A stretch of DNA of 51,829 bases from Alphaproteobacteria bacterium (GTDB taxonomy: Bacteria > Pseudomonadota > Alphaproteobacteria > Ferrovibrionales > Ferrovibrionaceae): NCBI GenBank assembly GCA_947473805.1, contig CANJGB010000025.1, positions 1-51,829 on the forward strand, in the 5' to 3' direction. The notes below the pieces were generated by a model. It was not told the DNA's origin, ran no database searches, and saw nothing but the letters and a program-made list of their open reading frames with translations. Numbering within the stretch: position 1 is the first letter of the stretch; each line of letters starts with the position of its first letter. This document shows, one piece after another, positions 1-51,829 of the stretch. The translations under genes were made by a program, and so were the position numbers.

Positions 1-1220
<1,220 letters not shown>

Positions 1221-1312
1221 TGGGTCCTCGTTACATCCGGCAGGCGGGAACGGCCACGTTGTGCACCGTTCCGGCCCCCTTGGGGTTACCACATTGGGTT
1301 AGCGTGTCGGTT

Positions 1313-1341
1313 ATATAAGTTTGGCCCCATGGGGCCGCAAC
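1313..1341 (-). promoter_or_regulatory. Candidate sigma-32 promoter of dnaK with internal palindrome
   Basis: On the minus strand a GTTG element (1338-1341) and CTTATAT (1313-1319) are separated by 18 bp. This fits the alphaproteobacterial heat-shock consensus CTTG-N17/18-CYTATNT except for one base. The spacer contains a perfect 14-bp palindrome, GGCCCCATGGGGCC (1323-1336). Transcription would start near 1305, giving a leader of about 85 nt before dnaK. No CIRCE (HrcA-binding) inverted repeat is seen here. Confidence 0.6.
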
Positions 1342-1506
1342 CAGCGCGCGCCGCTGCTTTGAAACATTTTTGGTCCGGTGCGGGTGCGAGGGTCGATCCA
1401 TGACCGTGCGCCTGAGTGCGCCGCGTCAAAATGCCGCATATCGTCCATAGGTGCGCGAAATTCTTGAGGAATTCCCGTCGCCCGCAAAACCGGCCATGGT
1501 GGGGGC

Positions 1507-2151
1507 ATGACGACCGACAGGACGAGGCTCGACCCTGCAGCAGTGCTGATCGTGGTCGATGTGCAGAACGGTTTCCTCCCGGGCGGCAGCCTTGCGGTAC
1601 CGGGCGGCGACGAAATCGTGCCGCTGGTGAATCGCATCGCCCGCAAGTTCCACAATGTGGTGTTGACCCAGGACTGGCATACACCCGGCCACATCTCATT
1701 CGCCTCGGCTCATGCCGGCCGCCGGCCTTTTGACCTGGCCACCCTGCCCTACGGCGCGCAGGTCCTGTGGCCCGACCACTGCGTCCAGGGCACGGCCAGA
1801 GCCGAACTGGCGGCCGAGCTCGACATTCCCCATGCCCAGCTCATTGTGCGCAAGGGCTACCACGCGGGCGTCGACAGCTACTCCGCCTTCTACGAAGCCG
1901 ACCGGACGACACCGACCGGCCTCGGCGGTTATCTGAAACAGCGCGGACTGGGGCCGGTCTACGTGGTCGGCCTGGCCACCGATTTCTGCGTCGCCTGGTC
2001 CGCCATCGATGCCCGGCGCGAGGGGTTCGACACCACGGTGATCGAGGATGCCTGCCGCGCCATCGACGCCAATGGCTCGCTTGCGCAGGCCTGGGCCGAC
2101 ATGGCGGCGGCCGGGGTCAGACGGATCGGCTCGGCCGCGCTGCCGGCGTAA
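1507..2151 (+). CDS. pncA: Nicotinamidase (PncA family)
   Basis: Hydrolyses nicotinamide to nicotinate and ammonia in NAD salvage. The 214-residue isochorismatase-fold protein shows the full catalytic triad: Asp18 in VVDVQNGF, Lys116 in VRKGYH and Cys161 in ATDFCVAWS. It also has the metal-site residues of the PncA branch in DWHTPGHISFAS (Asp56, His58, His62), which separates it from isochorismatases. The ATG at 1507 follows a G-rich stretch and starts just before the conserved strand. It stands alone on the plus strand between dnaK and alkB, and its last 35 bp overlap the 3' end of alkB tail to tail. Confidence 0.93.
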   Translation: MTTDRTRLDPAAVLIVVDVQNGFLPGGSLAVPGGDEIVPLVNRIARKFHNVVLTQDWHTPGHISFASAHAGRRPFDLATLPYGAQVLWPDHCVQGTARAELAAELDIPHAQLIVRKGYHAGVDSYSAFYEADRTTPTGLGGYLKQRGLGPVYVVGLATDFCVAWSAIDARREGFDTTVIEDACRAIDANGSLAQAWADMAAAGVRRIGSAALPA

Positions 2152-2704
2152 CGGTCCGGAACGTCAGGTTGATGCGGGGTCCCTGGACCGCCGCTTCCTT
2201 CGGGATTGCGTGCTGCCAGCCGCGCTGCACGCCGGCCCGCATGACCAGCAGCGACCCGTCGGTCAGCGCGATTTCCACTGGTCGGCCACCGGCGGCTTTT
2301 GGTTTCAGGCGAAACCGTCGCGTGGCACCCAGGCTGAGCGAGGCGATGACCGGATCGGGCCCCAGCTCCGGTTCGTCGTCGCTGTGCCAGCCCATGGAAT
2401 CCGTGCCCGAGCGATACAGATTGGCCAGCACCGAATTGAACGGCTGCCCTGCCCGCGCCGATACCCGCGCACGCAGATGGGCCAGTGCCGGTGTCCACGG
2501 CAGCGGATCGTGGTGGGTGCCGGAATAGACATAGGCCGTGTCCGGATCGCCATGCCATGCCACCAGGCGCGGTACCGGCATCAGTCTGCCGAAGATGCGG
2601 ATGCTCTCCGGCGCAAAGGCGATTTCGCGGCTCAGGGAGGCGAACAGGTCCGCCCGCTCTTCTTCGGCAATAAAGGCCGGGTCGAAGAGCAGGTCAGGCT
2701 GCAC
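2117..2704 (-). CDS. alkB: AlkB-type 2-oxoglutarate/Fe(II) dioxygenase
   Basis: Oxidative demethylase of the AlkB family, which removes alkyl lesions such as 1-methyladenine and 3-methylcytosine from nucleic acids. The 195-residue protein is about the size of the short AlkB/ALKBH2-type members. The Fe(II) ligands are visible as His107 and Asp109 in WHSDDE and His165 in WQHAIPK; the 2-oxoglutarate-binding arginines are Arg177 and Arg183 in PRINLTFR. NLYRSGTDSMGW precedes the first ligands as usual. The start is a GTG at 2704 with AAGGA about 5 nt upstream, inside the end of grpE. Only 8 bp separate it from grpE, so it probably belongs to the hrcA-grpE transcript. The exact substrate cannot be read from the sequence. 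Confidence 0.9.
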   Translation of the reverse strand: MQPDLLFDPAFIAEEERADLFASLSREIAFAPESIRIFGRLMPVPRLVAWHGDPDTAYVYSGTHHDPLPWTPALAHLRARVSARAGQPFNSVLANLYRSGTDSMGWHSDDEPELGPDPVIASLSLGATRRFRLKPKAAGGRPVEIALTDGSLLVMRAGVQRGWQHAIPKEAAVQGPRINLTFRTVTPAARPSRSV

Positions 2705-2712
2705 GGCAGTCC

Positions 2713-3387
2713 TTACGCCTTGGTATCGACCTTCGCGTCGCTGGGGCCGCCCTTGGCGACGCCGACCATGGCCGGGCGCAACAGGCGGTCGGCGACGGTG
2801 TAACCGGGCATGACCACCTGAACGACGGTCCCGGCCGGCTGCGACGGATCGGGCACTTCGAACATCGCCTGGTGCAGGTTCGGGTCGAACCGCTGGCCCT
2901 CGGCCTGGATGCGCTTGATGCCGTGGCGCTCGAACACGTTGACCAGCTCGCGCTCGGTCGCGGCAACGCCCTCAACCAGGTTGCGCAGGGCGGGGTCAAG
3001 GTCGTCCTTCGGTACGGCGGCCAGCGCCCGGCCCAGATTGTCGGCGACCGACAGGATGTCCTTGGCGAACTTGCTGGACGCATATTTCACCGCGTCCTCG
3101 CGGTCGCGCTCCAGACGGCGGCGCAGGTTCTCCATCTCGGCGGCGGTGCGCAGCACCTTGTCCTTCAGTTCAGCGCACTCGCTCTGGGCCGCGGCCAAGG
3201 CGGCCTCGGTCTGCGCCAATTGCTCGGGCGCCAGTGGCACAGGGCCCAGCGGCTCCTCCGCCGGGGCGTTGACCGGCTCGTTCGCGGTCATCGGTTCGGC
3301 ATCGGGCCGCAGCGGCTGGTGAGCCTGCGGGCGGGCGCCGCGCGGGGCGCCGACGGGGGGAATGTCGAGAAAGGGATCGTCAGACAT
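2713..3387 (-). CDS. grpE: Nucleotide exchange factor GrpE
   Basis: Co-chaperone that releases ADP from DnaK. The 224-residue protein has a long acidic, proline-rich N-terminal tail (about 1-50), a coiled coil (about 55-105, with ELKDKVLRTAAEMENLRRRLERD written here in part as ELKDKVLRTAAEMENL), the dimer region FAKDILSVADNLGRAL and the C-terminal beta domain with FDPNLHQAMFEV and VMPGYTVADRLLRPAMVGVA. The ATG at 3387 is chosen; a GTG two codons upstream (3393) is possible. It lies 35 bp after hrcA on the same strand and 8 bp before alkB. Together with hrcA it forms the regulated heat-shock run, though dnaK itself is displaced by alkB and pncA. Confidence 0.96.
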   Translation of the reverse strand: MSDDPFLDIPPVGAPRGARPQAHQPLRPDAEPMTANEPVNAPAEEPLGPVPLAPEQLAQTEAALAAAQSECAELKDKVLRTAAEMENLRRRLERDREDAVKYASSKFAKDILSVADNLGRALAAVPKDDLDPALRNLVEGVAATERELVNVFERHGIKRIQAEGQRFDPNLHQAMFEVPDPSQPAGTVVQVVMPGYTVADRLLRPAMVGVAKGGPSDAKVDTKA

Positions 3388-3422
3388 GGTCACACTCTAC
3401 AACGGATGGAACGACGCCGGGT

Positions 3423-4457
3423 TCACCCCAGCACGCGGCCGACCACCTGGGCGGTGAAATCGACCATCGGAATGATGCGGGCATAGTTCATGCGGGTCGG
3501 GCCAATCACGCCGATCGCGCCGACCACTTCCTGCCGCCCATTACGGAACGGCGCGACAATGGTGGTGCAGCCGGTCAGCGAGAAAAGCTTGTTCTCCGAG
3601 CCGATGAAGATCTGGACGCCGTCGCCCTTCTGGGTGACCTCGATCAGGTTCAGCAGTTCCTGCTCCTGCTCCAGCTCTTCCATCAGCTGGCGGATGCGCT
3701 CCAGGTCGCCGACGGCGCTGACATCTTCCAGCAGGCGGGCCTGGCCGCGCACGATCAGGGTGCCGCGACCGCCCTCGTTGCTCCAGACCGCAAGCCCGGC
3801 CTGGACCACCTTCTGGGCCAGTTCGTCCAGTTCGGCCTTGCGCTGGCCCAGTTCGGCCTCGATTTCGGTGCGGGCGTTCGCGATGGTCCGGCCGCGCAGC
3901 CGGTCGGTCAGGTAGTTGGTCGCCTGGGCCAGGGCCGATCGCGGCAGGTTCAGCGGCAAGTCGATGACTCGGTTCTCGACCAGGCCGTTCTCCATGACCA
4001 GCACGACCAGAGCCTTGCCGGGGCCGAGGTCGACAAACTCGATCTGGCGCAGGGTGGTTTCCTGCTTCGGCGCCACGACCAGGCCGGCGCAATGCGACAG
4101 GCCCGACAGCATGGCGGTCGCCTCGGTCAGCACGTCCTGCACGCCACGGCCCTGGGCGGCACAGCGCACCTCGATGGAGCCGCGCTCCTCGGGCGTCAGG
4201 TCGCCCAGCTGCAGCAGGCCGTCCACGAACATGCGCAGGCCCGCCTGGGTCGGCAGGCGGCCGGCCGAGGTATGGGGGGCGTACAGCAGCCCGGCGTCTT
4301 CCAGGTCGGCCATGACGTTGCGGATCGAGGCCGGGGACAGGCGGCCCTCCAGCTTTTTAGACAGCAGACGGCTGCCGACCGGCTCACCGGTCTGCACATA
4401 GGCGTCGACGATCTGCCGGAAGATCTCCCGGCTGCGCTCGTTCAATTCCTGGATCAT
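3423..4457 (-). CDS. hrcA: Heat-inducible transcription repressor HrcA
   Basis: Repressor of class I heat-shock genes; binds CIRCE inverted repeats. The N-terminal winged helix is seen in LNERSREIFRQIVDAY, GEPVGSRLLSKKL and LSPASIRNVMADLEDAGLL, followed by PHTSAGRLPTQAGLRMFVD and the GAF-like C-terminal region. It ends with the family signature GVIGPTRMNYARIIPMVD. The ATG at 4457 gives 344 residues; an upstream GTG at 4490 would add 11 residues without family support. It heads the hrcA-grpE-alkB run and is divergent from rph. No CIRCE element was found in its upstream region or before dnaK, so the target operon (groESL elsewhere, perhaps) is not in this window. Confidence 0.96.
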   Translation of the reverse strand: MIQELNERSREIFRQIVDAYVQTGEPVGSRLLSKKLEGRLSPASIRNVMADLEDAGLLYAPHTSAGRLPTQAGLRMFVDGLLQLGDLTPEERGSIEVRCAAQGRGVQDVLTEATAMLSGLSHCAGLVVAPKQETTLRQIEFVDLGPGKALVVLVMENGLVENRVIDLPLNLPRSALAQATNYLTDRLRGRTIANARTEIEAELGQRKAELDELAQKVVQAGLAVWSNEGGRGTLIVRGQARLLEDVSAVGDLERIRQLMEELEQEQELLNLIEVTQKGDGVQIFIGSENKLFSLTGCTTIVAPFRNGRQEVVGAIGVIGPTRMNYARIIPMVDFTAQVVGRVLG

Positions 4458-4585
4458 GGCCCGCGATATGTAGGCAGTGTGGCTTGGCACGTCAACGCGG
4501 CGGGGTATGCAGGCGCTCGGCCACCGGGGTGGACGGGTGGGCCGCTGGCCGCTAGAACCTGCCCTCCATCAGGAAAGGAAGTTTC

Positions 4586-5302
4586 ATGCGCCCCTCCGGC
4601 CGCACACCCAGCCAGTTGCGCGAGGTCAGCCTCGAACCCGGCTTCTCGAAATATGCCGAGGGGTCCTGCCTGGTGAAGTTCGGCGGCACCCACGTGCTGT
4701 GCACCGCCTCGATCGACGAGCGCGTGCCGCCGTTTTTGCGCAATACCGGCAAGGGCTGGGTCACAGCGGAATATGGCATGCTGCCGCGCTCGACCCATAC
4801 CCGCACCGACCGCGAGGCGGCCAAGGGCAAGCAGTCGGGCCGCACCCAGGAAATCCAGCGCCTGATCGGGCGCTCGCTCCGCGCCGTCACCAACCTGACC
4901 GGTTTCGGCGAGCGGCAGATCAAGGTCGATTGCGACGTGCTGCAGGCCGATGGCGGCACCCGCACGGCGTCGATCACCGGCTCATGGGTGGCGCTGCACT
5001 TCGCGTTCAAGAAGCTGGTCGAGCAGAAGCTGATCGCGGCCAATCCGCTGACGGGCCTGGTCGCCGCGGTCAGCTGCGGCCTGTACAAGGGCACGCCGGT
5101 GTTGGACCTCGACTATGCCGAGGATTCCGATGCCCAGGCGGACGCCAATTTCGTGCTGACCGGCGATGGCCGCATCATCGAGATCCAGGGCACCGCGGAG
5201 CAGGAACCCTTCACCGACGCCGAGTTCGCGGCGTTGTTCGCACTGGCGAAGCAGGGCGTGGCCGATCTCAGCGTCCTGCAGCAAAAGGCGGTCGGTCTTT
5301 GA
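4586..5302 (+). CDS. rph: Ribonuclease PH
   Basis: Phosphorolytic 3'-5' exoribonuclease that trims tRNA 3' ends. It is 238 residues, the usual length, with the family start [20 protein letters not shown], the phosphate/active-site stretch [14 protein letters not shown] and [15 protein letters not shown], and the catalytic acidic segment [21 protein letters not shown]. An AGGAAAGGAAG ribosome-binding site precedes the ATG. It starts the rph-rdgB-hemW operon; its TGA stop overlaps the TTG start of rdgB. hrcA is divergent, with about 130 bp between the starts. Confidence 0.97.
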
Positions 5303-5904
5303 GCCGACGTTTCCAGGGCGGCCGGCTGGTCATTGCCAGTCACAACCAGGGCAAGGTGCGCGAGATCGATGACCTGCTGCGGCCGTACCAGGTCGAAGTG
5401 GTCAGTGCCGGCGCCCTTGGCCTGCCGGAGCCCGAGGAAACCGGCACGACCTATGTCGAGAACGCGGTGCTGAAGGCGCGTGCCGCGACGATGGCCGCGA
5501 ACCTGCCGGCTTTGGCCGACGATTCCGGCTTCGCGGTGCTCGCGCTGAACGGCGACCCCGGTCTTTACTCCGCGCGGTGGGCGGGGCCAGCCAAGGACTT
5601 CACCTTTGCCATGACCCGCGTGCGCGACGCCATGCTGGCCAGCGGCAGCGATGACAAGCAGGCGGAGTTCGTTTGCGCGCTGGCTTTGGCCTGGCCCGAT
5701 GGTCATGCCGAGGCTTTCGAAGGCCGCCTGCCTGGCACGGTCGTCTGGCCGCCGCGCGGGACCAAGGGCTTCGGCTATGATCCGATGTTCGTGGCCGCGG
5801 GCGGCACGTTGACCTTCGGCGAAATGGACCCGGACGCCAAGCATGCGATCAGCCACCGCGCCATCGCGTTCCGCCAGCTCATCGATGCGTGCTTCCGCGC
5901 CTGA
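5299..5904 (+). CDS. rdgB: dITP/XTP pyrophosphatase (RdgB/HAM1)
   Basis: House-cleaning nucleotide pyrophosphatase that hydrolyses non-canonical purine triphosphates (dITP, XTP). The 201-residue protein has the nucleotide-binding start [29 protein letters not shown], the catalytic [25 protein letters not shown] in part, and the C-terminal [11 protein letters not shown] and [12 protein letters not shown]. The start is taken as a TTG at 5299, which overlaps the rph TGA by three bases; no better start lies nearby and the length then matches the family. The frame stays open far upstream but that part is only a shadow of rph. hemW begins before this gene ends (20-bp overlap), so translation is probably coupled along the operon. 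Confidence 0.93.
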
Positions 5905-7060
5905 CGCGCCGCGGCCGGGCTTCGGCATCTACATTCACTGGCCGTTCTGCCTGTCGAAATGCCCGTACTGCGACTTCAACTCGCATGTCCGCGCGCAGGT
6001 CGATCATGCGCGCTGGCAGGATGCGCTGCTGCGCGACCTCGCCCATGCCGCGTCGCTCGCACCAGGCCGCACGGTGGACAGCATCTTCTTCGGTGGCGGC
6101 ACACCGTCTCTGATGCCATCGGCCCTCGTCGCCGCGTTGATCGACGGCGTGCGCCGGCACTGGGCAGTCGCGCCTGATCTCGAGATTACGCTGGAGGCAA
6201 ATCCGACCTCGGTCGAAGCCGCGAACTTCCGGGACCTCGCCGTGGCCGGCGTGAACCGCGTGTCGCTGGGCGTGCAGGCGCTCGATGACGCCGTGCTGAA
6301 ATTTCTCGGCCGCGGCCACAGCGCCGATGAGGCGTTGAAGGCTGTGGACCTCGCACGTCGCACCTTCCCGCGCTTCTCGTTCGATCTCATCTATGCGCGG
6401 CCGCGCCAGACGCCGGACGCGTGGCGTGAAGAACTGCGCCGCGCACTGGGCTTCGCTGGCGATCACCTGTCGCTCTACACGCTGACCATCGAGCAGAACA
6501 CCGGCTTTGCCGGCGCGGTAAAGCGTCGCGAGTGGTTGCCGCCGGATGACGAGGCGGTCGCCAGCCTCTACGAGCTGACCCAGGAAGAAATGGAACGCGC
6601 CGGCCTGCCGGCGTACGAGATTTCCAATCATGCGCGGCCCGGCAGCGAATGCCGGCACAACCTCGTCTACTGGCGCTATGGCGATTACGCCGGTATCGGC
6701 CCCGGCGCACATGGTCGTCTCAACACCGCGCATGGTCGTCGCGCGACGCAGCAATACCGCAAGCCCGAGGCGTGGCTCGAGGCCGTCGAGGCGCGCGGCC
6801 ACGGTTTCGAGACGGACGACGTCGTCACGCCCGATGACGCGGTCGTGGAATCGCTGATGATGGGCCTGCGCCTGGCCGAGGGAATCTGGTTCGAGAATTT
6901 CCGGGCTGCGACGGGGCAGGACCTGATCGCATCGATCCAGTCTGCCGGCCTGCGCCGCATGATCGACGGCGGTTTCCTTGTGCAGGACACGGCACGGCTT
7001 GTCGCCACGCCGCGCGGCCGCCACGTTCTGGATGGCGTGCTGAAGGCCCTGCTGGTTTAG
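5885..7060 (+). CDS. hemW: Heme chaperone HemW (HemN-like radical SAM protein)
   Basis: Radical SAM protein of the HemN/HemW family; HemW binds heme and delivers it to respiratory enzymes. The 4Fe-4S cluster motif CxxxCxxC is present in [11 protein letters not shown], preceded by GIYIHWPF, and followed by [10 protein letters not shown] and LEANPTS. It lacks the extra N-terminal cysteine of true HemN (CxxxCxxCxC), which supports HemW rather than a coproporphyrinogen dehydrogenase. The ATG at 5885 gives 391 residues and overlaps rdgB by 20 bp; a farther upstream ATG at 5843 only adds low-complexity residues. Its last 4 bp overlap the end of the lppC-like gene on the other strand. Confidence 0.93.
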
Positions 7061-8535
7061 TTGACGTTCGCCTGGAAGGTGTTGGGCGCCGGATCGACGA
7101 CGCGGAAGCCGCGCGGCGCCACCTCGATGACCGCAAGGCCGCGCTGGTTCAGTCCATCGGGCCGCAGGCGGAACAGGCCCTCGTAACCGGCGAAGCCGTC
7201 GGGATTGGTCAGGCGGTCCACCGTGAACGGTTGTGCCGACCCGTCACGCGCCAGCACCGCCGCCAGTGCGACGGCGTCGAACGCGATGCTGGAAATGCGC
7301 AGCGGCCGGCGGCCATAGGCCTGTTCGAACCGCTTCTGGAACTCGGCTACGCCGCGCGGATCGGCGCTGGCGAACCAGCCCCCCTGCATGGCCGGCTCGG
7401 CGCCCACCGTCGGGTCGTCCCACAGGCCGGTACCGAGATAGCGCACCTTCTTGGGGTCCAGTTCAAAGAACGCCAGCATGGTGGCGAGCGAGCGCAAGCG
7501 CTGCCCACCCTCGGGCAGGAAAACCGCATCGATACTGCCGTCGCTCAGCGCCTCGAGGCCCTGCAGGCGCTGCAGCGCGGTCTTTGACAGGTCATCGGTC
7601 TGGCCTTCCAGCGCCTTGCGCTGTTCCGCCAATTGCTGTTTGCGCTGGTCGTAGTGGGCGAAGGCGCGCGCCGCCGGGGTGATGTCGGTTGCATCGGCGG
7701 CGTAGGACTGTACCCGCGCGATTTCACCGCCGCCGGCCTCGACCGCGCGACGCAAGGCGGCCGTCGTAGCGGCGCCGTAGGGCGTATCCGGACCCAGCGC
7801 GCCGAACCGGCTAAGCCCCTTGGCGCGGGCAAAGCCGACCACCCGCTCGACCTGCTCCTCCGGGGTCAGGCCCAGCAGCCAGACCCCATTGCCCGCCACG
7901 CTGCGGTCGGTCGAGAAGGTCAGGACCGGCACGTTGCTCAGGCGGGCGACACCAGCCACTGCCGGCACGTCCGCCGCAAACACCGGTCCGATGATCAATT
8001 GGGCGCCCTCAGCCAGCACCGCCTGGGCGGCCTCGGCGGCGCCTTCCGGCGTGCCCTTGGTGTCTCGCGGCATCAGGCTCAGCTTGTCGTCGCCGAAATC
8101 GAACAGCGCGATTTGCGCGGCATCCAGCAGGGCGCTGCCCAGATTGGCATTCGGGCCACTCAGCGGCACCAGCAGCGCCACGGGGATTGCGCCGGCGGCC
8201 GGCGCGCGCAGCACAGGCGCGGCCAGGCCTGGCGGGGGAACGATGGCCGGCGGCTCGCTTTCCAGTGGCTTGGTTTCTATAACGACAGGGGGCGCTGTCA
8301 CGACTGGCGGGCTGGTGACCGATGGGGCGGGCGGTACATTGGCCTGCGGCACGGGCACGGGTGCGGGCGGCGGGGTCTGGGCGGTACGGGCGGCGGGCGG
8401 TTGGGGTTTAGACGGGTTAAGGGCCCATCCCACCGGGTTGCGATAGTCGACGCCGCCGCAACCGGCGAGAACGAGCAATGCCACGAGGCACGGCAACAGG
8501 TGCAGGACGCTTCTAAAGAATGCCAAGCGAACCAC
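7057..8535 (-). CDS. LppC/LpoA-like lipoprotein, penicillin-binding protein activator family
   Basis: Exported lipoprotein with a type 1 periplasmic-binding-protein fold. The LppC family includes LpoA, an outer-membrane activator of penicillin-binding proteins. A signal peptide ends in the lipobox LVLAGC; then a proline-rich linker (about residues 40-100) leads to the folded domain with IPVALLVPLSGPNANLGSAL, DTKGTPEGAAEAA and VPVLTFSTDRSVAG. The start is a GTG at 8535, because AGGAGG (8542-8547) lies 6 nt before it; the longer frame starting TTG at 8550 would place that site inside the gene. 492 residues. The start overlaps the start of rsmI on the other strand by about 16 bp. Whether it really activates a PBP here is inference from the family. 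Confidence 0.85.
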   Translation of the reverse strand: MVRLAFFRSVLHLLPCLVALLVLAGCGGVDYRNPVGWALNPSKPQPPAARTAQTPPPAPVPVPQANVPPAPSVTSPPVVTAPPVVIETKPLESEPPAIVPPPGLAAPVLRAPAAGAIPVALLVPLSGPNANLGSALLDAAQIALFDFGDDKLSLMPRDTKGTPEGAAEAAQAVLAEGAQLIIGPVFAADVPAVAGVARLSNVPVLTFSTDRSVAGNGVWLLGLTPEEQVERVVGFARAKGLSRFGALGPDTPYGAATTAALRRAVEAGGGEIARVQSYAADATDITPAARAFAHYDQRKQQLAEQRKALEGQTDDLSKTALQRLQGLEALSDGSIDAVFLPEGGQRLRSLATMLAFFELDPKKVRYLGTGLWDDPTVGAEPAMQGGWFASADPRGVAEFQKRFEQAYGRRPLRISSIAFDAVALAAVLARDGSAQPFTVDRLTNPDGFAGYEGLFRLRPDGLNQRGLAVIEVAPRGFRVVDPAPNTFQANVN

Positions 8536-9434
8536 GCGAACCCTCCTCAAGCCTTCCGGCGGCGCACCATAGATTTGCCGGTGTCCCGCCGCAACCGCTC
8601 CTGCCCGGCCTCTACCTGGTGGCGACGCCGATCGGCAATCTGGGCGACATTACCCTGCGCGCCCTCGATTGCCTCGCCGGCGTCGACCTGATCGCCTGCG
8701 AGGATACCCGCGTTACCGCCAAGCTGCTTGGCCGCTACGGTATAACGACGCAGACGACCGCATATCACGACCACAATGCGGCGAAAGTTCGCCCCGGCCT
8801 GTTGCGCCGCCTGGGGGCCGGCCTGCGGGTGGCGCTGGTCTCCGACGCCGGCACGCCCCTCGTTAACGACCCCGGCTACAAACTGGTGCGCGAGGCGGTG
8901 GCCGCCGGCATCAGCGTCACTGCCCTTCCCGGACCTTCCGCCGTGCTGGCCGCCCTGTCGCTCGCCGCGGTGCCGACCGACCGCTTCCTGTTCGCCGGCT
9001 TCCTGCCGCCCAAGGGCGAGGGGCGCCGCAAGGTACTGGCCGAACTGGCGCGGGTGCCGGCCTCCCTGATCTTTTTCGAAGGCGTCTCCCGTGTCGCCGA
9101 TGCGGTGGCCGACATGGCGCAGGTGCTGGGCGGCGAACGCAGCGCGGCGGTGGCGCGCGAGCTGACCAAGCTGCACGAGGAAGTGCGGCGCGGCACGCTG
9201 GCCGACCTCGCGGCAAGCTATGTCGATACCGACGACCCGCGCGGCGAAGTCGTCATCGTCGTCGGTCCGCCGGTCGAGGCCGCGGCGACCGAGGCCGATA
9301 TCGACGTGGCGCTGCGCACGGCACTGGCGACGATGAGCGTGCGCGAGGCGGCCGATGCCGTGGCAGGCGCGACGGGTGCGCCGCGCCGCGCCGTCTATGC
9401 GCGTGCTTTGGCGCTGAAGGGCGATGGACGCTGA
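8520..9434 (+). CDS. rsmI: 16S rRNA 2'-O-ribose C1402 methyltransferase RsmI
   Basis: SAM-dependent methyltransferase (tetrapyrrole-methylase fold) that modifies C1402 of 16S rRNA in the ribosomal P site. Recognised from GLYLVATPIGNLGDITLRAL, ACEDTRVTAKLL, YHDHNA, LVSDAGTPLVNDPGYKLV, TALPGPSAVLAALSLA and FLFAGFLPPKGEGRR. 304 residues, with a variable N-terminal tail of about 28 residues before the core. The ATG at 8520 places the 5' end across the start of the divergent lppC-like gene. In many proteobacteria rsmI, yraN and an LppC gene sit together, as here. It overlaps yraN by 11 bp. Confidence 0.95.
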   Translation: MPSEPREPSSSLPAAHHRFAGVPPQPLLPGLYLVATPIGNLGDITLRALDCLAGVDLIACEDTRVTAKLLGRYGITTQTTAYHDHNAAKVRPGLLRRLGAGLRVALVSDAGTPLVNDPGYKLVREAVAAGISVTALPGPSAVLAALSLAAVPTDRFLFAGFLPPKGEGRRKVLAELARVPASLIFFEGVSRVADAVADMAQVLGGERSAAVARELTKLHEEVRRGTLADLAASYVDTDDPRGEVVIVVGPPVEAAATEADIDVALRTALATMSVREAADAVAGATGAPRRAVYARALALKGDGR

Positions 9435-9786
9435 ACGCCGTCGCGCGGCAGAGCGCGGCGGCCGGATCGCCGAGACTGTGGCTGTCTGGCTGTTGCGGCT
9501 GAAAGGCTATCGCATCGTTGCGCGCAACTGGCGCAGCGCTGTGGGCGAGGTCGACATCATCGCGCGGCGTGGCGACCTGCTGGTTGCGGTGGAGGTGAAG
9601 CGGCGGCCCGATGCAACAGGTGCGGCCTTCGCTATTGTCGGCCGCCAGCAGCGGCGCATTGCCGCTGCCGCTGAATTGTTTCGCGCCCGCCAGCCGGATG
9701 CCGCCACATTGTCGCTGCGATTCGACGCCATTTTCGTGGTGCCGGGCCGTCTGCCCCATCATCTGCTTGACGCCTGGAGAGCCTAG
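9424..9786 (+). CDS. yraN: YraN family protein (UPF0102, endonuclease-like fold)
   Basis: Small conserved protein of 120 residues with a predicted PD-(D/E)xK nuclease-like fold and no firmly established role. The family marks are visible: an RGGRIAETVAVWLLRLKGYRIVARNWR-type start (RGGRIAETVAVWLL, GYRIVARNWR), then GEVDIIARRGDLLVAVEVKRR, which carries the E-VD...VEVK acidic/lysine pattern, and LRFDAIFV near the end. It overlaps the last 11 bp of rsmI and is followed 21 bp later by a BON-domain lipoprotein, so the three are probably co-transcribed. Confidence 0.92.
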   Translation: MDAERRRAAERGGRIAETVAVWLLRLKGYRIVARNWRSAVGEVDIIARRGDLLVAVEVKRRPDATGAAFAIVGRQQRRIAAAAELFRARQPDAATLSLRFDAIFVVPGRLPHHLLDAWRA

Positions 9787-9807
9787 GCCACAAACTTGGT
9801 GCCCGCG

Positions 9808-10410
9808 ATGAAGCCCCTCCTTTCGTTTCTCCTGGCCGCAACGGCCTGTGCATTGCTCGGCGCCTGCGGCCCGATCGGTCTGGCGGTCGGCGGCGCGGCG
9901 ACGGCGGGTGTTGCCGCCTCGCAGGAACGTGGCGCTGCCCAGGCGGCGCGCGACACCGGCACCCAGGTCGCCATCGGCGAAAAGCTGTTCCAGAAAAACA
10001 TCGACCTGTTCGGCAAGGTCTCGAGCACGGTGGTCGAGGGCCGCGCGCTACTGACCGGCGTGGTGCCGACCCAGGCCGACAAGGACGAAGCCGCGCGCCA
10101 GGCCTGGACCGTCGCAAGCGTGCGTGACGTGATCAACGAAATCCAGGTCACGTCGTCGGGCGGCATCGCCGATTTCGGCCGCGACACGCGGATCACGACC
10201 GAACTGCGCAGCAAGATGCTGGGCGACAAGCAGATCATCGACATCAACTACAATATCGAAACCGTCAACGGTACGATCTACCTGATCGGCATCGCCCAGA
10301 ACCCGGCGGAGGTGGGGCGCGTGGTCGACTATGCCCGCGCCATTTCGGGCGTGCGCCATGTGATCAGCCACGTGATGATGAAGGACGATCCACGCCGCGT
10401 CAGGGGCTAG
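9808..10410 (+). CDS. BON-domain lipoprotein
   Basis: Exported lipoprotein with two BON domains, small modules thought to bind phospholipid membranes; DolP (YraP) of E. coli is the best known relative and is likewise encoded near yraN. A signal peptide of about 20 residues ends in LLGAC. After a glycine/alanine-rich stretch come BON 1 (about 50-115, with SSTVVEGRALLTGVVPTQ) and BON 2 (about 125-195, with TVNGTIYLIGIAQ and ISGVRHVISHV). The ATG at 9808 is chosen because it directly opens the signal peptide; a TTG four codons upstream is less likely. 200 residues. By analogy it acts at the outer membrane's inner leaflet. Confidence 0.88.
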   Translation: MKPLLSFLLAATACALLGACGPIGLAVGGAATAGVAASQERGAAQAARDTGTQVAIGEKLFQKNIDLFGKVSSTVVEGRALLTGVVPTQADKDEAARQAWTVASVRDVINEIQVTSSGGIADFGRDTRITTELRSKMLGDKQIIDINYNIETVNGTIYLIGIAQNPAEVGRVVDYARAISGVRHVISHVMMKDDPRRVRG

Positions 10411-10412
10411 GC

Positions 10413-11249
10413 ATGGCAGGCGATCCTCTCCACCTTTCTGCGACCACCGACTTTCTGCGTGCGGCCGGCGCGCTGCCGGATGAAATGATCGATATCGGCG
10501 CGACGGCGCTGGCGTTTGCGGCGCTGGACTGTCCCGATCTGCCGCTTGACCGCTATCAGGCCCACCTGCGTGAACTGGCCGACACGCTCGCCGAGTCGGT
10601 TACGGGCCAGTCGCTCGCGGACCGCGCCGCGGCCCTGGGCGAGGTCATGGCGCATCGCTTCGACTACCAGGGCGATGCGCTGACCTACGACGCCCAGGAA
10701 AACGCCAACCTCATGCGCGTCATCGACCGGCGAAAGGGCCTGCCGGTCGCGCTTGGCATCCTGTATCTCCACGCGGGACGGGCACAGGGCTGGACGATCG
10801 ACGGACTGAATTTTCCCGGCCATTTCCTGATCCGGCTGGAAGCCGCGGGCCAGCGCGTGGTCATCGATCCATTCCATGCCGGGCGCCTGGTCGATGTGCA
10901 CGACATGCGCGACCTGCTGAAGCGCATGGGGTCTAACCGCGAGGTGCGGCCCGAGGACTATGCCGTCGCGGGCAACCGGTCGATCCTGCTGCGCCTGCAG
11001 AACAACATCAAGCAGCGCGCGCTCGCGGCCGATGACACCGACCGCGCGGCCGCGGTATTGCGCTCCATGCTCCTGCTGGCGCCGCTGCATGCGGGCGCCT
11101 GGCGCGAGCTCGGCGTCGTCGGGGCGCAGGCCGGCAATCTGCAGGAAGCCGCCCGGGCCACCGAGCGTGCCGCGGAGTTGAGCCGCGACGCCCGCGAGCG
11201 GCACGACGCACTGGCTTTCCTGCAGCAATTGCGGCAGCGTCTGAACTGA
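10413..11249 (+). CDS. SirB1 family protein (transglutaminase-like core plus TPR-like tail)
   Basis: 278-residue protein of the SirB1/YchA family, whose biochemical role is not settled. The transglutaminase-like core is visible in [31 protein letters not shown] (seen as [17 protein letters not shown]), FPGHFLIRL and [16 protein letters not shown]-terminal helical part (about 205-275) with [19 protein letters not shown] and [16 protein letters not shown] resembles tetratricopeptide repeats. The usual catalytic cysteine position of active transglutaminases is not obvious. It begins 2 bp after the BON lipoprotein stop, so it is the last member of the rsmI-yraN-BON run. Confidence 0.85.
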
Positions 11250-11298
11250 CTGGACGCCTGGGGCGTCCGCCATATCTGTACAGTTTTGGGGAAACGCC

Positions 11299-12252
11299 AT
11301 GAGTCTCGCCGTCGCGATCCAGATGGATCCGATCGAATCCATCAACATTGACGGCGACAGTACATTCGCCATGGCGCTGGAGGCGCAGGCGCGCGGCCAC
11401 AGGCTGTGGCACTACCTGCCCATGGACCTCAGCCTGAAGAACCGCCGCGTCGTCGCCAGGGCGCGGCCGCTGCAGGTCCGGCGCGAGAAGGGCAACCACT
11501 TCACCTTCGGCCCGGCGGTGGAACTCGACCTTTCGACGGTCGATGTGGTGCTGTTGCGCCAGGATCCGCCGTTCGACATGGCCTACATCACCTCGACCCA
11601 TTTGCTGGACCACATCCACCCGCGCACGCTGGTCATTAACGATCCCGCCAATGTACGCAACGCGCCCGAAAAGTTGTTCGTGACGCGTTTCGAGGGCGTG
11701 ATGCCGCCAACCCTCATCAGCAGCAGCCCGGACGAGATCGCGTCGTTCCGGGCCGAGCACCAGGACATCATCGTCAAGCCGCTGTTCGGCAATGGTGGCG
11801 CGGGCGTGTTCCACATCAAGCCGGATGACGAGAACCTGAACGCGCTCTTGGAAATGTTCACCGCCCGCTCGCGCGAGCCGTTGATGGTGCAGCGCTACGT
11901 GCCCGAGGTGCGCAACGGCGACAAGCGCATCATCCTGGTCGAGGGCGAGCCGCTGGGTGCCGTCAACCGCGTGCCCAAGGCGGGTGAGGCGCGCTCGAAC
12001 CTGCATGTCGGCGGTACCGCGACGAAGACCGAACTGACCGCGCGCGAACGCGCCATCTGCACCATTATCGGGCCAGAGCTGCGCCGCCTCGGTCTGGTGT
12101 TCGTCGGCATCGACGTGATCGGCGAATACCTGACCGAGATCAACGTGACGTCGCCCACCGGCCTGCAGGAAATCGCCCGCCTCGACGGCATCCATATCGA
12201 GAAGAACATCTGGGACGCGATCGAGAGGCGCCGCGCCGCCACGCCGCGCTGA
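11299..12252 (+). CDS. gshB: Glutathione synthetase
   Basis: Joins gamma-glutamylcysteine and glycine with ATP to make glutathione. The 317-residue ATP-grasp protein is of standard length for the bacterial GshB family. Visible marks are [19 protein letters not shown] in the N-terminal domain, [50 protein letters not shown] in the ATP site, [16 protein letters not shown] and [21 protein letters not shown] with metal-binding Glu/Asn. It is separated from the SirB1-like gene by 49 bp. Its stop lies two bases from the stop of the opposing FecR gene, leaving no room for a terminator between them. Confidence 0.96.
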
Positions 12253-12254
12253 CG

Positions 12255-13612
12255 TTACCGCGGCGGCGTGGTGAGGACGCCGCTGTTGGACGACGCGCCG
12301 GCCGCCGCCACCGTCACCTGGTAGATGCCGACATCGGCGGCCCGCGTGGCGCCGTTGCGCATGCCAGCCTGCGCGGTGCAGGTAACCGCTGCGCCGCAAT
12401 TGCCGGCCGTGTTCTCGGTGAGGAAGAAGAACGCGGCGGGCGGCGCGGCATTGTAGCTGGTGGCCGGGATCGTGAGCGTAACGCCGGCCACATTGTTGCC
12501 GCCGCCGGCAACGGTGATGTTGCCGAATGTCGCGGCCAGGGTGCGCGCGCCGAAATTGACGGTCATGGTGAAGTCGAAGGTGCCGGTTCCAGTGCCGACA
12601 GTAGCGCTTATGATATTGCCGTTCTGCGTGAAGGTGCCGGTGCCGGCCAGGCCGATGATCTCCTGCGGGGTCGTGTTCCCGTTGACCACGAAGGTCGGGA
12701 CGGTGACGGCCGGTGTCAACGTGAGTTGCCGCTGCATTTCGGCCGCGCGCACATTGTCCACCGTGCCGGCCAGCGCGGCATCGCCCGCCGCCGCCACTAG
12801 GCTGTCGAGCGAACCGCCGTCGCCGCCATCGTCGCCGCCGGCCGCCGCGGACTTCTTGCCGCCGCCGCCCGAACCTCCGGAGCCGGAGCCGCCACCGGCG
12901 CCACCCGCGCCGGTCCGCTGCGATGCCGCCACCGTCTGCACCGCGTTCAGCGCGCCGAAGATGCGCTGCTGACTGGCGGCATCGAGGGCGCGGAGCTCCG
13001 GCGCCGACCCTTGCTGGATGAACGCCGCATAGCCCGAGCGGCGGATGTCCACCGCACCGTTCGGCGTGGCAACGTTGATGGCGCCGATCTTGTCGTTGAT
13101 GTCGCGGTCGCGCCGGCTACCCGGGCCGCCGAGGGCGACGACCGAACTTGTGCCGTTGGACTCGCCGTACACGATGGTGCCGCGCACGCCGATAATGGCG
13201 TTCGGCACCCTGACCTTCATGTTCTCCGGATGGTTCTGGGCAATGCGTCCGCTGACGAAACGGAAAGCGCCGGTGCCGATGCTGGCGGCGATCTTGCCGC
13301 GCCCGGTATTGGCATCGAAGCCGAAATCCTCGATCTCGATCTCGCTGTTCGGGCCGATGGTGAACACGCTCTCGTCCAGCAGCATGACCTGCATCGCGCC
13401 ATCGGGGCCGGAGCCACCCGTTCGCCCACATTGATCGGCTGGCCCGACTTCACCACGACGCCGGCGACGTCGGCCGCGGCGCCCGGCGGCGCCAGGCGAA
13501 TGTCGCCGCGCACGCCCGCCGCGATGCCGACCTGCTGTATCTGGGCATTGGATGGCGCGGTGCCGGCGAGGCAGGCTGCCACTACTGGCGCGAGGAAAAG
13601 CGGGAGACGCAT
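12255..13612 (-). pseudogene. FecR-domain exported protein 1, interrupted by a frameshift
   Basis: Periplasmic FecR-domain protein read in two frames. The first frame runs from ATG 13612 (GGGAG about 7 nt upstream): signal peptide MRLPLFLAPVVAACLAGTAPSNAQ, then VRGDIRLA and SGQPINVGERV. The second frame resumes at about 13410 with MQVMLLDESVFTIGPNSEIEIEDF, FRFVSGRIAQNHPENMKVRVP and NAIIGVRGTIVYGE. The break lies near 13410-13417: comparison with the paralogue next door (GDRIRSGNAAAMQVVLLDE) suggests one base is missing. After a Gly/Ser/Lys-rich linker the C-terminus (about 300-450) is rich in short beta strands such as GTGTFDFTMTVNFGARTLAATF, reminiscent of small beta-barrel domains. A restart in the second frame would give a protein without signal peptide. 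Sequencing error cannot be excluded. Confidence 0.75.
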
Positions 13613-13856
13613 GACCAACTCCCGACAGCCGCGCGCCGCGCGCGGGCGTCCAGATTCAAGGTCCCCAACTGCTGTCATGCTAGCAAATAGTTCTGCCGCC
13701 GGCTGTGACTGGCGTCACGTCCCCTGCTCGATCCCCTGCGAACCGAAAGCGATTGAATTTGCGGTTTCGCGACCAAGCCACCCGCCGCCGGCGAATCGGC
13801 GGGCGAAGCGATTATAACCTTGCGCGGTCGCGGCGGCGCGAGCCCCTCGTCAAACG
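13613..13856. other. Spacer between the two fecR genes
   Basis: 244 bp between the 3' end of FecR gene 2 and the start of FecR gene 1, both on the minus strand. It holds a ribosome-binding site for gene 1 and a hairpin with 7-bp arms, CCCGCCG (13781-13787) and CGGCGGG (13797-13803), with no U-run after it on either strand. No credible coding frame was seen. Confidence 0.5.
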
Positions 13857-15128
13857 CTACGGGCGACTGGCGTTGCCGCTGCCGGTCGAGACGGCGCCGC
13901 TCTGGCTGACCGTCACCGAGGTCTGGATGGTCTTGGCGATGGTGCCACCGCTGTTCAACAGCTTGATCTGCCCCGTGCAGGTCACGCCGGAACAGGAGCC
14001 CGACCCGTTCTCGAGGAACTGGCCGCTCGGGCTCGGGCCGGCGCCATAGCTGCCGCTGAAGCTCAGGCCACCGCCGCTCGTGCTGTTCGGTCCGCCACTG
14101 ACGCTGATGCTGCTAATCGAGCCGCTGAACGACCGGCTGCCGAAGTTGAAACTGAAAGAGAACGTGTAGCTGCCGCTGCCGCCCGACGACGGCGTGATCG
14201 TGCCGCTGCCGGAAAACGAGCCGGTGCCGCCGATCGTGCGCAAATCCGCATAGGTGGTGAGGTTGCTGGTGGAACTGCTGGAATTAATGATGTCGTTGAC
14301 GATTTTCCGGCTGATCTCGGACAGTACGACTTGCTTCAGCTGTTTGCTGTGTAGGTGAACCTCGGCGAGTTCGGTATCCGTGTCTTCGTCCGCCGCCGAC
14401 CTTTCTTGGATCGCGCGGAGGGCGGCATCAAACCTCGGGTCAAGCTGTGCTGGGCTTCGACCACCAAATCCCGTTGTGACCAACTGGAGGTCGGATGGAT
14501 TTGGCGGGCCGATGGTGACCGGCCGTCCGATTTCCGCCGTGGCCTGCCAGCCGGTACGGGTCAGCAACCCACCCTCGCCCGAGCCGTCGGTCATGGTTAT
14601 CAGGGCGCTGCCGCGCCGCTCGGCGGCGTTGCTCTCCGCGCCCGGGCCATTGAGGAAGATCGCCGACCGCGTGGCCGTGGTGAAGCCGGACATCATGGTG
14701 CCGCGCACGCCGATGGTGGCGATCGGCGTCTTGACGGTCATGCTCTCGGGCCGGACCTGCGCGATCTTGCCGGTGACGAAGCGGAACGCGCCGCGGCCGA
14801 CGCTGGCGGTCAGCGTGCCGGCGCCCGTGGCCGGGTTGTAGACAAACTCGTCCACGGTAATGTCGCTGTCGGCGCCGATGGTGAACACGGTCTCGTCCAG
14901 CAGGACGACCTGCATCGCGGCGGCGTTGCCGGAACGGATGCGGTCGCCGATGAAGATCGCCTCGCCCGAGCGCACCTGACGCCCGATGGCACCGGCCGGC
15001 GTCCCTGCCGCCGCCAGTTGGATGCCGCCGGTCACGCCCGCCGGTCACGCCCGCTGCGGTTGTGCCAAGGCGCCGCCAACACCGAAAACAATCGCCACAG
15101 CCCCGATGGCGAAGATTGGTCTGCGCAT
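13857..15128 (-). pseudogene. FecR-domain exported protein 2, interrupted by an in-frame TGA
   Basis: Paralogue of the neighbouring FecR gene. The frame opens at ATG 15128 behind GGGGGA: signal peptide MRRPIFAIGAVAIVFGVGGALAQ, then stops at codon 28 (TGA, 15045-15047). The same frame continues at once with GVTGGIQLAAAGTPAGAIG, SGEAIFIGDRIRSGNAAAMQV, ETVFTIGADSDITVDEF, FRFVTGKIAQVRPESMTVKTP and ATIGVRGTMMSG, the FecR domain. The C-terminal half has a helical segment and then a Ser/Gly-rich beta region (SGSYTFSFSFNFGSRSFSGS) like that of gene 1, with two cysteines in SGSCSGVTCTG. The stop sits inside a 13-bp tandem repeat. A GTG at 15035 could restart translation but would give a protein with no signal peptide. 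Sequencing error is possible. Confidence 0.75.
15027..15052 (-). repeat. 13-bp perfect tandem duplication inside FecR gene 2
   Basis: Two adjacent copies of GGGCGTGACCGGC (minus strand) at 15040-15052 and 15027-15039. In the signal-peptide frame the first copy is read GCG-TGA-CCG and gives the premature stop, whereas the second copy is read GGC-GTG-ACC-GGC, the sequence expected from the paralogue (AAGV-type). Thirteen is not a multiple of three, so the duplication changes frame. Confidence 0.9.
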
Positions 15129-15369
15129 CGATATCCCCCATCCGGCGGTCCGCCGAACCATCCGAATTCTAGCTGAATTCGAGCGGCGACGCCACCGGCA
15201 GAGCTTGGCTGCGCGGTGGGGCGGTCCGACCCGGTCCATGAGAACCGGGGCAACATCCGCTCCGCCGTCATGCCCGCTGCCACGCGCAACCTGCCTGGCG
15301 CAGACCAAATTGTTGCGCAACTACTGGTAGTTCAAAGACGCTTGCTTTTGTTCTTATTTTGTTCCATTC

Positions 15370-15386
15370 TGCTATCAGTGATAGCA
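15370..15386. promoter_or_regulatory. Perfect palindrome, FitA-type operator before fitA-like/comM
   Basis: TGCTATCAGTGATAGCA is a perfect inverted repeat with 8-bp arms around one G, 11 bp before the start of the ribbon-helix-helix gene. The arms TGCTATCA and TGATAGCA are the same half-sites that, from memory of published work on Neisseria FitAB, are bound by FitA there, although in that operator they are 12 bp apart. An AT-rich tract (15342-15366) just upstream could hold the promoter (TTGCTT, 17 bp, CATTCT). Autoregulation is inferred. Confidence 0.75.
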
Positions 15387-15397
15387 GGGATGGGGCG

Positions 15398-15562
15398 ATG
15401 GCCCAGCTCATCGTACGCAAACTGGACGAGGATCTCGTCCGTCGCCTGAAAATCCGGGCGGCGCGGAACGGCCGCTCCGCCGAGGCCGAGCACCGGGCGA
15501 TCCTCGCCGCCGCTTTGCCCGCCGTACCGGCCAAGCCCGATGACCGGCGGGTGGCGAAATGA
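15398..15562 (+). CDS. FitA-like ribbon-helix-helix protein, orphan antitoxin
   Basis: Short 54-residue protein beginning MAQLIVRKLDEDLVRRLKIRAA and RNGRSAEAEHRAILAAAL, which is the ribbon-helix-helix DNA-binding region of FitA-type antitoxins (strand LIVRKL, then two helices with the RNGRSAEAEHR signature). Full-length FitA proteins are about 75-85 residues; the C-terminal tail that normally plugs the PIN-domain toxin is cut short here. No PIN/VapC gene follows: the stop overlaps the ATG of comM (ATGA). An ATG 13 codons upstream (15359) would start inside the palindrome region and is rejected. The likely role is a repressor of its own operon, including comM, through the palindrome at 15370-15386. 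Confidence 0.8.
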   Translation: MAQLIVRKLDEDLVRRLKIRAARNGRSAEAEHRAILAAALPAVPAKPDDRRVAK

Positions 15563-17088
15563 CCGCGCGCGTCGGCACTGTCGCCTTCCAGGGCATCGAC
15601 GTCATGCCGGTCGACGTGCAGGTGCAGATGAGCGCCGGGCTACCGACCTTCACGCTGGTCGGCCTGCCCGACAAGGCGGTGGGGGAAAGCCGCGAACGTG
15701 TACGCGCTGCCCTCGGCGCCATCGGCCTGGCTTTGCCGCCGCGCCGCATTACCGTCAACCTGGCGCCCGCCGATCTGCCCAAGGAAGGCAGCCATTACGA
15801 CCTGCCCATCGCCCTCGGATTGCTGGCCGCCATGGACGTGTTGCCGGCGCACGAACTGGCCGGCTACACCGCGCTCGGCGAACTGGCGCTGGATGGCGCC
15901 ATCGGCGCGGTGGCGGGCGTCCTGCCCTCGGCGATCGCGGCGCACAGCCAGGGCCGCGGGCTGATCTGCCCGGCGCCGTGTGGGGGCGAGGCCGCCTGGG
16001 CGGGCGACGGGCTCAACATCCTCGCACCGGCGTCATTGCTGCAGCTGGTCAACCACTTCAAGGGTACCCAGGTCCTCGCCCGGCCCAGCGCGAAACTGGC
16101 CAATGAGGGCGGACCAAGCCCGCCCGACCTGCGGGACATCAAGGGACAGGAAAGCGCCAAGCGCGCGCTCGAGGTTGCCGCCGCCGGCGGCCACAACTTG
16201 CTTCTCGTTGGGCCGCCTGGCGCTGGCAAGTCGATGCTGGCCGCTCGCCTGCCCGGCATTCTGCCACCGCTCTCGGCCGCCGAAACGCTCGAGGTCAGCA
16301 TGATCGCCTCGCTCGCCGGCACGCTGAACGGCGGCCAGCTCACGCGGCGGCGCCCGTTCCGCAACCCGCATCACTCGGCCAGCATGGCGGCTTTGGTGGG
16401 GGGCGGCCTGCGCGCGAAGCCGGGCGAGGTTTCACTCGCCCATCTCGGCGTCCTGTTTCTCGATGAACTGGCGGAGTTCCAGCGCCAGGCGCTCGACTCC
16501 CTCCGCCAGCCGCTGGAAACCGGCACCGCCGTAGTGGCGCGCGCCAATGCGCACATCACCTATCCGGCGCGGGTGCAACTCGTGGCCGCGATGAATCCGT
16601 GCCGCTGCGGCCACATGGCCGACCCGGCCTTGGCTTGCGCGCGCGCACCGAAATGCGGCCAGGACTATCAGGCGAAACTGTCGGGGCCGTTGCTCGACCG
16701 CATCGATCTTTACGTCGATGTGCCGGCGGTGCAGGCGGCCGATCTCGCGCTGCCGCCACCGGCCGAGGGTTCGGCCGAAGTGGCGCGTCGCGTCGCGGCC
16801 GCACGCGTCCTGCAGGCCGAGCGCTATGACGGCATCAGGCAGGGCGGCGCGCCGGTGCGCACCAATGCCGAGGCCGATGGCGAATTGCTGGAACGGATTG
16901 CCGCGCCGGAACCGGCGGGCAAGAAACTGCTGACCGAGGCGGCCAGTGCGCTGCGCCTCTCCGCGCGCGGCTGGCATCGCATGCTGCGCGTCGCCCGCAC
17001 GCTAGCCGATCTCGATGGCGGCGGCACGGTGAAGCGCATCCACGTCGCCGAGGCGCTCGGCTACCGCCGCTTGTCGCTGGCGCGCTGA
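15559..17088 (+). CDS. comM: YifB/ComM family Mg-chelatase-like AAA+ ATPase
   Basis: AAA+ ATPase related to magnesium chelatase subunits; ComM of Haemophilus is a hexameric branch-migration helicase that helps integrate DNA during natural transformation. 509 residues: an N-terminal Lon/ChlI-like domain (about 1-125, GLPTFTLVGLPDKAVGESRERVR), the ATPase core with Walker A LLVGPPGAGKSMLA (about 215-228), Walker B VLFLDELAEF, a zinc-like cluster NPCRCGH...CARAPKC and SGPLLDRIDLYVDVP, and a C-terminal lid with LRLSARGWHRMLRVARTLADL. ATG overlaps the stop of the small ribbon-helix-helix gene, so they are translationally coupled. The last 28 bp overlap the lysR gene on the other strand. No other competence gene is nearby. 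Confidence 0.94.
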   Translation: MTARVGTVAFQGIDVMPVDVQVQMSAGLPTFTLVGLPDKAVGESRERVRAALGAIGLALPPRRITVNLAPADLPKEGSHYDLPIALGLLAAMDVLPAHELAGYTALGELALDGAIGAVAGVLPSAIAAHSQGRGLICPAPCGGEAAWAGDGLNILAPASLLQLVNHFKGTQVLARPSAKLANEGGPSPPDLRDIKGQESAKRALEVAAAGGHNLLLVGPPGAGKSMLAARLPGILPPLSAAETLEVSMIASLAGTLNGGQLTRRRPFRNPHHSASMAALVGGGLRAKPGEVSLAHLGVLFLDELAEFQRQALDSLRQPLETGTAVVARANAHITYPARVQLVAAMNPCRCGHMADPALACARAPKCGQDYQAKLSGPLLDRIDLYVDVPAVQAADLALPPPAEGSAEVARRVAAARVLQAERYDGIRQGGAPVRTNAEADGELLERIAAPEPAGKKLLTEAASALRLSARGWHRMLRVARTLADLDGGGTVKRIHVAEALGYRRLSLAR

Positions 17089-17996
17089 ACAGGGCGCGCC
17101 GGCGTTCGCCGCGCCAGCATCGCGCGCACCGCCTCGATAAAGCGCGCCAATGCGGGCGAGGCGTTGCCGCGCCGCCAGACCAGGTCCAGCCGCATCGGCA
17201 CCGGCAGGTCGCGCACCAGGCGCAGCACGACATTGTCGGGCAGCTGGTGGCGCATGGTGCGGCTGACAAAGCCCAGGCCAAAACCCTGCGACACCAGGCT
17301 GACCTGCATCCACTCATTGGCCACTTCCTGCACGACATTCAGCGGCTGGCCGCGGGCTTCGCACGCCGCCATCAGGCGGGCCATGGGTTGCCAGTTCACG
17401 CTGCGCGCGATGCAGACGAATGGCTGGTCCGCGAGATCGGCCAGTCTCAAGTGCGACCGCGCCGCCAGTTTGTGGCTGCGCGGCAGCGCCAGCGTGAAGC
17501 GGTCCGCCGCGATGGGATGGTGGTCGAAGACCTTTTCCTCGGCTGGGCAATCGACCAGGAAGCCGGCGTCGAGCCGGCCGTCGCGCAAGGCATCGAGTTG
17601 CTGCGACGATGACATGCCGATCATTTCCAGGCCAATGCCCGGGCTGCGGTTGCGAAACTCGCGCACCGCGTCGCGGACCGTGCGGTTGCGCGCCGCGATA
17701 TCGTTCTGCGCGACATGCAATTGGCCCAGGTCGCCGCGCGCCATGTGCGCCGTCCGCTCCATCACCTGCTGCACGTCGGCCAGGATGCGCCTTGCATCCG
17801 TCAGCAGCAGGCGGCCGGCATCGGTCGGCCGTACGCCGCGCGGCAGCCGCTCGAGCAACGCAATGCCGGTCTCGCGTTCCAGTTCGCGGATGTGTCGCGA
17901 CAGCGCCGATTGCGCCACGCGCAGCTGCTCCGCGGCGCGGTGGAAATTCCCCGCATCCGCCACCGCCACGAAATATCGCAGCCGCCGGAACTCCAT
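17061..17996 (-). CDS. LysR-type transcriptional regulator
   Basis: 311-residue LysR-family activator/repressor. The N-terminal helix-turn-helix is MEFRRLRYFVAVADAGNFHRAAEQL, then RVAQSALSRHIRELERETGIALLERL (seen in pieces), followed by a long linker helix (RILADVQQVMERTAHMA) and a periplasmic-binding-like effector domain with GIGLEMIGMSSSQQLDALRDG and LDAGFLVD. The family usually controls a divergent gene; here that is the periplasmic binding protein at 18122, and a T-N11-A box lies between them. The effector is not predictable. The 3' end overlaps comM by 28 bp. Confidence 0.92.
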   Translation of the reverse strand: MEFRRLRYFVAVADAGNFHRAAEQLRVAQSALSRHIRELERETGIALLERLPRGVRPTDAGRLLLTDARRILADVQQVMERTAHMARGDLGQLHVAQNDIAARNRTVRDAVREFRNRSPGIGLEMIGMSSSQQLDALRDGRLDAGFLVDCPAEEKVFDHHPIAADRFTLALPRSHKLAARSHLRLADLADQPFVCIARSVNWQPMARLMAACEARGQPLNVVQEVANEWMQVSLVSQGFGLGFVSRTMRHQLPDNVVLRLVRDLPVPMRLDLVWRRGNASPALARFIEAVRAMLARRTPARPVQRASDKRR

Positions 17997-18005
17997 CCGC
18001 TACCG

Positions 18006-18020
18006 ATATCAAGTTGAGAT
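18006..18020. promoter_or_regulatory. Candidate LysR-type binding box
   Basis: ATATCAAGTTGAGAT is an imperfect palindrome (6 of 7 arm pairs match) with the T-N11-A pattern of LysR recognition sites. It lies 9 bp before the lysR start and about 100 bp before the divergent binding-protein gene, the usual place for autoregulation and activation of the divergent gene. Confidence 0.5.
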
Positions 18021-18121
18021 CGCACCGGTCAAGACACGGTATTGGACGCGCGGGCGTAGCGCGGAAACACTTCGCGCCGGAATCTGGCCGGATCAACCGG
18101 CCTGCCTGGGGAGGAAAAGCA

Positions 18122-19306
18122 ATGAAACGGATTGGAATTCTCGGCGTTGCGGTGGCTGCCTTGTGGGCCGGCCAGGCTGCGGCGCAGTCGGGCGAGCCGT
18201 TCAAGATCGGCGCGATCCTGCCGATGTCGGGCATTGCCGCGCCGACTGGCGTGGCCAGCGAAGTTGGCGCCCGCATGGCGGTCAAGGAGCTGAACGCCGC
18301 CGGCGGCATCATGGGCCGCAAGGTCGAGCTCATCGTGGCCGATGACCAGTTCGATCCGACCCAGTCGGTCACCCTGGCCAAAAAGCTGGCCAGCAGCGAC
18401 CGCGTCTAGGCTGTGCTCGGTCCGCAGGGCGGCGCGCTGGTCCTGGCGGTCGGTCCGATCCTAGCTGATGCCGACCTCGCCTATTTCTCCGCCGGCACAA
18501 CCGGCCTGATGACGCCGCAGGCGGCGCCAACCGGATTCAGCATCTCGATCATTCCCGAGGCGCAGGCCGTTTCGGTCATCGACTGGGCCGTCGATGTGCG
18601 CAAGGCCAAGAGCATCGCCTATTTCGGCGACAACGGACTTAACTCGAAGACCATGGCCGAGCGTTTCAAGATCCATGCGGCCGAGCGCAAGCTGCCCATC
18701 ACGGCGATGGAACAGTACGAGGTTGGCGCCACCGAGATGACGTCGCAGCTGCTTAACCTGCGCCGCACCAATCCGGAACTGCTGCTGATTAACGGCCAGA
18801 CCGCGGCCGACCAGGCCCGCATCCTCAAGCAGATCGACGAACTGGGCTGGAACATTCCGGTTGCCGGCTCGCTCGGCGTGACCGCGTTGTTTGCGCCGAT
18901 CGCCCAGATCGCCGGCCCGGCGACACGCCTGATTGCCGCCGGCGTGCAGATCAAGACGTTCAGCTACTGCACGGGCGATCCGGAAGGCACGCTGCCCTAC
19001 GCGAAGTTCCTGCAGCGCCTGAAGGCCGAATCGCCGGCCAATTTCGACAAGCTGCCCTACAACCTGTCGGCCTGGACCTATGACGCGGTGTTCATGATCA
19101 AGGCCGCGGCAGAGGGCGCAAAGTCGACCAGCGGTCGCGCCATGACCAAGTGGATCGAGAATAACAAGGCTGGCGTGCTCGGCATTACCGGCGTGATGAA
19201 GGCCGACGCGTCGTCGCACTTCCTCGCCCGGCCCGAGACCTTCACCCTGGTCGAGAAGCTGGACCAGATCCGCAGCGACGGCATGATCAAGCGCGCCGGC
19301 TGCTGA
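18122..19306 (+). pseudogene. ABC transporter periplasmic binding protein (branched-chain amino acid type) with an in-frame TAG
   Basis: Type 1 periplasmic binding protein of the LivJ/Peripla_BP_6 family, which captures amino acids, amides or similar small solutes for an ABC importer. GGGAGG precedes the ATG; the signal peptide MKRIGILGVAVAALWAGQAAAQ leads to FKIGAILPMSGIAAPTGVASE and NAAGGIMGRKVELIVADDQ. After KLASSDRV the frame meets TAG (18407-18409) and continues unchanged with AVLGPQGGALVLAVGPI, YFSAGTTGLMTPQ, IAYFGDNGLNSKTMAE and TYDAVFMIKAAAEGAKS to residue 394, a normal length. CAG or AAG would be expected at the stop. The rest shows no decay. No permease or ATPase gene is adjacent, so it is an orphan receptor in this window. 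Confidence 0.85.
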
Positions 19307-19371
19307 ACCATCGAAGGCCCGCTCCATCCATTTCGGCGGGGCGGGCCGCGCTACAACAACAGGAGAGTACC

Positions 19372-19863
19372 GTGGCCGAGAACCAGGTAGCCGTCGCCGA
19401 AGGCGCAATTTTCACAACCGATGTGCGCGACGCCTTCACGTCGCTGAGCGACCCCAGCATCTGGCGTCAGCTGGCGCTGCCGGGCCAGGCCTGGGCCCGT
19501 TTCATCCTCGGCGACCGCAACCAGCCTGATGCGCCGCAGGTATGGATCGTCAAGCTGCCGCCGGGCTTCGTCGTGCCGAAGCACTATCACAAGACCCACC
19601 GTCTCGAGATCGTGCTGGAGGGCAGTTACACACTGGGCGGCGCGTCGCGCGGCCCGTGCGAGCTGACCTTCCTCAGCGGCAGCAAGGTCTATGGCCCGAT
19701 GATTGTCGGCGACGAAGGCGTCATCACCCTGGAAGTGTTTTCCAGTGGCCGCGACATGGAGCCGATTTTCGCCGACGCCATCTCGCCGATCACCCAGGCC
19801 AGCCTGGCCTCCATGGGCATGGCGCCGATGGTGGATAACTCGATCAACAGCGGCGCCAAGTAG
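19372..19863 (+). CDS. Cupin-domain protein
   Basis: 163-residue protein with one cupin beta-barrel. The first cupin motif is visible in PPGFVVPKHYHKTHRLEIVLEGSYTLGG: the two histidines of KHYHKTH and the glutamate of LEIVLEG would bind a metal. The second motif is weak. The start is a GTG at 19372 (AGGAGAG about 6 nt upstream). It follows the binding-protein gene by 65 bp on the same strand and may be co-transcribed with it, hinting at a shared catabolic substrate under the LysR regulator; the substrate is unknown. Confidence 0.75.
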   Translation: MAENQVAVAEGAIFTTDVRDAFTSLSDPSIWRQLALPGQAWARFILGDRNQPDAPQVWIVKLPPGFVVPKHYHKTHRLEIVLEGSYTLGGASRGPCELTFLSGSKVYGPMIVGDEGVITLEVFSSGRDMEPIFADAISPITQASLASMGMAPMVDNSINSGAK

Positions 19864-19906
19864 CGCCGCGCTGGCGGGAACGCGCGCGGCCACGCTAGTC
19901 TGGCGC

Positions 19907-20533
19907 ATGGCCGCGCACGACTCCCCCACTGACCTTGGGCTGGCTCCCGGCGAACGCCTGCTGTGGAGCGGTCGTCCTGCCTACGGGATCAGTGCCCGGC
20001 GTCGCCGCACAACCGGGCTCTTCTTTTTCCTCACCTGGACTGCCTTCGCCATCTTCTGGACGGTGAAGGTGTGGCAGGCTGTCGACTCACCCGAGCCTGA
20101 TCTCAGCTGGCTGTTCCCGCTCGTCGGTATCGCTTTCGCATTGGTGGGCGGAGTGCAGTTTGCGCGGCTGGTGGTCAATCCACAGGGCGCGCAGGACCGT
20201 CTGTTTGCCGTTTCCGACCGCCGGGTGATCATCGCGGGCATCGGGGTGCTCGGGCGGGCCGAATCCCTCGGTTTCGACCGCATGATCGAACCGCGGCTCG
20301 AGCTGCATGCCGACGGCCTCGGCGACATCTCGTTTCCGGAATTGCCCGGCGCTCTTCGCCTTCGCGGCGCCCGGACGCGTCAGCTGGCCTTTACGTCGAT
20401 AGCGCAGCCCGCCACCGTGTTCGACCTTATCCGCGCGGCGCGCACGGGCACCGTTCCCGATGCGCCGCCAGTGGTCCCGCAGCCGGCCGCGTCACCCCTG
20501 CCCAAAATCCCGCGCACTTCACCGCGTCGCTGA
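19907..20533 (+). CDS. Small membrane protein with PH-like domain, unknown function
   Basis: 208-residue hypothetical protein. It opens with GLAPGERLLWSGRPAYG, a motif typical of bacterial PH-domain membrane proteins, followed by two membrane spans (about 35-55, TGLFFFLTWTAFAIFW, and about 70-90, LFPLVGIAFALVGGVQF). A soluble part follows with FAVSDRRVIIAGIG, the first PH strand, and a proline-rich tail. The ATG at 19907 is chosen because the frame upstream is a shadow of the cupin gene. It sits 43 bp after the cupin gene. The role is not known. Confidence 0.7.
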   Translation: MAAHDSPTDLGLAPGERLLWSGRPAYGISARRRRTTGLFFFLTWTAFAIFWTVKVWQAVDSPEPDLSWLFPLVGIAFALVGGVQFARLVVNPQGAQDRLFAVSDRRVIIAGIGVLGRAESLGFDRMIEPRLELHADGLGDISFPELPGALRLRGARTRQLAFTSIAQPATVFDLIRAARTGTVPDAPPVVPQPAASPLPKIPRTSPRR

Positions 20534-20746
20534 GCGACCCGGTCGTGGGTCCGCTACCTAATTTCCGCGACGATTGACGTGTGTATGAGCGGGAGAATTG
20601 TCTATCTGGGCGAATCCAGGCCGCGTCAACGTCCTGACCGTAATAATTTAGCCGATTTTGGCCCGGGAATGCACCGGAAGTCGGGAAAATTCATCGGAAT
20701 GGGGCTGGAAATAGCCTTTTCGGTCGCTTTCCACCCCGAATTCCGC
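20534..20746. other. Spacer without a supported gene
   Basis: 213 bp between the PH-like membrane protein gene and the glycine-zipper lipoprotein gene, which face each other. It is the only convergent junction in the window with real spacing. An open frame from 20579 (MCMSGRIVYLGES) runs into the antisense of the lipoprotein gene and has no family resemblance. No U-tailed hairpin was recognised. Confidence 0.4.
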
Positions 20747-20956
20747 TTATTTGCTCAGCGCACCCACGGCCGTGCCGCCCGCGCCGCCGATCAGGGCGCC
20801 GGTAACCCATGAGCCGGTCAGGGCGCCAACCACCGCACCGCCGGCTGCGCCGATGGCACCGCCGCTCAGCGCGCGCTGCTGCTGGCTGGTCATGTTCGAA
20901 CAGCCAGCCGTACTGGCCAACGCTGTGAACAACACGCCAATCACCAGATACCGCAT
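20747..20956 (-). CDS. Glycine-zipper lipoprotein (OsmB-like)
   Basis: 69-residue exported lipoprotein: signal peptide MRYLVIGVLFTALASTAGC with lipobox STAGC, then SNMTSQQQRALSGGAIGAAG and a run of glycine-zipper repeats ([29 protein letters not shown], seen as GxxxG/A steps) that forms membrane-associated helices. The closest known type is OsmB or the YMGG-like family of stress-induced lipoproteins. The ATG at 20956 opens the signal peptide, with AGGGG 10 nt upstream. It is divergent from the STAS gene, and an 8-bp inverted repeat lies between them. Confidence 0.8.
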   Translation of the reverse strand: MRYLVIGVLFTALASTAGCSNMTSQQQRALSGGAIGAAGGAVVGALTGSWVTGALIGGAGGTAVGALSK

Positions 20957-21068
20957 GATCTTCGACCCCTTTATTGTTACCGGGCACAGGCCGGCAGTCG
21001 CACCAGTAACGGTTGGGCGCGCAACCGATCCGGGACAAAGCTGGGGCAAAGCTGTAACAAAACGAGGG

Positions 21069-21091
21069 TGGTCCACCGATTGCGTGGACCA
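21069..21091. promoter_or_regulatory. Perfect inverted repeat between lipoprotein and STAS genes
   Basis: TGGTCCAC (21069-21076) and GTGGACCA (21084-21091) form perfect 8-bp arms around a 7-bp centre. It lies in the divergent region, 68 bp before the GTG start of the STAS gene and 112 bp before the lipoprotein start. It could be a dimer-bound operator or a leader hairpin; no bound regulator is known from the sequence. Confidence 0.55.
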
Positions 21092-21159
21092 GGCAAAATG
21101 TGGATGATGCGGCGGGCCGCTTGCGGGAGCGTTCCGCCCGGTTCTTGAAGGGGATGTGC

Positions 21160-21492
21160 GTGCAAATCGGCGAAAGCCGCGAGGGCGAGGTGGTCATCCT
21201 GCGCCCGACCGGGCGTATTGACAATGAGACCAGCCCGGCCTTTCAGTCGCGGCTGCTGGCCGCCCTCGCCTCGGCCAAGAACGTGCTGCTCGATCTCGAG
21301 GCCGTCGAATATGTCTCGTCCGCAGGTCTCCGGGCGCTGATGGTGGCGTCAAAGCAGAGCAAGTCGGCGGAGGGGCGCATCGGCGTCACCTCGCTGCAGC
21401 CTGTCGTGAAGGAAATCTTCGCGATCAGCCGGTTCGCCTTCGTCGTGCCCGTGTTCGACAAGCCGGCCGACGCCATCGCCGCCTGGAAATAG
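21160..21492 (+). CDS. STAS-domain anti-anti-sigma factor (SpoIIAA/RsbV type)
   Basis: 110-residue single-domain STAS protein. In partner switching, the unphosphorylated form binds an RsbW-type kinase and frees the sigma factor; phosphorylation of a conserved serine blocks this. The serine is seen in DLEAVEYVSSAGLRALMVASK, with ILRPTGRIDNETSPAFQ at the N-terminus. The start is a GTG at 21160, 6 nt after AAGGGG (21148-21153); an ATG at 21154 would lie directly on that site. It stands at the head of a run with the MBL-fold gene and the CHASE2-SpoIIE phosphatase, its probable dephosphorylating partner, and not far from an RsbW-like kinase at 25.6 kb. Confidence 0.9.
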   Translation: MQIGESREGEVVILRPTGRIDNETSPAFQSRLLAALASAKNVLLDLEAVEYVSSAGLRALMVASKQSKSAEGRIGVTSLQPVVKEIFAISRFAFVVPVFDKPADAIAAWK

Positions 21493-21502
21493 GACCGTTA
21501 CC

Positions 21503-22462
21503 GTGAAGATAAAGTTCTGGGGCACCCGCGGGTCGCTTCCCGCGCCGCTCAGCGCGACCGGCGTGCGCGCCAAGGTGCGTGATGCATTGCTGGCCGCGCG
21601 CGGACACAAACTGGAAACGCCCGAGGCAATCGACGCCTTTATCGATACGGCTCTGCCCTTCGCGGTGCGCGGCACGTTCGGCGGCAATTCCAGCTGCGTG
21701 CAGGTCGCCGCGGGCGACGGCCCCTATTTCATCTGCGATCTTGGCACCGGCGTGCGCGAGTTCGGCGCCCGCATGATGGCCAAGCACGGTGCTGGCAAGC
21801 CGCAGGTGTACCACGTCTTTATGTCCCATGTGCACTGGGACCACATCATGGGCTTCCCGTTCTTCACGCCGGCCTACATCCCCGGCAACATCATCCGCAT
21901 CCACGGCTGTCACAAGGTGCTGGAAGAGGCATTCCTGCGCCAGCAGGCCGATCCCAGCTTCCCGGTGCATTTCGACAAGCTGGCCGCGCAGATCGAGTTC
22001 ATCACCCTCGAGACTGACCGCGATTACGAGATCGACGGCCTGCGCGTGCGCGTCATGGCGCAGCATCATGCCGGTGAATCCTACGGCTACCGCTTCGAAC
22101 GAGATGGCCGCTCGATGGTCTATTCGACCGATTCCGAGCACAAGTTCGACGTGCTGGACGAGAGCTATCCGTTCATCGGTTTCTTCCGCGACGCCGACCT
22201 TGTCGTGTTCGACGCGATGTACTCCTACGCCGATGCCATTTCGGTGAAGGAGGACTGGGGCCATTCCAGCAACATCGTCGCCGTCGAGATGGCGCAGATG
22301 GCCAGGGTGAAGCACCTGGTCCTGTTCCACCACGAGCCGATCTACGACGACTACACGATCGAGACCATGCTGGGCGAAACGATCCGGTTCGAGGAAATCA
22401 ACCGTGACGGACACCAGGTCCGTGTCAGCACCGCCTATGACGGACTCGAGATCGAGCTCTAG
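21503..22462 (+). CDS. Metallo-beta-lactamase-fold hydrolase
   Basis: 319-residue MBL-fold enzyme of the RNase Z/phosphodiesterase-like group. The metal site is visible: SHVHWDHIMGFPFF (HxHxDH), MAQHHAGESYGYRF, STDSEH, and the downstream acidic residue in LVVFDAMYSY, with WGHSSNI and FHHEPIYDD near the end. The N-terminal MKIKFWGTRGSLPAP and GGNSSCVQV match the group of cyclic-nucleotide-phosphodiesterase-like proteins often found with histidine kinases and cyclases. The substrate is not determined; a cyclic nucleotide or RNA-type phosphodiester is a guess. It lies 10 bp after the STAS gene and 6 bp before the CHASE2-SpoIIE gene. Confidence 0.85.
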   Translation: MKIKFWGTRGSLPAPLSATGVRAKVRDALLAARGHKLETPEAIDAFIDTALPFAVRGTFGGNSSCVQVAAGDGPYFICDLGTGVREFGARMMAKHGAGKPQVYHVFMSHVHWDHIMGFPFFTPAYIPGNIIRIHGCHKVLEEAFLRQQADPSFPVHFDKLAAQIEFITLETDRDYEIDGLRVRVMAQHHAGESYGYRFERDGRSMVYSTDSEHKFDVLDESYPFIGFFRDADLVVFDAMYSYADAISVKEDWGHSSNIVAVEMAQMARVKHLVLFHHEPIYDDYTIETMLGETIRFEEINRDGHQVRVSTAYDGLEIEL

Positions 22463-22468
22463 CCCGCA

Positions 22469-24490
22469 ATGGTAACCGCACGCATCGCCGAACGGCTGCG
22501 GGCGGCCCTGCTGTTGCCGGGACGGCTGCCGGCGCTGGTGCTTCTCGCCGTCCTCGTGACGCTGCGCCTCGTCGATCCCGCCCCGATCGAGGAACTGCGT
22601 CTGCGCGCCTTTGACCTGGCGCAGCTTCTCGCGCCGCGCACGCAGCACGACGACCGCGTCAAGGTCGTGACCATCGACGAGGAAAGTCTGGCGAAACTGG
22701 GCCAATGACCGTGGCCGCGCAGCCTGCTGGCCGACGTTGTCAGTCGTATTGCGTCGGGCAAGCCCGCGGCTTTGGGTCTGGACATCCTGTTCGTCGAACC
22801 CGACCGGCTGTCGCCCGATCGTGTCGCTGAGTCGCTGCACGATCTGCCACCTGATCTGGCGCGTGCGCTTGCCGCCCTGCCATCCACCGACCGGCAACTG
22901 GCCGATGCGCTGCGCCTGGCGCCGACCGTGTCGGGCCTGGGTCCCAGCAACGAGGCGGTGCCGCCGGCGGGGCCCGTGCGCTCCACCGTGGTGCGCGAAC
23001 TGGGTGCGGACCCGCGTCCCTATCTGCCGGCGTTCGACGGCCTGGTGCCATCGCTCGCGGTCGAATTGCTGCGCATCGCGAACCGGCGTCCGGCGATCGA
23101 GATCATCACCGGGCGCAATGGCGTCGAGGCCGTGAAGGTCGGCGACATCGCGCTGCCGACCGATCGCCGCGGTCGCGTCTATCCGCATTTCGCCCGTCCG
23201 CGTCCGCAGACGCACATCTCCGCGTCGGCGTTGCTCGATGGCCGCGTCGATCCGGCGTCGCTCGAGGGCAATATCGTCTTGCTCGGCGTCACCGGCCTCG
23301 GTCTGACCGACGTGAAGCAGACACCGGTGGGTCTGGTCCACGGCGTCGAGGTCCATGCGCAAATTCTCGAGGCTGCGCTGACGGGCGATCTGCTGCGCCG
23401 GACCGGCCTGCTCGACCGGCTGGAACCATTGATCGTGCTGCTGGCCGGGCTGGTCGTGCTCTTCGGCTTCGACTATCGCCGGCCGCTGCAGGCGGCAGTT
23501 CTTCAGGGCGCACTGCTTATCGGGCTGGTCGCCTGCGCCTTCGTCGCGTTCCGTTTCGGCAGTCTCCTGGTCGACACCATCTATCCCGCCTACAGCACGA
23601 CCGGCCTGTTCGCGGTCATGCTGGGCGCTTCGCTGCGCGCCGCCGAGGCGGCAAAGCGCCGCCTGGCCGGCGAGCTACAGCTCGAGCGTGATGCCAAGGC
23701 ACGGATGGAAGGCGAGCTGAACGCCGCGCGGGCGATCCAGATGGGCCTGGTGCCGCGCCGTTTCCCGCCCTTTCCAGGTCGAACGGATATCGACGTGTTC
23801 GCGCTGATCGAGCCGGCGCGCACGGTCGGTGGCGACCTGTACGATTTCGCCCTGCTCGACAACGACCGGCTCTACTTCTCCATCGGCGACGTATCCGGCA
23901 AGGGCATGCCGGCCGCCCTGTTCATGGCCATGACGAGGGAGGTGCTGCACTCCTCCGCGTTGCGCCACGACGGCGCGCTGGATCAGGTCCTGGCCGAGGC
24001 CAATGCAAAAATCTCAGCCGCCAGTGCCGATATGTTGAGCGAGGGCGGCAACATGATGTTCGCCACTGCCTTTGCCGGCATTCTCGATCTCTCGACCGGC
24101 GAACTGGTGTTCGCCAGTGCCGGCCACGATGCGCCGATCCGTCTGCGCGCCGAGAGTGCGCCGGAATCGCTCGAGGTCCTGGGCGGCCCGCCGCTCGGCT
24201 GCGTCGATGATTTTCCGTTTCCGCTGGAGCGGGCACGGCTGTTGCCCGGCGATACGCTGTTGCTGTTCACCGATGGCGTGACCGAGGCCGAGGACCCGGC
24301 GCGGGCGCTCTATTCGTCGTCGCGCCTGATGGACCTTCTGCACACGGACGCGCCGCGCGACCCCACGGTGCTGGTCCGCGCCGTGCGCGACGACCTGCGC
24401 CGCTTCGTGGCCACGGCCGAACAGGCCGACGACATCACCATGCTGGCCATCGCCTGGCCCGGCCCGGCGCCGCGGGTCATCGCACCGTGA
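22469..24490 (+). pseudogene. CHASE2-SpoIIE/PP2C-type sensor phosphatase with an in-frame TGA
   Basis: Membrane receptor of about 673 codons. One N-terminal span (LPALVLLAVLVTLRLVD), a periplasmic CHASE2 domain (VKVVTIDEESLAKLGQ, LGLDILFVEPDR, NIVLLGVTGLGLTDVKQTPVG, GVEVHAQILEAALTGDLLRR), three further spans (about 325-405), a short coiled coil and a cytoplasmic SpoIIE phosphatase domain with GGDLYDFALLD, FSIGDVSGKGMPAALFMAM, SAGHDAPIRL, LFTDGVTEAEDP and DDITMLAI. After LAKLGQ a TGA (22706-22708) interrupts the frame, which goes on as PWPRSLLADVV; Trp (TGG) is the residue normally found before PWPR in CHASE2 proteins. It probably dephosphorylated the STAS protein two genes upstream. A restart downstream would lack the first membrane span and part of the sensor. 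Confidence 0.85.
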
Positions 24491-25076
24491 CTTCGACCCG
24501 CCGGTTGCGCGGCTCGTCCACGCCGCGCGCGGTCGGCACGGCCTGGTCCAGCTCACCACGCCCCGCGGTCGTGATGGCCCCTGCCGCTATGCCGTCGCGG
24601 ACCAGCCGGTCACGCATCGACGCGGCCCGCTGCTGTGACAAATCCTGGTTGCGCGCCGCAACGCCCGTGGTGTCCGTATGGCCGACCACCTCGACCTGGT
24701 AGACCGGCCGGCGCCTGATGTCGTCGAACACCGCGCGGTACGCCGCGTCGGACTCGGGCGTCAGGCGGTCGCTGCCGGTCTGGAAGTACAACCGGAAATG
24801 CACCGGCAGAATCGGCCGCGCGGCCAGCGCCGCACCGAACACCTGCCGCACCTCGACCTCCGAGGTCTGCACCGGGGCCGTTACACCGCCACGGCTTTCG
24901 CTCGCCGCATAGGGGCGGTCCAGCAGGATTTCCCGCTTGCCGTCATTGACTGTGATCGCGCCGATATGGCCATCGTCACCCGGCAAAACGACGAACAGGG
25001 CCTGGCGCGGGGCCGGCGTTTGCTGGCAGGCGGCGAGCGCCAGCAGGGCGCCCAGCAGGATAAGGCCGCGCCTCAC
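24477..25076 (-). CDS. OmpA-family lipoprotein
   Basis: 199-residue outer-membrane lipoprotein. A signal peptide ends in the lipobox ALAAC; a middle region of about 70 residues with no known fold follows; the C-terminal OmpA domain (about 95-198) binds peptidoglycan and shows LYFQTGSDRLTPES, VEVVGHTDTTG and GRGELDQAVPT with NRRVEVTV at the end. Its start overlaps the stop of the fecR gene by four bases (ATGA), so the pair is co-translated. The 3' end overlaps the CHASE2-SpoIIE gene by 14 bp on the other strand. FecR, OmpA and CHASE2 genes are often neighbours, which supports an envelope-sensing unit. Confidence 0.88.
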   Translation of the reverse strand: MRRGLILLGALLALAACQQTPAPRQALFVVLPGDDGHIGAITVNDGKREILLDRPYAASESRGGVTAPVQTSEVEVRQVFGAALAARPILPVHFRLYFQTGSDRLTPESDAAYRAVFDDIRRRPVYQVEVVGHTDTTGVAARNQDLSQQRAASMRDRLVRDGIAAGAITTAGRGELDQAVPTARGVDEPRNRRVEVTVR

Positions 25077-25522
25077 GGCTTCACCTGCACGGCGAAGGTG
25101 GTGCCGCGCACGCCCATGATGGCGGTCGGCGTCTTGACCTTCATGCTGCCCGGCGTGCTGCGGGCAATGTCACCCGACACGACGGTCAGCGTGCCACGCC
25201 GGACCTCGCTGGTCATCGCGCCCTTGAAATTGCTCGAATCGAAGCTGAATTCCTCCAGCGACACCTGGCTGTTCGGACCGCTCGAGAAAACCGAATTGTC
25301 GATGAACGTGACGCCGATGGCGCCGTCGGCGCCCGTCTCCAAAACGTCCTTTTCCTGCACCGCATCGCCGGGCCTGGCCGCCACCCGGCCGCCGTCGCGC
25401 AGCACAAAGGCTTGGCCGGCCACTGTCTTTACCTGCCCAATCACGGCGCCTGCGGCCATGGCTGGCCCGGCAAGGCCAGCCAGAGCCAGCGTCGCGACGC
25501 CCGCCCATACGAATTTGTGCAT
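25073..25522 (-). CDS. FecR-domain periplasmic protein (short)
   Basis: 149-residue exported protein, essentially a signal peptide (MHKFVWAGVATLALAGLAGPAMA) plus one FecR domain: GQVKTVAGQAFVLRDG, GDAVQEKDVLETGADGAIGV, FIDNSVFSSGPNSQVSLEEF and TPTAIMGVRGTTFAVQV. It is the intact third FecR protein in the window and lacks the long C-terminal beta region of the two at 12-15 kb. It overlaps the OmpA-lipoprotein start by four bases. The probable role is as a periplasmic partner of the CHASE2 receptor; this is inference from recurring gene neighbourhood, since these FecR proteins lack the membrane span of iron-sensing FecR. Confidence 0.88.
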   Translation of the reverse strand: MHKFVWAGVATLALAGLAGPAMAAGAVIGQVKTVAGQAFVLRDGGRVAARPGDAVQEKDVLETGADGAIGVTFIDNSVFSSGPNSQVSLEEFSFDSSNFKGAMTSEVRRGTLTVVSGDIARSTPGSMKVKTPTAIMGVRGTTFAVQVKP

Positions 25523-25621
25523 CCCTGTCTCCCTTCGGCGGCGCTGCCGCGCGTGTGAATCTGTCGTCGGCTGCGTCCGACTCGGCTACTATTCTAGCAG
25601 CAAAACGCAAAGAGGATGTCC

Positions 25622-26044
25622 GTGGCGGCTCGCCTGACGGTTGACGCGGATATGGCCGCCTGGCCCGCCTTGGCGCGCTTCGTCGAAGCGTTCGCGGCCG
25701 AGCAGCGCCTGCCTGGCGACGAACGGGCGCGGCTCATGGTCGTGCTCGAGGAACTGCTGACCAACCTGGTGAAATACGGCTATGACGCCGGCGCACCGCG
25801 CGGCACGGCGCATGTCGGCCTTGCGATCGAGCGTGGCCTTCTGGCCATCGATTTCGAGGATGACGGCCGTCCCTTCGACCCGCTGGGCCGCGCCGTCGAT
25901 CATCTCGACAAGGCCGTTGAGGACCGCCCCGTAGGAGGCCTGGGCCTGCACCTGATCCGGTCGATGGCCCAGGACGCCAGCTATTCCCGCCACGCTGGTC
26001 GCAACCACCTGCGCCTGGTCCGGCGGTTGTCGGCCCCACTCTAG
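25622..26044 (+). CDS. RsbW-like anti-sigma factor/serine kinase (HATPase_c)
   Basis: 140-residue GHKL-type ATPase of the RsbW/SpoIIAB group, which phosphorylates STAS partners and holds sigma factors or other targets. The N box is visible in [16 protein letters not shown], the G1 box in [12 protein letters not shown] and the G2 box in [13 protein letters not shown]. The start is taken as a GTG at 25622, 6 nt after AAAGAGG (25609-25615); the ATG at 25616 lies directly on that site. It is divergent from the fecR-ompA pair and followed by a strong terminator. With the STAS protein and the CHASE2-SpoIIE phosphatase it completes a partner-switch set. Confidence 0.88.
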
Positions 26045-26047
26045 GAC

Positions 26048-26076
26048 CAGACACCAAGGCCGGTGTCTGCCTTTTT
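26048..26076 (+). terminator. Rho-independent terminator after the RsbW-like gene
   Basis: CAGACACC (26048-26055) and GGTGTCTG (26062-26069) form a perfect 8-bp stem with a six-base loop, followed by CCTTTTT. It begins 4 bp after the stop codon and separates the RsbW-like gene from the histidine kinase gene. Confidence 0.85.
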
Positions 26077-26102
26077 CACTTGGCTTCGCCTATAGTTCGC
26101 CC

Positions 26103-28010
26103 ATGGCTTCGATCTTTAACTTCGAGAACACCCTCGCGCGCCGGATCCGGAACGCCGGCCTGCTGGTCGTCGTGGTCTGCTGCGTCGGCGTACTGTACGT
26201 GCTGTCGGCCGACCTGATCGCGGGCGAGAGCGCCATCAATCTCGGTCCCTATTCGATTGGCGCGGTCGTTGCCCTGCTCTATATCGCGATCGCGGTGCTG
26301 ATCCAGGACGGTCGCGTCAAGTACAAGCGCCTGGGCCAGCAAAACGCCCAGATCAGCGAACTGGCGGACCGGCTGGGCCAGACCGTCGATACGCTGAACG
26401 AGATGAATACCGAGCTGCAGACCGCCCGCGATGCGGCCGAGGCCGCCGCCCGCGCCAAGGCCAGCTTCCTCGCGACCATGAGTCACGAGATCCGCACGCC
26501 GATCAACGGCGTGCTGGGCATGAGTCGCCTGCTGCTGGCCACCGACCTGACCCCCGAACAGCGCGCCTATGCCGAGGCGGCGCACCTGTCGGGCGAGGCG
26601 CTGCTGACATTGCTCAACGACGTGCTCGACTTCTCGAAGATCGAGGCCGGCCGCATCGAGCTGGAGGAAATTCCGTTCGAGCTGGCGCCTGTCATCGAGG
26701 GCGTCGCCGAACTGCTGAGCCCGCGCACCATCGAGAAGAACATCGGCATCAGCACCTATATCGCGCCCGATGTGCCGATGCGCCTGATCGGCGACCCCGG
26801 TCGGTTGCGCCAGGTAGTTCTGAACCTGGCCGGCAATGCGGTGAAGTTTACCGAACATGGCGGCGTGGTCATCGAGGTGACGAAGGATGGCGACGAGCGG
26901 CTGCACTTCGCCGTGACCGATACCGGCATCGGCATCTCCGAGGACGCGCAGCGTCACCTCTTCGCCGAGTTCAGCCAGGTCGATTCCTCGATTTCGCGGC
27001 GCTTCGGCGGTACCGGCCTCGGTCTGGCCATCAGTTCCCGCCTGGTCGAGGCGATGGGCGGCGGCATCGGCGTGCGCAGCGCGGCCGAGCGTGGCTCGGT
27101 GTTCTGGTTCGCCATCCCCTGCCGCCCTGCCGGCGACGGCGCGGTCGAACGCGTTGTGCCGATCAACAAGCGCGCAGTGCTCGTGCATCATGACGCCATG
27201 CTGCGGTCGGTGTTCGAACGCAAGCTGCGCGACATCGGCGTGGAGTCGGTTGCCCTCGGCGACTGGGCCAGTGCGCGCCCGGTTCTGCAGCCGACGGATG
27301 GCACGCCCCCCTTCGATATCCTGGTCATCGACAGCACGCTCAGCGATCCGCCCGCGCTGCAGGTGATCCGCGAGGTGCGGAACGATCCCGCCCTCGCCGG
27401 CCTGAAGACTGTCGTGCTGTTGCCGCTGTCCCGCCGCGGCGAGGTCGATGGGCTGCTTGGCGCCGGCTTCGACTCCTACCTGATCAAGCCGGTCCGCCGC
27501 TCGTCGCTGTATCGTCGCCTTGCGATCCTGACCGACATGCTGCCGGTCACGGGCGAAGCAACGCCGCCGCCCCGGCGCCTGGCCTCCGCCGTGGCCTCGG
27601 GTGAAGAGGTGCTCAAGGTCCTCGTCGCCGAGGACAACAAGATCAACCAGATGCTGGCGCGCTCGCTGCTGCGGCGGGCCGGCCATCGCGTCGAGGTGGT
27701 TTCCGATGGCGCCGAAGCGGTCGCCGCCGTGCAGCGCGGCGAGTTCGACGTCGTGCTGATGGACGTCCACATGCCCGAGGTGGATGGCTTCGAGGCGACG
27801 CGGCGCATCCGCGCCCTGCCGGGCGACCTGTGCCGCATTCCCATCGTGGCGCTCACCGCCGATGCGCTTGAGGGCGATCGCCGCCGCTGCATCGAGGCCG
27901 GCATGGACGACTACCTGTCCAAGCCCATCGACTTCGAGGAGCTGCACGCAACGCTCGAACGCTGGCGTTCCGCACGCTCAAACGCCGCCGCCGCCGCCGC
28001 CGCCCAATAG
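26103..28010 (+). CDS. Hybrid sensor histidine kinase with two receiver domains
   Basis: 635-residue membrane kinase. Two N-terminal spans (about 18-38 and 50-68) with almost no periplasmic loop, a coiled coil (about 75-120), HisKA with the phospho-acceptor His128 in [18 protein letters not shown], the ATP domain (about 225-340: [40 protein letters not shown]), and two receiver domains. The first (about 356-475) is degenerate around Asp410 ([10 protein letters not shown]) and Lys462; the second (about 504-620) is complete, with Asp554 in [11 protein letters not shown] and Lys607 in YLSKPID. Tail is alanine-rich. It may feed the neighbouring partner-switch genes or act alone; no response regulator with a DNA-binding output is adjacent. 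Confidence 0.94.
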
Positions 28011-28031
28011 TTCTGCGGGAGCATTTGCATT

Positions 28032-29336
28032 TTGCCGTCGCGCTGGGTCGCTGCTCTCGCCGTCTATCTTGAACCGCGCCTGCTTGCGGTTCTTTGCCTC
28101 GGCTTCGCCTCGGGCCTGCCGCTCGCGCTGACGGGGCAGACCCTCCAGGCGTGGCTGACAGAGGATGGCCTGTCGCTTGGCGCCATCGGCCTGTTCGCCG
28201 CCGTCGGCACGCCCTACACGTTGAAATTCCTCTGGGCGCCGCTGGTCGACCAGGCGCGGCTGCCGCTGTTCTCGCGCCTGTTCGGCCGCCGTCGCTCGTG
28301 GCTGATCGCGACGCAGATCGTGTTGATCGCCGCCATCCTGCTGCTCGGCGCCGCCGACCCGCGCCACATGATCGCCCTCACCGCCATCGCGGCCCTGCTC
28401 GTCGCCATCGCGTCGGCGACCCAGGACATCGTGATCGACGCCTGGCGGGTCGAAATGCTGGACGAGCGCCGGCAGGGCGCCGGTGCGGCGATGATCGTGT
28501 TCGGCTATCGCCTCGGCATGCTGGCCTCAGGCGCAGGTGCGCTCTATCTCGCCAGCGCGACGACCTGGTTCTGGACCTATGCGGCCATGGCCGCACTGCT
28601 GCTTGTCGGCGTCGCGGTCGCGTTGCTGGGACCCGAGCCCGAGCCGGTCGAGGTTCCACCCGCGGCGCCTGTCGCAGCGGGTGCCGATCACCTGCGCCGC
28701 GCGGCGTCGTGGCTCTATACCGCCGCCATCGCGCCCTTCGCGGAATTCCTGCAGCGGCCCGGCTGGCTCGCCATCCTCGCCTTTGCCATGCTGTTCAAGC
28801 TGGGCGACAGCCTGGCCGGCGTCATGGCGACCAGCTTTTATCTCAAGCTCGGCTTCAGCAAGATCGACATTGCCAATGTGGCGAAGCTGTACGGCTTCTT
28901 CGCCACGCTATTGGGCCTGTTCCTCGGCGGCTGGCTGATGAATGCGGTGGGCCTCGTCCGCGCGCTGTGGGTTTGTGGATTCCTGCAACTCGGCTCGAAC
29001 CTGTTGTTCGCCGCGCTGGCACAGGTCGGTCCCGACCTCGCCTTCCTGTCGCTCACCGTGGGCATCGAGAATTTGACTGGCGGCATGGGCACCGCGGCGC
29101 TGGTCGCCTACCTGTCGTCGCTGTGCAATCTGTCCTACACGGCGACGCAGTACGCCCTGCTGTCGTCGTTCACCGCGGTGGCGCGAACCTGGCTGTCGTC
29201 GTTCGCGGGCTATGCCGCGGAATATTTCGACTGGTTCCTGTTCTTCACGCTGACAGCCGTGGCTGCGCTGCCGGGCCTTGCCCTGCTGTGGTGGCTGACC
29301 CGATTTACCTTCAGGCCCGCCGCGCCACCAGCTTGA
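28032..29336 (+). CDS. AmpG-like MFS muropeptide permease
   Basis: 434-residue major-facilitator membrane protein with about 12 to 14 spans. AmpG relatives import GlcNAc-anhydro-MurNAc peptides released from peptidoglycan. Family marks are LAVLCLGFASGLPLALTGQTLQAWL, AAVGTPYTLKFLWAPLVDQ, ATQDIVIDAWRVEML and GFSKIDIANVAKLYGF. The start is a TTG at 28032, about 9 nt after GGGAG; no better start lies between the preceding kinase stop and the first span. It lies 21 bp after the kinase gene. The 3' end overlaps the methyltransferase gene by 26 bp on the other strand. Confidence 0.9.
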   Translation: MPSRWVAALAVYLEPRLLAVLCLGFASGLPLALTGQTLQAWLTEDGLSLGAIGLFAAVGTPYTLKFLWAPLVDQARLPLFSRLFGRRRSWLIATQIVLIAAILLLGAADPRHMIALTAIAALLVAIASATQDIVIDAWRVEMLDERRQGAGAAMIVFGYRLGMLASGAGALYLASATTWFWTYAAMAALLLVGVAVALLGPEPEPVEVPPAAPVAAGADHLRRAASWLYTAAIAPFAEFLQRPGWLAILAFAMLFKLGDSLAGVMATSFYLKLGFSKIDIANVAKLYGFFATLLGLFLGGWLMNAVGLVRALWVCGFLQLGSNLLFAALAQVGPDLAFLSLTVGIENLTGGMGTAALVAYLSSLCNLSYTATQYALLSSFTAVARTWLSSFAGYAAEYFDWFLFFTLTAVAALPGLALLWWLTRFTFRPAAPPA

Positions 29337-30048
29337 TGCCGGGCTTGAACGCCCAGGCGCGGTGCACCACCGTCAGGCCGTGCTTTGCCAGCAATTGCGT
29401 CAGGTTGCGCGGATTGAAGTACAGGCAGTGCGACGGCGGGCAGAAGGCATCCCACTTCTCGATGTCGCGCGGCCGCCGCCAGTGGTCGATATCGGGTGTT
29501 GTCAGGTACAGCACGCCGCCCGGCCGCAGCGCGCGCGCAATGGCGGCGACAAAGCGATTGGTATCGGGCGCATGCTCGATCACCTCGGAACAATAGGCGG
29601 CATCGAACTGTGCCGGGTCCAGGCCGGCCTCCTCCAGAAGGCCGTTGATATAGGTGCTGCGCGGAAAGTGTTCGCGCGCCCACGCCACGGCGGCGGCGTC
29701 GGGTTCGATTCCGGTTGCGGCAAAGCCGGCCTCGCGCGCCGCCTCGACCATGAAGCCGCCGTTGCACCCGATGTCGAGAAAGGTGCGGCCCTGTGCATCG
29801 CCATCGGGCAGCAGGCGGCGGATACGCTTGATCCGGCCACGACTCCGCCGCAGCTTCGCGTCGACCTTGGTGAAGTAGCTCTCGCTCGCGCCGTGATAGG
29901 TATCGTCGTACAGCGCCTTCAGCATGACGGCATCCGGCGGCGGATCCATGAAGACGAAACCGCAGGACGTGCATCGCACGAGCGCGATATTGCCGTGCCG
30001 CGCGAAGGGCGCGGGATCGGGCGTGCTGCAGATTTGACAGGTGGTCAT
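29311..30048 (-). CDS. Class I SAM-dependent methyltransferase with N-terminal zinc ribbon
   Basis: 245-residue methyltransferase. A small zinc ribbon (CQIC at residues 4-7 and CTSC at about 27-30) precedes GFVFMDPPPDAVMLKALYDD and the Rossmann core: TFLDIGCNGGFMVEAAREAG (SAM-binding glycines), ATGIEPDAAAV, YCSEVIEHAPDTNRFVAAIARAL and LRPGGVLYLTTPD. This layout resembles methyltransferases acting on lipid or sugar precursors. The start is ATG 30048; an extension to 30117 lacks the family pattern. The substrate is unknown. Confidence 0.85.
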   Translation of the reverse strand: MTTCQICSTPDPAPFARHGNIALVRCTSCGFVFMDPPPDAVMLKALYDDTYHGASESYFTKVDAKLRRSRGRIKRIRRLLPDGDAQGRTFLDIGCNGGFMVEAAREAGFAATGIEPDAAAVAWAREHFPRSTYINGLLEEAGLDPAQFDAAYCSEVIEHAPDTNRFVAAIARALRPGGVLYLTTPDIDHWRRPRDIEKWDAFCPPSHCLYFNPRNLTQLLAKHGLTVVHRAWAFKPGIKLVARRA

Positions 30049-30224
30049 GGCGTGTCGGCGGTTATCGCCATCCTCGACCCTCGGCGTCAAGCGGCGACAT
30101 ATTGCCCCGGGATACACGACATATGGGGTTTGTATGGCGAAACCGGCGCTAGCGATAGCGAAAGATCACCCGACCGTCACTTGACTGACTTGGAACTGTA
30201 ACAGACAATTACTACCTTCGCCGC

Positions 30225-31088
30225 ATGTCACAGGTATCCATGCCTCCCCGACCGCAGCTAAACGCGGCCCAGGCCCCCCGGGCCGAGGGCTGGAAGCTGG
30301 TGATGACCGGCAACCGCTTTGAGATCAGCCTCACACGCGATCCGCGTGAGATCGCGCTGGCTCAACGTCTTCGCTATCAGGTCTTCTACGAGGAGATGAA
30401 TGCCAAGCCGACGCCGGAAATGGCCGCGGCCGGGCGCGACTTCGATGCGTTCGACAAGTTGTGCGACCATCTCATGGTCTATGAACGCAGCCGTCATGGC
30501 CTGAACCAGGTCGTCGGCACTTATCGCCTCCTGCCCCAGGCTGTCGCGCGGCAGCACGGTGGATTCTACTCCGCTACGGAATACGATCTTTCACCGTTGC
30601 TGGATCAGGTCGGCAGCGATGGCGGCCTGCTGGAGCTGGGCCGGTCCTGCGTCCATGCCGGCTACCGGACATCGGCAACGATCCAGCTGCTGTGGCGCGG
30701 CATCGCCACCTACATGGCGGACAATGCCATCACCTTCATGTTCGGTTGCGCCAGCTTTGCCGGCACCGTCCCGGACCAGCATGCGCTGGCCCTGTCCTAT
30801 TTGCACCAGCATCATCTGGCGCCGGAGGCGTTCCGGGTCACCGCCCTGCCGCACCGGCACGTGGATATGAACCGCATGCCGGCCGGCACCGTCACCCCGC
30901 GCGCCGCGATGGCCGCGCTGCCACCGCTGATCAAGGCATATCTGCGGGTCGGCGCGTATATCGGCGACGGCGCGGTGATCGACCACCAGTTCGGCACGAC
31001 CGACGTCTTCATCATGCTGCCGGTGAACCGCATCGCGCCGAAATACTATTCGCACTACGAGCGCGAAGAGGCCTCGCCCGCCGCCTGA
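30225..31088 (+). CDS. olsB: L-ornithine N-alpha-acyltransferase OlsB
   Basis: GNAT-fold acyltransferase that transfers a 3-hydroxyacyl group from acyl-ACP to ornithine, giving lyso-ornithine lipid. 287 residues with FEISLTRDPREIALAQRLRYQVFYEE, DAFDKLCDHLMVYER, VVGTYRLLP, LLELGRSCVHAGYR and FMFGCASFAGTVPD, all typical of OlsB. OlsA, which adds the second acyl chain, is not adjacent. The ATG at 30225 is used; another at 30240 is possible. It is divergent from the methyltransferase gene and its stop is 3 bp from that of the opposing citrate-synthase-like gene. Confidence 0.93.
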   Translation: MSQVSMPPRPQLNAAQAPRAEGWKLVMTGNRFEISLTRDPREIALAQRLRYQVFYEEMNAKPTPEMAAAGRDFDAFDKLCDHLMVYERSRHGLNQVVGTYRLLPQAVARQHGGFYSATEYDLSPLLDQVGSDGGLLELGRSCVHAGYRTSATIQLLWRGIATYMADNAITFMFGCASFAGTVPDQHALALSYLHQHHLAPEAFRVTALPHRHVDMNRMPAGTVTPRAAMAALPPLIKAYLRVGAYIGDGAVIDHQFGTTDVFIMLPVNRIAPKYYSHYEREEASPAA

Positions 31089-31091
31089 TTG

Positions 31092-32177
31092 TCAGGCCGC
31101 CTCCGCCGGCAGCGGCCCGACATAACGTGACTGCGGCCGGATGATGCGGCCCGTCTGCTCCTGCTCCATCACATGCGCGCACCAGCCAGCCGAGCGGCCG
31201 ATGGCGAACACCGCCGTGAAGGCCGCGCGCGGCAGCTGCAACGCCTCCAGCACCAGCGCGGTGTAGAACTCGACATTGGTGTCCAGCCGGCGGTTTGGCT
31301 GCCGTTCGGCCAGGACCGCAATGGCCGCCTGTTCGACCTGCTCGGCAAAGGCGATGCGGTTGCGGCCGCCGGCCAGCCTCGCCGCGACCGGCTTCAGCAC
31401 ATCGGCGCGGGGATCGCGCACGCGGTAGATGCGGTGGCCAAATCCCATCAGGCGCTGGCCGCGATCGATGGCGCTGCGCAACCAGGGCATGATGTTTGCC
31501 TCGCTGCCGATATCGTCCAGCATGTCCAGCACCGGCCCCGGCGCGCCGCCGTGCAGCGGCCCCTTCAAGGCGCACAATCCGCCCAGGACGGCTGAGACGA
31601 GACCCGCCTGGGTTGACGCGATGACCCGCGCCGTGAAGGTCGAGGCATTCATCCCGTGGTCGGCGACAGTGACGAGATAGGCGTCGAGCGCCGCCACTTC
31701 GCTCGCGCTCGCCGGTACCCCGCGCAACATGCGCAGGAAGTCGGCAGCCGTGCCCAGCGACGGATCGGGTTCGACCGGTGCCTTGCCGGCGGCGTGACGC
31801 AACAAAGCTGCCGTCATGACAGGCAGGGCGCCGACTGCCCGCAGATGGGCGGGCAGGGCATCGTCGTCCGGCAGCATGCCCAGACCGATGCGCAGCACTT
31901 CGACCGGACCCAGGGTTCCGGCTGCGGGCAATAACTGGGGCAGCAGCGCCCAGGCTCTGGAACGCGCGCTTCCAAGGCCGTGCCGCACAACGGCCGGATT
32001 GCCACCTTCCGCCGCAAACCCGTCCCAAAGCAGCGCGGCGACGTCCTCGAACGTCGTACCGCTGGCGACGAGGTCTCGCAATTCGTGACCCCGGATCACC
32101 AGCCGCCCGGCCTCGCCGTCAACCATGCTCAGGACCGTCTCGGCAGCCACCACACCATCCAGACCGGCAGCCTTCAT
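31092..32177 (-). CDS. Citrate synthase family enzyme 1
   Basis: 361-residue citrate/2-methylcitrate-synthase-family protein that condenses an acyl-CoA with a 2-oxo acid. Catalytic residues are visible: histidine in LKGPLHGGAPG, histidine in MGFGHRIYRVRDPRADVLK and aspartate in RRLDTNVEFYTALVLEAL; HGMNASTFTARVIASTQAGL lines the CoA site. It is shorter than the hexameric GltA type (about 430). The ATG at 32177 has GGAGG 5 nt upstream; an ATG at 32189 is less well placed. It is divergent from a second family member that carries a DNA-binding domain, suggesting that the partner regulates this gene. The exact substrate is uncertain. Confidence 0.9.
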   Translation of the reverse strand: MKAAGLDGVVAAETVLSMVDGEAGRLVIRGHELRDLVASGTTFEDVAALLWDGFAAEGGNPAVVRHGLGSARSRAWALLPQLLPAAGTLGPVEVLRIGLGMLPDDDALPAHLRAVGALPVMTAALLRHAAGKAPVEPDPSLGTAADFLRMLRGVPASASEVAALDAYLVTVADHGMNASTFTARVIASTQAGLVSAVLGGLCALKGPLHGGAPGPVLDMLDDIGSEANIMPWLRSAIDRGQRLMGFGHRIYRVRDPRADVLKPVAARLAGGRNRIAFAEQVEQAAIAVLAERQPNRRLDTNVEFYTALVLEALQLPRAAFTAVFAIGRSAGWCAHVMEQEQTGRIIRPQSRYVGPLPAEAA

Positions 32178-32196
32178 TTTCTCCTCCATCTCCTGC

Positions 32197-32225
32197 TTGC
32201 CTGGATATGTCGATCAATATATAAA
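32197..32225 (+). promoter_or_regulatory. Promoter of the helix-turn-helix citrate synthase gene
   Basis: TTGCCT (32197-32202) and TATAAA (32220-32225) are 17 bp apart, a good sigma-70 type pair in an AT-rich island. Transcription would begin near 32232. One copy of a 15-bp repeat sits in the spacer, the place occupied by operators of MerR-type regulators. Confidence 0.6.
32206..32220. repeat. Direct repeat copy 1 (candidate operator)
   Basis: TATGTCGATCAATAT, matching the second copy at 14 of 15 positions. It lies between the -35 and -10 elements of the promoter, 36 bp before copy 2, or between three and four helical turns. Confidence 0.7.
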
Positions 32226-32241
32226 TATGGTCAATCTTGAG

Positions 32242-32256
32242 TATGTAGATCAATAT
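32242..32256. repeat. Direct repeat copy 2 (candidate operator over the start codon)
   Basis: TATGTAGATCAATAT, 14 of 15 identical to copy 1. It ends in the first two bases of the ATG start codon (32255-32257), where a bound protein could block transcription or initiation. Confidence 0.7.
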
Positions 32257-33412
32257 GACTTTCCTCTCAGCCCGCGAAGCGGCCGACCTGTTAGGCATAA
32301 CGCCGGCCACGCTTTACGCCTATGTCAGCCGGGGCGTTTTACCGGTGGAAAAGGGCGGCGACGGCCGCCACAGCCGCTATCCGCGTGAGGCTGTCATGGC
32401 GCTGAAGGCGCGTCGCGATCAGCCGCGCGGCGCCGACGAGGCCGCCCGAACCAGCTTGCAGTTCGGCCGGCCAGTGGCCGAATCCGCCATTACCCTGATC
32501 GAGAATGGCCGGCTCTATTACCGGGGCCGTGACATCCAGACCCTGGCCGCGACCGCGACACTCGAGGACGTGGCCGCCCTCATCTGGGGTCAGCGGCTCA
32601 CCGCGCCGGCCGACGCCATTCCAGACCTTCCGGCCGATCTTCCGTTCATGGAACGGGCGCACGCCCTGCTGGCCTTTGCGGCTGGTGCCGACCTTCGCGC
32701 CTTCGACCTGTCGCCGCCCGGCGTCGCCCGCACCGGCAGCCGAATCTTGCGTCTCGTCGCCGCGGCAGCCGGCGCGATTAAGGGTTCACCGCTCGATCCC
32801 GTGCATCGGCGTCTCGCCCGCGCCTGGGGGCTGGACGATGATGCGGCAGACCTGCTGCGCGCCGCGCTCGTTGTGTGTGCCGACCACGAATTCAATCCAT
32901 CGACTTTCACCGTGCGTGTCGTCGCCTCCACCGGGGCCACGCCCTATGGTGCGGTCCAGGCAGGCCTGGCCGCGCTCTCGGGCCCGCGTCACGGCGGCAT
33001 CACCTTGCGGGTCGACGCGCTGCTGGATGAAATCGGTGACCGCGATGCCAACGAGGTACTGGCCGCCAGGCTACGCCGCGGCGACGATGTGCCGGGCTTC
33101 GGCCATCCGCTCTATCCGGAAAATGATCCGCGCGCCCAATATCTGCTGTCGCGTCTGGCAGCGGACACGCGGGCTGCCCGGTCTCTCGCCGTGGCGGAGG
33201 CGGGGCGTGCCCTGACGGGGTTGCCGCCGACGATCGACTTCGCGCTGGTGGCGTTGGCCCGCACGCTGGGCCTGCCGCCCGGTGCGCCGCTCGCGCTGTT
33301 CACCATCGGCCGCGTCACTGGCTGGATCGGCCACGTGATCGAGCAATATGCCAGCCCGGCCCTGTTCCGGCCGCGCGCGTCCTACACCGGTCCGCGGCCT
33401 GTGTCGGCCTAG
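32255..33412 (+). CDS. Citrate synthase family protein 2 with N-terminal helix-turn-helix
   Basis: 385-residue fusion. Residues 1-50 are a MerR/excisionase-type helix-turn-helix (MTFLSAREAADLLGITPATLYAYVSRGVLP, seen in pieces; then GRHSRYPREAVMAL). Residues about 65-385 are a citrate-synthase domain with IENGRLYYRGRDIQ, CADHEFNPSTFTVRVVAST, LSGPRHGGITLRVD, VPGFGHPLYPENDPRAQYLL, PTIDFALVALARTL and FTIGRVTGWIGHVIEQY; the two catalytic histidines and an aspartate are kept. No clear ribosome-binding site is visible. It is divergent from another citrate-synthase gene, with matching repeats in its own promoter and over its start. It may be an enzyme, a metabolite-sensing repressor, or both. The last 4 bp overlap maeB. 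Confidence 0.92.
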   Translation: MTFLSAREAADLLGITPATLYAYVSRGVLPVEKGGDGRHSRYPREAVMALKARRDQPRGADEAARTSLQFGRPVAESAITLIENGRLYYRGRDIQTLAATATLEDVAALIWGQRLTAPADAIPDLPADLPFMERAHALLAFAAGADLRAFDLSPPGVARTGSRILRLVAAAAGAIKGSPLDPVHRRLARAWGLDDDAADLLRAALVVCADHEFNPSTFTVRVVASTGATPYGAVQAGLAALSGPRHGGITLRVDALLDEIGDRDANEVLAARLRRGDDVPGFGHPLYPENDPRAQYLLSRLAADTRAARSLAVAEAGRALTGLPPTIDFALVALARTLGLPPGAPLALFTIGRVTGWIGHVIEQYASPALFRPRASYTGPRPVSA

Positions 33413-35670
33413 GTCGCCTTATAGGCGGCCAGCGCTGCCATGTTGACGATGTCGGACACCGTCGCGCCCAGCTGCACGATCTGCACCGGCCGCTCCAGGC
33501 CATAAAGCAGCGGACCGATCACGGTGCCGCCGCCCAGTTCCTGCAACAGCTTCGAGCACAGGCTGGCCGAATGCAGGCCGGGCATGACCAGCACGTTGGC
33601 GGGACCGCTGAGACGGCAGAACGGATAAAGCTTGCGCACCTCCGCGTTCAGCGCGGTGTCGGCCGCCATCTCGCCGTCATACTCGAAATCGACCTGGCGG
33701 CTGTCGAGCAGGCTGACCGCCTCGCGCACCTGCGATGCGACCTGGCCCGTCTGGCTGCCGAAATTGGCGTGGCTCAGCAGCGCGACGCGCGGCTCGTAAC
33801 CCATCTGGCGCGCCACCATCGCGGCTTGCACCGCAATGTCCGCCATTTGCGGACCCGTCGGCAGTTCGTGCACGCGCGTATCCGCCATGAACACCGTGCG
33901 GCCGCGGGCGACGACGATCGACACGCCGATCGGACGCTGGCGCGGCTTGGGATCGATGACGCGGCGGACATATTCGTAAACCGACGAGAAGCTGCGCGTC
34001 ACGCCGGTTATCATCGCGTCCGCGTCGCTCAATGCCAGCATGCATGAAGCGAAAATGTTGCGGTCCTGGTTGACCATGCGGGCGCAATCGCGGTGCAGGG
34101 CCCCGCGCCGTTGCAGACGCCGGTATAGGTACTCGATATAGAGTTCGTTCTTCGCGCTGATGCGCGCGTTGGTGATCTCCAGCCCGCTCATGTTGCTCAG
34201 GCCCATGCGCGTCATGGCTTCCTTGATGCGGTCCTCGCGGCCGACCAGGATCGGGGTGCCATAGCCCGCGTCGCGGAAATTGATCGCCGCGCGAATGACC
34301 TTTTCCTCTTCGCCCTCGGCGAAGACGACCCGCTTCGGATTCGCCACCACCTGGTCGAAGAACAGCTGCAAGGTGTCCGCCGTCTTGTCCAGGCGGCCGC
34401 GCAACTCGGACCGGTACTCGGTCATGTCGGTGATCGGCTTGCGCGCGACCTTCGACTCCATCGCGGCCTTCGCCACGGCGGTCGGCACCTCGACGATCAG
34501 GCGCGGGTCGAACGGTACCGGGATGATGTACTTGGGGCCGTATTGCGGACGCTCGCCCTTGTAGGCGGCGGCGACTTCGTCGGGCACGTCCTCGCGCGCC
34601 AGCCGCGCAATCGCTTCGGCGGCGGCAATCTTCATCGCGTCGTTGATGGTCGAAGCGCGTACATCCAGGGCGCCGCGGAAGATGTAGGGGAAGCCCAGCA
34701 CGTTGTTGACCTGGTTCGGATAGTCCGACCGGCCGGTGGCGACGATGGCGTCGGGCCGGGAGGTGGCCACTTCCTCGGGCGTGATTTCGGGATCGGGATT
34801 GGCCATGGCGAAGATGATCGGCTTGGGCGCCATCGCCTTGACCATCTCGGCCGTCACCGCGCCCTTGACCGACAGGCCCAGGAACACGTCGGCGCCGACC
34901 AGCGCTTCCGACAGGGTGCGCGCCTTGGTATCGACCGCATGCGCCGACTTCCACTGGTTCATGCCGTCAGTTCGGCCCTTGTAGATGACGCCCTTGGTGT
35001 CGCACAGGATCGCGTTCTCGTGCGGCAGGCCCATGGCCTTGATCAGTTCAAGGCAGGCAATGCCGGCGGCGCCGGCGCCGTTCACGACAATCCTGGTGTC
35101 CTTCATGCTGCGCCCGGTCAGGTGCAGCGCGTTGATCAGGCCGGCGGCGGAGATGATCGCCGTGCCGTGCTGGTCATCGTGAAAAATGGGGATGTTCATC
35201 AGCTCGCGCAGGCGCTGCTCGATGATGAAACATTCCGGCGCCTTGATGTCTTCCAGGTTGATGCCGCCAAATGACGGGCCGAGGAAGCGCACGCAATTGA
35301 CGAACTCGTCGACATCGCGGGTATCGACTTCAAGGTCGATGGAATCGACGTCGGCAAAGCGCTTGAACAGCACCGCCTTGCCCTCCATGACCGGCTTGCC
35401 GGCCAGCGCGCCGAGGTCGCCGAGGCCCAGCACCGCGGTGCCGTTCGAAATGACGGCGACCATGTTGCCCTTCGCCGTGTAGTCGTAGGCGAGATCAGGG
35501 TCCTTTTCGATCGCCAGGCAGGGTGCCGCGACACCGGGGCTGTACGCGAGCGAGAGATCCCACTGCGTCGCCATCGGCTTGGTCGGGACGATCTCCAGCT
35601 TGCCGGGACGTCCTTCTTTATGAAATTTGAGGGCTTCCTCGTAGACGCTTTGTATTTTTTCGTCGCTCAT
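33409..35670 (-). CDS. maeB: NADP-dependent malic enzyme with phosphotransacetylase-like domain
   Basis: Decarboxylates malate to pyruvate with reduction of NADP. 753 codons in the standard MaeB layout: malic domain (about 1-165; PGKLEIVPTKPMATQWDLSLAYSPGVA, NGTAVLGLGDLG), NAD(P)-binding domain (about 165-405; INLEDIKAPECFIIE, FHDDQHGTAIISAAG, VVNGAGAAGIACLEL, FAMANPDPEITPEE), and a C-terminal phosphotransacetylase-like domain (about 430-750; VVFAEGEEEKVIRAA, LVMPGLHSASLCSKLLQEL) thought to bind acetyl-CoA as a regulator. The ATG at 35670 (MSDEKIQSV) matches the family start; the frame is open to 35751 but that part includes the likely promoter. It is divergent from mutS and is next to two citrate-synthase genes. 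Confidence 0.95.
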   Translation of the reverse strand: MSDEKIQSVYEEALKFHKEGRPGKLEIVPTKPMATQWDLSLAYSPGVAAPCLAIEKDPDLAYDYTAKGNMVAVISNGTAVLGLGDLGALAGKPVMEGKAVLFKRFADVDSIDLEVDTRDVDEFVNCVRFLGPSFGGINLEDIKAPECFIIEQRLRELMNIPIFHDDQHGTAIISAAGLINALHLTGRSMKDTRIVVNGAGAAGIACLELIKAMGLPHENAILCDTKGVIYKGRTDGMNQWKSAHAVDTKARTLSEALVGADVFLGLSVKGAVTAEMVKAMAPKPIIFAMANPDPEITPEEVATSRPDAIVATGRSDYPNQVNNVLGFPYIFRGALDVRASTINDAMKIAAAEAIARLAREDVPDEVAAAYKGERPQYGPKYIIPVPFDPRLIVEVPTAVAKAAMESKVARKPITDMTEYRSELRGRLDKTADTLQLFFDQVVANPKRVVFAEGEEEKVIRAAINFRDAGYGTPILVGREDRIKEAMTRMGLSNMSGLEITNARISAKNELYIEYLYRRLQRRGALHRDCARMVNQDRNIFASCMLALSDADAMITGVTRSFSSVYEYVRRVIDPKPRQRPIGVSIVVARGRTVFMADTRVHELPTGPQMADIAVQAAMVARQMGYEPRVALLSHANFGSQTGQVASQVREAVSLLDSRQVDFEYDGEMAADTALNAEVRKLYPFCRLSGPANVLVMPGLHSASLCSKLLQELGGGTVIGPLLYGLERPVQIVQLGATVSDIVNMAALAAYKAT

Positions 35671-35720
35671 CAATGCCGTATCGGGCCGAGCCCGGATTCC
35701 TTCCTTACCGCCGTCATATA

Positions 35721-35736
35721 TGGGAAAATGTTCCCA
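35721..35736. promoter_or_regulatory. Palindrome between maeB and mutS
   Basis: TGGGAAAATGTTCCCA has perfect 6-bp arms (TGGGAA and TTCCCA) around four bases. It lies 50 bp before the maeB start and 94 bp before mutS, in the divergent promoter region. A dimeric regulator is likely but not identified. Confidence 0.45.
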
Positions 35737-35829
35737 CAAATTGAACTCCAATCATACGGCGAAGTCGGCCAATTCGCGAAGCAATTCCGGGGCATGGGAG
35801 GCCGCGCCGCCATGTTATAGAGGCCGGCC

Positions 35830-38469
35830 ATGGCGTCTTCCCCGTCCAGCCCGACTGAAACCAGTGCATCGCCGATGCTGACCCAGTATCTGGGCATCAA
35901 GGCTGACCACCCCGACAGCCTGCTGTTCTACCGGATGGGCGATTTCTACGAGCTTTTCTTTGATGACGCCGTGCGCGCATCCAAGGCGCTCGACATCACC
36001 CTGACCAAGCGCGGCCATCACCAGGGCGCCGACATCCCGATGTGCGGCGTGCCGGTTCACACCGCCGAGGCCTATCTGGCGCGGCTGATCCGCTCCGGCT
36101 TCAAGGTCGCGGTCTGCGAACAGATCGAGGACCCGGCCGCGGCCAAAAAGCGCGGCGGCAAGTCGGTGGTCGAACGCGGCGTGGTGCGCCTGGTCACCCC
36201 CGGTACGCTGACCGAAGAGGGCCTGCTCGACGCCCGCACCTATAATTACCTGACCGCTCTGGCCCGGGCCGATGGCGGTCTTGCCCTAGCCTGGATCGAC
36301 ATGTCCACCGGCGACTTCGCGGTCCAGAAGACAACGCCGGCCGCTCTCGCCGCCGACCTCGCCCGCATCGCGCCGGGCGAATTGCTGCTGGCCGACACGC
36401 TGGCAGTGGACGATGACCTCGCCCCCCTGCTGCTCGACTGGCGCGCGCGGATCACGCCGCTGCCGGCCGTGCGCTTCGACAGCACGGCTGGCGAGCGCCG
36501 CCTCAAGGCAGTGTTCCAGGTCGCGGCGCTGGATGGCTTCGGCGCCTTCGCCCGCGCCGAGATCGCGGCCGCCGGCGCGCTGCTCGACTATCTGGACCTG
36601 ACGCAGAAGGGCAAGCTGCCGCAGCTCTCGCCGCCGCGACGTCTCGCGCCGGGCGATACCATGTCGATCGACGCCTCGACGCGGCGCAACCTGGAACTGG
36701 TGCAGACGCTGCAGGGCGAACGTGCGGGCTCGCTGCTTGCCACCATCGACCGCACCGCCACTTCGGCCGGCGCGCGCCTGCTGGCGGCACGGCTGTCGGC
36801 GCCGCTGACCGATCCCGCTGCCATCGCGGCGCGGCACGATGCGGTCGAATGGTTTGTCGCGGACGAAGCGGCGCGCACGCGACTGCGCAAATTGCTGACG
36901 TCGATGCCCGACATGGCCCGCGCCCTGTCGCGCCTCACGCTCGGCCGCGGCGGACCGCGCGACCTCGCCGCGTTGCGCGATGGCCTGAAGCTGCTGCCTG
37001 ATATCGCCGCGCTGCTGCATGGCGTGCTGGTCGCCGATCTTGCCGCCGCGCGTACGGCTTTGGGCGATCATCGCGAACTGGCGGATCGCCTTGCTGCCGC
37101 ACTCGGGGACGAACTGCCGCTCAACGCGCGCGACGGCGGGTTTGTTGCCGCGGGCTTTGATGCGTCGCTCGACGAGTTGCGCGTGCTGCGCGATGAAAGC
37201 CGCCGCCACATTGCCGGCCTGCAGCAGAAATATGTCGATGCTACCCAGGTGCCGGGGCTGAAGATCCGGCACAACAACGTGCTGGGCTATTACATCGAGG
37301 TGACGCCGCGCTATGCGGACGCGGTGCGTGCGGCCGATGGCTTCATCCATCGCCAGACCATGGCCAATGCGGCGCGCTTCTCGACCGTCGAACTGGGCGA
37401 TCTCGAAACCAAGATCGTGCAGGCGGCGGACCGTGCGCTAGCGCTGGAACTGAACATTTTCACCGCGCTTGCCACGGCCGCCATCGATGCCGCCGCCCCT
37501 GTCGGGCGCGCGGCCGATGCGGTGGCGCAGCTCGATGTCGCGTCCGCGTCCGCCGATCTGGCATCGGCCGAAAACTGGTGCCGGCCTGTGGTCGAGGGCG
37601 GCACGGCCTTCACCATCAAGGGCGGTCGTCATCCGGTGGTCGAGGCCGCGCTGCGCCGCAATGGCGCTGGCGGCTTCGTCGCCAACGACTGCGAACTGGG
37701 CGATCCGCGCCTGTGGCTGCTCACCGGCCCGAACATGGCCGGTAAAAGTACTTTCCTGCGCCAGAACGCGGTAATCGCCGTGCTGGCTCAGGCGGGCCTG
37801 TACGTGCCGGCGACGTCCGCGCGCATCGGCGTGGTCGATCGCCTGTTCAGTCGCGTCGGTGCGGCGGACGATCTCGCGCGCGGCCGTTCCACCTTCATGG
37901 TCGAGATGGTCGAGACCGCGGCCATCCTGAACCAGACCGGTCCCAGCGCGCTGGTCATCCTCGACGAGATCGGCCGCGGCACCGCGACGTTCGACGGTCT
38001 TTCAATTGCGTGGGCCGCCGTCGAACATCTGCACGATCTCAACCGCTGCCGCGCCTTGTTCGCCACGCACTATCACGAACTCACCGCGCTTGCCGCGCGG
38101 CTGCCCTCGCTCGCGAACCACACCATGCGGGTGAAGGAATGGCAGGGCGACGTGGTGTTCCTGCACGAGGTTGCGTCGGGCGCCGCCGACCGCTCCTACG
38201 GCATCCAGGTGGCGAAGCTTGCCGGCCTGCCGCCGGCAGTCATCCACCGCGCCGAGGCCGTGCTGGTGCAGCTGGAAAAATCCGGCCAGTCCGGCGCGGT
38301 GGGCAAGCTGGTCGATGATCTGCCGCTGTTCTCCAGCGCGCGTCCGCCGCCCGCGCCGGCAAGGGTGTCCGAGGTCGAGACGTTGTTGCGCTCCACCGGC
38401 ATCGACGACCTGTCGCCGCGCCAGGCGCTGGACCTGCTCTACCGGCTCAGGGCACTGCTGACGGACTAG
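35830..38469 (+). CDS. mutS: DNA mismatch repair protein MutS
   Basis: Recognises base mismatches and small loops and starts methyl-independent or -directed repair with MutL. 879 residues, complete: mismatch-binding domain ([28 protein letters not shown], with the Phe-x-Glu pair in DFYELF), connector, lever and clamp ([15 protein letters not shown]), and the ATPase domain with Walker [14 protein letters not shown] (from about residue 633), the [20 protein letters not shown] signature, Walker [17 protein letters not shown] and [14 protein letters not shown]-terminal helical tail is present. The 3' end overlaps a lipoprotein gene by 23 bp on the other strand. Confidence 0.98.
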
Positions 38470-38944
38470 GCGCCGGCACGTCCAGGTATTCGGGCTTTTG
38501 GTCGGGCCGACCGAAGCGCAGCTTGATGGTCCAGTCCTGCCAGCCGCGCCGGTAGGCCGTCATGTCGGGCAGCACGATGACGGCGCTGCTCTCGATCAGG
38601 CTGGCCCGCCGCGGTGCGCCGAACAGCCCGTTTACCGGCAGGCCCATGGACAGGCCGGGGTTAACGCCACTACCCGACGCACCTTCCACATTCACGCCAA
38701 AGGCCGGCCGGCCGAACACCGGCGGCCGTGTCGAGAGGCGGTCGGACTGGATGGTCTCGGCGGTGAAGCCGCGGCCATCGGGCGCGATCAGCTCGGCATC
38801 GTCCAGCAGGCGGCTGGCGCGCGTACGCACCTCGATCCGTCCTGGCGCGATGAAGTCGGCGGTGGCGACAGGCGGCGGCGTTGGCGCATCGCCGGCGCAG
38901 GCGGCGAGCAACAGGAAGGTGAGCAGGATCAGGGAACGGCGCAT
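38447..38944 (-). CDS. Small lipoprotein of unknown function
   Basis: 165-residue exported lipoprotein: signal peptide with lipobox LLLAAC, then [36 protein letters not shown] and a proline-ended tail. No known domain was recognised. The ATG at 38944 opens the signal peptide; the frame upstream is only the shadow of the SDR gene. It is divergent from the SDR gene, and its 3' end overlaps mutS by 23 bp. Confidence 0.7.
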
Positions 38945-39028
38945 ACGCGGATCATAGCGCCCCGCCCGACAAAAAAGCCGCAAGCCTCGCGCCACCTGTG
39001 GCAGAATCACGCGCGGGAGGACATGTTC

Positions 39029-39814
39029 ATGAAGTGCGATTTCACCGGCAAGGTCTGCGTCGTCACCGGCGCCAGCCGCGGCATCGGTTCGGTCATGGCC
39101 AGGGACTTCGCGGCCGAGGGCGGCAAGGTCGTCGGCGCCGGCCGCAATACCGGTGCCCTGAAGACACTCGCGGCCGAGATCAAGGCGGCCGGCGGCATCT
39201 TCATCCCGGTCGAGGCTGACCTCTCGAAAATGGTGCAGTGCAAAAAGCTGGTCGATACCGCACTGAAGGAATTCGGCCAGATCGACGTGCTGGTCAATAA
39301 TCTGGGCATTACCGGCGCGCACAAGCCGATCCGCGACCTGCAGCCCGAGGAATGGCAGGAGGCGCTGGATACCAACCTGACCAGCGTCTACGCCTGTATT
39401 CACTACGCGGTCGGCTCGATGATGGACCGCAAAACCGGCGCCATCGTCAACGTGTCCTCGGTCGGCACCAAAATACCTTCCCCGATGCGCGTGCCGTATG
39501 TGGCCACCAAAATGGGCATGCACGGCATTACCCGCGTCCTCGCCCACGAACTGGGTCCCTACAATATCCGCGTCAACACGGTCAGCCCCGGCTTTGTCGA
39601 TGGCGAGCGGTCCGACGAAGTGCAGGAGCGCATGGCGAAGAACCGCGGCATTCCGAAGGACGAGATGCGCCACATCATGCTCCAGGCGTCACCGCTGCGG
39701 CGCAGCGTGCCGCCGGGCGACATTTCCAACATGGTCCGCTTTCTGGCGTCGGACCTGGGTGCCAGCCTGACCGGGCAGGATATCGACGTCGCCGCCGGAC
39801 TCGCCTTCAACTAA
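39029..39814 (+). CDS. Short-chain dehydrogenase/reductase
   Basis: 261-residue NAD(P)-dependent oxidoreductase of the SDR family. Visible are the cofactor motif VVTGASRGIGSVMA (TGxxxGxG), VNNLGITG in place of the usual NNAG, serine in VNVSSVGTK, the YVATK catalytic Tyr-x-x-x-Lys, and the region after VNTVSPGFVDG. The GGGAGG site at 39015-39020 favours the ATG at 39029 over that at 39023. It lies 48 bp before glnD on the same strand. The substrate cannot be told from the sequence. Confidence 0.9.
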   Translation: MKCDFTGKVCVVTGASRGIGSVMARDFAAEGGKVVGAGRNTGALKTLAAEIKAAGGIFIPVEADLSKMVQCKKLVDTALKEFGQIDVLVNNLGITGAHKPIRDLQPEEWQEALDTNLTSVYACIHYAVGSMMDRKTGAIVNVSSVGTKIPSPMRVPYVATKMGMHGITRVLAHELGPYNIRVNTVSPGFVDGERSDEVQERMAKNRGIPKDEMRHIMLQASPLRRSVPPGDISNMVRFLASDLGASLTGQDIDVAAGLAFN

Positions 39815-39862
39815 GGCGGCGCATTAACTGAATTCGGCCGCAAATCGCACTATTATAGGTAA

Positions 39863-42676
39863 ATGGACAAGATAAAGGCCCCTCGCGCGGTGATCGATCG
39901 CCGTCGCCTGACCTTGGCGCTCGACGCCCTGGCGGGCGACACCGGTCAGGCTGGCCCGGCCCAGCGGCCGGCGGCGGTGGCGTTGCTGAAACAGGCCCTG
40001 GCCGCCGGCCGCGAGGAAATCCAGGCGCGGTTCGAGGCCGGCGCCGGGCCGGTGCCGACCGTGCAGGCGCACAGCTACCTGATCGACCAGCTCGTTCGCG
40101 CGGTTCACGATTTCACCGTTCACCGTATCTATCGCCTGCCGAACCCGACATCCGGCGAGCGCCTGACCCTCGTTGCCGTCGGCGGCTATGGCCGTGGCGA
40201 GATGGCGCCGTTCTCCGATATCGATCTGCTGTTTCTGCTGCCCTACAAGCAGACGCCGTGGGGCGAGCAGGTGGTGGAGTTCATGCTCTACGTCCTGTGG
40301 GACCTTGGCCTCAAGGTCGGCCATTCGACGCGCAACGTGCAGGAATGCCTGCGCCAGGCCAAGGCCGACATGACCATCCGCACCGCCCTGCTCGAGGCGC
40401 GGTGGATATGGGGTGAGCGCGACCTGTTCGACGACATGCGCGCGCGCTTCGATGCCGAGATCGTCGCCAAGACCGGCCCCGAATTCGTCGAGGCCAAGCT
40501 GGCCGAGCGCAATGCACGCCACCAGCGCATGGGCGATTCCCGGTACATGGTCGAGCCGAACCTGAAGGAGGGCAAGGGTGGCCTGCGCGACCTGCACACC
40601 CTGTTCTGGATCGCGAAATATCTCTACCGCACCGATGATGTGGGCTCGCTGGTTGCCCGCGGCGTCCTTACCGCCGCCGAACACCGGCGATTCACCGCGG
40701 CGCGCAACTTCCTGCTCTCGGTGCGCTGCCATCTGCACTATCTCGCCGGCCGCGCCGAGGAGCGTCTGACGTTTGACGTGCAGGGCGAACTGGCGTCGCG
40801 CATGGGCTATGCCGACCATCCGGGCAGCCGCGGCGTCGAGCGGTTCATGAAGCACTACTATCTGACGGCCAAGGACATCGGCGACCTGACGCGCATCTTC
40901 GCTGCCGCGCTCGAGGAGCAGTTCAAGAAGAAGCGCAGCCGCTTCGCCATTCTCGGCCGGCCAAAGCGCATTGTCGGCGCGGCCGGTCTGATGCTCGATG
41001 GCGCCCGCGTCACCATCGCCGACGAGCATGTGTTCGAGACCGACCCGGTCAAGATGCTGCGCCTGTTCCACCTGGCACAGGAGCGCGAGCTCGACATCCA
41101 TCCTGACGCGTTGCGCCAGGTGCGGCGCAACCTGAAGCTCATCAACGCCGACGCGCGCGCGGACCCCGAGGCGAACCAGCTGTTCCTGGAAATGCTGACG
41201 TCACGCAAGGACCCGGAGACGACGCTGCGCCGGCTCAGCGAGGCCGGTGTGTTCGGTCGCTTCGTGCCCGATTTCGGCCGCGTCGTGGCCCAGGTACAGC
41301 ACGACATGTACCACGTGTACACGGTCGACGAGCACACCATCCGCGCCATCGGTGTTCTCTCGGCCATCGAGCGCGGCGTGCTGGCCGAGGATCATCCTGT
41401 CGCCAACGAGATCATCCACCAGATCGTCTCACGGCGCGTGCTGTACCTCGCCGTCATGCTGCACGACATCGCCAAGGGGCGCGGCGGCGACCATTCCGTG
41501 ATCGGCGAACAGGTTGCCTACAAGCTGTGTCCGCGCCTCGGCCTCAGCGAGGCGGAAACCGAAACCGTCGCCTGGCTGGTGCGCTGGCACCTCGCCATGT
41601 CGGCCACTGCGTTCAAGCGCGACCTGAACGATTCCAAGACCATTTCCGACTTCGTCCAGCTGGTGCAAAGTCCTGAGCGCCTGCGTCTGTTGCTGGTGCT
41701 GACGGTGGTTGATATCCGCGCCGTGGGTCCGAACGTGTGGAACGGCTGGAAGGGCCAGCTGCTGCGCGAACTGTACCGCCGCGCGGAATACGTCCTGGCC
41801 GGCGGCAATGTCGCGACCGGCCGCCGCGAGCGCGTGGCCGCCGCCAAGGAGCAGGTGCTCAAGCAATTGTCCGAACTGGCGCTGCGCGGCGTCAACACGC
41901 TGCTCAAGCGGCATTACGACGCGTACTGGCTGTCGCACGACACCGACACCATTGCCCGGCATGTGCGCCTGATGCGCGACGCCGACAAGGGGGATTCTTC
42001 GCTAACGCTCGATTTCCGGCCCGACAAGTTCCGCGCCGTGACCGAGATGACGATGTACGCCACCGACCATCCCGGCCTGTTCGCCCGCGTCGCCGGCGCC
42101 ATCGCGGTATGCGGCGGCAACATTGTCGATGCCAAGGTGTTCACCACGACCGATGGCATGGCCATCGACACCTTCTACATACAGGACGCCGAGGGCGGCG
42201 CGTTCGACAAGCCGGAACGCATCGCCAAGCTGCGCATCGCCATCGAACGCACCCTGTCCGGCGACCTGCGCCCGATGCAGTCCATGGCGCTGGAAAAGCC
42301 CAACCTGCCGGCCCGCACCCACGTCTTTACCGTCGTGCGGGTCGTGCTGATCGACAACAACGCGTCTGCCGGCTACACGGTGATCGAGGTGAACGGCCGC
42401 GACCGACCCGGTCTTCTGTACGATGTGACCCGCGCACTGTACGGCCTGTCGGTCACCATTGGCTCGGCGCATATCGCCACCTATGGCGAGCGGGCGGTCG
42501 ACGTCTTTTACGTGAAGGATCTGACCGGCATGAAGGTCGTGCACAAGGCCCGTCTCGCGGCGATCGAGCGCCGCCTGCTCGAGGCCCTGCGCCCGCCCGA
42601 GCAGAAGGACCGTCCAAAGGTCGAAGTCGACGAGGCGCCGCGCCGTCGCGCGCCAGCCCGCAGCCGGGCGGCCTAG
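39863..42676 (+). CDS. glnD: [Protein-PII] uridylyltransferase/uridylyl-removing enzyme GlnD
   Basis: Central nitrogen sensor: uridylylates PII proteins under nitrogen limitation and removes UMP when glutamine is high. 937 residues in the standard order: nucleotidyltransferase (about 100-250, with GGYGRGEMAPFSDIDLLFL and its DxD pair), a GlnD linker region with EPNLKEGKGGLRDLHTLFW, an HD domain (about 510-640; HDIAKGRGGDHS), and two C-terminal ACT domains (about 725-800, TDHPGLFARVAGAIA, and 835-905, GRDRPGLLYDVTRAL) that bind glutamine. It ends in an arginine-rich tail. It starts the glnD-murJ-trpS run, with murJ 6 bp after its stop. Confidence 0.98.
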   Translation: MDKIKAPRAVIDRRRLTLALDALAGDTGQAGPAQRPAAVALLKQALAAGREEIQARFEAGAGPVPTVQAHSYLIDQLVRAVHDFTVHRIYRLPNPTSGERLTLVAVGGYGRGEMAPFSDIDLLFLLPYKQTPWGEQVVEFMLYVLWDLGLKVGHSTRNVQECLRQAKADMTIRTALLEARWIWGERDLFDDMRARFDAEIVAKTGPEFVEAKLAERNARHQRMGDSRYMVEPNLKEGKGGLRDLHTLFWIAKYLYRTDDVGSLVARGVLTAAEHRRFTAARNFLLSVRCHLHYLAGRAEERLTFDVQGELASRMGYADHPGSRGVERFMKHYYLTAKDIGDLTRIFAAALEEQFKKKRSRFAILGRPKRIVGAAGLMLDGARVTIADEHVFETDPVKMLRLFHLAQERELDIHPDALRQVRRNLKLINADARADPEANQLFLEMLTSRKDPETTLRRLSEAGVFGRFVPDFGRVVAQVQHDMYHVYTVDEHTIRAIGVLSAIERGVLAEDHPVANEIIHQIVSRRVLYLAVMLHDIAKGRGGDHSVIGEQVAYKLCPRLGLSEAETETVAWLVRWHLAMSATAFKRDLNDSKTISDFVQLVQSPERLRLLLVLTVVDIRAVGPNVWNGWKGQLLRELYRRAEYVLAGGNVATGRRERVAAAKEQVLKQLSELALRGVNTLLKRHYDAYWLSHDTDTIARHVRLMRDADKGDSSLTLDFRPDKFRAVTEMTMYATDHPGLFARVAGAIAVCGGNIVDAKVFTTTDGMAIDTFYIQDAEGGAFDKPERIAKLRIAIERTLSGDLRPMQSMALEKPNLPARTHVFTVVRVVLIDNNASAGYTVIEVNGRDRPGLLYDVTRALYGLSVTIGSAHIATYGERAVDVFYVKDLTGMKVVHKARLAAIERRLLEALRPPEQKDRPKVEVDEAPRRRAPARSRAA

Positions 42677-42682
42677 TCCTCC

Positions 42683-44230
42683 ATGGCGCTGCTGCGCTCC
42701 GTCGCCACGGTCGGCGGCTATACCCTGCTCAGCCGCATCTTCGGTTTTGTGCGCGACATGCTGATCGCGGCCTATGCCGGCGCCGGTCCGGTGGCAGACG
42801 CCTTCTTCGTCGCCTTCAAGCTGCCGAACTTCTTTCGCGCCCTGTTCGCCGAGGGCGCCTTCAACGCGGCCTTCGTGCCCCTGTTCACCGAAACCAATAC
42901 CCGGGGCGGCCGCGCGGCGGCGCTCGCCTTTGCCGAGCGCGCGCTCAGCATCCTGCTTGTCGCGCTGTTCCTGTTCATGACGCTGTGCCAGATCTTCATG
43001 CCGTGGCTGATGATCGGTCTGGCGCCCGGCTTCAATGACGAACCGGCAAAGTTCGACCTCGCCGTCACCTTCACCCGCATTACCTTTCCCTACCTGCTGT
43101 TCATCAGCCTGGTGTCGCTGCTGGGCGGCGTGCTGAATTCCATCGGCCGGTTTGCCGCCGTCGCGGCGACACCGGTTGTTCTCAACATCACCATCATCGT
43201 CGTGCTGCTGGCCACGGTGCAGTTCATGCCCAGCGCCGGCCATGCCCTGTCCTGGGGCGTCATGGCCGCCGGCGTGACGCAGTTCCTGTGGCTCGTCTGG
43301 GCCTGCCACCGGGCCGGCTTCCTGCTGCGCCTGCCGCGTCCCGCGTTGACGCCCGAGGTGCGCCGCCTGCTGAAGCTGATCATGCCGGCCGCCCTGGGGG
43401 CCGGCGTCGTGCAGATCAACCTGGTGATCGGCACCATGCTGGCGTCGCTGCTGCCGTCGGGCGCCATCTCGTACCTGTTCTACGCCGACCGGCTGAACCA
43501 GTTTCCCATCGGCGTGGTCGGTGTCGCGGTGGGTACGGCGCTGCTGCCGCTGCTGTCCCGTCACATCGCGTCTGGCGATGCCCGGGCCGCCCACGACAGC
43601 CAGAACCGCGCCATCGAGATCACGCTGCTGCTGGGCCTGCCGTCCACCGTGGCCTTCCTTGTGGTGCCGACCGAGCTGATCGGCGCCCTGTTCGAGCGCG
43701 GCGCTTTCGGCCCTGCCGCGACGGCGGCGACCGCTGCCGCTCTGATGGCCTATTCGATCGGCTTGCCGGCCTATGTTCTCGTGCGCGCCCTGTCGCCCGG
43801 CTTCTACGCCCGCAAGGACACCCGCACGCCGGTCCGCTTCGCCATCATCAGCATCGTGGTGAATATCGGTGTCAGTTTGATCCTGTTGCGCAGCCTGGAA
43901 CATGCCGGCCTCGCGCTGGCCACGGCGTTGTCGTCCTGGACCAACGCCCTCCTGCTGGCCGGGACGCTCCACCGCCGCGGATACTGGGTTCCCGACCGCC
44001 GCCTGAAATCGCGCCTTTGGCGCATTCTGCTGTCATCGCTGCTGATGGCCGCTGCCCTGTTCGGCTTCGCCCGCCTGCTGGCCCCCTGGTTCGCCGGGGA
44101 TTCGCTCCACCGCCTGGGGGCGCTGGGGCTTGTCGTTGCGGCCGGCATCGCGGTGTACGGGCTCGCCGCCCAGGTCACGGGTGCGGCGCGGCTGGGTGAA
44201 ATGAAGGCAATGCTCCGGCGGCGCGGTTGA
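42683..44230 (+). CDS. murJ: Lipid II flippase MurJ
   Basis: Moves lipid II across the inner membrane for peptidoglycan synthesis. 515 residues with about 14 membrane spans of the MOP/MVF fold. Family marks include GGYTLLSRIFGFVRDMLIAAYAGAG, ADAFFVAFKLPNFFRALFAEGAFNAAFVPLF, LNSIGRFA and YADRLNQFPIGVVGVAVGTALLP. It follows glnD with a 6-bp gap and precedes trpS by 55 bp, a conserved order in alphaproteobacteria. In that order the flippase is co-expressed with nitrogen sensing. Confidence 0.97.
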   Translation: MALLRSVATVGGYTLLSRIFGFVRDMLIAAYAGAGPVADAFFVAFKLPNFFRALFAEGAFNAAFVPLFTETNTRGGRAAALAFAERALSILLVALFLFMTLCQIFMPWLMIGLAPGFNDEPAKFDLAVTFTRITFPYLLFISLVSLLGGVLNSIGRFAAVAATPVVLNITIIVVLLATVQFMPSAGHALSWGVMAAGVTQFLWLVWACHRAGFLLRLPRPALTPEVRRLLKLIMPAALGAGVVQINLVIGTMLASLLPSGAISYLFYADRLNQFPIGVVGVAVGTALLPLLSRHIASGDARAAHDSQNRAIEITLLLGLPSTVAFLVVPTELIGALFERGAFGPAATAATAAALMAYSIGLPAYVLVRALSPGFYARKDTRTPVRFAIISIVVNIGVSLILLRSLEHAGLALATALSSWTNALLLAGTLHRRGYWVPDRRLKSRLWRILLSSLLMAAALFGFARLLAPWFAGDSLHRLGALGLVVAAGIAVYGLAAQVTGAARLGEMKAMLRRRG

Positions 44231-44285
44231 CCCCGCCGGGTGCGCGGGCGATAACTCGCGCCTTCCATCCTGATGCGGAAACCTG

Positions 44286-45290
44286 ATGTTCCAGAAGCGA
44301 ATCTTCTCCGGCGTCCAGCCCAGCGGCAACCTCACGCTCGGCAACTATCTCGGCGCGCTGCGCAACTTCGCGAAGCTGCAGAATGACTTCGAATGCATCT
44401 TCTGCATGGTCGACCTGCATGCCATCACGGTGTGGCAGGACCCCAAGGAGATGGCGCGCCAGACGCTCGAGGTCGCGGCCGGCATGATCGCGTCGGGCAT
44501 CGATCCCACACGCAACATCCTGTTCAACCAGAGCCGCAATCCCGACCACGCCCAGCTGGCGTGGATCTTCAACTGCGTCGCGCGGGTCGGCTGGCTGAAC
44601 CGCATGACGCAGTTCAAGGAAAAGGCCGGCAAGGACCGCGAAAACGCGTCGGTCGGGCTTTACGTCTATCCGAACCTCATGGCGGCCGACATTCTTGTCT
44701 ACAAGGCAACCCATGTGCCGGTCGGCGACGACCAGAAGCAGCATCTGGAACTGACGCGCGACATCGCGCAGAAATTCAACAACGACTACGCAGCGGAGCT
44801 TTTCCCGATCACCGAGCCGCTGATCTTCGGCGCCGCGACCCGGGTGATGAGCCTGCGCGACGGCACCAAGAAGATGTCGAAGTCGGATCCCTCCGACCAG
44901 TCACGCATCAACATGAACGACGGGCCGGACGCCATCGCCGACAAGATCAGGCGTGCCCGCACGGATCCCCATCCGATGCCCGACAACGTTGCGGGTCTTG
45001 AAGACCGGCCCGAGGCTGCCAATCTGATTGGTATCTACGCTGCCCTGTCCGACCGCACGCGCGAGGAAATCGTGACCGAATTCGCCGGTGCCCAGTTCAG
45101 CGCCTTCAAGACGAAGCTGACCGACCTCGCGGTGTCCGTGCTGGGCCCGATCGGCAGTTCCATGCAGCGTCTGATGGCCGATCCGGCCGAACTCGACCGC
45201 ATCCTCGACCGTGGCGCTGTGAAAGCGCGTGAATTGTCGGCGCCGGTGCTGGACGAGGTGTATCGAACCGTTGGATTCCTGAAATCATGA
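44286..45290 (+). CDS. trpS: Tryptophanyl-tRNA synthetase
   Basis: Class I aminoacyl-tRNA synthetase charging tRNA-Trp. 334 residues; the HIGH-type motif is [20 protein letters not shown], followed by [12 protein letters not shown] and the KMSKS motif in [12 protein letters not shown] (about 196-200). It has [20 protein letters not shown] for tryptophan and nucleotide binding. Its stop overlaps the ATG of the DUF2333 gene (ATGA), so the two are translationally coupled. Confidence 0.98.
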
Positions 45291-46252
45291 CCGATCCGGG
45301 CGATTCCCTCCTCGAGCCAGTGCCGGGCCGTCGGCGCCGGTGGTGGATTCGCCCGCTGTTGTGGACCCTGGCCTTCATCGTGGTGGTCTACTACCCGCTG
45401 GGCATGCTGTGGTTTCACAAGATCGATGACGATACGGACTATGCGCTGCAGGCCGAGGTCGTGCCCAATGGCGGCAGCCGCGCGGTCGCCATGGCGGCCG
45501 CGCTCGTCGACCGCGAGGTCGATGGCCACGGCTGGGTCGCAAACGACCCGTTCTTCAAGCCCAGCAGCCTGCTCGACAACATGCCGAACTACCAGATCGG
45601 CATGGTCGGCGCGCTGGCGCGCTTTGCCTTCGAACTGACCGACCAGATCGGTCGCAGCCGCGGCTCCAGCCAGACCGACCCCGACCTGCAGCAGGCGGCC
45701 GGCCTGCTGCAATATTCCGGCAAGGTCTGGGTGTGGGATCCGACCGTTTCGCTGCTGCCGACAGCAACCACCGAGCAGCAGTATCGCGGCGCCCGCGCCG
45801 CGTTGCTGTCCTATAACCGCCGCCTGGGCGATGGCCGCGCGGTGTTCGAACGGCGCGCCGACAATCTGTTATCGACGCTGGACCGTGTGGCGCTTGATCT
45901 CGGTTCGTCCTCCGCGGCGATCGACGCCCATATCGCGGAACATTCAGGCGGTGTGATCGACTTTACAGCTGACGACGTGTTCTATGCGGTGAAGGGACAG
46001 GTCTATGCCTATTACCTCGTGCTGCGCGAACTGAAGCAGGACTTCGCTCCGGTTATTCGCGAACGCGATGTGGACCGCGTGTACGACCAGATGCTGGCCA
46101 GTCTGCGCCAGGCGGCGGGCCTGCATCCGGCCATCGTCTTCGACGGATCGCCCGATGGCTCCTTCGTGCCCAACCATCTCGCGGTCGAGGGCTTCTATCT
46201 TCTGCGCGCGCGCATCCAGATGCGCGAGATCACGAACATCCTGGCCAAATAG
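45287..46252 (+). CDS. DUF2333 family membrane-anchored protein
   Basis: 321-residue protein with one N-terminal membrane span (about 22-44, [21 protein letters not shown]) and a large soluble part with [40 protein letters not shown] and [22 protein letters not shown], the DUF2333 pattern. The function is not known. It overlaps trpS by four bases and precedes the universal stress protein gene by 40 bp. Confidence 0.85.
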
Positions 46253-46292
46253 CCGGTTGCCGGTTCCGCTGCCGAAATGGCAGAGTGGCCGC

Positions 46293-46781
46293 ATGAGCGA
46301 TCCCAGCCAGAACATGCGCCGCCGCCAGAAATTCCTCTGCGTGGTGGACGATACGTCCGAATGCCGCGTCGCTGTGCGCTTCGCCAGCCGCCGCGCGCGC
46401 AATGTCGGCGGTGGCATGGCGCTGCTGCGTGTGACCGAACTGCCCGACGCGCAGGTCTGGTCGTCGGTGCGCGAAGTGATGGCGCAGGAGGCACGCGACG
46501 AGGCCGAGCGCCTGATGAGCGATCTGGCGCAGCAGGTGCTCGCCGATTCTGGCCTCAAGCCCGAACTGCTGATTCGCGAAGGCGCGGTGACCGGGGAACT
46601 GCTCAGGCTGATCGGCGAGGACGCGGACATCCGCATTCTGGTTCTTGCCGCGGCGCCGGGCTCTTCGGGTCCCGGTCCGCTGGTCTCCGCCTTGGCCGGC
46701 CAGATGTCGGGCAACCTCGCGATCCCGGTAATGGTGGTGCCGGGCAGCCTGACCGATGCGCAGATCGATGAACTGACCTGA
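46293..46781 (+). CDS. Universal stress protein (UspA family)
   Basis: 162-residue Usp-domain protein. Visible are FLCVVDDTSECRVAVRFA, MALLRVTELPD and a C-terminal stretch with ILVLAAAPGSSGPGPLVSALA and NLAIPVMVVPG in place of the canonical ATP-binding GxxGxxxxxxGS. The N-terminal tail is basic (MSDPSQNMRRRQK). The ATG at 46293 is used, as upstream sequence is a shadow of the DUF2333 gene. Role in stress resistance is inferred from the family. Its stop lies 1 bp from the stop of the opposing cyclase gene. Confidence 0.88.
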   Translation: MSDPSQNMRRRQKFLCVVDDTSECRVAVRFASRRARNVGGGMALLRVTELPDAQVWSSVREVMAQEARDEAERLMSDLAQQVLADSGLKPELLIREGAVTGELLRLIGEDADIRILVLAAAPGSSGPGPLVSALAGQMSGNLAIPVMVVPGSLTDAQIDELT

Positions 46782-46782
46782 C

Positions 46783-47985
46783 CTAGCTTTCGCCGCTGAT
46801 CATGTGCAGCGGTGCGGCGAACAGCTCGCGCGGTTCGCGCATGCCGCGCAGGGCGTGAAAGCCCACGGATTCCATCGTCTTCCGCCGGTCGTTCGCGGCG
46901 AAGGCCGCCGTCGCCAGCAGCGGCCGGCCCAGCCGCGCGCACATCGTCTCGGTACGGGCGACCTCGTTGACCGCCGCACCGATGACGGTGAAGTCCAGCC
47001 GGTCGGTCGCGCCGATATTGCCGTAGATGACCTCGCCCACATGCAGTGCGATGCCGGTGCGCAGCGGCGCGCCGCCGCCGATCGCACGGCCCTGGTTCAG
47101 TTCATGCAGCCGCGCAAAGGCATCGAAGGCCGCATCCAGTGCGCGGGTGCAGGCGGTGGCGTCGTCAGGTTCGCAACGGAAAATCGCCAGCATGCCGTCG
47201 CCGACGAATTTCAGAATCTCACCGCCATGCTCCTGCACCGGCCGGGCCATGCATTCGAAATAGTCGTCCAGCGTCGTGACCAGGTCGTGGATCGACATGC
47301 GGTCGGCCATGGCGGTAAAGCCGCGCAGATCCGAACTCCAGATCGCGGCGCGGATGCCGGTGCCCGTGCCGCGCTGAACCGCGCCGGCCAGCACGCGCGA
47401 GGCCGCGTCGTGGCCCAGATAGGTGTTCAGCATGTCGCGCGCCATGCGCCGCGTCGCCACGATCTCGAAGCGCAATGACAGCGCGGGCATGATGCCCTGC
47501 AGCAGTGCGATATCGCGGTCGGTGAAGCCGCCGGGCCGGTCGCTGCCCCAGCCGACAAAGCTCGAGCGCCCTTCGGTGAACTTCAGCGGCAGCGCCAGGT
47601 AGTCGGTAACGCCCTCGTCGCGCAGCTCGTGCAGGATGGGAAAGTCCATCTGCGGGTCGGGGATGTCGAGACGCCGCCGCACGAATGGCGCGCCGCGATG
47701 TAGTTCGGCAACCGGGCTGTTGATGTAGGTCGACGTGCTCTCGATGCCGTGCTGCCGGATGATCTCTTCAGTACACGCGCCGCGCGACCAGCGCAGGTTG
47801 AACGTGAAGGCCTGCGGGTTCAGCGCGGGCAAACCGGTGCTTGCGCGCACCAGGGGAATGTCGGCGGCGAGCAATCGTTCGCACAGGTCGCTGAACAATG
47901 TCGCCGCGTCGGTGACATTGCCTTCATGCTCGATCAGCCAGCGTTCGATGGCCGCAGATGACTGAGTCTCGCTTGGTTTATCCAC
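46783..47985 (-). CDS. Adenylate/guanylate cyclase with N-terminal sensory region
   Basis: 400-residue class III nucleotidyl cyclase. The N-terminal half (about 1-185) looks like a GAF-type sensory domain (LPALNPQAFTFNLRWSRG, HELRDEGVTDYLALPL). The C-terminal cyclase domain (about 205-365) has metal-binding Asp in AIWSSDLRGFTAMAD and GDGMLAIFRC, with LRTGIALHVGEVIYGNIGA and DFTVIGAAVNEVART. The true start is uncertain: a GTG at 47985 is used, while the frame is open to a TTG at 48054. No membrane span is seen. Which of ATP or GTP is used cannot be settled by eye. It is divergent from the nfuA-like gene. Confidence 0.88.
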   Translation of the reverse strand: MDKPSETQSSAAIERWLIEHEGNVTDAATLFSDLCERLLAADIPLVRASTGLPALNPQAFTFNLRWSRGACTEEIIRQHGIESTSTYINSPVAELHRGAPFVRRRLDIPDPQMDFPILHELRDEGVTDYLALPLKFTEGRSSFVGWGSDRPGGFTDRDIALLQGIMPALSLRFEIVATRRMARDMLNTYLGHDAASRVLAGAVQRGTGTGIRAAIWSSDLRGFTAMADRMSIHDLVTTLDDYFECMARPVQEHGGEILKFVGDGMLAIFRCEPDDATACTRALDAAFDAFARLHELNQGRAIGGGAPLRTGIALHVGEVIYGNIGATDRLDFTVIGAAVNEVARTETMCARLGRPLLATAAFAANDRRKTMESVGFHALRGMREPRELFAAPLHMISGES

Positions 47986-48090
47986 AGGACAATGTGTCCC
48001 CTTTTGGGTTTCGGCTTTCCGAATCTTGCGAATTTTCACGCATTCGCTAACCAATTCTTTCTGATTTTGGCGTCTGGCGGCCGCCGCGTA

Positions 48091-48119
48091 TTGACATTCG
48101 GGGCCCGCTCTTCAATTTC
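48091..48119 (+). promoter_or_regulatory. Candidate promoter before the nfuA-like gene
   Basis: TTGACA (48091-48096), a perfect -35 hexamer, is followed 17 bp later by the weak AATTTC (48114-48119). Transcription would begin about 28 bp before the ATG. The -10 is poor, so this is a tentative call. Confidence 0.35.
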
Positions 48120-48153
48120 TCCCGTGAGTTTAGCAAGACGGATACCCGAACGC

Positions 48154-48696
48154 ATGTTCATCCAGACCGAGCCGACGCCAAATCCGGCCACCCTGAAATT
48201 TATTCCCGGCGTCGACGTGGTTGCGAACGGTACTGCTGACTTCCGCACGGCGGAAACCGCCTCGACATCGCCGATGGCCCAGCGCCTGTTCGGCGTCGAA
48301 GGCGTGCAGGCGGTGTTTCTCGGCAGCGATTTCATTTCCGTCACCAAGACCGATGCCACTGACTGGGCCGCGCTGAAGCCGCGCCTGCTCGGCGCCATCA
48401 TGGAACATTTCACCAGCGGCCAACCGGTCCTCAATGCCGCAGCCGACGCTTCCGGCGCGGACTCGACCGACCCGATCATCATCCAGATCAAGGAACTGAT
48501 TGAAACCCGTGTCCGCCCCGCCGTGGCGCAGGACGGTGGCGATATCGTGTTCCGCGGCTTCGAGGACGGCGTCGTCCTGCTACAGATGCAGGGGTCCTGT
48601 TCCGGCTGCCCCAGTTCAACCGCAACGCTGAAGCATGGCATCGAGAACATGCTGAAGCATTTCGTACCCGAAGTGGTTGGCGTCCGCGCCGTCTAG
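48154..48696 (+). CDS. NfuA-type Fe-S carrier protein
   Basis: 180-residue Fe-S cluster carrier. The N-terminal Nfu domain (about 1-90) begins MFIQTEPTPNPATLKFIPG and has GVEGVQAVFLGSDFISVTK; the C-terminal NifU-like domain (about 105-175) has RVRPAVAQDGGDIVFRGFEDG and the cluster-binding cysteines Cys149 and Cys152 in QGSCSGCPSS. This is the alphaproteobacterial and mitochondrial-type Nfu layout. The ATG at 48154 matches the family start. It is divergent from the cyclase gene. Confidence 0.94.
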   Translation: MFIQTEPTPNPATLKFIPGVDVVANGTADFRTAETASTSPMAQRLFGVEGVQAVFLGSDFISVTKTDATDWAALKPRLLGAIMEHFTSGQPVLNAAADASGADSTDPIIIQIKELIETRVRPAVAQDGGDIVFRGFEDGVVLLQMQGSCSGCPSSTATLKHGIENMLKHFVPEVVGVRAV

Positions 48697-48815
48697 GCGT
48701 CGGAACCAAAACCCGTCAGTCCCGTTGCTATACGAGTCTTTTTCGTCACGGTGAAGGCCGCCCAGTTGGCCCACCGCGTGCGTTTAGTTCAAACCTGTAC
48801 GCTGGAGACGAGTCG

Positions 48816-49814
48816 ATGATCAACCGACTTCCGACGCTCGTTGCGTCGAACGCCGATTGGCTCCGGTCGCCACAGGCGCGCGCGGCGCTGTTTGCCCTGC
48901 TGCTCCTGTTTGGTGCCGTTCTGTGGTCGGCTGCGCGGCCCGGCGGACTGCAAGGTCCGGCCCGCGCCCTGTCCTGGGTCGTACCCATCGCGACCGAGGC
49001 GACGGCCGACCTGGTCGGTTCGCTGTCCGGTGGGCAGGGTGGGGCGGAGGTTGCTTCGGTACGCAGCCTTGCCGGCCATCTGGACACCATCGGCTTCCAG
49101 CTCAGCCACGTGCGCGACGGCCGTGCGGAAGTGCCGCGCTGGTTCGTCAGCTCCATTCCTCCCGACATGCCCGATGTCGCGGCCGGCGACCAGCGCAAGA
49201 GCATGTTCATCGCCATGCTGTTGCCGCATGTCCTGTACGCCAACGAGCTGATCATGTCGGACCGCGAGCGCCTGCTGCAGGTCGCCGATGCCGTCCACGC
49301 CGGCCACAAGCCAGGCCGCGCCGATCAGCACTGGCTCGCCGAGCTGGCCGAGCGTTACGGCACCGTGGCCGATGACATTGCCGAGTTGAAGCGCCGTGTC
49401 GACATCGTGCCGCCATCGCTTGCTTTGGCGCAGGCGGCAGAGGAATCGGGCTGGGGCACGTCGCGCTATGCGCTCGACAAGAACGCGGTGTTCGGACAGT
49501 ACATGCCGGTCGAACGCCCCGGTGCCGCCGCCCAGGTTATTCGCCCGTTCGACGCGCTCGACGCGGCGGTGCAGGGCTACATGCAGAATCTGAATTCGCA
49601 CAATGCCTATGCCGCGTTCCGCAAGAAGCGCGAGCGGGCGCGGATCGAGGGCCACGATATCGGTGGCCGCCTGCTGGCCCCGGCCCTGACCCGCTATTCC
49701 GAACGCGGCGTCGATTACACCCGGGCGATTTCCGGCATCATCCGCTCGAACCAGCTCGAACATTTCGACAAGGCGCGGCTCGGCTACACCGCGCTGCCGT
49801 CGCGCCGCGGCTAA
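48816..49814 (+). CDS. Bax-like glucosaminidase-family protein
   Basis: 332-residue exported or membrane-anchored protein. One N-terminal span (about 20-40, ARAALFALLLLFGAVLWSAA) is followed by a region with GFQLSHVRDGRAEVPRWFVSSIPPDMP and a glucosaminidase-type domain with LALAQAAEESGWGTSRYAL, NAVFGQYM, FDALDAAVQGYMQNLNSHNAYAAFR and ALTRYSERGVDYTRAI, as in E. coli Bax. The glutamates of QAAEESGWG are the likely catalytic residues. A peptidoglycan-cleaving role is inferred from the family. It lies 119 bp after the nfuA-like gene, and its stop is 3 bp from that of the opposing vanX-like gene. Confidence 0.85.
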   Translation: MINRLPTLVASNADWLRSPQARAALFALLLLFGAVLWSAARPGGLQGPARALSWVVPIATEATADLVGSLSGGQGGAEVASVRSLAGHLDTIGFQLSHVRDGRAEVPRWFVSSIPPDMPDVAAGDQRKSMFIAMLLPHVLYANELIMSDRERLLQVADAVHAGHKPGRADQHWLAELAERYGTVADDIAELKRRVDIVPPSLALAQAAEESGWGTSRYALDKNAVFGQYMPVERPGAAAQVIRPFDALDAAVQGYMQNLNSHNAYAAFRKKRERARIEGHDIGGRLLAPALTRYSERGVDYTRAISGIIRSNQLEHFDKARLGYTALPSRRG

Positions 49815-49817
49815 ACG

Positions 49818-50393
49818 TCAGGCTGCGCCACTGACCGGCGGCGACATCATTGCGCCGCCCGCGACGCTGTCGGACAATAGCGGGAAGCGTCGCGGATTGA
49901 ACAACTGGTAATGCCACCACTCGTTTCGATAAAAGTCCCAGCCTGCCGCGGTCATGATGCCCAGCAGCAGGGCGCGGTTGCGCTGCGCGGTCGCATCGAC
50001 TTCCAGGCTGCCGTGGTGCGATTTCGGCGTGAAGGCGTCGAACGCGGTGCCCATGTCCAGTTCGCGCCCTCCTTCGTCCAGCAGGGTCAGGTCCACTGCC
50101 GCGCCGCGCGAGTGCGGCGAACCACGCCGCGGATCGGCCAGGAAATTCGGGTCGGGCGTGTGGCCCCACAACACCCATTGCGCCTCGGCTGGCCGGAAGG
50201 CGTCGAAGATGCGCAGGCGCAGGCTCATTGCCGCCGCCAGCTCTATCGCGCGGCGCAGCAATTGCGCGGCCTCCGGATTGAGCAGGGCGCGCGCCTGGGC
50301 ATAAAGCGGCTTGCCGGTGAAGTTGCGCGGCGTGGCATAGGCAATGTCCAGTTCGACCGGCCATTCCGGCGGCGCGATCTCGACCAGCAGCAT
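49818..50393 (-). CDS. D-alanyl-D-alanine dipeptidase (VanX/DdpX family)
   Basis: 191-residue zinc dipeptidase that splits D-Ala-D-Ala. The zinc ligands are visible as His94 and Asp101 in SPHSRGAAVDL and His161 in EWWHY, with the catalytic base Glu158 in NEWWH and Arg67 in DAFRPAEAQ. In Gram-negative bacteria these enzymes usually recycle peptidoglycan rather than give vancomycin resistance; no vanA/vanH-like gene is near. It faces the Bax-like gene, and both may serve wall turnover along with the AmpG-like permease. It is divergent from tsaB. Confidence 0.92.
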   Translation of the reverse strand: MLLVEIAPPEWPVELDIAYATPRNFTGKPLYAQARALLNPEAAQLLRRAIELAAAMSLRLRIFDAFRPAEAQWVLWGHTPDPNFLADPRRGSPHSRGAAVDLTLLDEGGRELDMGTAFDAFTPKSHHGSLEVDATAQRNRALLLGIMTAAGWDFYRNEWWHYQLFNPRRFPLLSDSVAGGAMMSPPVSGAA

Positions 50394-50443
50394 CGGAAAC
50401 TCCTCGTGTCTGTCGGGTTCAGGCTAGCACGGCGCGGCGCGTG

Positions 50444-51103
50444 ATGAAGCTGCTGGCAATCGATACAGCCCTTTCCGCCTGCAGCGTCGCCATCGTCGAT
50501 GGCGATACCGTGCTGGCGGCGCGGTCGGTCGTCATGGGCAGGGGCCAGGCCGAGGCGCTGATGCCCATGGTCAGCGATGCGATGGGCGCCGCCGGCCTCG
50601 CCTTTGCCGAACTCGACCTCCTCGCCGTTACTATCGGGCCCGGCAGTTTCACCGGCCTGCGCACCGGCATAGCCGCCGCCAGGGGCCTGGCTTTGGCCCT
50701 CGGCCGGCCGCTGGTCGGCGTGACGACGCTCGAGGTTCTGGCCCGTTGCGCGCGCGCGGACGAGGTGGGCGGCCGCACCATCCTTGCCGTTATCGATGCG
50801 CACCGCGGTGAGCTCTACGCGCAGCCCTTTACACACGATCTACGCCCCCTCGCGCCGCCCGCGGCGCAAAGTCCGGCAGAGGTTCTGGCCGCCGCGCCGC
50901 CCGGCCCGCTCCACCTGATTGGCAGTGGGGCGTCCCTGGCTTTTGCCATCGCGCCCGGCCGTTGCACGCTGTCGTCTGTCGCCCCGGACCCGGACCCGGC
51001 GATACTCGCCCGGCTGGCCTTGCGGCATCATCGCGCCGGTGACGCCCTCGCGGCCTCGCCCCTCTATATTCGCGCGCCCGACGCGAAGTTGCCGGCGGCG
51101 TGA
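50444..51103 (+). CDS. tsaB: tRNA threonylcarbamoyladenosine biosynthesis protein TsaB
   Basis: Partner of TsaD in making the t6A37 modification of ANN-decoding tRNAs. 219 residues with the ASKHA-fold start KLLAIDTALSACSVAI and LLAVTIGPGSFTGLRTGIAAARGLALAL, and GRTILAVIDAHRGELYAQ further on. The ATG at 50444 is used; a GTG one codon before is possible. Its stop overlaps the GTG start of rimI (GTGA). The gene order tsaB-rimI-mucR is common in related bacteria. Confidence 0.95.
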   Translation: MKLLAIDTALSACSVAIVDGDTVLAARSVVMGRGQAEALMPMVSDAMGAAGLAFAELDLLAVTIGPGSFTGLRTGIAAARGLALALGRPLVGVTTLEVLARCARADEVGGRTILAVIDAHRGELYAQPFTHDLRPLAPPAAQSPAEVLAAAPPGPLHLIGSGASLAFAIAPGRCTLSSVAPDPDPAILARLALRHHRAGDALAASPLYIRAPDAKLPAA

Positions 51104-51552
51104 CCGGCGGAATCACTTCTGTCGGCTTGCCGCACACCGCCCTGCTCGCGGCGCTGCACGGCCAGTGTTTTGACGAGGCCTGGGACGAACCGGCCATGAT
51201 CGCTCTTCTCGCCATGCCCGGCGCGTTGGCCCTGCTTGCCGCTGACGCAGCGGCGCCGGCGGGCTTTCTCCTGGGTCGTATTGCCGGCGGCGAGGGTGAA
51301 ATCCTCGCCATCGGCGTCCTGCCCGACAAGCGTCGAAGCGGCGTCGCCGCTGCACTGGTCGGGCAGTTCATCGCGGCGGCACAAGACGCGGCGAATTCAC
51401 TTTTCCTCGAAGTGGCGGCCGACAATGTCGCGGCGCGCGCGCTATATAACCGCCTCGGCTTCGTCGACGTCGGCCTGCGCAGGCAGTATTACGCCGACCG
51501 GCGTAATGCGGTTGTCATGCAGTTGACGATTTCGCCGTCGGACCCCAAGTAA
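51100..51552 (+). CDS. rimI: RimI-type GNAT N-acetyltransferase
   Basis: 150-residue acetyltransferase; RimI acetylates the N-terminal alanine of ribosomal protein S18. GNAT marks are AGFLLGRIAGGEGEILAIGVLPDKRRSGVAAALVGQF (seen as EILAIGVLPDKRRSGVAAAL, the acetyl-CoA loop) and LFLEVAADNVAARALYNRLGFVDVGLRRQYY (seen as NVAARALYNRLGF). The GTG start at 51100 overlaps the tsaB stop, so they are co-translated. No other start fits. Confidence 0.93.
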   Translation: MTGGITSVGLPHTALLAALHGQCFDEAWDEPAMIALLAMPGALALLAADAAAPAGFLLGRIAGGEGEILAIGVLPDKRRSGVAAALVGQFIAAAQDAANSLFLEVAADNVAARALYNRLGFVDVGLRRQYYADRRNAVVMQLTISPSDPK

Positions 51553-51568
51553 TAACGGGGATTTCGAC

Positions 51569-51596
51569 TTGCTGGCGGGACTCTGTCCTGTATAAC
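51569..51596 (+). promoter_or_regulatory. Promoter candidate of the interrupted mucR-type gene
   Basis: TTGCTG (51569-51574) and TATAAC (51591-51596) are 16 bp apart, starting 17 bp after the rimI stop and about 30 bp before the mucR ATG. A fair sigma-70 type pair. Confidence 0.5.
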
Positions 51597-51625
51597 CGCG
51601 CCAAGATCATTGATCGGGTATTCAC

Positions 51626-51684
51626 ATGGCCGAGAATAACCAGAGAATTGAATTGCTTTCGCTGACCGCCGAGATCGTTGCCTC
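51626..51684 (+). pseudogene. MucR/Ros-type transcriptional regulator, cut by an IS element
   Basis: Only the first 20 or so codons are present: MAENNQRIELLSLTAEIVAS, the usual N-terminus of MucR/Ros zinc-finger regulators (the family continues with HVSNN-like residues). Instead the sequence changes to the end of an IS5-family element and the frame stops at TAG 51704-51706. MucR proteins are alphaproteobacterial regulators of exopolysaccharide, motility and cell-cycle genes. The rest of the gene may lie beyond the IS, outside the window. Confidence 0.7.
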
Positions 51685-51829
51685 AGAGCCGTTCCGGAAA
51701 GTTTAGATTCCCGTTGAGTGAGTTGGCTTTGCGAGGCGCCTGAGCATGATGCGGATCATGGCGAGGCGGACGAAGGCGGCCACCTTGCGGGCATGGCGTT
51801 CGAAGTCGCGGGCAAGCCTGCGGTTGCGG
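51685..51829 (-). mobile_element. IS5-family insertion sequence, partial at window end
   Basis: The left end begins at about 51685 with GAGCCGTTCCGG, right after the interrupted mucR reading frame, and continues past the window edge. The preceding TCA fits the short TNA-type target of IS5 elements. The transposase inside reads leftward and ends 18 bp from the element's end. The exact boundary and inverted repeat cannot be confirmed without the other end. Confidence 0.75.
51703..51829 (-). CDS. IS5-family transposase, C-terminal fragment
   Basis: 41 residues of the transposase C-terminus are visible: RNRRLARDFERHARKVAAFV followed by RLAMIRIMLRRLAK, ending PTHSTGI and a TAA. The pattern NRRLA-DFE...A...RLA-IR-MLRRL is typical of the second reading frame of IS5-group DDE transposases. 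The N-terminal and catalytic parts lie beyond the window. Confidence 0.8.
   Translation of the reverse strand, partial: RNRRLARDFERHARKVAAFVRLAMIRIMLRRLAKPTHSTGI

Follow-up and report, generated by a model that had tools for sequence, protein, structure and literature searches.

Partner switches are known mainly as controls of sigma factors, and only a few enzyme outputs, for example SiaD, are known. The systems of Bacillus, SpoIIAA/SpoIIAB/SpoIIE and RsbV/RsbW/RsbU, combine a STAS antagonist that is phosphorylated on serine with a GHKL kinase and a PP2C phosphatase. In the SiaABCD system of Pseudomonas aeruginosa the phosphorylation state of an antagonist-like protein depends on a kinase and a membrane PP2C phosphatase, and the output is an enzyme and not a sigma factor (PMC7647112, PMC8457831). 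The HsbR-HsbA/HsbD system of the same species ties a STAS-type antagonist with multiple partners to a second-messenger enzyme (PMC6482189, PMC5085249). FecR and CHASE2 proteins were reported together from a biofilm operon of Burkholderia contaminans, where FecR lies beside a CHASE2 histidine kinase (PMC5192318), and from Campylobacterota, where a CHASE2-adenylate cyclase, a phosphodiesterase and FecR form a cluster (PMC9239204).

The window analysed here, a stretch of 51,829 nucleotides from a draft alphaproteobacterial genome, encodes a gene cassette which can be compared to all of these systems. Like the Bacillus systems it comprises a STAS protein, a kinase and a PP2C phosphatase whose key residues align with their counterparts. 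Unlike them it contains no sigma factor gene, its phosphatase carries a CHASE2 domain, and an MBL-fold hydrolase, FecR and OmpA are regular neighbours. With SiaABCD it shares the membrane-bound phosphatase that is paired with a kinase; however, the SiaC and SiaB families act there together with a diguanylate cyclase, whereas canonical STAS and HATPase_c_2 proteins together with an MBL hydrolase are found here. Membership in the SiaABCD group was rejected, as the SiaA model reached 33.7 bits versus a cut-off of 700 and no cyclase gene recurs in the neighbourhoods. The Hsb system differs in that its phosphatase is a response regulator and its targets are FlgM/RpoS and a diguanylate cyclase. The published FecR-CHASE2 clusters have a histidine kinase or a cyclase as output, in contrast to the SpoIIE phosphatase and the partner switch of the present locus. 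No paper on such a partner-switch/MBL version of the FecR-CHASE2 clusters was found in a search that most of the subscription literature lies beyond, which is hence no proof of novelty.

Gene content and conservation of the cassette

Open reading frames as well as Pfam and NCBIfam scans over the window revealed the following features. The locus counts refer to the 62 loci introduced below.

20747-20956, minus strand: glycine-zipper gene (Pfam)
21100-21492, plus strand: STAS protein, SpoIIAA/RsbV-like antagonist (Pfam STAS, 2.8e-18)
21503-22462, plus strand: MBL-fold metallo-hydrolase, long form (Pfam Lactamase_B_2, 6.2e-18)
22469-24490, plus strand: gene of the CHASE2-SpoIIE membrane phosphatase (CHASE2 6e-44 across the full frame, one TGA included; SpoIIE 7.7e-47)
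22706-22708, plus strand: TGA codon in frame, in place of the first Trp of GQWPWPR (translation; Trp in all full-length relatives inspected)
24477-25076, minus strand: OmpA-domain lipoprotein (Pfam OmpA, 2.9e-18; beside CHASE2-SpoIIE in 49/62 loci)
25073-25522, minus strand: secreted FecR-domain protein (Pfam FecR, 1e-8; 51/62 loci)
25616-26044, plus strand: RsbW/SpoIIAB-like HATPase_c_2 kinase (Pfam HATPase_c_2, 8.7e-21; 49/62 loci)
26048-26069, plus strand: terminator-like hairpin, 8-bp stem and T run, between the HATPase gene and the hybrid kinase gene
26103-28010, plus strand: hybrid histidine kinase (Pfam)

All domains that the first-pass annotation had named were recovered at or near their proposed positions, with strong Pfam scores. 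The STAS and MBL genes are separated by 10 bp and the MBL and CHASE2-SpoIIE genes by 6 bp. The ompA gene is convergent with the SpoIIE gene and overlaps its end, fecR shares 4 bp with ompA, and 93 bp lie between the divergent fecR and HATPase genes. A scan for sigma-70-like promoters gave no match. The conserved part of the STAS protein starts near 21154-21160. The sensor-phosphatase is laid out as a first transmembrane segment (TM1), a periplasmic CHASE2 domain, further transmembrane segments and a PP2C domain. As read from the sequence, the OmpA protein comprises an LAAC lipobox and a peptidoglycan-binding-type domain, while FecR has a plain signal peptide, no transmembrane segment and no anti-sigma region. 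The two had been described as a lipoprotein pair; this holds for OmpA, but FecR appears to be a soluble, secreted protein of the periplasm.

Loci were gathered from species genomes by MBL alignment, which gave 80 loci with 52-66% identity. For the cassette counts we used the 62 of them with enough flanking sequence, annotated by profiles built from the cassette; since the loci were picked by MBL similarity, all linkage rates are conditional on the MBL protein. STAS is present in 61 of these loci, CHASE2 and SpoIIE in 56, FecR in 51, and OmpA and HATPase in 49 each; an envelope FecR protein encoded near a CHASE2 sensor is thus a regular feature here, as in the published FecR-CHASE2 clusters. 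The conserved order is STAS, MBL and CHASE2-SpoIIE, convergent with OmpA and FecR (in this order along the window), which are divergent from the RsbW-like HATPase. The exact order and strands of the window recur in 43 of the 62 loci. The clustering of the six genes is therefore far beyond chance, and the proposed set of FecR, OmpA, CHASE2, SpoIIE, STAS and RsbW proteins passes the neighbourhood survey by which the first-pass annotation wanted it to be judged.

According to the record titles, which may err (one says Klebsiella, two say Rhizobium), the carriers are Alpha-, Beta- and Gammaproteobacteria, one member of the Desulfobacteraceae and two Rokubacteriota MAGs; the cultivable Desertibaculum subflavum is among them. 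A search for CHASE2-SpoIIE among relatives revealed two genomes of the same family with the cassette. Two further carriers, one with the complete cassette and one with STAS-MBL-CHASE2-SpoIIE, turned up among 398 genomes drawn evenly from the phylum. These independent entry points agree, which shows the cassette to be widespread, though sparsely distributed. The two genomes of the same family have the HATPase gene at the head of the operon and FecR and OmpA at the end of an operon of an OmpR-type regulator and kinase, which indicates that the sensor side can be rewired.

Two genes that had been counted as part of the system are not conserved with the cassette. The hybrid histidine kinase has no recurring homologue in the cassettes and is preceded by the terminator-like hairpin, and no homologue of the glycine-zipper lipoprotein recurs either. 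We also clustered all open reading frames of the 10-kb flanks. Beyond the cassette genes and their antisense frames no other recurring gene was found, as the families covered at most 10 loci, and a hidden sigma factor or another output in the flanks was rejected on that basis. The earlier observation that the locus is without a sigma factor gene holds for the cassette in general, since none recurs across the 80 neighbourhoods. Elsewhere in the genome 11 genes of the sigma-70 family are encoded, which are possible targets.

The putative partner-switch core and the MBL enzyme

SpoIIAA is phosphorylated on Ser58. Ser74 of the STAS protein aligns with this residue and is invariant in 76 of 76 sequences, as expected for an antagonist. 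The N-box residues E46 and N50 of the HATPase align with those of SpoIIAB and are found in 54/56 and 56/56 sequences, respectively, as in GHKL kinases. The metal-binding residues of a PP2C phosphatase, D355, D373, D501 and D553/D554 (numbered in the open reading frame from 22772), are present in 66-68 of 68 sequences. Only the sigma target encoded alongside is missing from the neighbourhoods. The earlier assignment of these proteins as switch components is supported, as the catalytic and phospho-acceptor residues are retained. The genome of the window, the assembly of which is 95% complete, encodes a single SpoIIE domain. Of its three STAS matches only one is a stand-alone protein, the others belonging to frames of 566 and 417 aa; likewise a single short protein matches HATPase_c_2 strongly, and two longer frames (414 and 706 aa) pass the cut-off with weak scores. 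The STAS protein, the HATPase and the SpoIIE phosphatase are probably mutual partners, because the genome has one SpoIIE phosphatase, one stand-alone STAS protein and one strong stand-alone HATPase_c_2 protein.

The association between STAS and MBL is almost unbroken: the two genes adjoin in 61 of the 62 loci. In three MAGs (L051, L052 and L114) their products are even fused, and a Pro/Ala-rich linker joins them in a single protein of about 448 residues. As these MAGs mutually differ at about a third of residues and their MBL parts are the nearest neighbours of the window MBL in the tree, an artefact is unlikely. Two of the fusion carriers, L052 and L114, have no sensor genes next door, and in the genome of L052 no protein was found that matches both CHASE2 and SpoIIE. 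The pairwise correlations of tree distances, which are inflated by the shared inheritance of the cassette, are highest for STAS-MBL (r=0.85), followed by HATPase-STAS and HATPase-MBL (0.80 each).

An AF2 model of the L051 fusion reached a pLDDT of 82.5 and a pTM of 0.69. The prediction was done without mixed STAS-only and MBL-only rows, as MAFFT stretched the STAS rows over the MBL part. With this pTM and a disordered linker (113-126), the docking of STAS on MBL is not fixed by the model and was not taken from it. The fold matches of the model are YhfI, the top Foldseek match, RNase Z, PhnP and yeast PDE1; VIA-align Z scores for YhfI, RNase Z and PDE1 were 24-28. No STAS match was among the matches listed, which were filled by the MBL domain.

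The motif [T/S]HXHXDH is the published signature of the atypical class-II phosphodiesterases (PMC9293780), to which Rv1339, YhfI and CpdA of C. glutamicum belong. The cassette MBL resembles these enzymes in its fold and in its signature SHVHWDH, of which the Ser, the three His and the Asp are invariant in 81 of 81 sequences, as are the metal ligands. It differs from them by its STAS partner, by a score below the curated cut-off (NCBIfam NF041851, cyclic-nucleotide phosphodiesterase: 53.5 bits versus 400), and by an insertion of about 37 residues after FWGTRGS, which is helical in the AF2 model. The insertion separates the long form from its short paralogues: the spacing from FWGTRGS to GG is about 44-52 residues in every measurable cassette MBL, whereas all short paralogues that could be measured, two of them from the same genome, have 11 (two outliers, 21 and 24, are due to matches of the pattern to an internal GG). 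RNase Z is among the fold matches, though its model TIGR02651 gave 70.1 bits for the MBL protein versus a curated cut-off of 292.95. Like the atypical class-II enzymes, the MBL protein would most likely cut a cyclic nucleotide or another phosphodiester; RNA is a possible substrate as well.

Other genomes encode short MBL paralogues with a fused receiver domain, which indicates that this enzyme class serves as a signalling output elsewhere. One related short MBL (locus L148) is encoded beside a CHASE2-cyclase and FecR. The genome of the window encodes three CHASE2 cyclases.

A putative envelope-gated switch and its alternatives

The first-pass annotation had suspected the hydrolase or the hybrid kinase to be the output. 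While the kinase gene does not belong to the conserved cassette, the hydrolase is by virtue of the STAS-MBL fusions now the best-supported reading. The MBL enzyme appears to be the best output candidate in view of its adjacency to STAS, the fusions, the insertion and the receiver-fused paralogues, and as a target of the switch it is suggested by the fusions, the gene order and the lack of any other conserved target. For the system as a whole, an envelope-gated partner switch with enzyme output is our best explanation, to which we would give about even chances. That it is a widespread, undescribed kind of switch of Proteobacteria, possibly also of Rokubacteria, in which FecR, OmpA and CHASE2 read the envelope state and act through STAS, post-translationally, on a phosphodiesterase or nuclease activity of the MBL protein in place of sigma control, is a proposal that falls just short of an even chance.

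We infer the direction of the signal, the periplasmic contacts, the phosphorylation cycle, and the target and substrate of the enzyme as follows. FecR, as a secreted protein, and OmpA, as a lipoprotein that binds peptidoglycan, would signal envelope conditions to CHASE2 in the periplasm, and CHASE2 would in turn control the cytoplasmic SpoIIE/PP2C domain. Judging from the chemistry of the families and from the key residues present, the latter may strip the phosphate from Ser74 of STAS, and the RsbW-like HATPase may restore it. The phosphorylation state could then decide whether STAS (or the HATPase) binds to the long-form MBL, probably via the helical insertion unique to its subfamily, and could thereby set its activity. 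If this is true, the partner-switch principle is extended to a new enzyme class and envelope sensing is tied to a hydrolase, a function is offered for CHASE2-FecR pairs of unexplained signal, and the whole chain could be reconstituted from just six proteins, a compact and portable set. With the natural STAS-MBL fusion the central claim is testable on one purified protein.

It is also conceivable that the locus encodes a classical switch, in which the HATPase is the anti-sigma factor of an unlinked sigma factor and the MBL protein belongs to the same regulon as an accessory enzyme. The match of STAS, HATPase and PP2C to SpoIIAA, SpoIIAB and RsbU-type proteins fits this, as do the 11 sigma-70-family genes of the genome. 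However, the neighbourhoods contain no recurring sigma gene, and both the fusion and the near-unbroken adjacency of STAS and MBL would be left unexplained; we therefore regard it as unlikely. The MBL protein might also act upstream, if a small ligand that it makes or removes governs the phosphatase or the STAS/HATPase pair; the output would then lie elsewhere. Its gene lies between those of STAS and the phosphatase in the operon, and CHASE2-cyclase/FecR clusters with phosphodiesterases have been published (PMC9239204). The fusions argue against such a role, which we hold to be quite unlikely: in three genomes STAS and MBL are one protein, and two of these have no adjacent sensor, which indicates that MBL follows STAS and not the sensor.

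A different question is whether the putative envelope-gated switch is still functional in this genome. The CHASE2 family search reads across one TGA (22706-22708), which had been missed before. As written, translation ends ahead of most of CHASE2; the longest uninterrupted CHASE2-SpoIIE frame, from TTG 22772, lacks TM1 as well as the beginning of CHASE2, so that a restart there would drop TM1. The chain that had been described as complete is therefore broken in this assembly, and the sensor-phosphatase would be truncated unless the base is wrong or the codon is read through. A genome-wide use of TGA for Trp was ruled out, because TGA closes the FecR and SpoIIE frames in the same cassette. Either the gene has suffered a nonsense mutation or the assembly is wrong at this codon. 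Its position at an invariant Trp would agree with a decaying system in which the sensor-phosphatase is lost and the other genes are relics, a reading that is compatible with the proposed switch for the family but which we consider somewhat unlikely for this genome. A single-base assembly error would look alike in a draft of 58 contigs. An argument against decay is that no lesions besides the TGA were seen in the cassette genes, which are otherwise intact and keep their catalytic residues. The 79 codons upstream of the TGA retain an identity of 41-46% to four relatives and a GC3 of 0.82, which speaks against decay too; together with the undamaged rest of the cassette, this conservation indicates that the TGA is recent or an error of the assembly.

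FecR genes in related genomes and in the window

In two loci from the family to which the window belongs (L036 and L037), an operon of an OmpR-type response regulator and a histidine kinase ends in FecR-OmpA and faces a HATPase-STAS-MBL-CHASE2-SpoIIE operon. Locus L110 is from Desertibaculum subflavum. Besides the cassette FecR, the window encodes a tandem pair of FecR-domain proteins with long, Gly/Ser-rich C-terminal parts:

12255-13394 (-), FecR-domain protein, 379 aa
13857-15035 (-), FecR-domain protein, 392 aa

The pair lies about 6 kb from the cassette on its upstream side, and no CHASE2 gene adjoins it.

Possibly reduced or fused, and doubled, switch components

L061 carries a STAS-MBL-HATPase triad (9556-11409) with no CHASE2-SpoIIE gene nearby, which is possibly a minimal core. 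In L040 a STAS gene adjoins the gene for a single 1207-aa protein (6429-10049) that matches both the SpoIIE and the HATPase query, and that may combine kinase and phosphatase on one chain. Tandem STAS domains, at 8990 and 9567, precede the MBL gene in L056.

Short-form hydrolase relatives

Short-form relatives of the cassette hydrolase are fused to a response-regulator receiver domain in L162 (1090-2325) and L172 (1063-2295). In L148 (7508-12479) such a short-form MBL gene is divergent to CHASE2-cyclase and FecR genes, possibly a sister arrangement to the cassette with a cyclase instead of SpoIIE as output.

Follow-up and report, generated by a model that had tools for sequence, protein, structure and literature searches.

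An IS5-family element splits the sole detectable mucR gene of a Ferrovibrionaceae genome, probably leaving little or no MucR

Introduction

Can an alphaproteobacterium whose only recognizable mucR gene runs into an insertion sequence (IS) still make a working MucR? The question is raised by the window, i.e., the whole stretch of DNA analyzed here (51,829 nucleotides, the complete contig C25), which ends 144 bp inside an IS. Inactivation of regulators by IS elements is classical, and genes are commonly broken in this way. A preliminary description of the window proposed an IS5-family element within a mucR-type gene, and here we follow both the gene and the element through the draft genome and its relatives.

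Results

The mucR frame opens with an ATG at 51626 (plus strand) and runs for 20 codons (MAENNQRIELLSLTAEIVAS) to 51685, where it gives way to the IS end, which continues from 51686 to the contig end at 51829. Both this switch and the leftward transposase had been recognized in the preliminary description. The last three bases of the mucR fragment, TCA (51683-51685, plus strand), are the left copy of a 3-bp target duplication whose right copy lies at C1:129-131, and the IS begins with its left terminal inverted repeat, GAGCCGTTCCGGAAAGTT (51686-51703, plus strand; right repeat at C1:111-128). The 144 bp of IS (51686-51829, minus strand) hold the 3' end of the transposase frame, which runs opposite to mucR and is cut by the contig end. 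Read into the IS, the mucR frame gains six codons (EPFRKV) before a stop, and the 5' piece encodes a 26-residue peptide. Directly 5' of mucR is a GNAT acetyltransferase gene in rimI position (51100-51552, plus strand), next to a tsaB-type gene (Pfam TsaD family; 50441-51103, plus strand) that is part of the conserved neighborhood. The good promoter candidate claimed earlier holds in part: TTGCTG-16-TATAAC can be picked out by eye at 51569-51596 (plus strand) and is not listed by a sigma-70 scan, in which the sole listed pair near mucR overlaps the start codon.

The rest of the gene was found with a PF05443 profile search over the 58-contig, 3.31-Mb draft genome (95.34% complete, 0.45% contamination). 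The only match in the genome is the mucR 3' piece, C1:129-467, which aligns from profile position 12. The first 128 bp of contig C1 are the opposite IS end, and immediately after them come TCACACGTGGCC... and the rest of mucR (remnant locus L010, C1:129-494), with fur at C1:532. The preliminary description had suggested looking for the other IS end, a target duplication and the remainder of mucR beyond the window, and all three are present at the start of C1. TCA is common to the left flank (...GTTGCCTCA before the IS) and the right flank (TCACACGTGG... after it), and joining the flanks with TCA counted once gives a single 140-residue Ros/MucR frame without a stop. The 3' piece alone scores 149.3 bits on PF05443 (cut-off 25.4), which places it in the Ros/MucR family, and residues 56-137 of the joined protein match the Ros DNA-binding domain 2jsp with an E value of 5e-26 in a PDB sequence search. 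The best matches of this MucR are in metagenome-assembled genomes, Ferrovibrio sp. and others, at 60-70% identity. The join also restores the gene order tsaB-rimI-mucR-fur across C25 and C1. A rimI-like gene upstream and fur downstream were found at 62 of 100 mucR loci of other genomes (53 of 80 from the genome_contigs set and 9 of 20 from relatives), counting genes on the same strand within 1.5 kb, scoring loci cut by contig ends as misses, and taking any phmmer match at 1e-5 as rimI-like, by which other GNAT genes could be counted. An intact mucR joined to rimI, the arrangement that would speak for a mis-assembly, was absent from the assembly, in which the empty mucR site (33 bases, up to 3 mismatches) had 0 matches.

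The sole fully assembled IS copy (C8:2-949) is 948 bp long with perfect 18-bp terminal inverted repeats. Its transposase lies in two overlapping frames, the first matching DUF4096 (PF13340, 93.5 bits), a putative transposase of the IS4/5 family, and the second DDE_Tnp_1 (PF01609, 90.3 bits). This DDE-type IS4/5 transposase, together with the matching terminal repeats and the short target duplication, places the element in the IS5 family, with IS427 and IS1031 as candidate subgroups. The transposase frames overlap around a AAAAGGGGGG run (L019:393-600, minus strand; read in the single full copy), a possible site of programmed frameshifting.

Matches to the IS end number 16 on 15 contigs, including the copy in mucR, and two of them (C38, C9) are shorter. 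The 18-bp terminus occurs 31 times, in every case exactly though one mismatch was allowed (reversed control, 0), and these termini comprise 15 left and 16 right ends, so that there must be at least 16 insertions. Over the up to 145 bases compared per end, the left ends are identical, and the right ends are identical save for two, which show four differences (bases 138-143). The ends of these 16 or more insertions hardly differ, so the spread of the IS in this genome is a recent burst. The same near-identity over at most 145 bases per end gives no age resolution for dating the mucR insertion against the other copies. Beyond this genome, IS matches at E <=0.001, mostly short, occur in 19 of 60 relatives (61 genomes with our own), the best being a nearly complete copy in G050 (71% identity) and a 269-bp piece in G017 (85% identity).

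TNA borders the IS in all 30 measurable flanks, with a C before it in 25 cases and a G in 5 (the 31st, at the left end on C8, has one flanking base only and was left out), and the mucR site is therefore a typical target. The GC content of the targets is 0.653 in the 10 bp outside the duplication, against a background of 0.656, and 0.635 against 0.665 in the outer 50 bp, where a fraction of 0.0206 of 5000 draws was as low; the background was taken from the window alone, and the two flanks of any given site are non-independent. At most, this is a slight AT preference. The element itself has a GC content of 66%, compared with 67% for the window; not being AT-rich, it is no obvious MucR-silenced element.

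The same IS splits a second gene, which served as a positive control for joining contigs. Joining the end of C42 to the start of C8 yields a 381-aa frame with TTA on both sides (L070, C42:17268, and L051/L019, C8:2-949), which from our reading of the sequence we take to be dprA (DNA processing protein). A long Pro-Val repeat protein is likely another split gene (L068, C38:22313, and L048, C4:147236, paired by eye), and its flanks toward the IS, TTA and TAA, form a matching duplication. The IS copy at L064 (C28:126) adjoins a frame that by eye resembles another transposase, possibly an IS within an IS.

The MucR protein was compared with 98 distinct rows, its own included, left after removal of three duplicates from 101; a script took the rows from six-frame ORFs and trimmed them according to a rule, and at least L045 is short at the N terminus. 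In place of the Cys-x2-Cys ... His zinc motif, this MucR and all other distinct rows have Cys-x2-Asp (98/98), a uniformity that is partly selected, as the genome_contigs loci were picked by peptide patterns covering this stretch. A Tyr stands 18 residues after the Cys in 97 of the 98 rows. The zinc site is reported to be poorly conserved in the Ros/MucR family, in which CysAspHis2 and zinc-free members (Ml proteins) exist (PMC9779718); the motif is thus not truly defining, and membership of the family rests on PF05443. Judged from the alignment, this group of MucR proteins may do without a zinc site of the classical type. The N-terminal hydrophobic oligomerization region is present as ELPQVI at residues 31-36 of the joined frame, i.e., 3' of the insertion, and in our own alignment by spacing its L32, V35 and I36 correspond to L36, L39 and I40 of Brucella MucR. 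The insertion falls within the region corresponding to the first predicted N-terminal helix.

Residue 116 is Arg in this MucR and Pro in all 97 other distinct rows and in Ros. This is the only change at positions conserved to at least 98%, a level at which 10 of the 97 other rows have as many changes or more (13 of 97 at the 90% level). Set against those rows, P116R is at most suggestive of relaxed selection on mucR before the insertion and is no proof of decay; it could possibly reflect weakened constraint or an altered function.

The preliminary description had made the effect of the insertion depend on a second mucR. PF05443 detected no paralog in the 95.34%-complete assembly, and a search for Histone_HNS gave no match in the genome with a positive E. 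coli control; within the assembly, a hidden paralog or an H-NS substitute is therefore rejected. Among 17 genomes of the same family, PF05443 matched in 16 and missed one that is 72% complete; nine of the 17 gave exactly one match and seven gave two or more, counting some partial rows. Across the class sample, 44 genomes (our own included) reach at least 90% completeness with no more than 5% contamination, and 35 of them have a match. The nine without one, seven of them under 2 Mb, indicate that mucR is dispensable in some lineages, and the earlier statement that it is rarely lost was too strong. A mucR1 mucR2 double mutant of Sinorhizobium fredii is likewise reported to have been constructed and to grow (PMC9860058).

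Discussion

Our results confirm that an IS5-family insertion splits mucR. Because contigs break at the IS repeat, the adjacency of C25 and C1 needed proof other than assembly, and this is given by the agreement of the 3-bp duplication, the restored frame, the restored synteny and the absence of an intact site. The alternative, a chimera at the repeated IS in which C25 and C1 are not neighbors and mucR is intact, draws on the fact that the repeat in which C25 and C1 both terminate occurs at least 16 times. However, besides the matching TCA, the restored frame and synteny and the missing empty site, unique sequence leads into the IS at each of the two junctions, and two contigs independently show a broken mucR. 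A mis-assembly is thus largely refuted and barely credible. The 144 bp of IS on C25 resemble the 142-148 bp at most other contig ends (the exceptions being 85, 124, 128, 184 and 239 bp and the full copy). The insertion also appears to be fixed in the assembled population or to dominate it, since an abundant intact allele would be expected to stop the contig at the junction, an argument from assembler behavior at the contig end and not a read count. The loss would be buffered if the unassembled fraction of the genome held another, intact Ros/MucR gene, which would accord with the completeness of 95.34% and with the seven same-family genomes that have two or more matches. Against this stand the nine relatives with exactly one match and our estimate that a 0.4-kb gene would be missed with a chance of about 5%, which make such a copy improbable.

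With the insertion itself settled, the likeliest outcome is a null or near-null allele, followed by a truncated active protein. We give the main reading, that the IS split of the sole detectable mucR leaves little or no MucR, a probability of roughly 0.68. The competing reading is that the insertion re-starts mucR at the GTG of codon 22, the first in-frame start of the 3' piece, three bases after TCA; the resulting MucR of 119 aa would be without most of its first helix and would still oligomerize and bind DNA. The 119-aa frame is intact with its 149.3 bits on PF05443, and it keeps the oligomerization residues L32, V35 and I36 and the DNA-binding domain. In Brucella, MucR without its first 32 residues (MucR33-142) is reported to remain decameric, while removal of 44 yields a monomer, with L36, L39 and I40 as key residues (PMC6250670), and a review quotes residues 17-47 as the minimal self-association fragment of S. 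fredii MucR (PMC9779718). The best anti-Shine-Dalgarno energy at GTG22 (-3.9; median -3.0 at 400 random positions) is no worse than that of the native ATG, although the native start scores only -3.8 and the measure therefore does not discriminate. Read-through from the native promoter into the remnant is possible because a scan found no terminator-like site in 51400-51829. Yet 948 bp of IS lie between that promoter and the remnant, the ribosome-binding site at GTG22 is weak, the scan of C1:1-600 found no promoter-like site at the right end of the IS, and Arg116 in place of an invariant Pro may itself hurt function. Together these points make an active re-started MucR unlikely. The earlier expectation of wide effects presumed a null allele, whereas the coding capacity of the remnant could still include oligomerization and DNA-binding regions.

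The sequence shows that a recently amplified 948-bp IS5-family element has entered the only mucR gene detected, behind its codon 20, duplicating TCA and separating the 3' piece from its native start and candidate promoter, with the transposase frame running the opposite way. As far as scans can tell, the right end of the IS supplies no outward sigma-70-like promoter, and GTG22 is preceded by a weak ribosome-binding site. S. fredii MucR is reported to bind AT-rich accessory DNA and down-regulate it (PMC8857273). From published work on other alphaproteobacteria, little or no MucR would mean that AT-rich genes escape H-NS-like silencing and that surface polysaccharide and motility genes escape MucR control.

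The insertion has partial parallels in known systems. Sinorhizobium meliloti Rm1021/Rm2011 carry expR102::ISRm2011-1, like here a natural IS in a regulator and reported as a fixed strain allele (PMC2848241). ExpR is described as a regulator of exopolysaccharide genes, with a link to EPS II (PMC3418255). Unlike here, ExpR is a LuxR-type quorum-sensing regulator, whereas the gene hit here encodes an H-NS-like nucleoid silencer and has no detected paralog. In Burkholderia multivorans 17616nmv, a spontaneous IS406 insertion at an hns-like gene is reported with changed exopolysaccharide and motility (PMC8231446), but IS406 lies upstream and raises expression four-fold, while here the IS splits the coding sequence. 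A third parallel is Set_ID12 of S. fredii, which like our element belongs to the IS5 family and has T/A-N-A target duplications (PMC9860058). In that study the experimenters had deleted both mucR genes, whereas in our genome a TNA-type IS5 element, alike by family and target, has itself landed in mucR. In the literature searched, to which few subscription journals belong, we found no description of a mucR gene naturally interrupted by an IS.

The S. fredii double deletion is reported to lower Set_ID12 insertion in sacB by 91% and to raise that of an IS3-family element (PMC9860058). Because insertion of an IS5-family, TNA-targeting element fell so strongly without mucR, an IS in the sole detected mucR could limit itself. 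Extended to this genome, the idea would be of a burst of a TNA-targeting IS5-family element that went on until an insertion hit mucR, whose product such elements can need to insert efficiently, braking the element and releasing AT-rich genes. Such a self-limiting burst is, by analogy with S. fredii, quite a long shot; if true, the element would have curbed its own movement while freeing silenced AT-rich genes.

The mechanism of damage is ordinary and the target is unusually interesting. MucR is a recognized H-NS-like silencer of the alphaproteobacteria that also shapes where IS elements land, and it is because such silencers influence IS landing that mucR stands out as an IS target. A natural genome in which the sole detectable mucR is split is a ready case for studying silencing, surface traits and transposition without MucR, and it also lets one ask whether an IS can limit itself.
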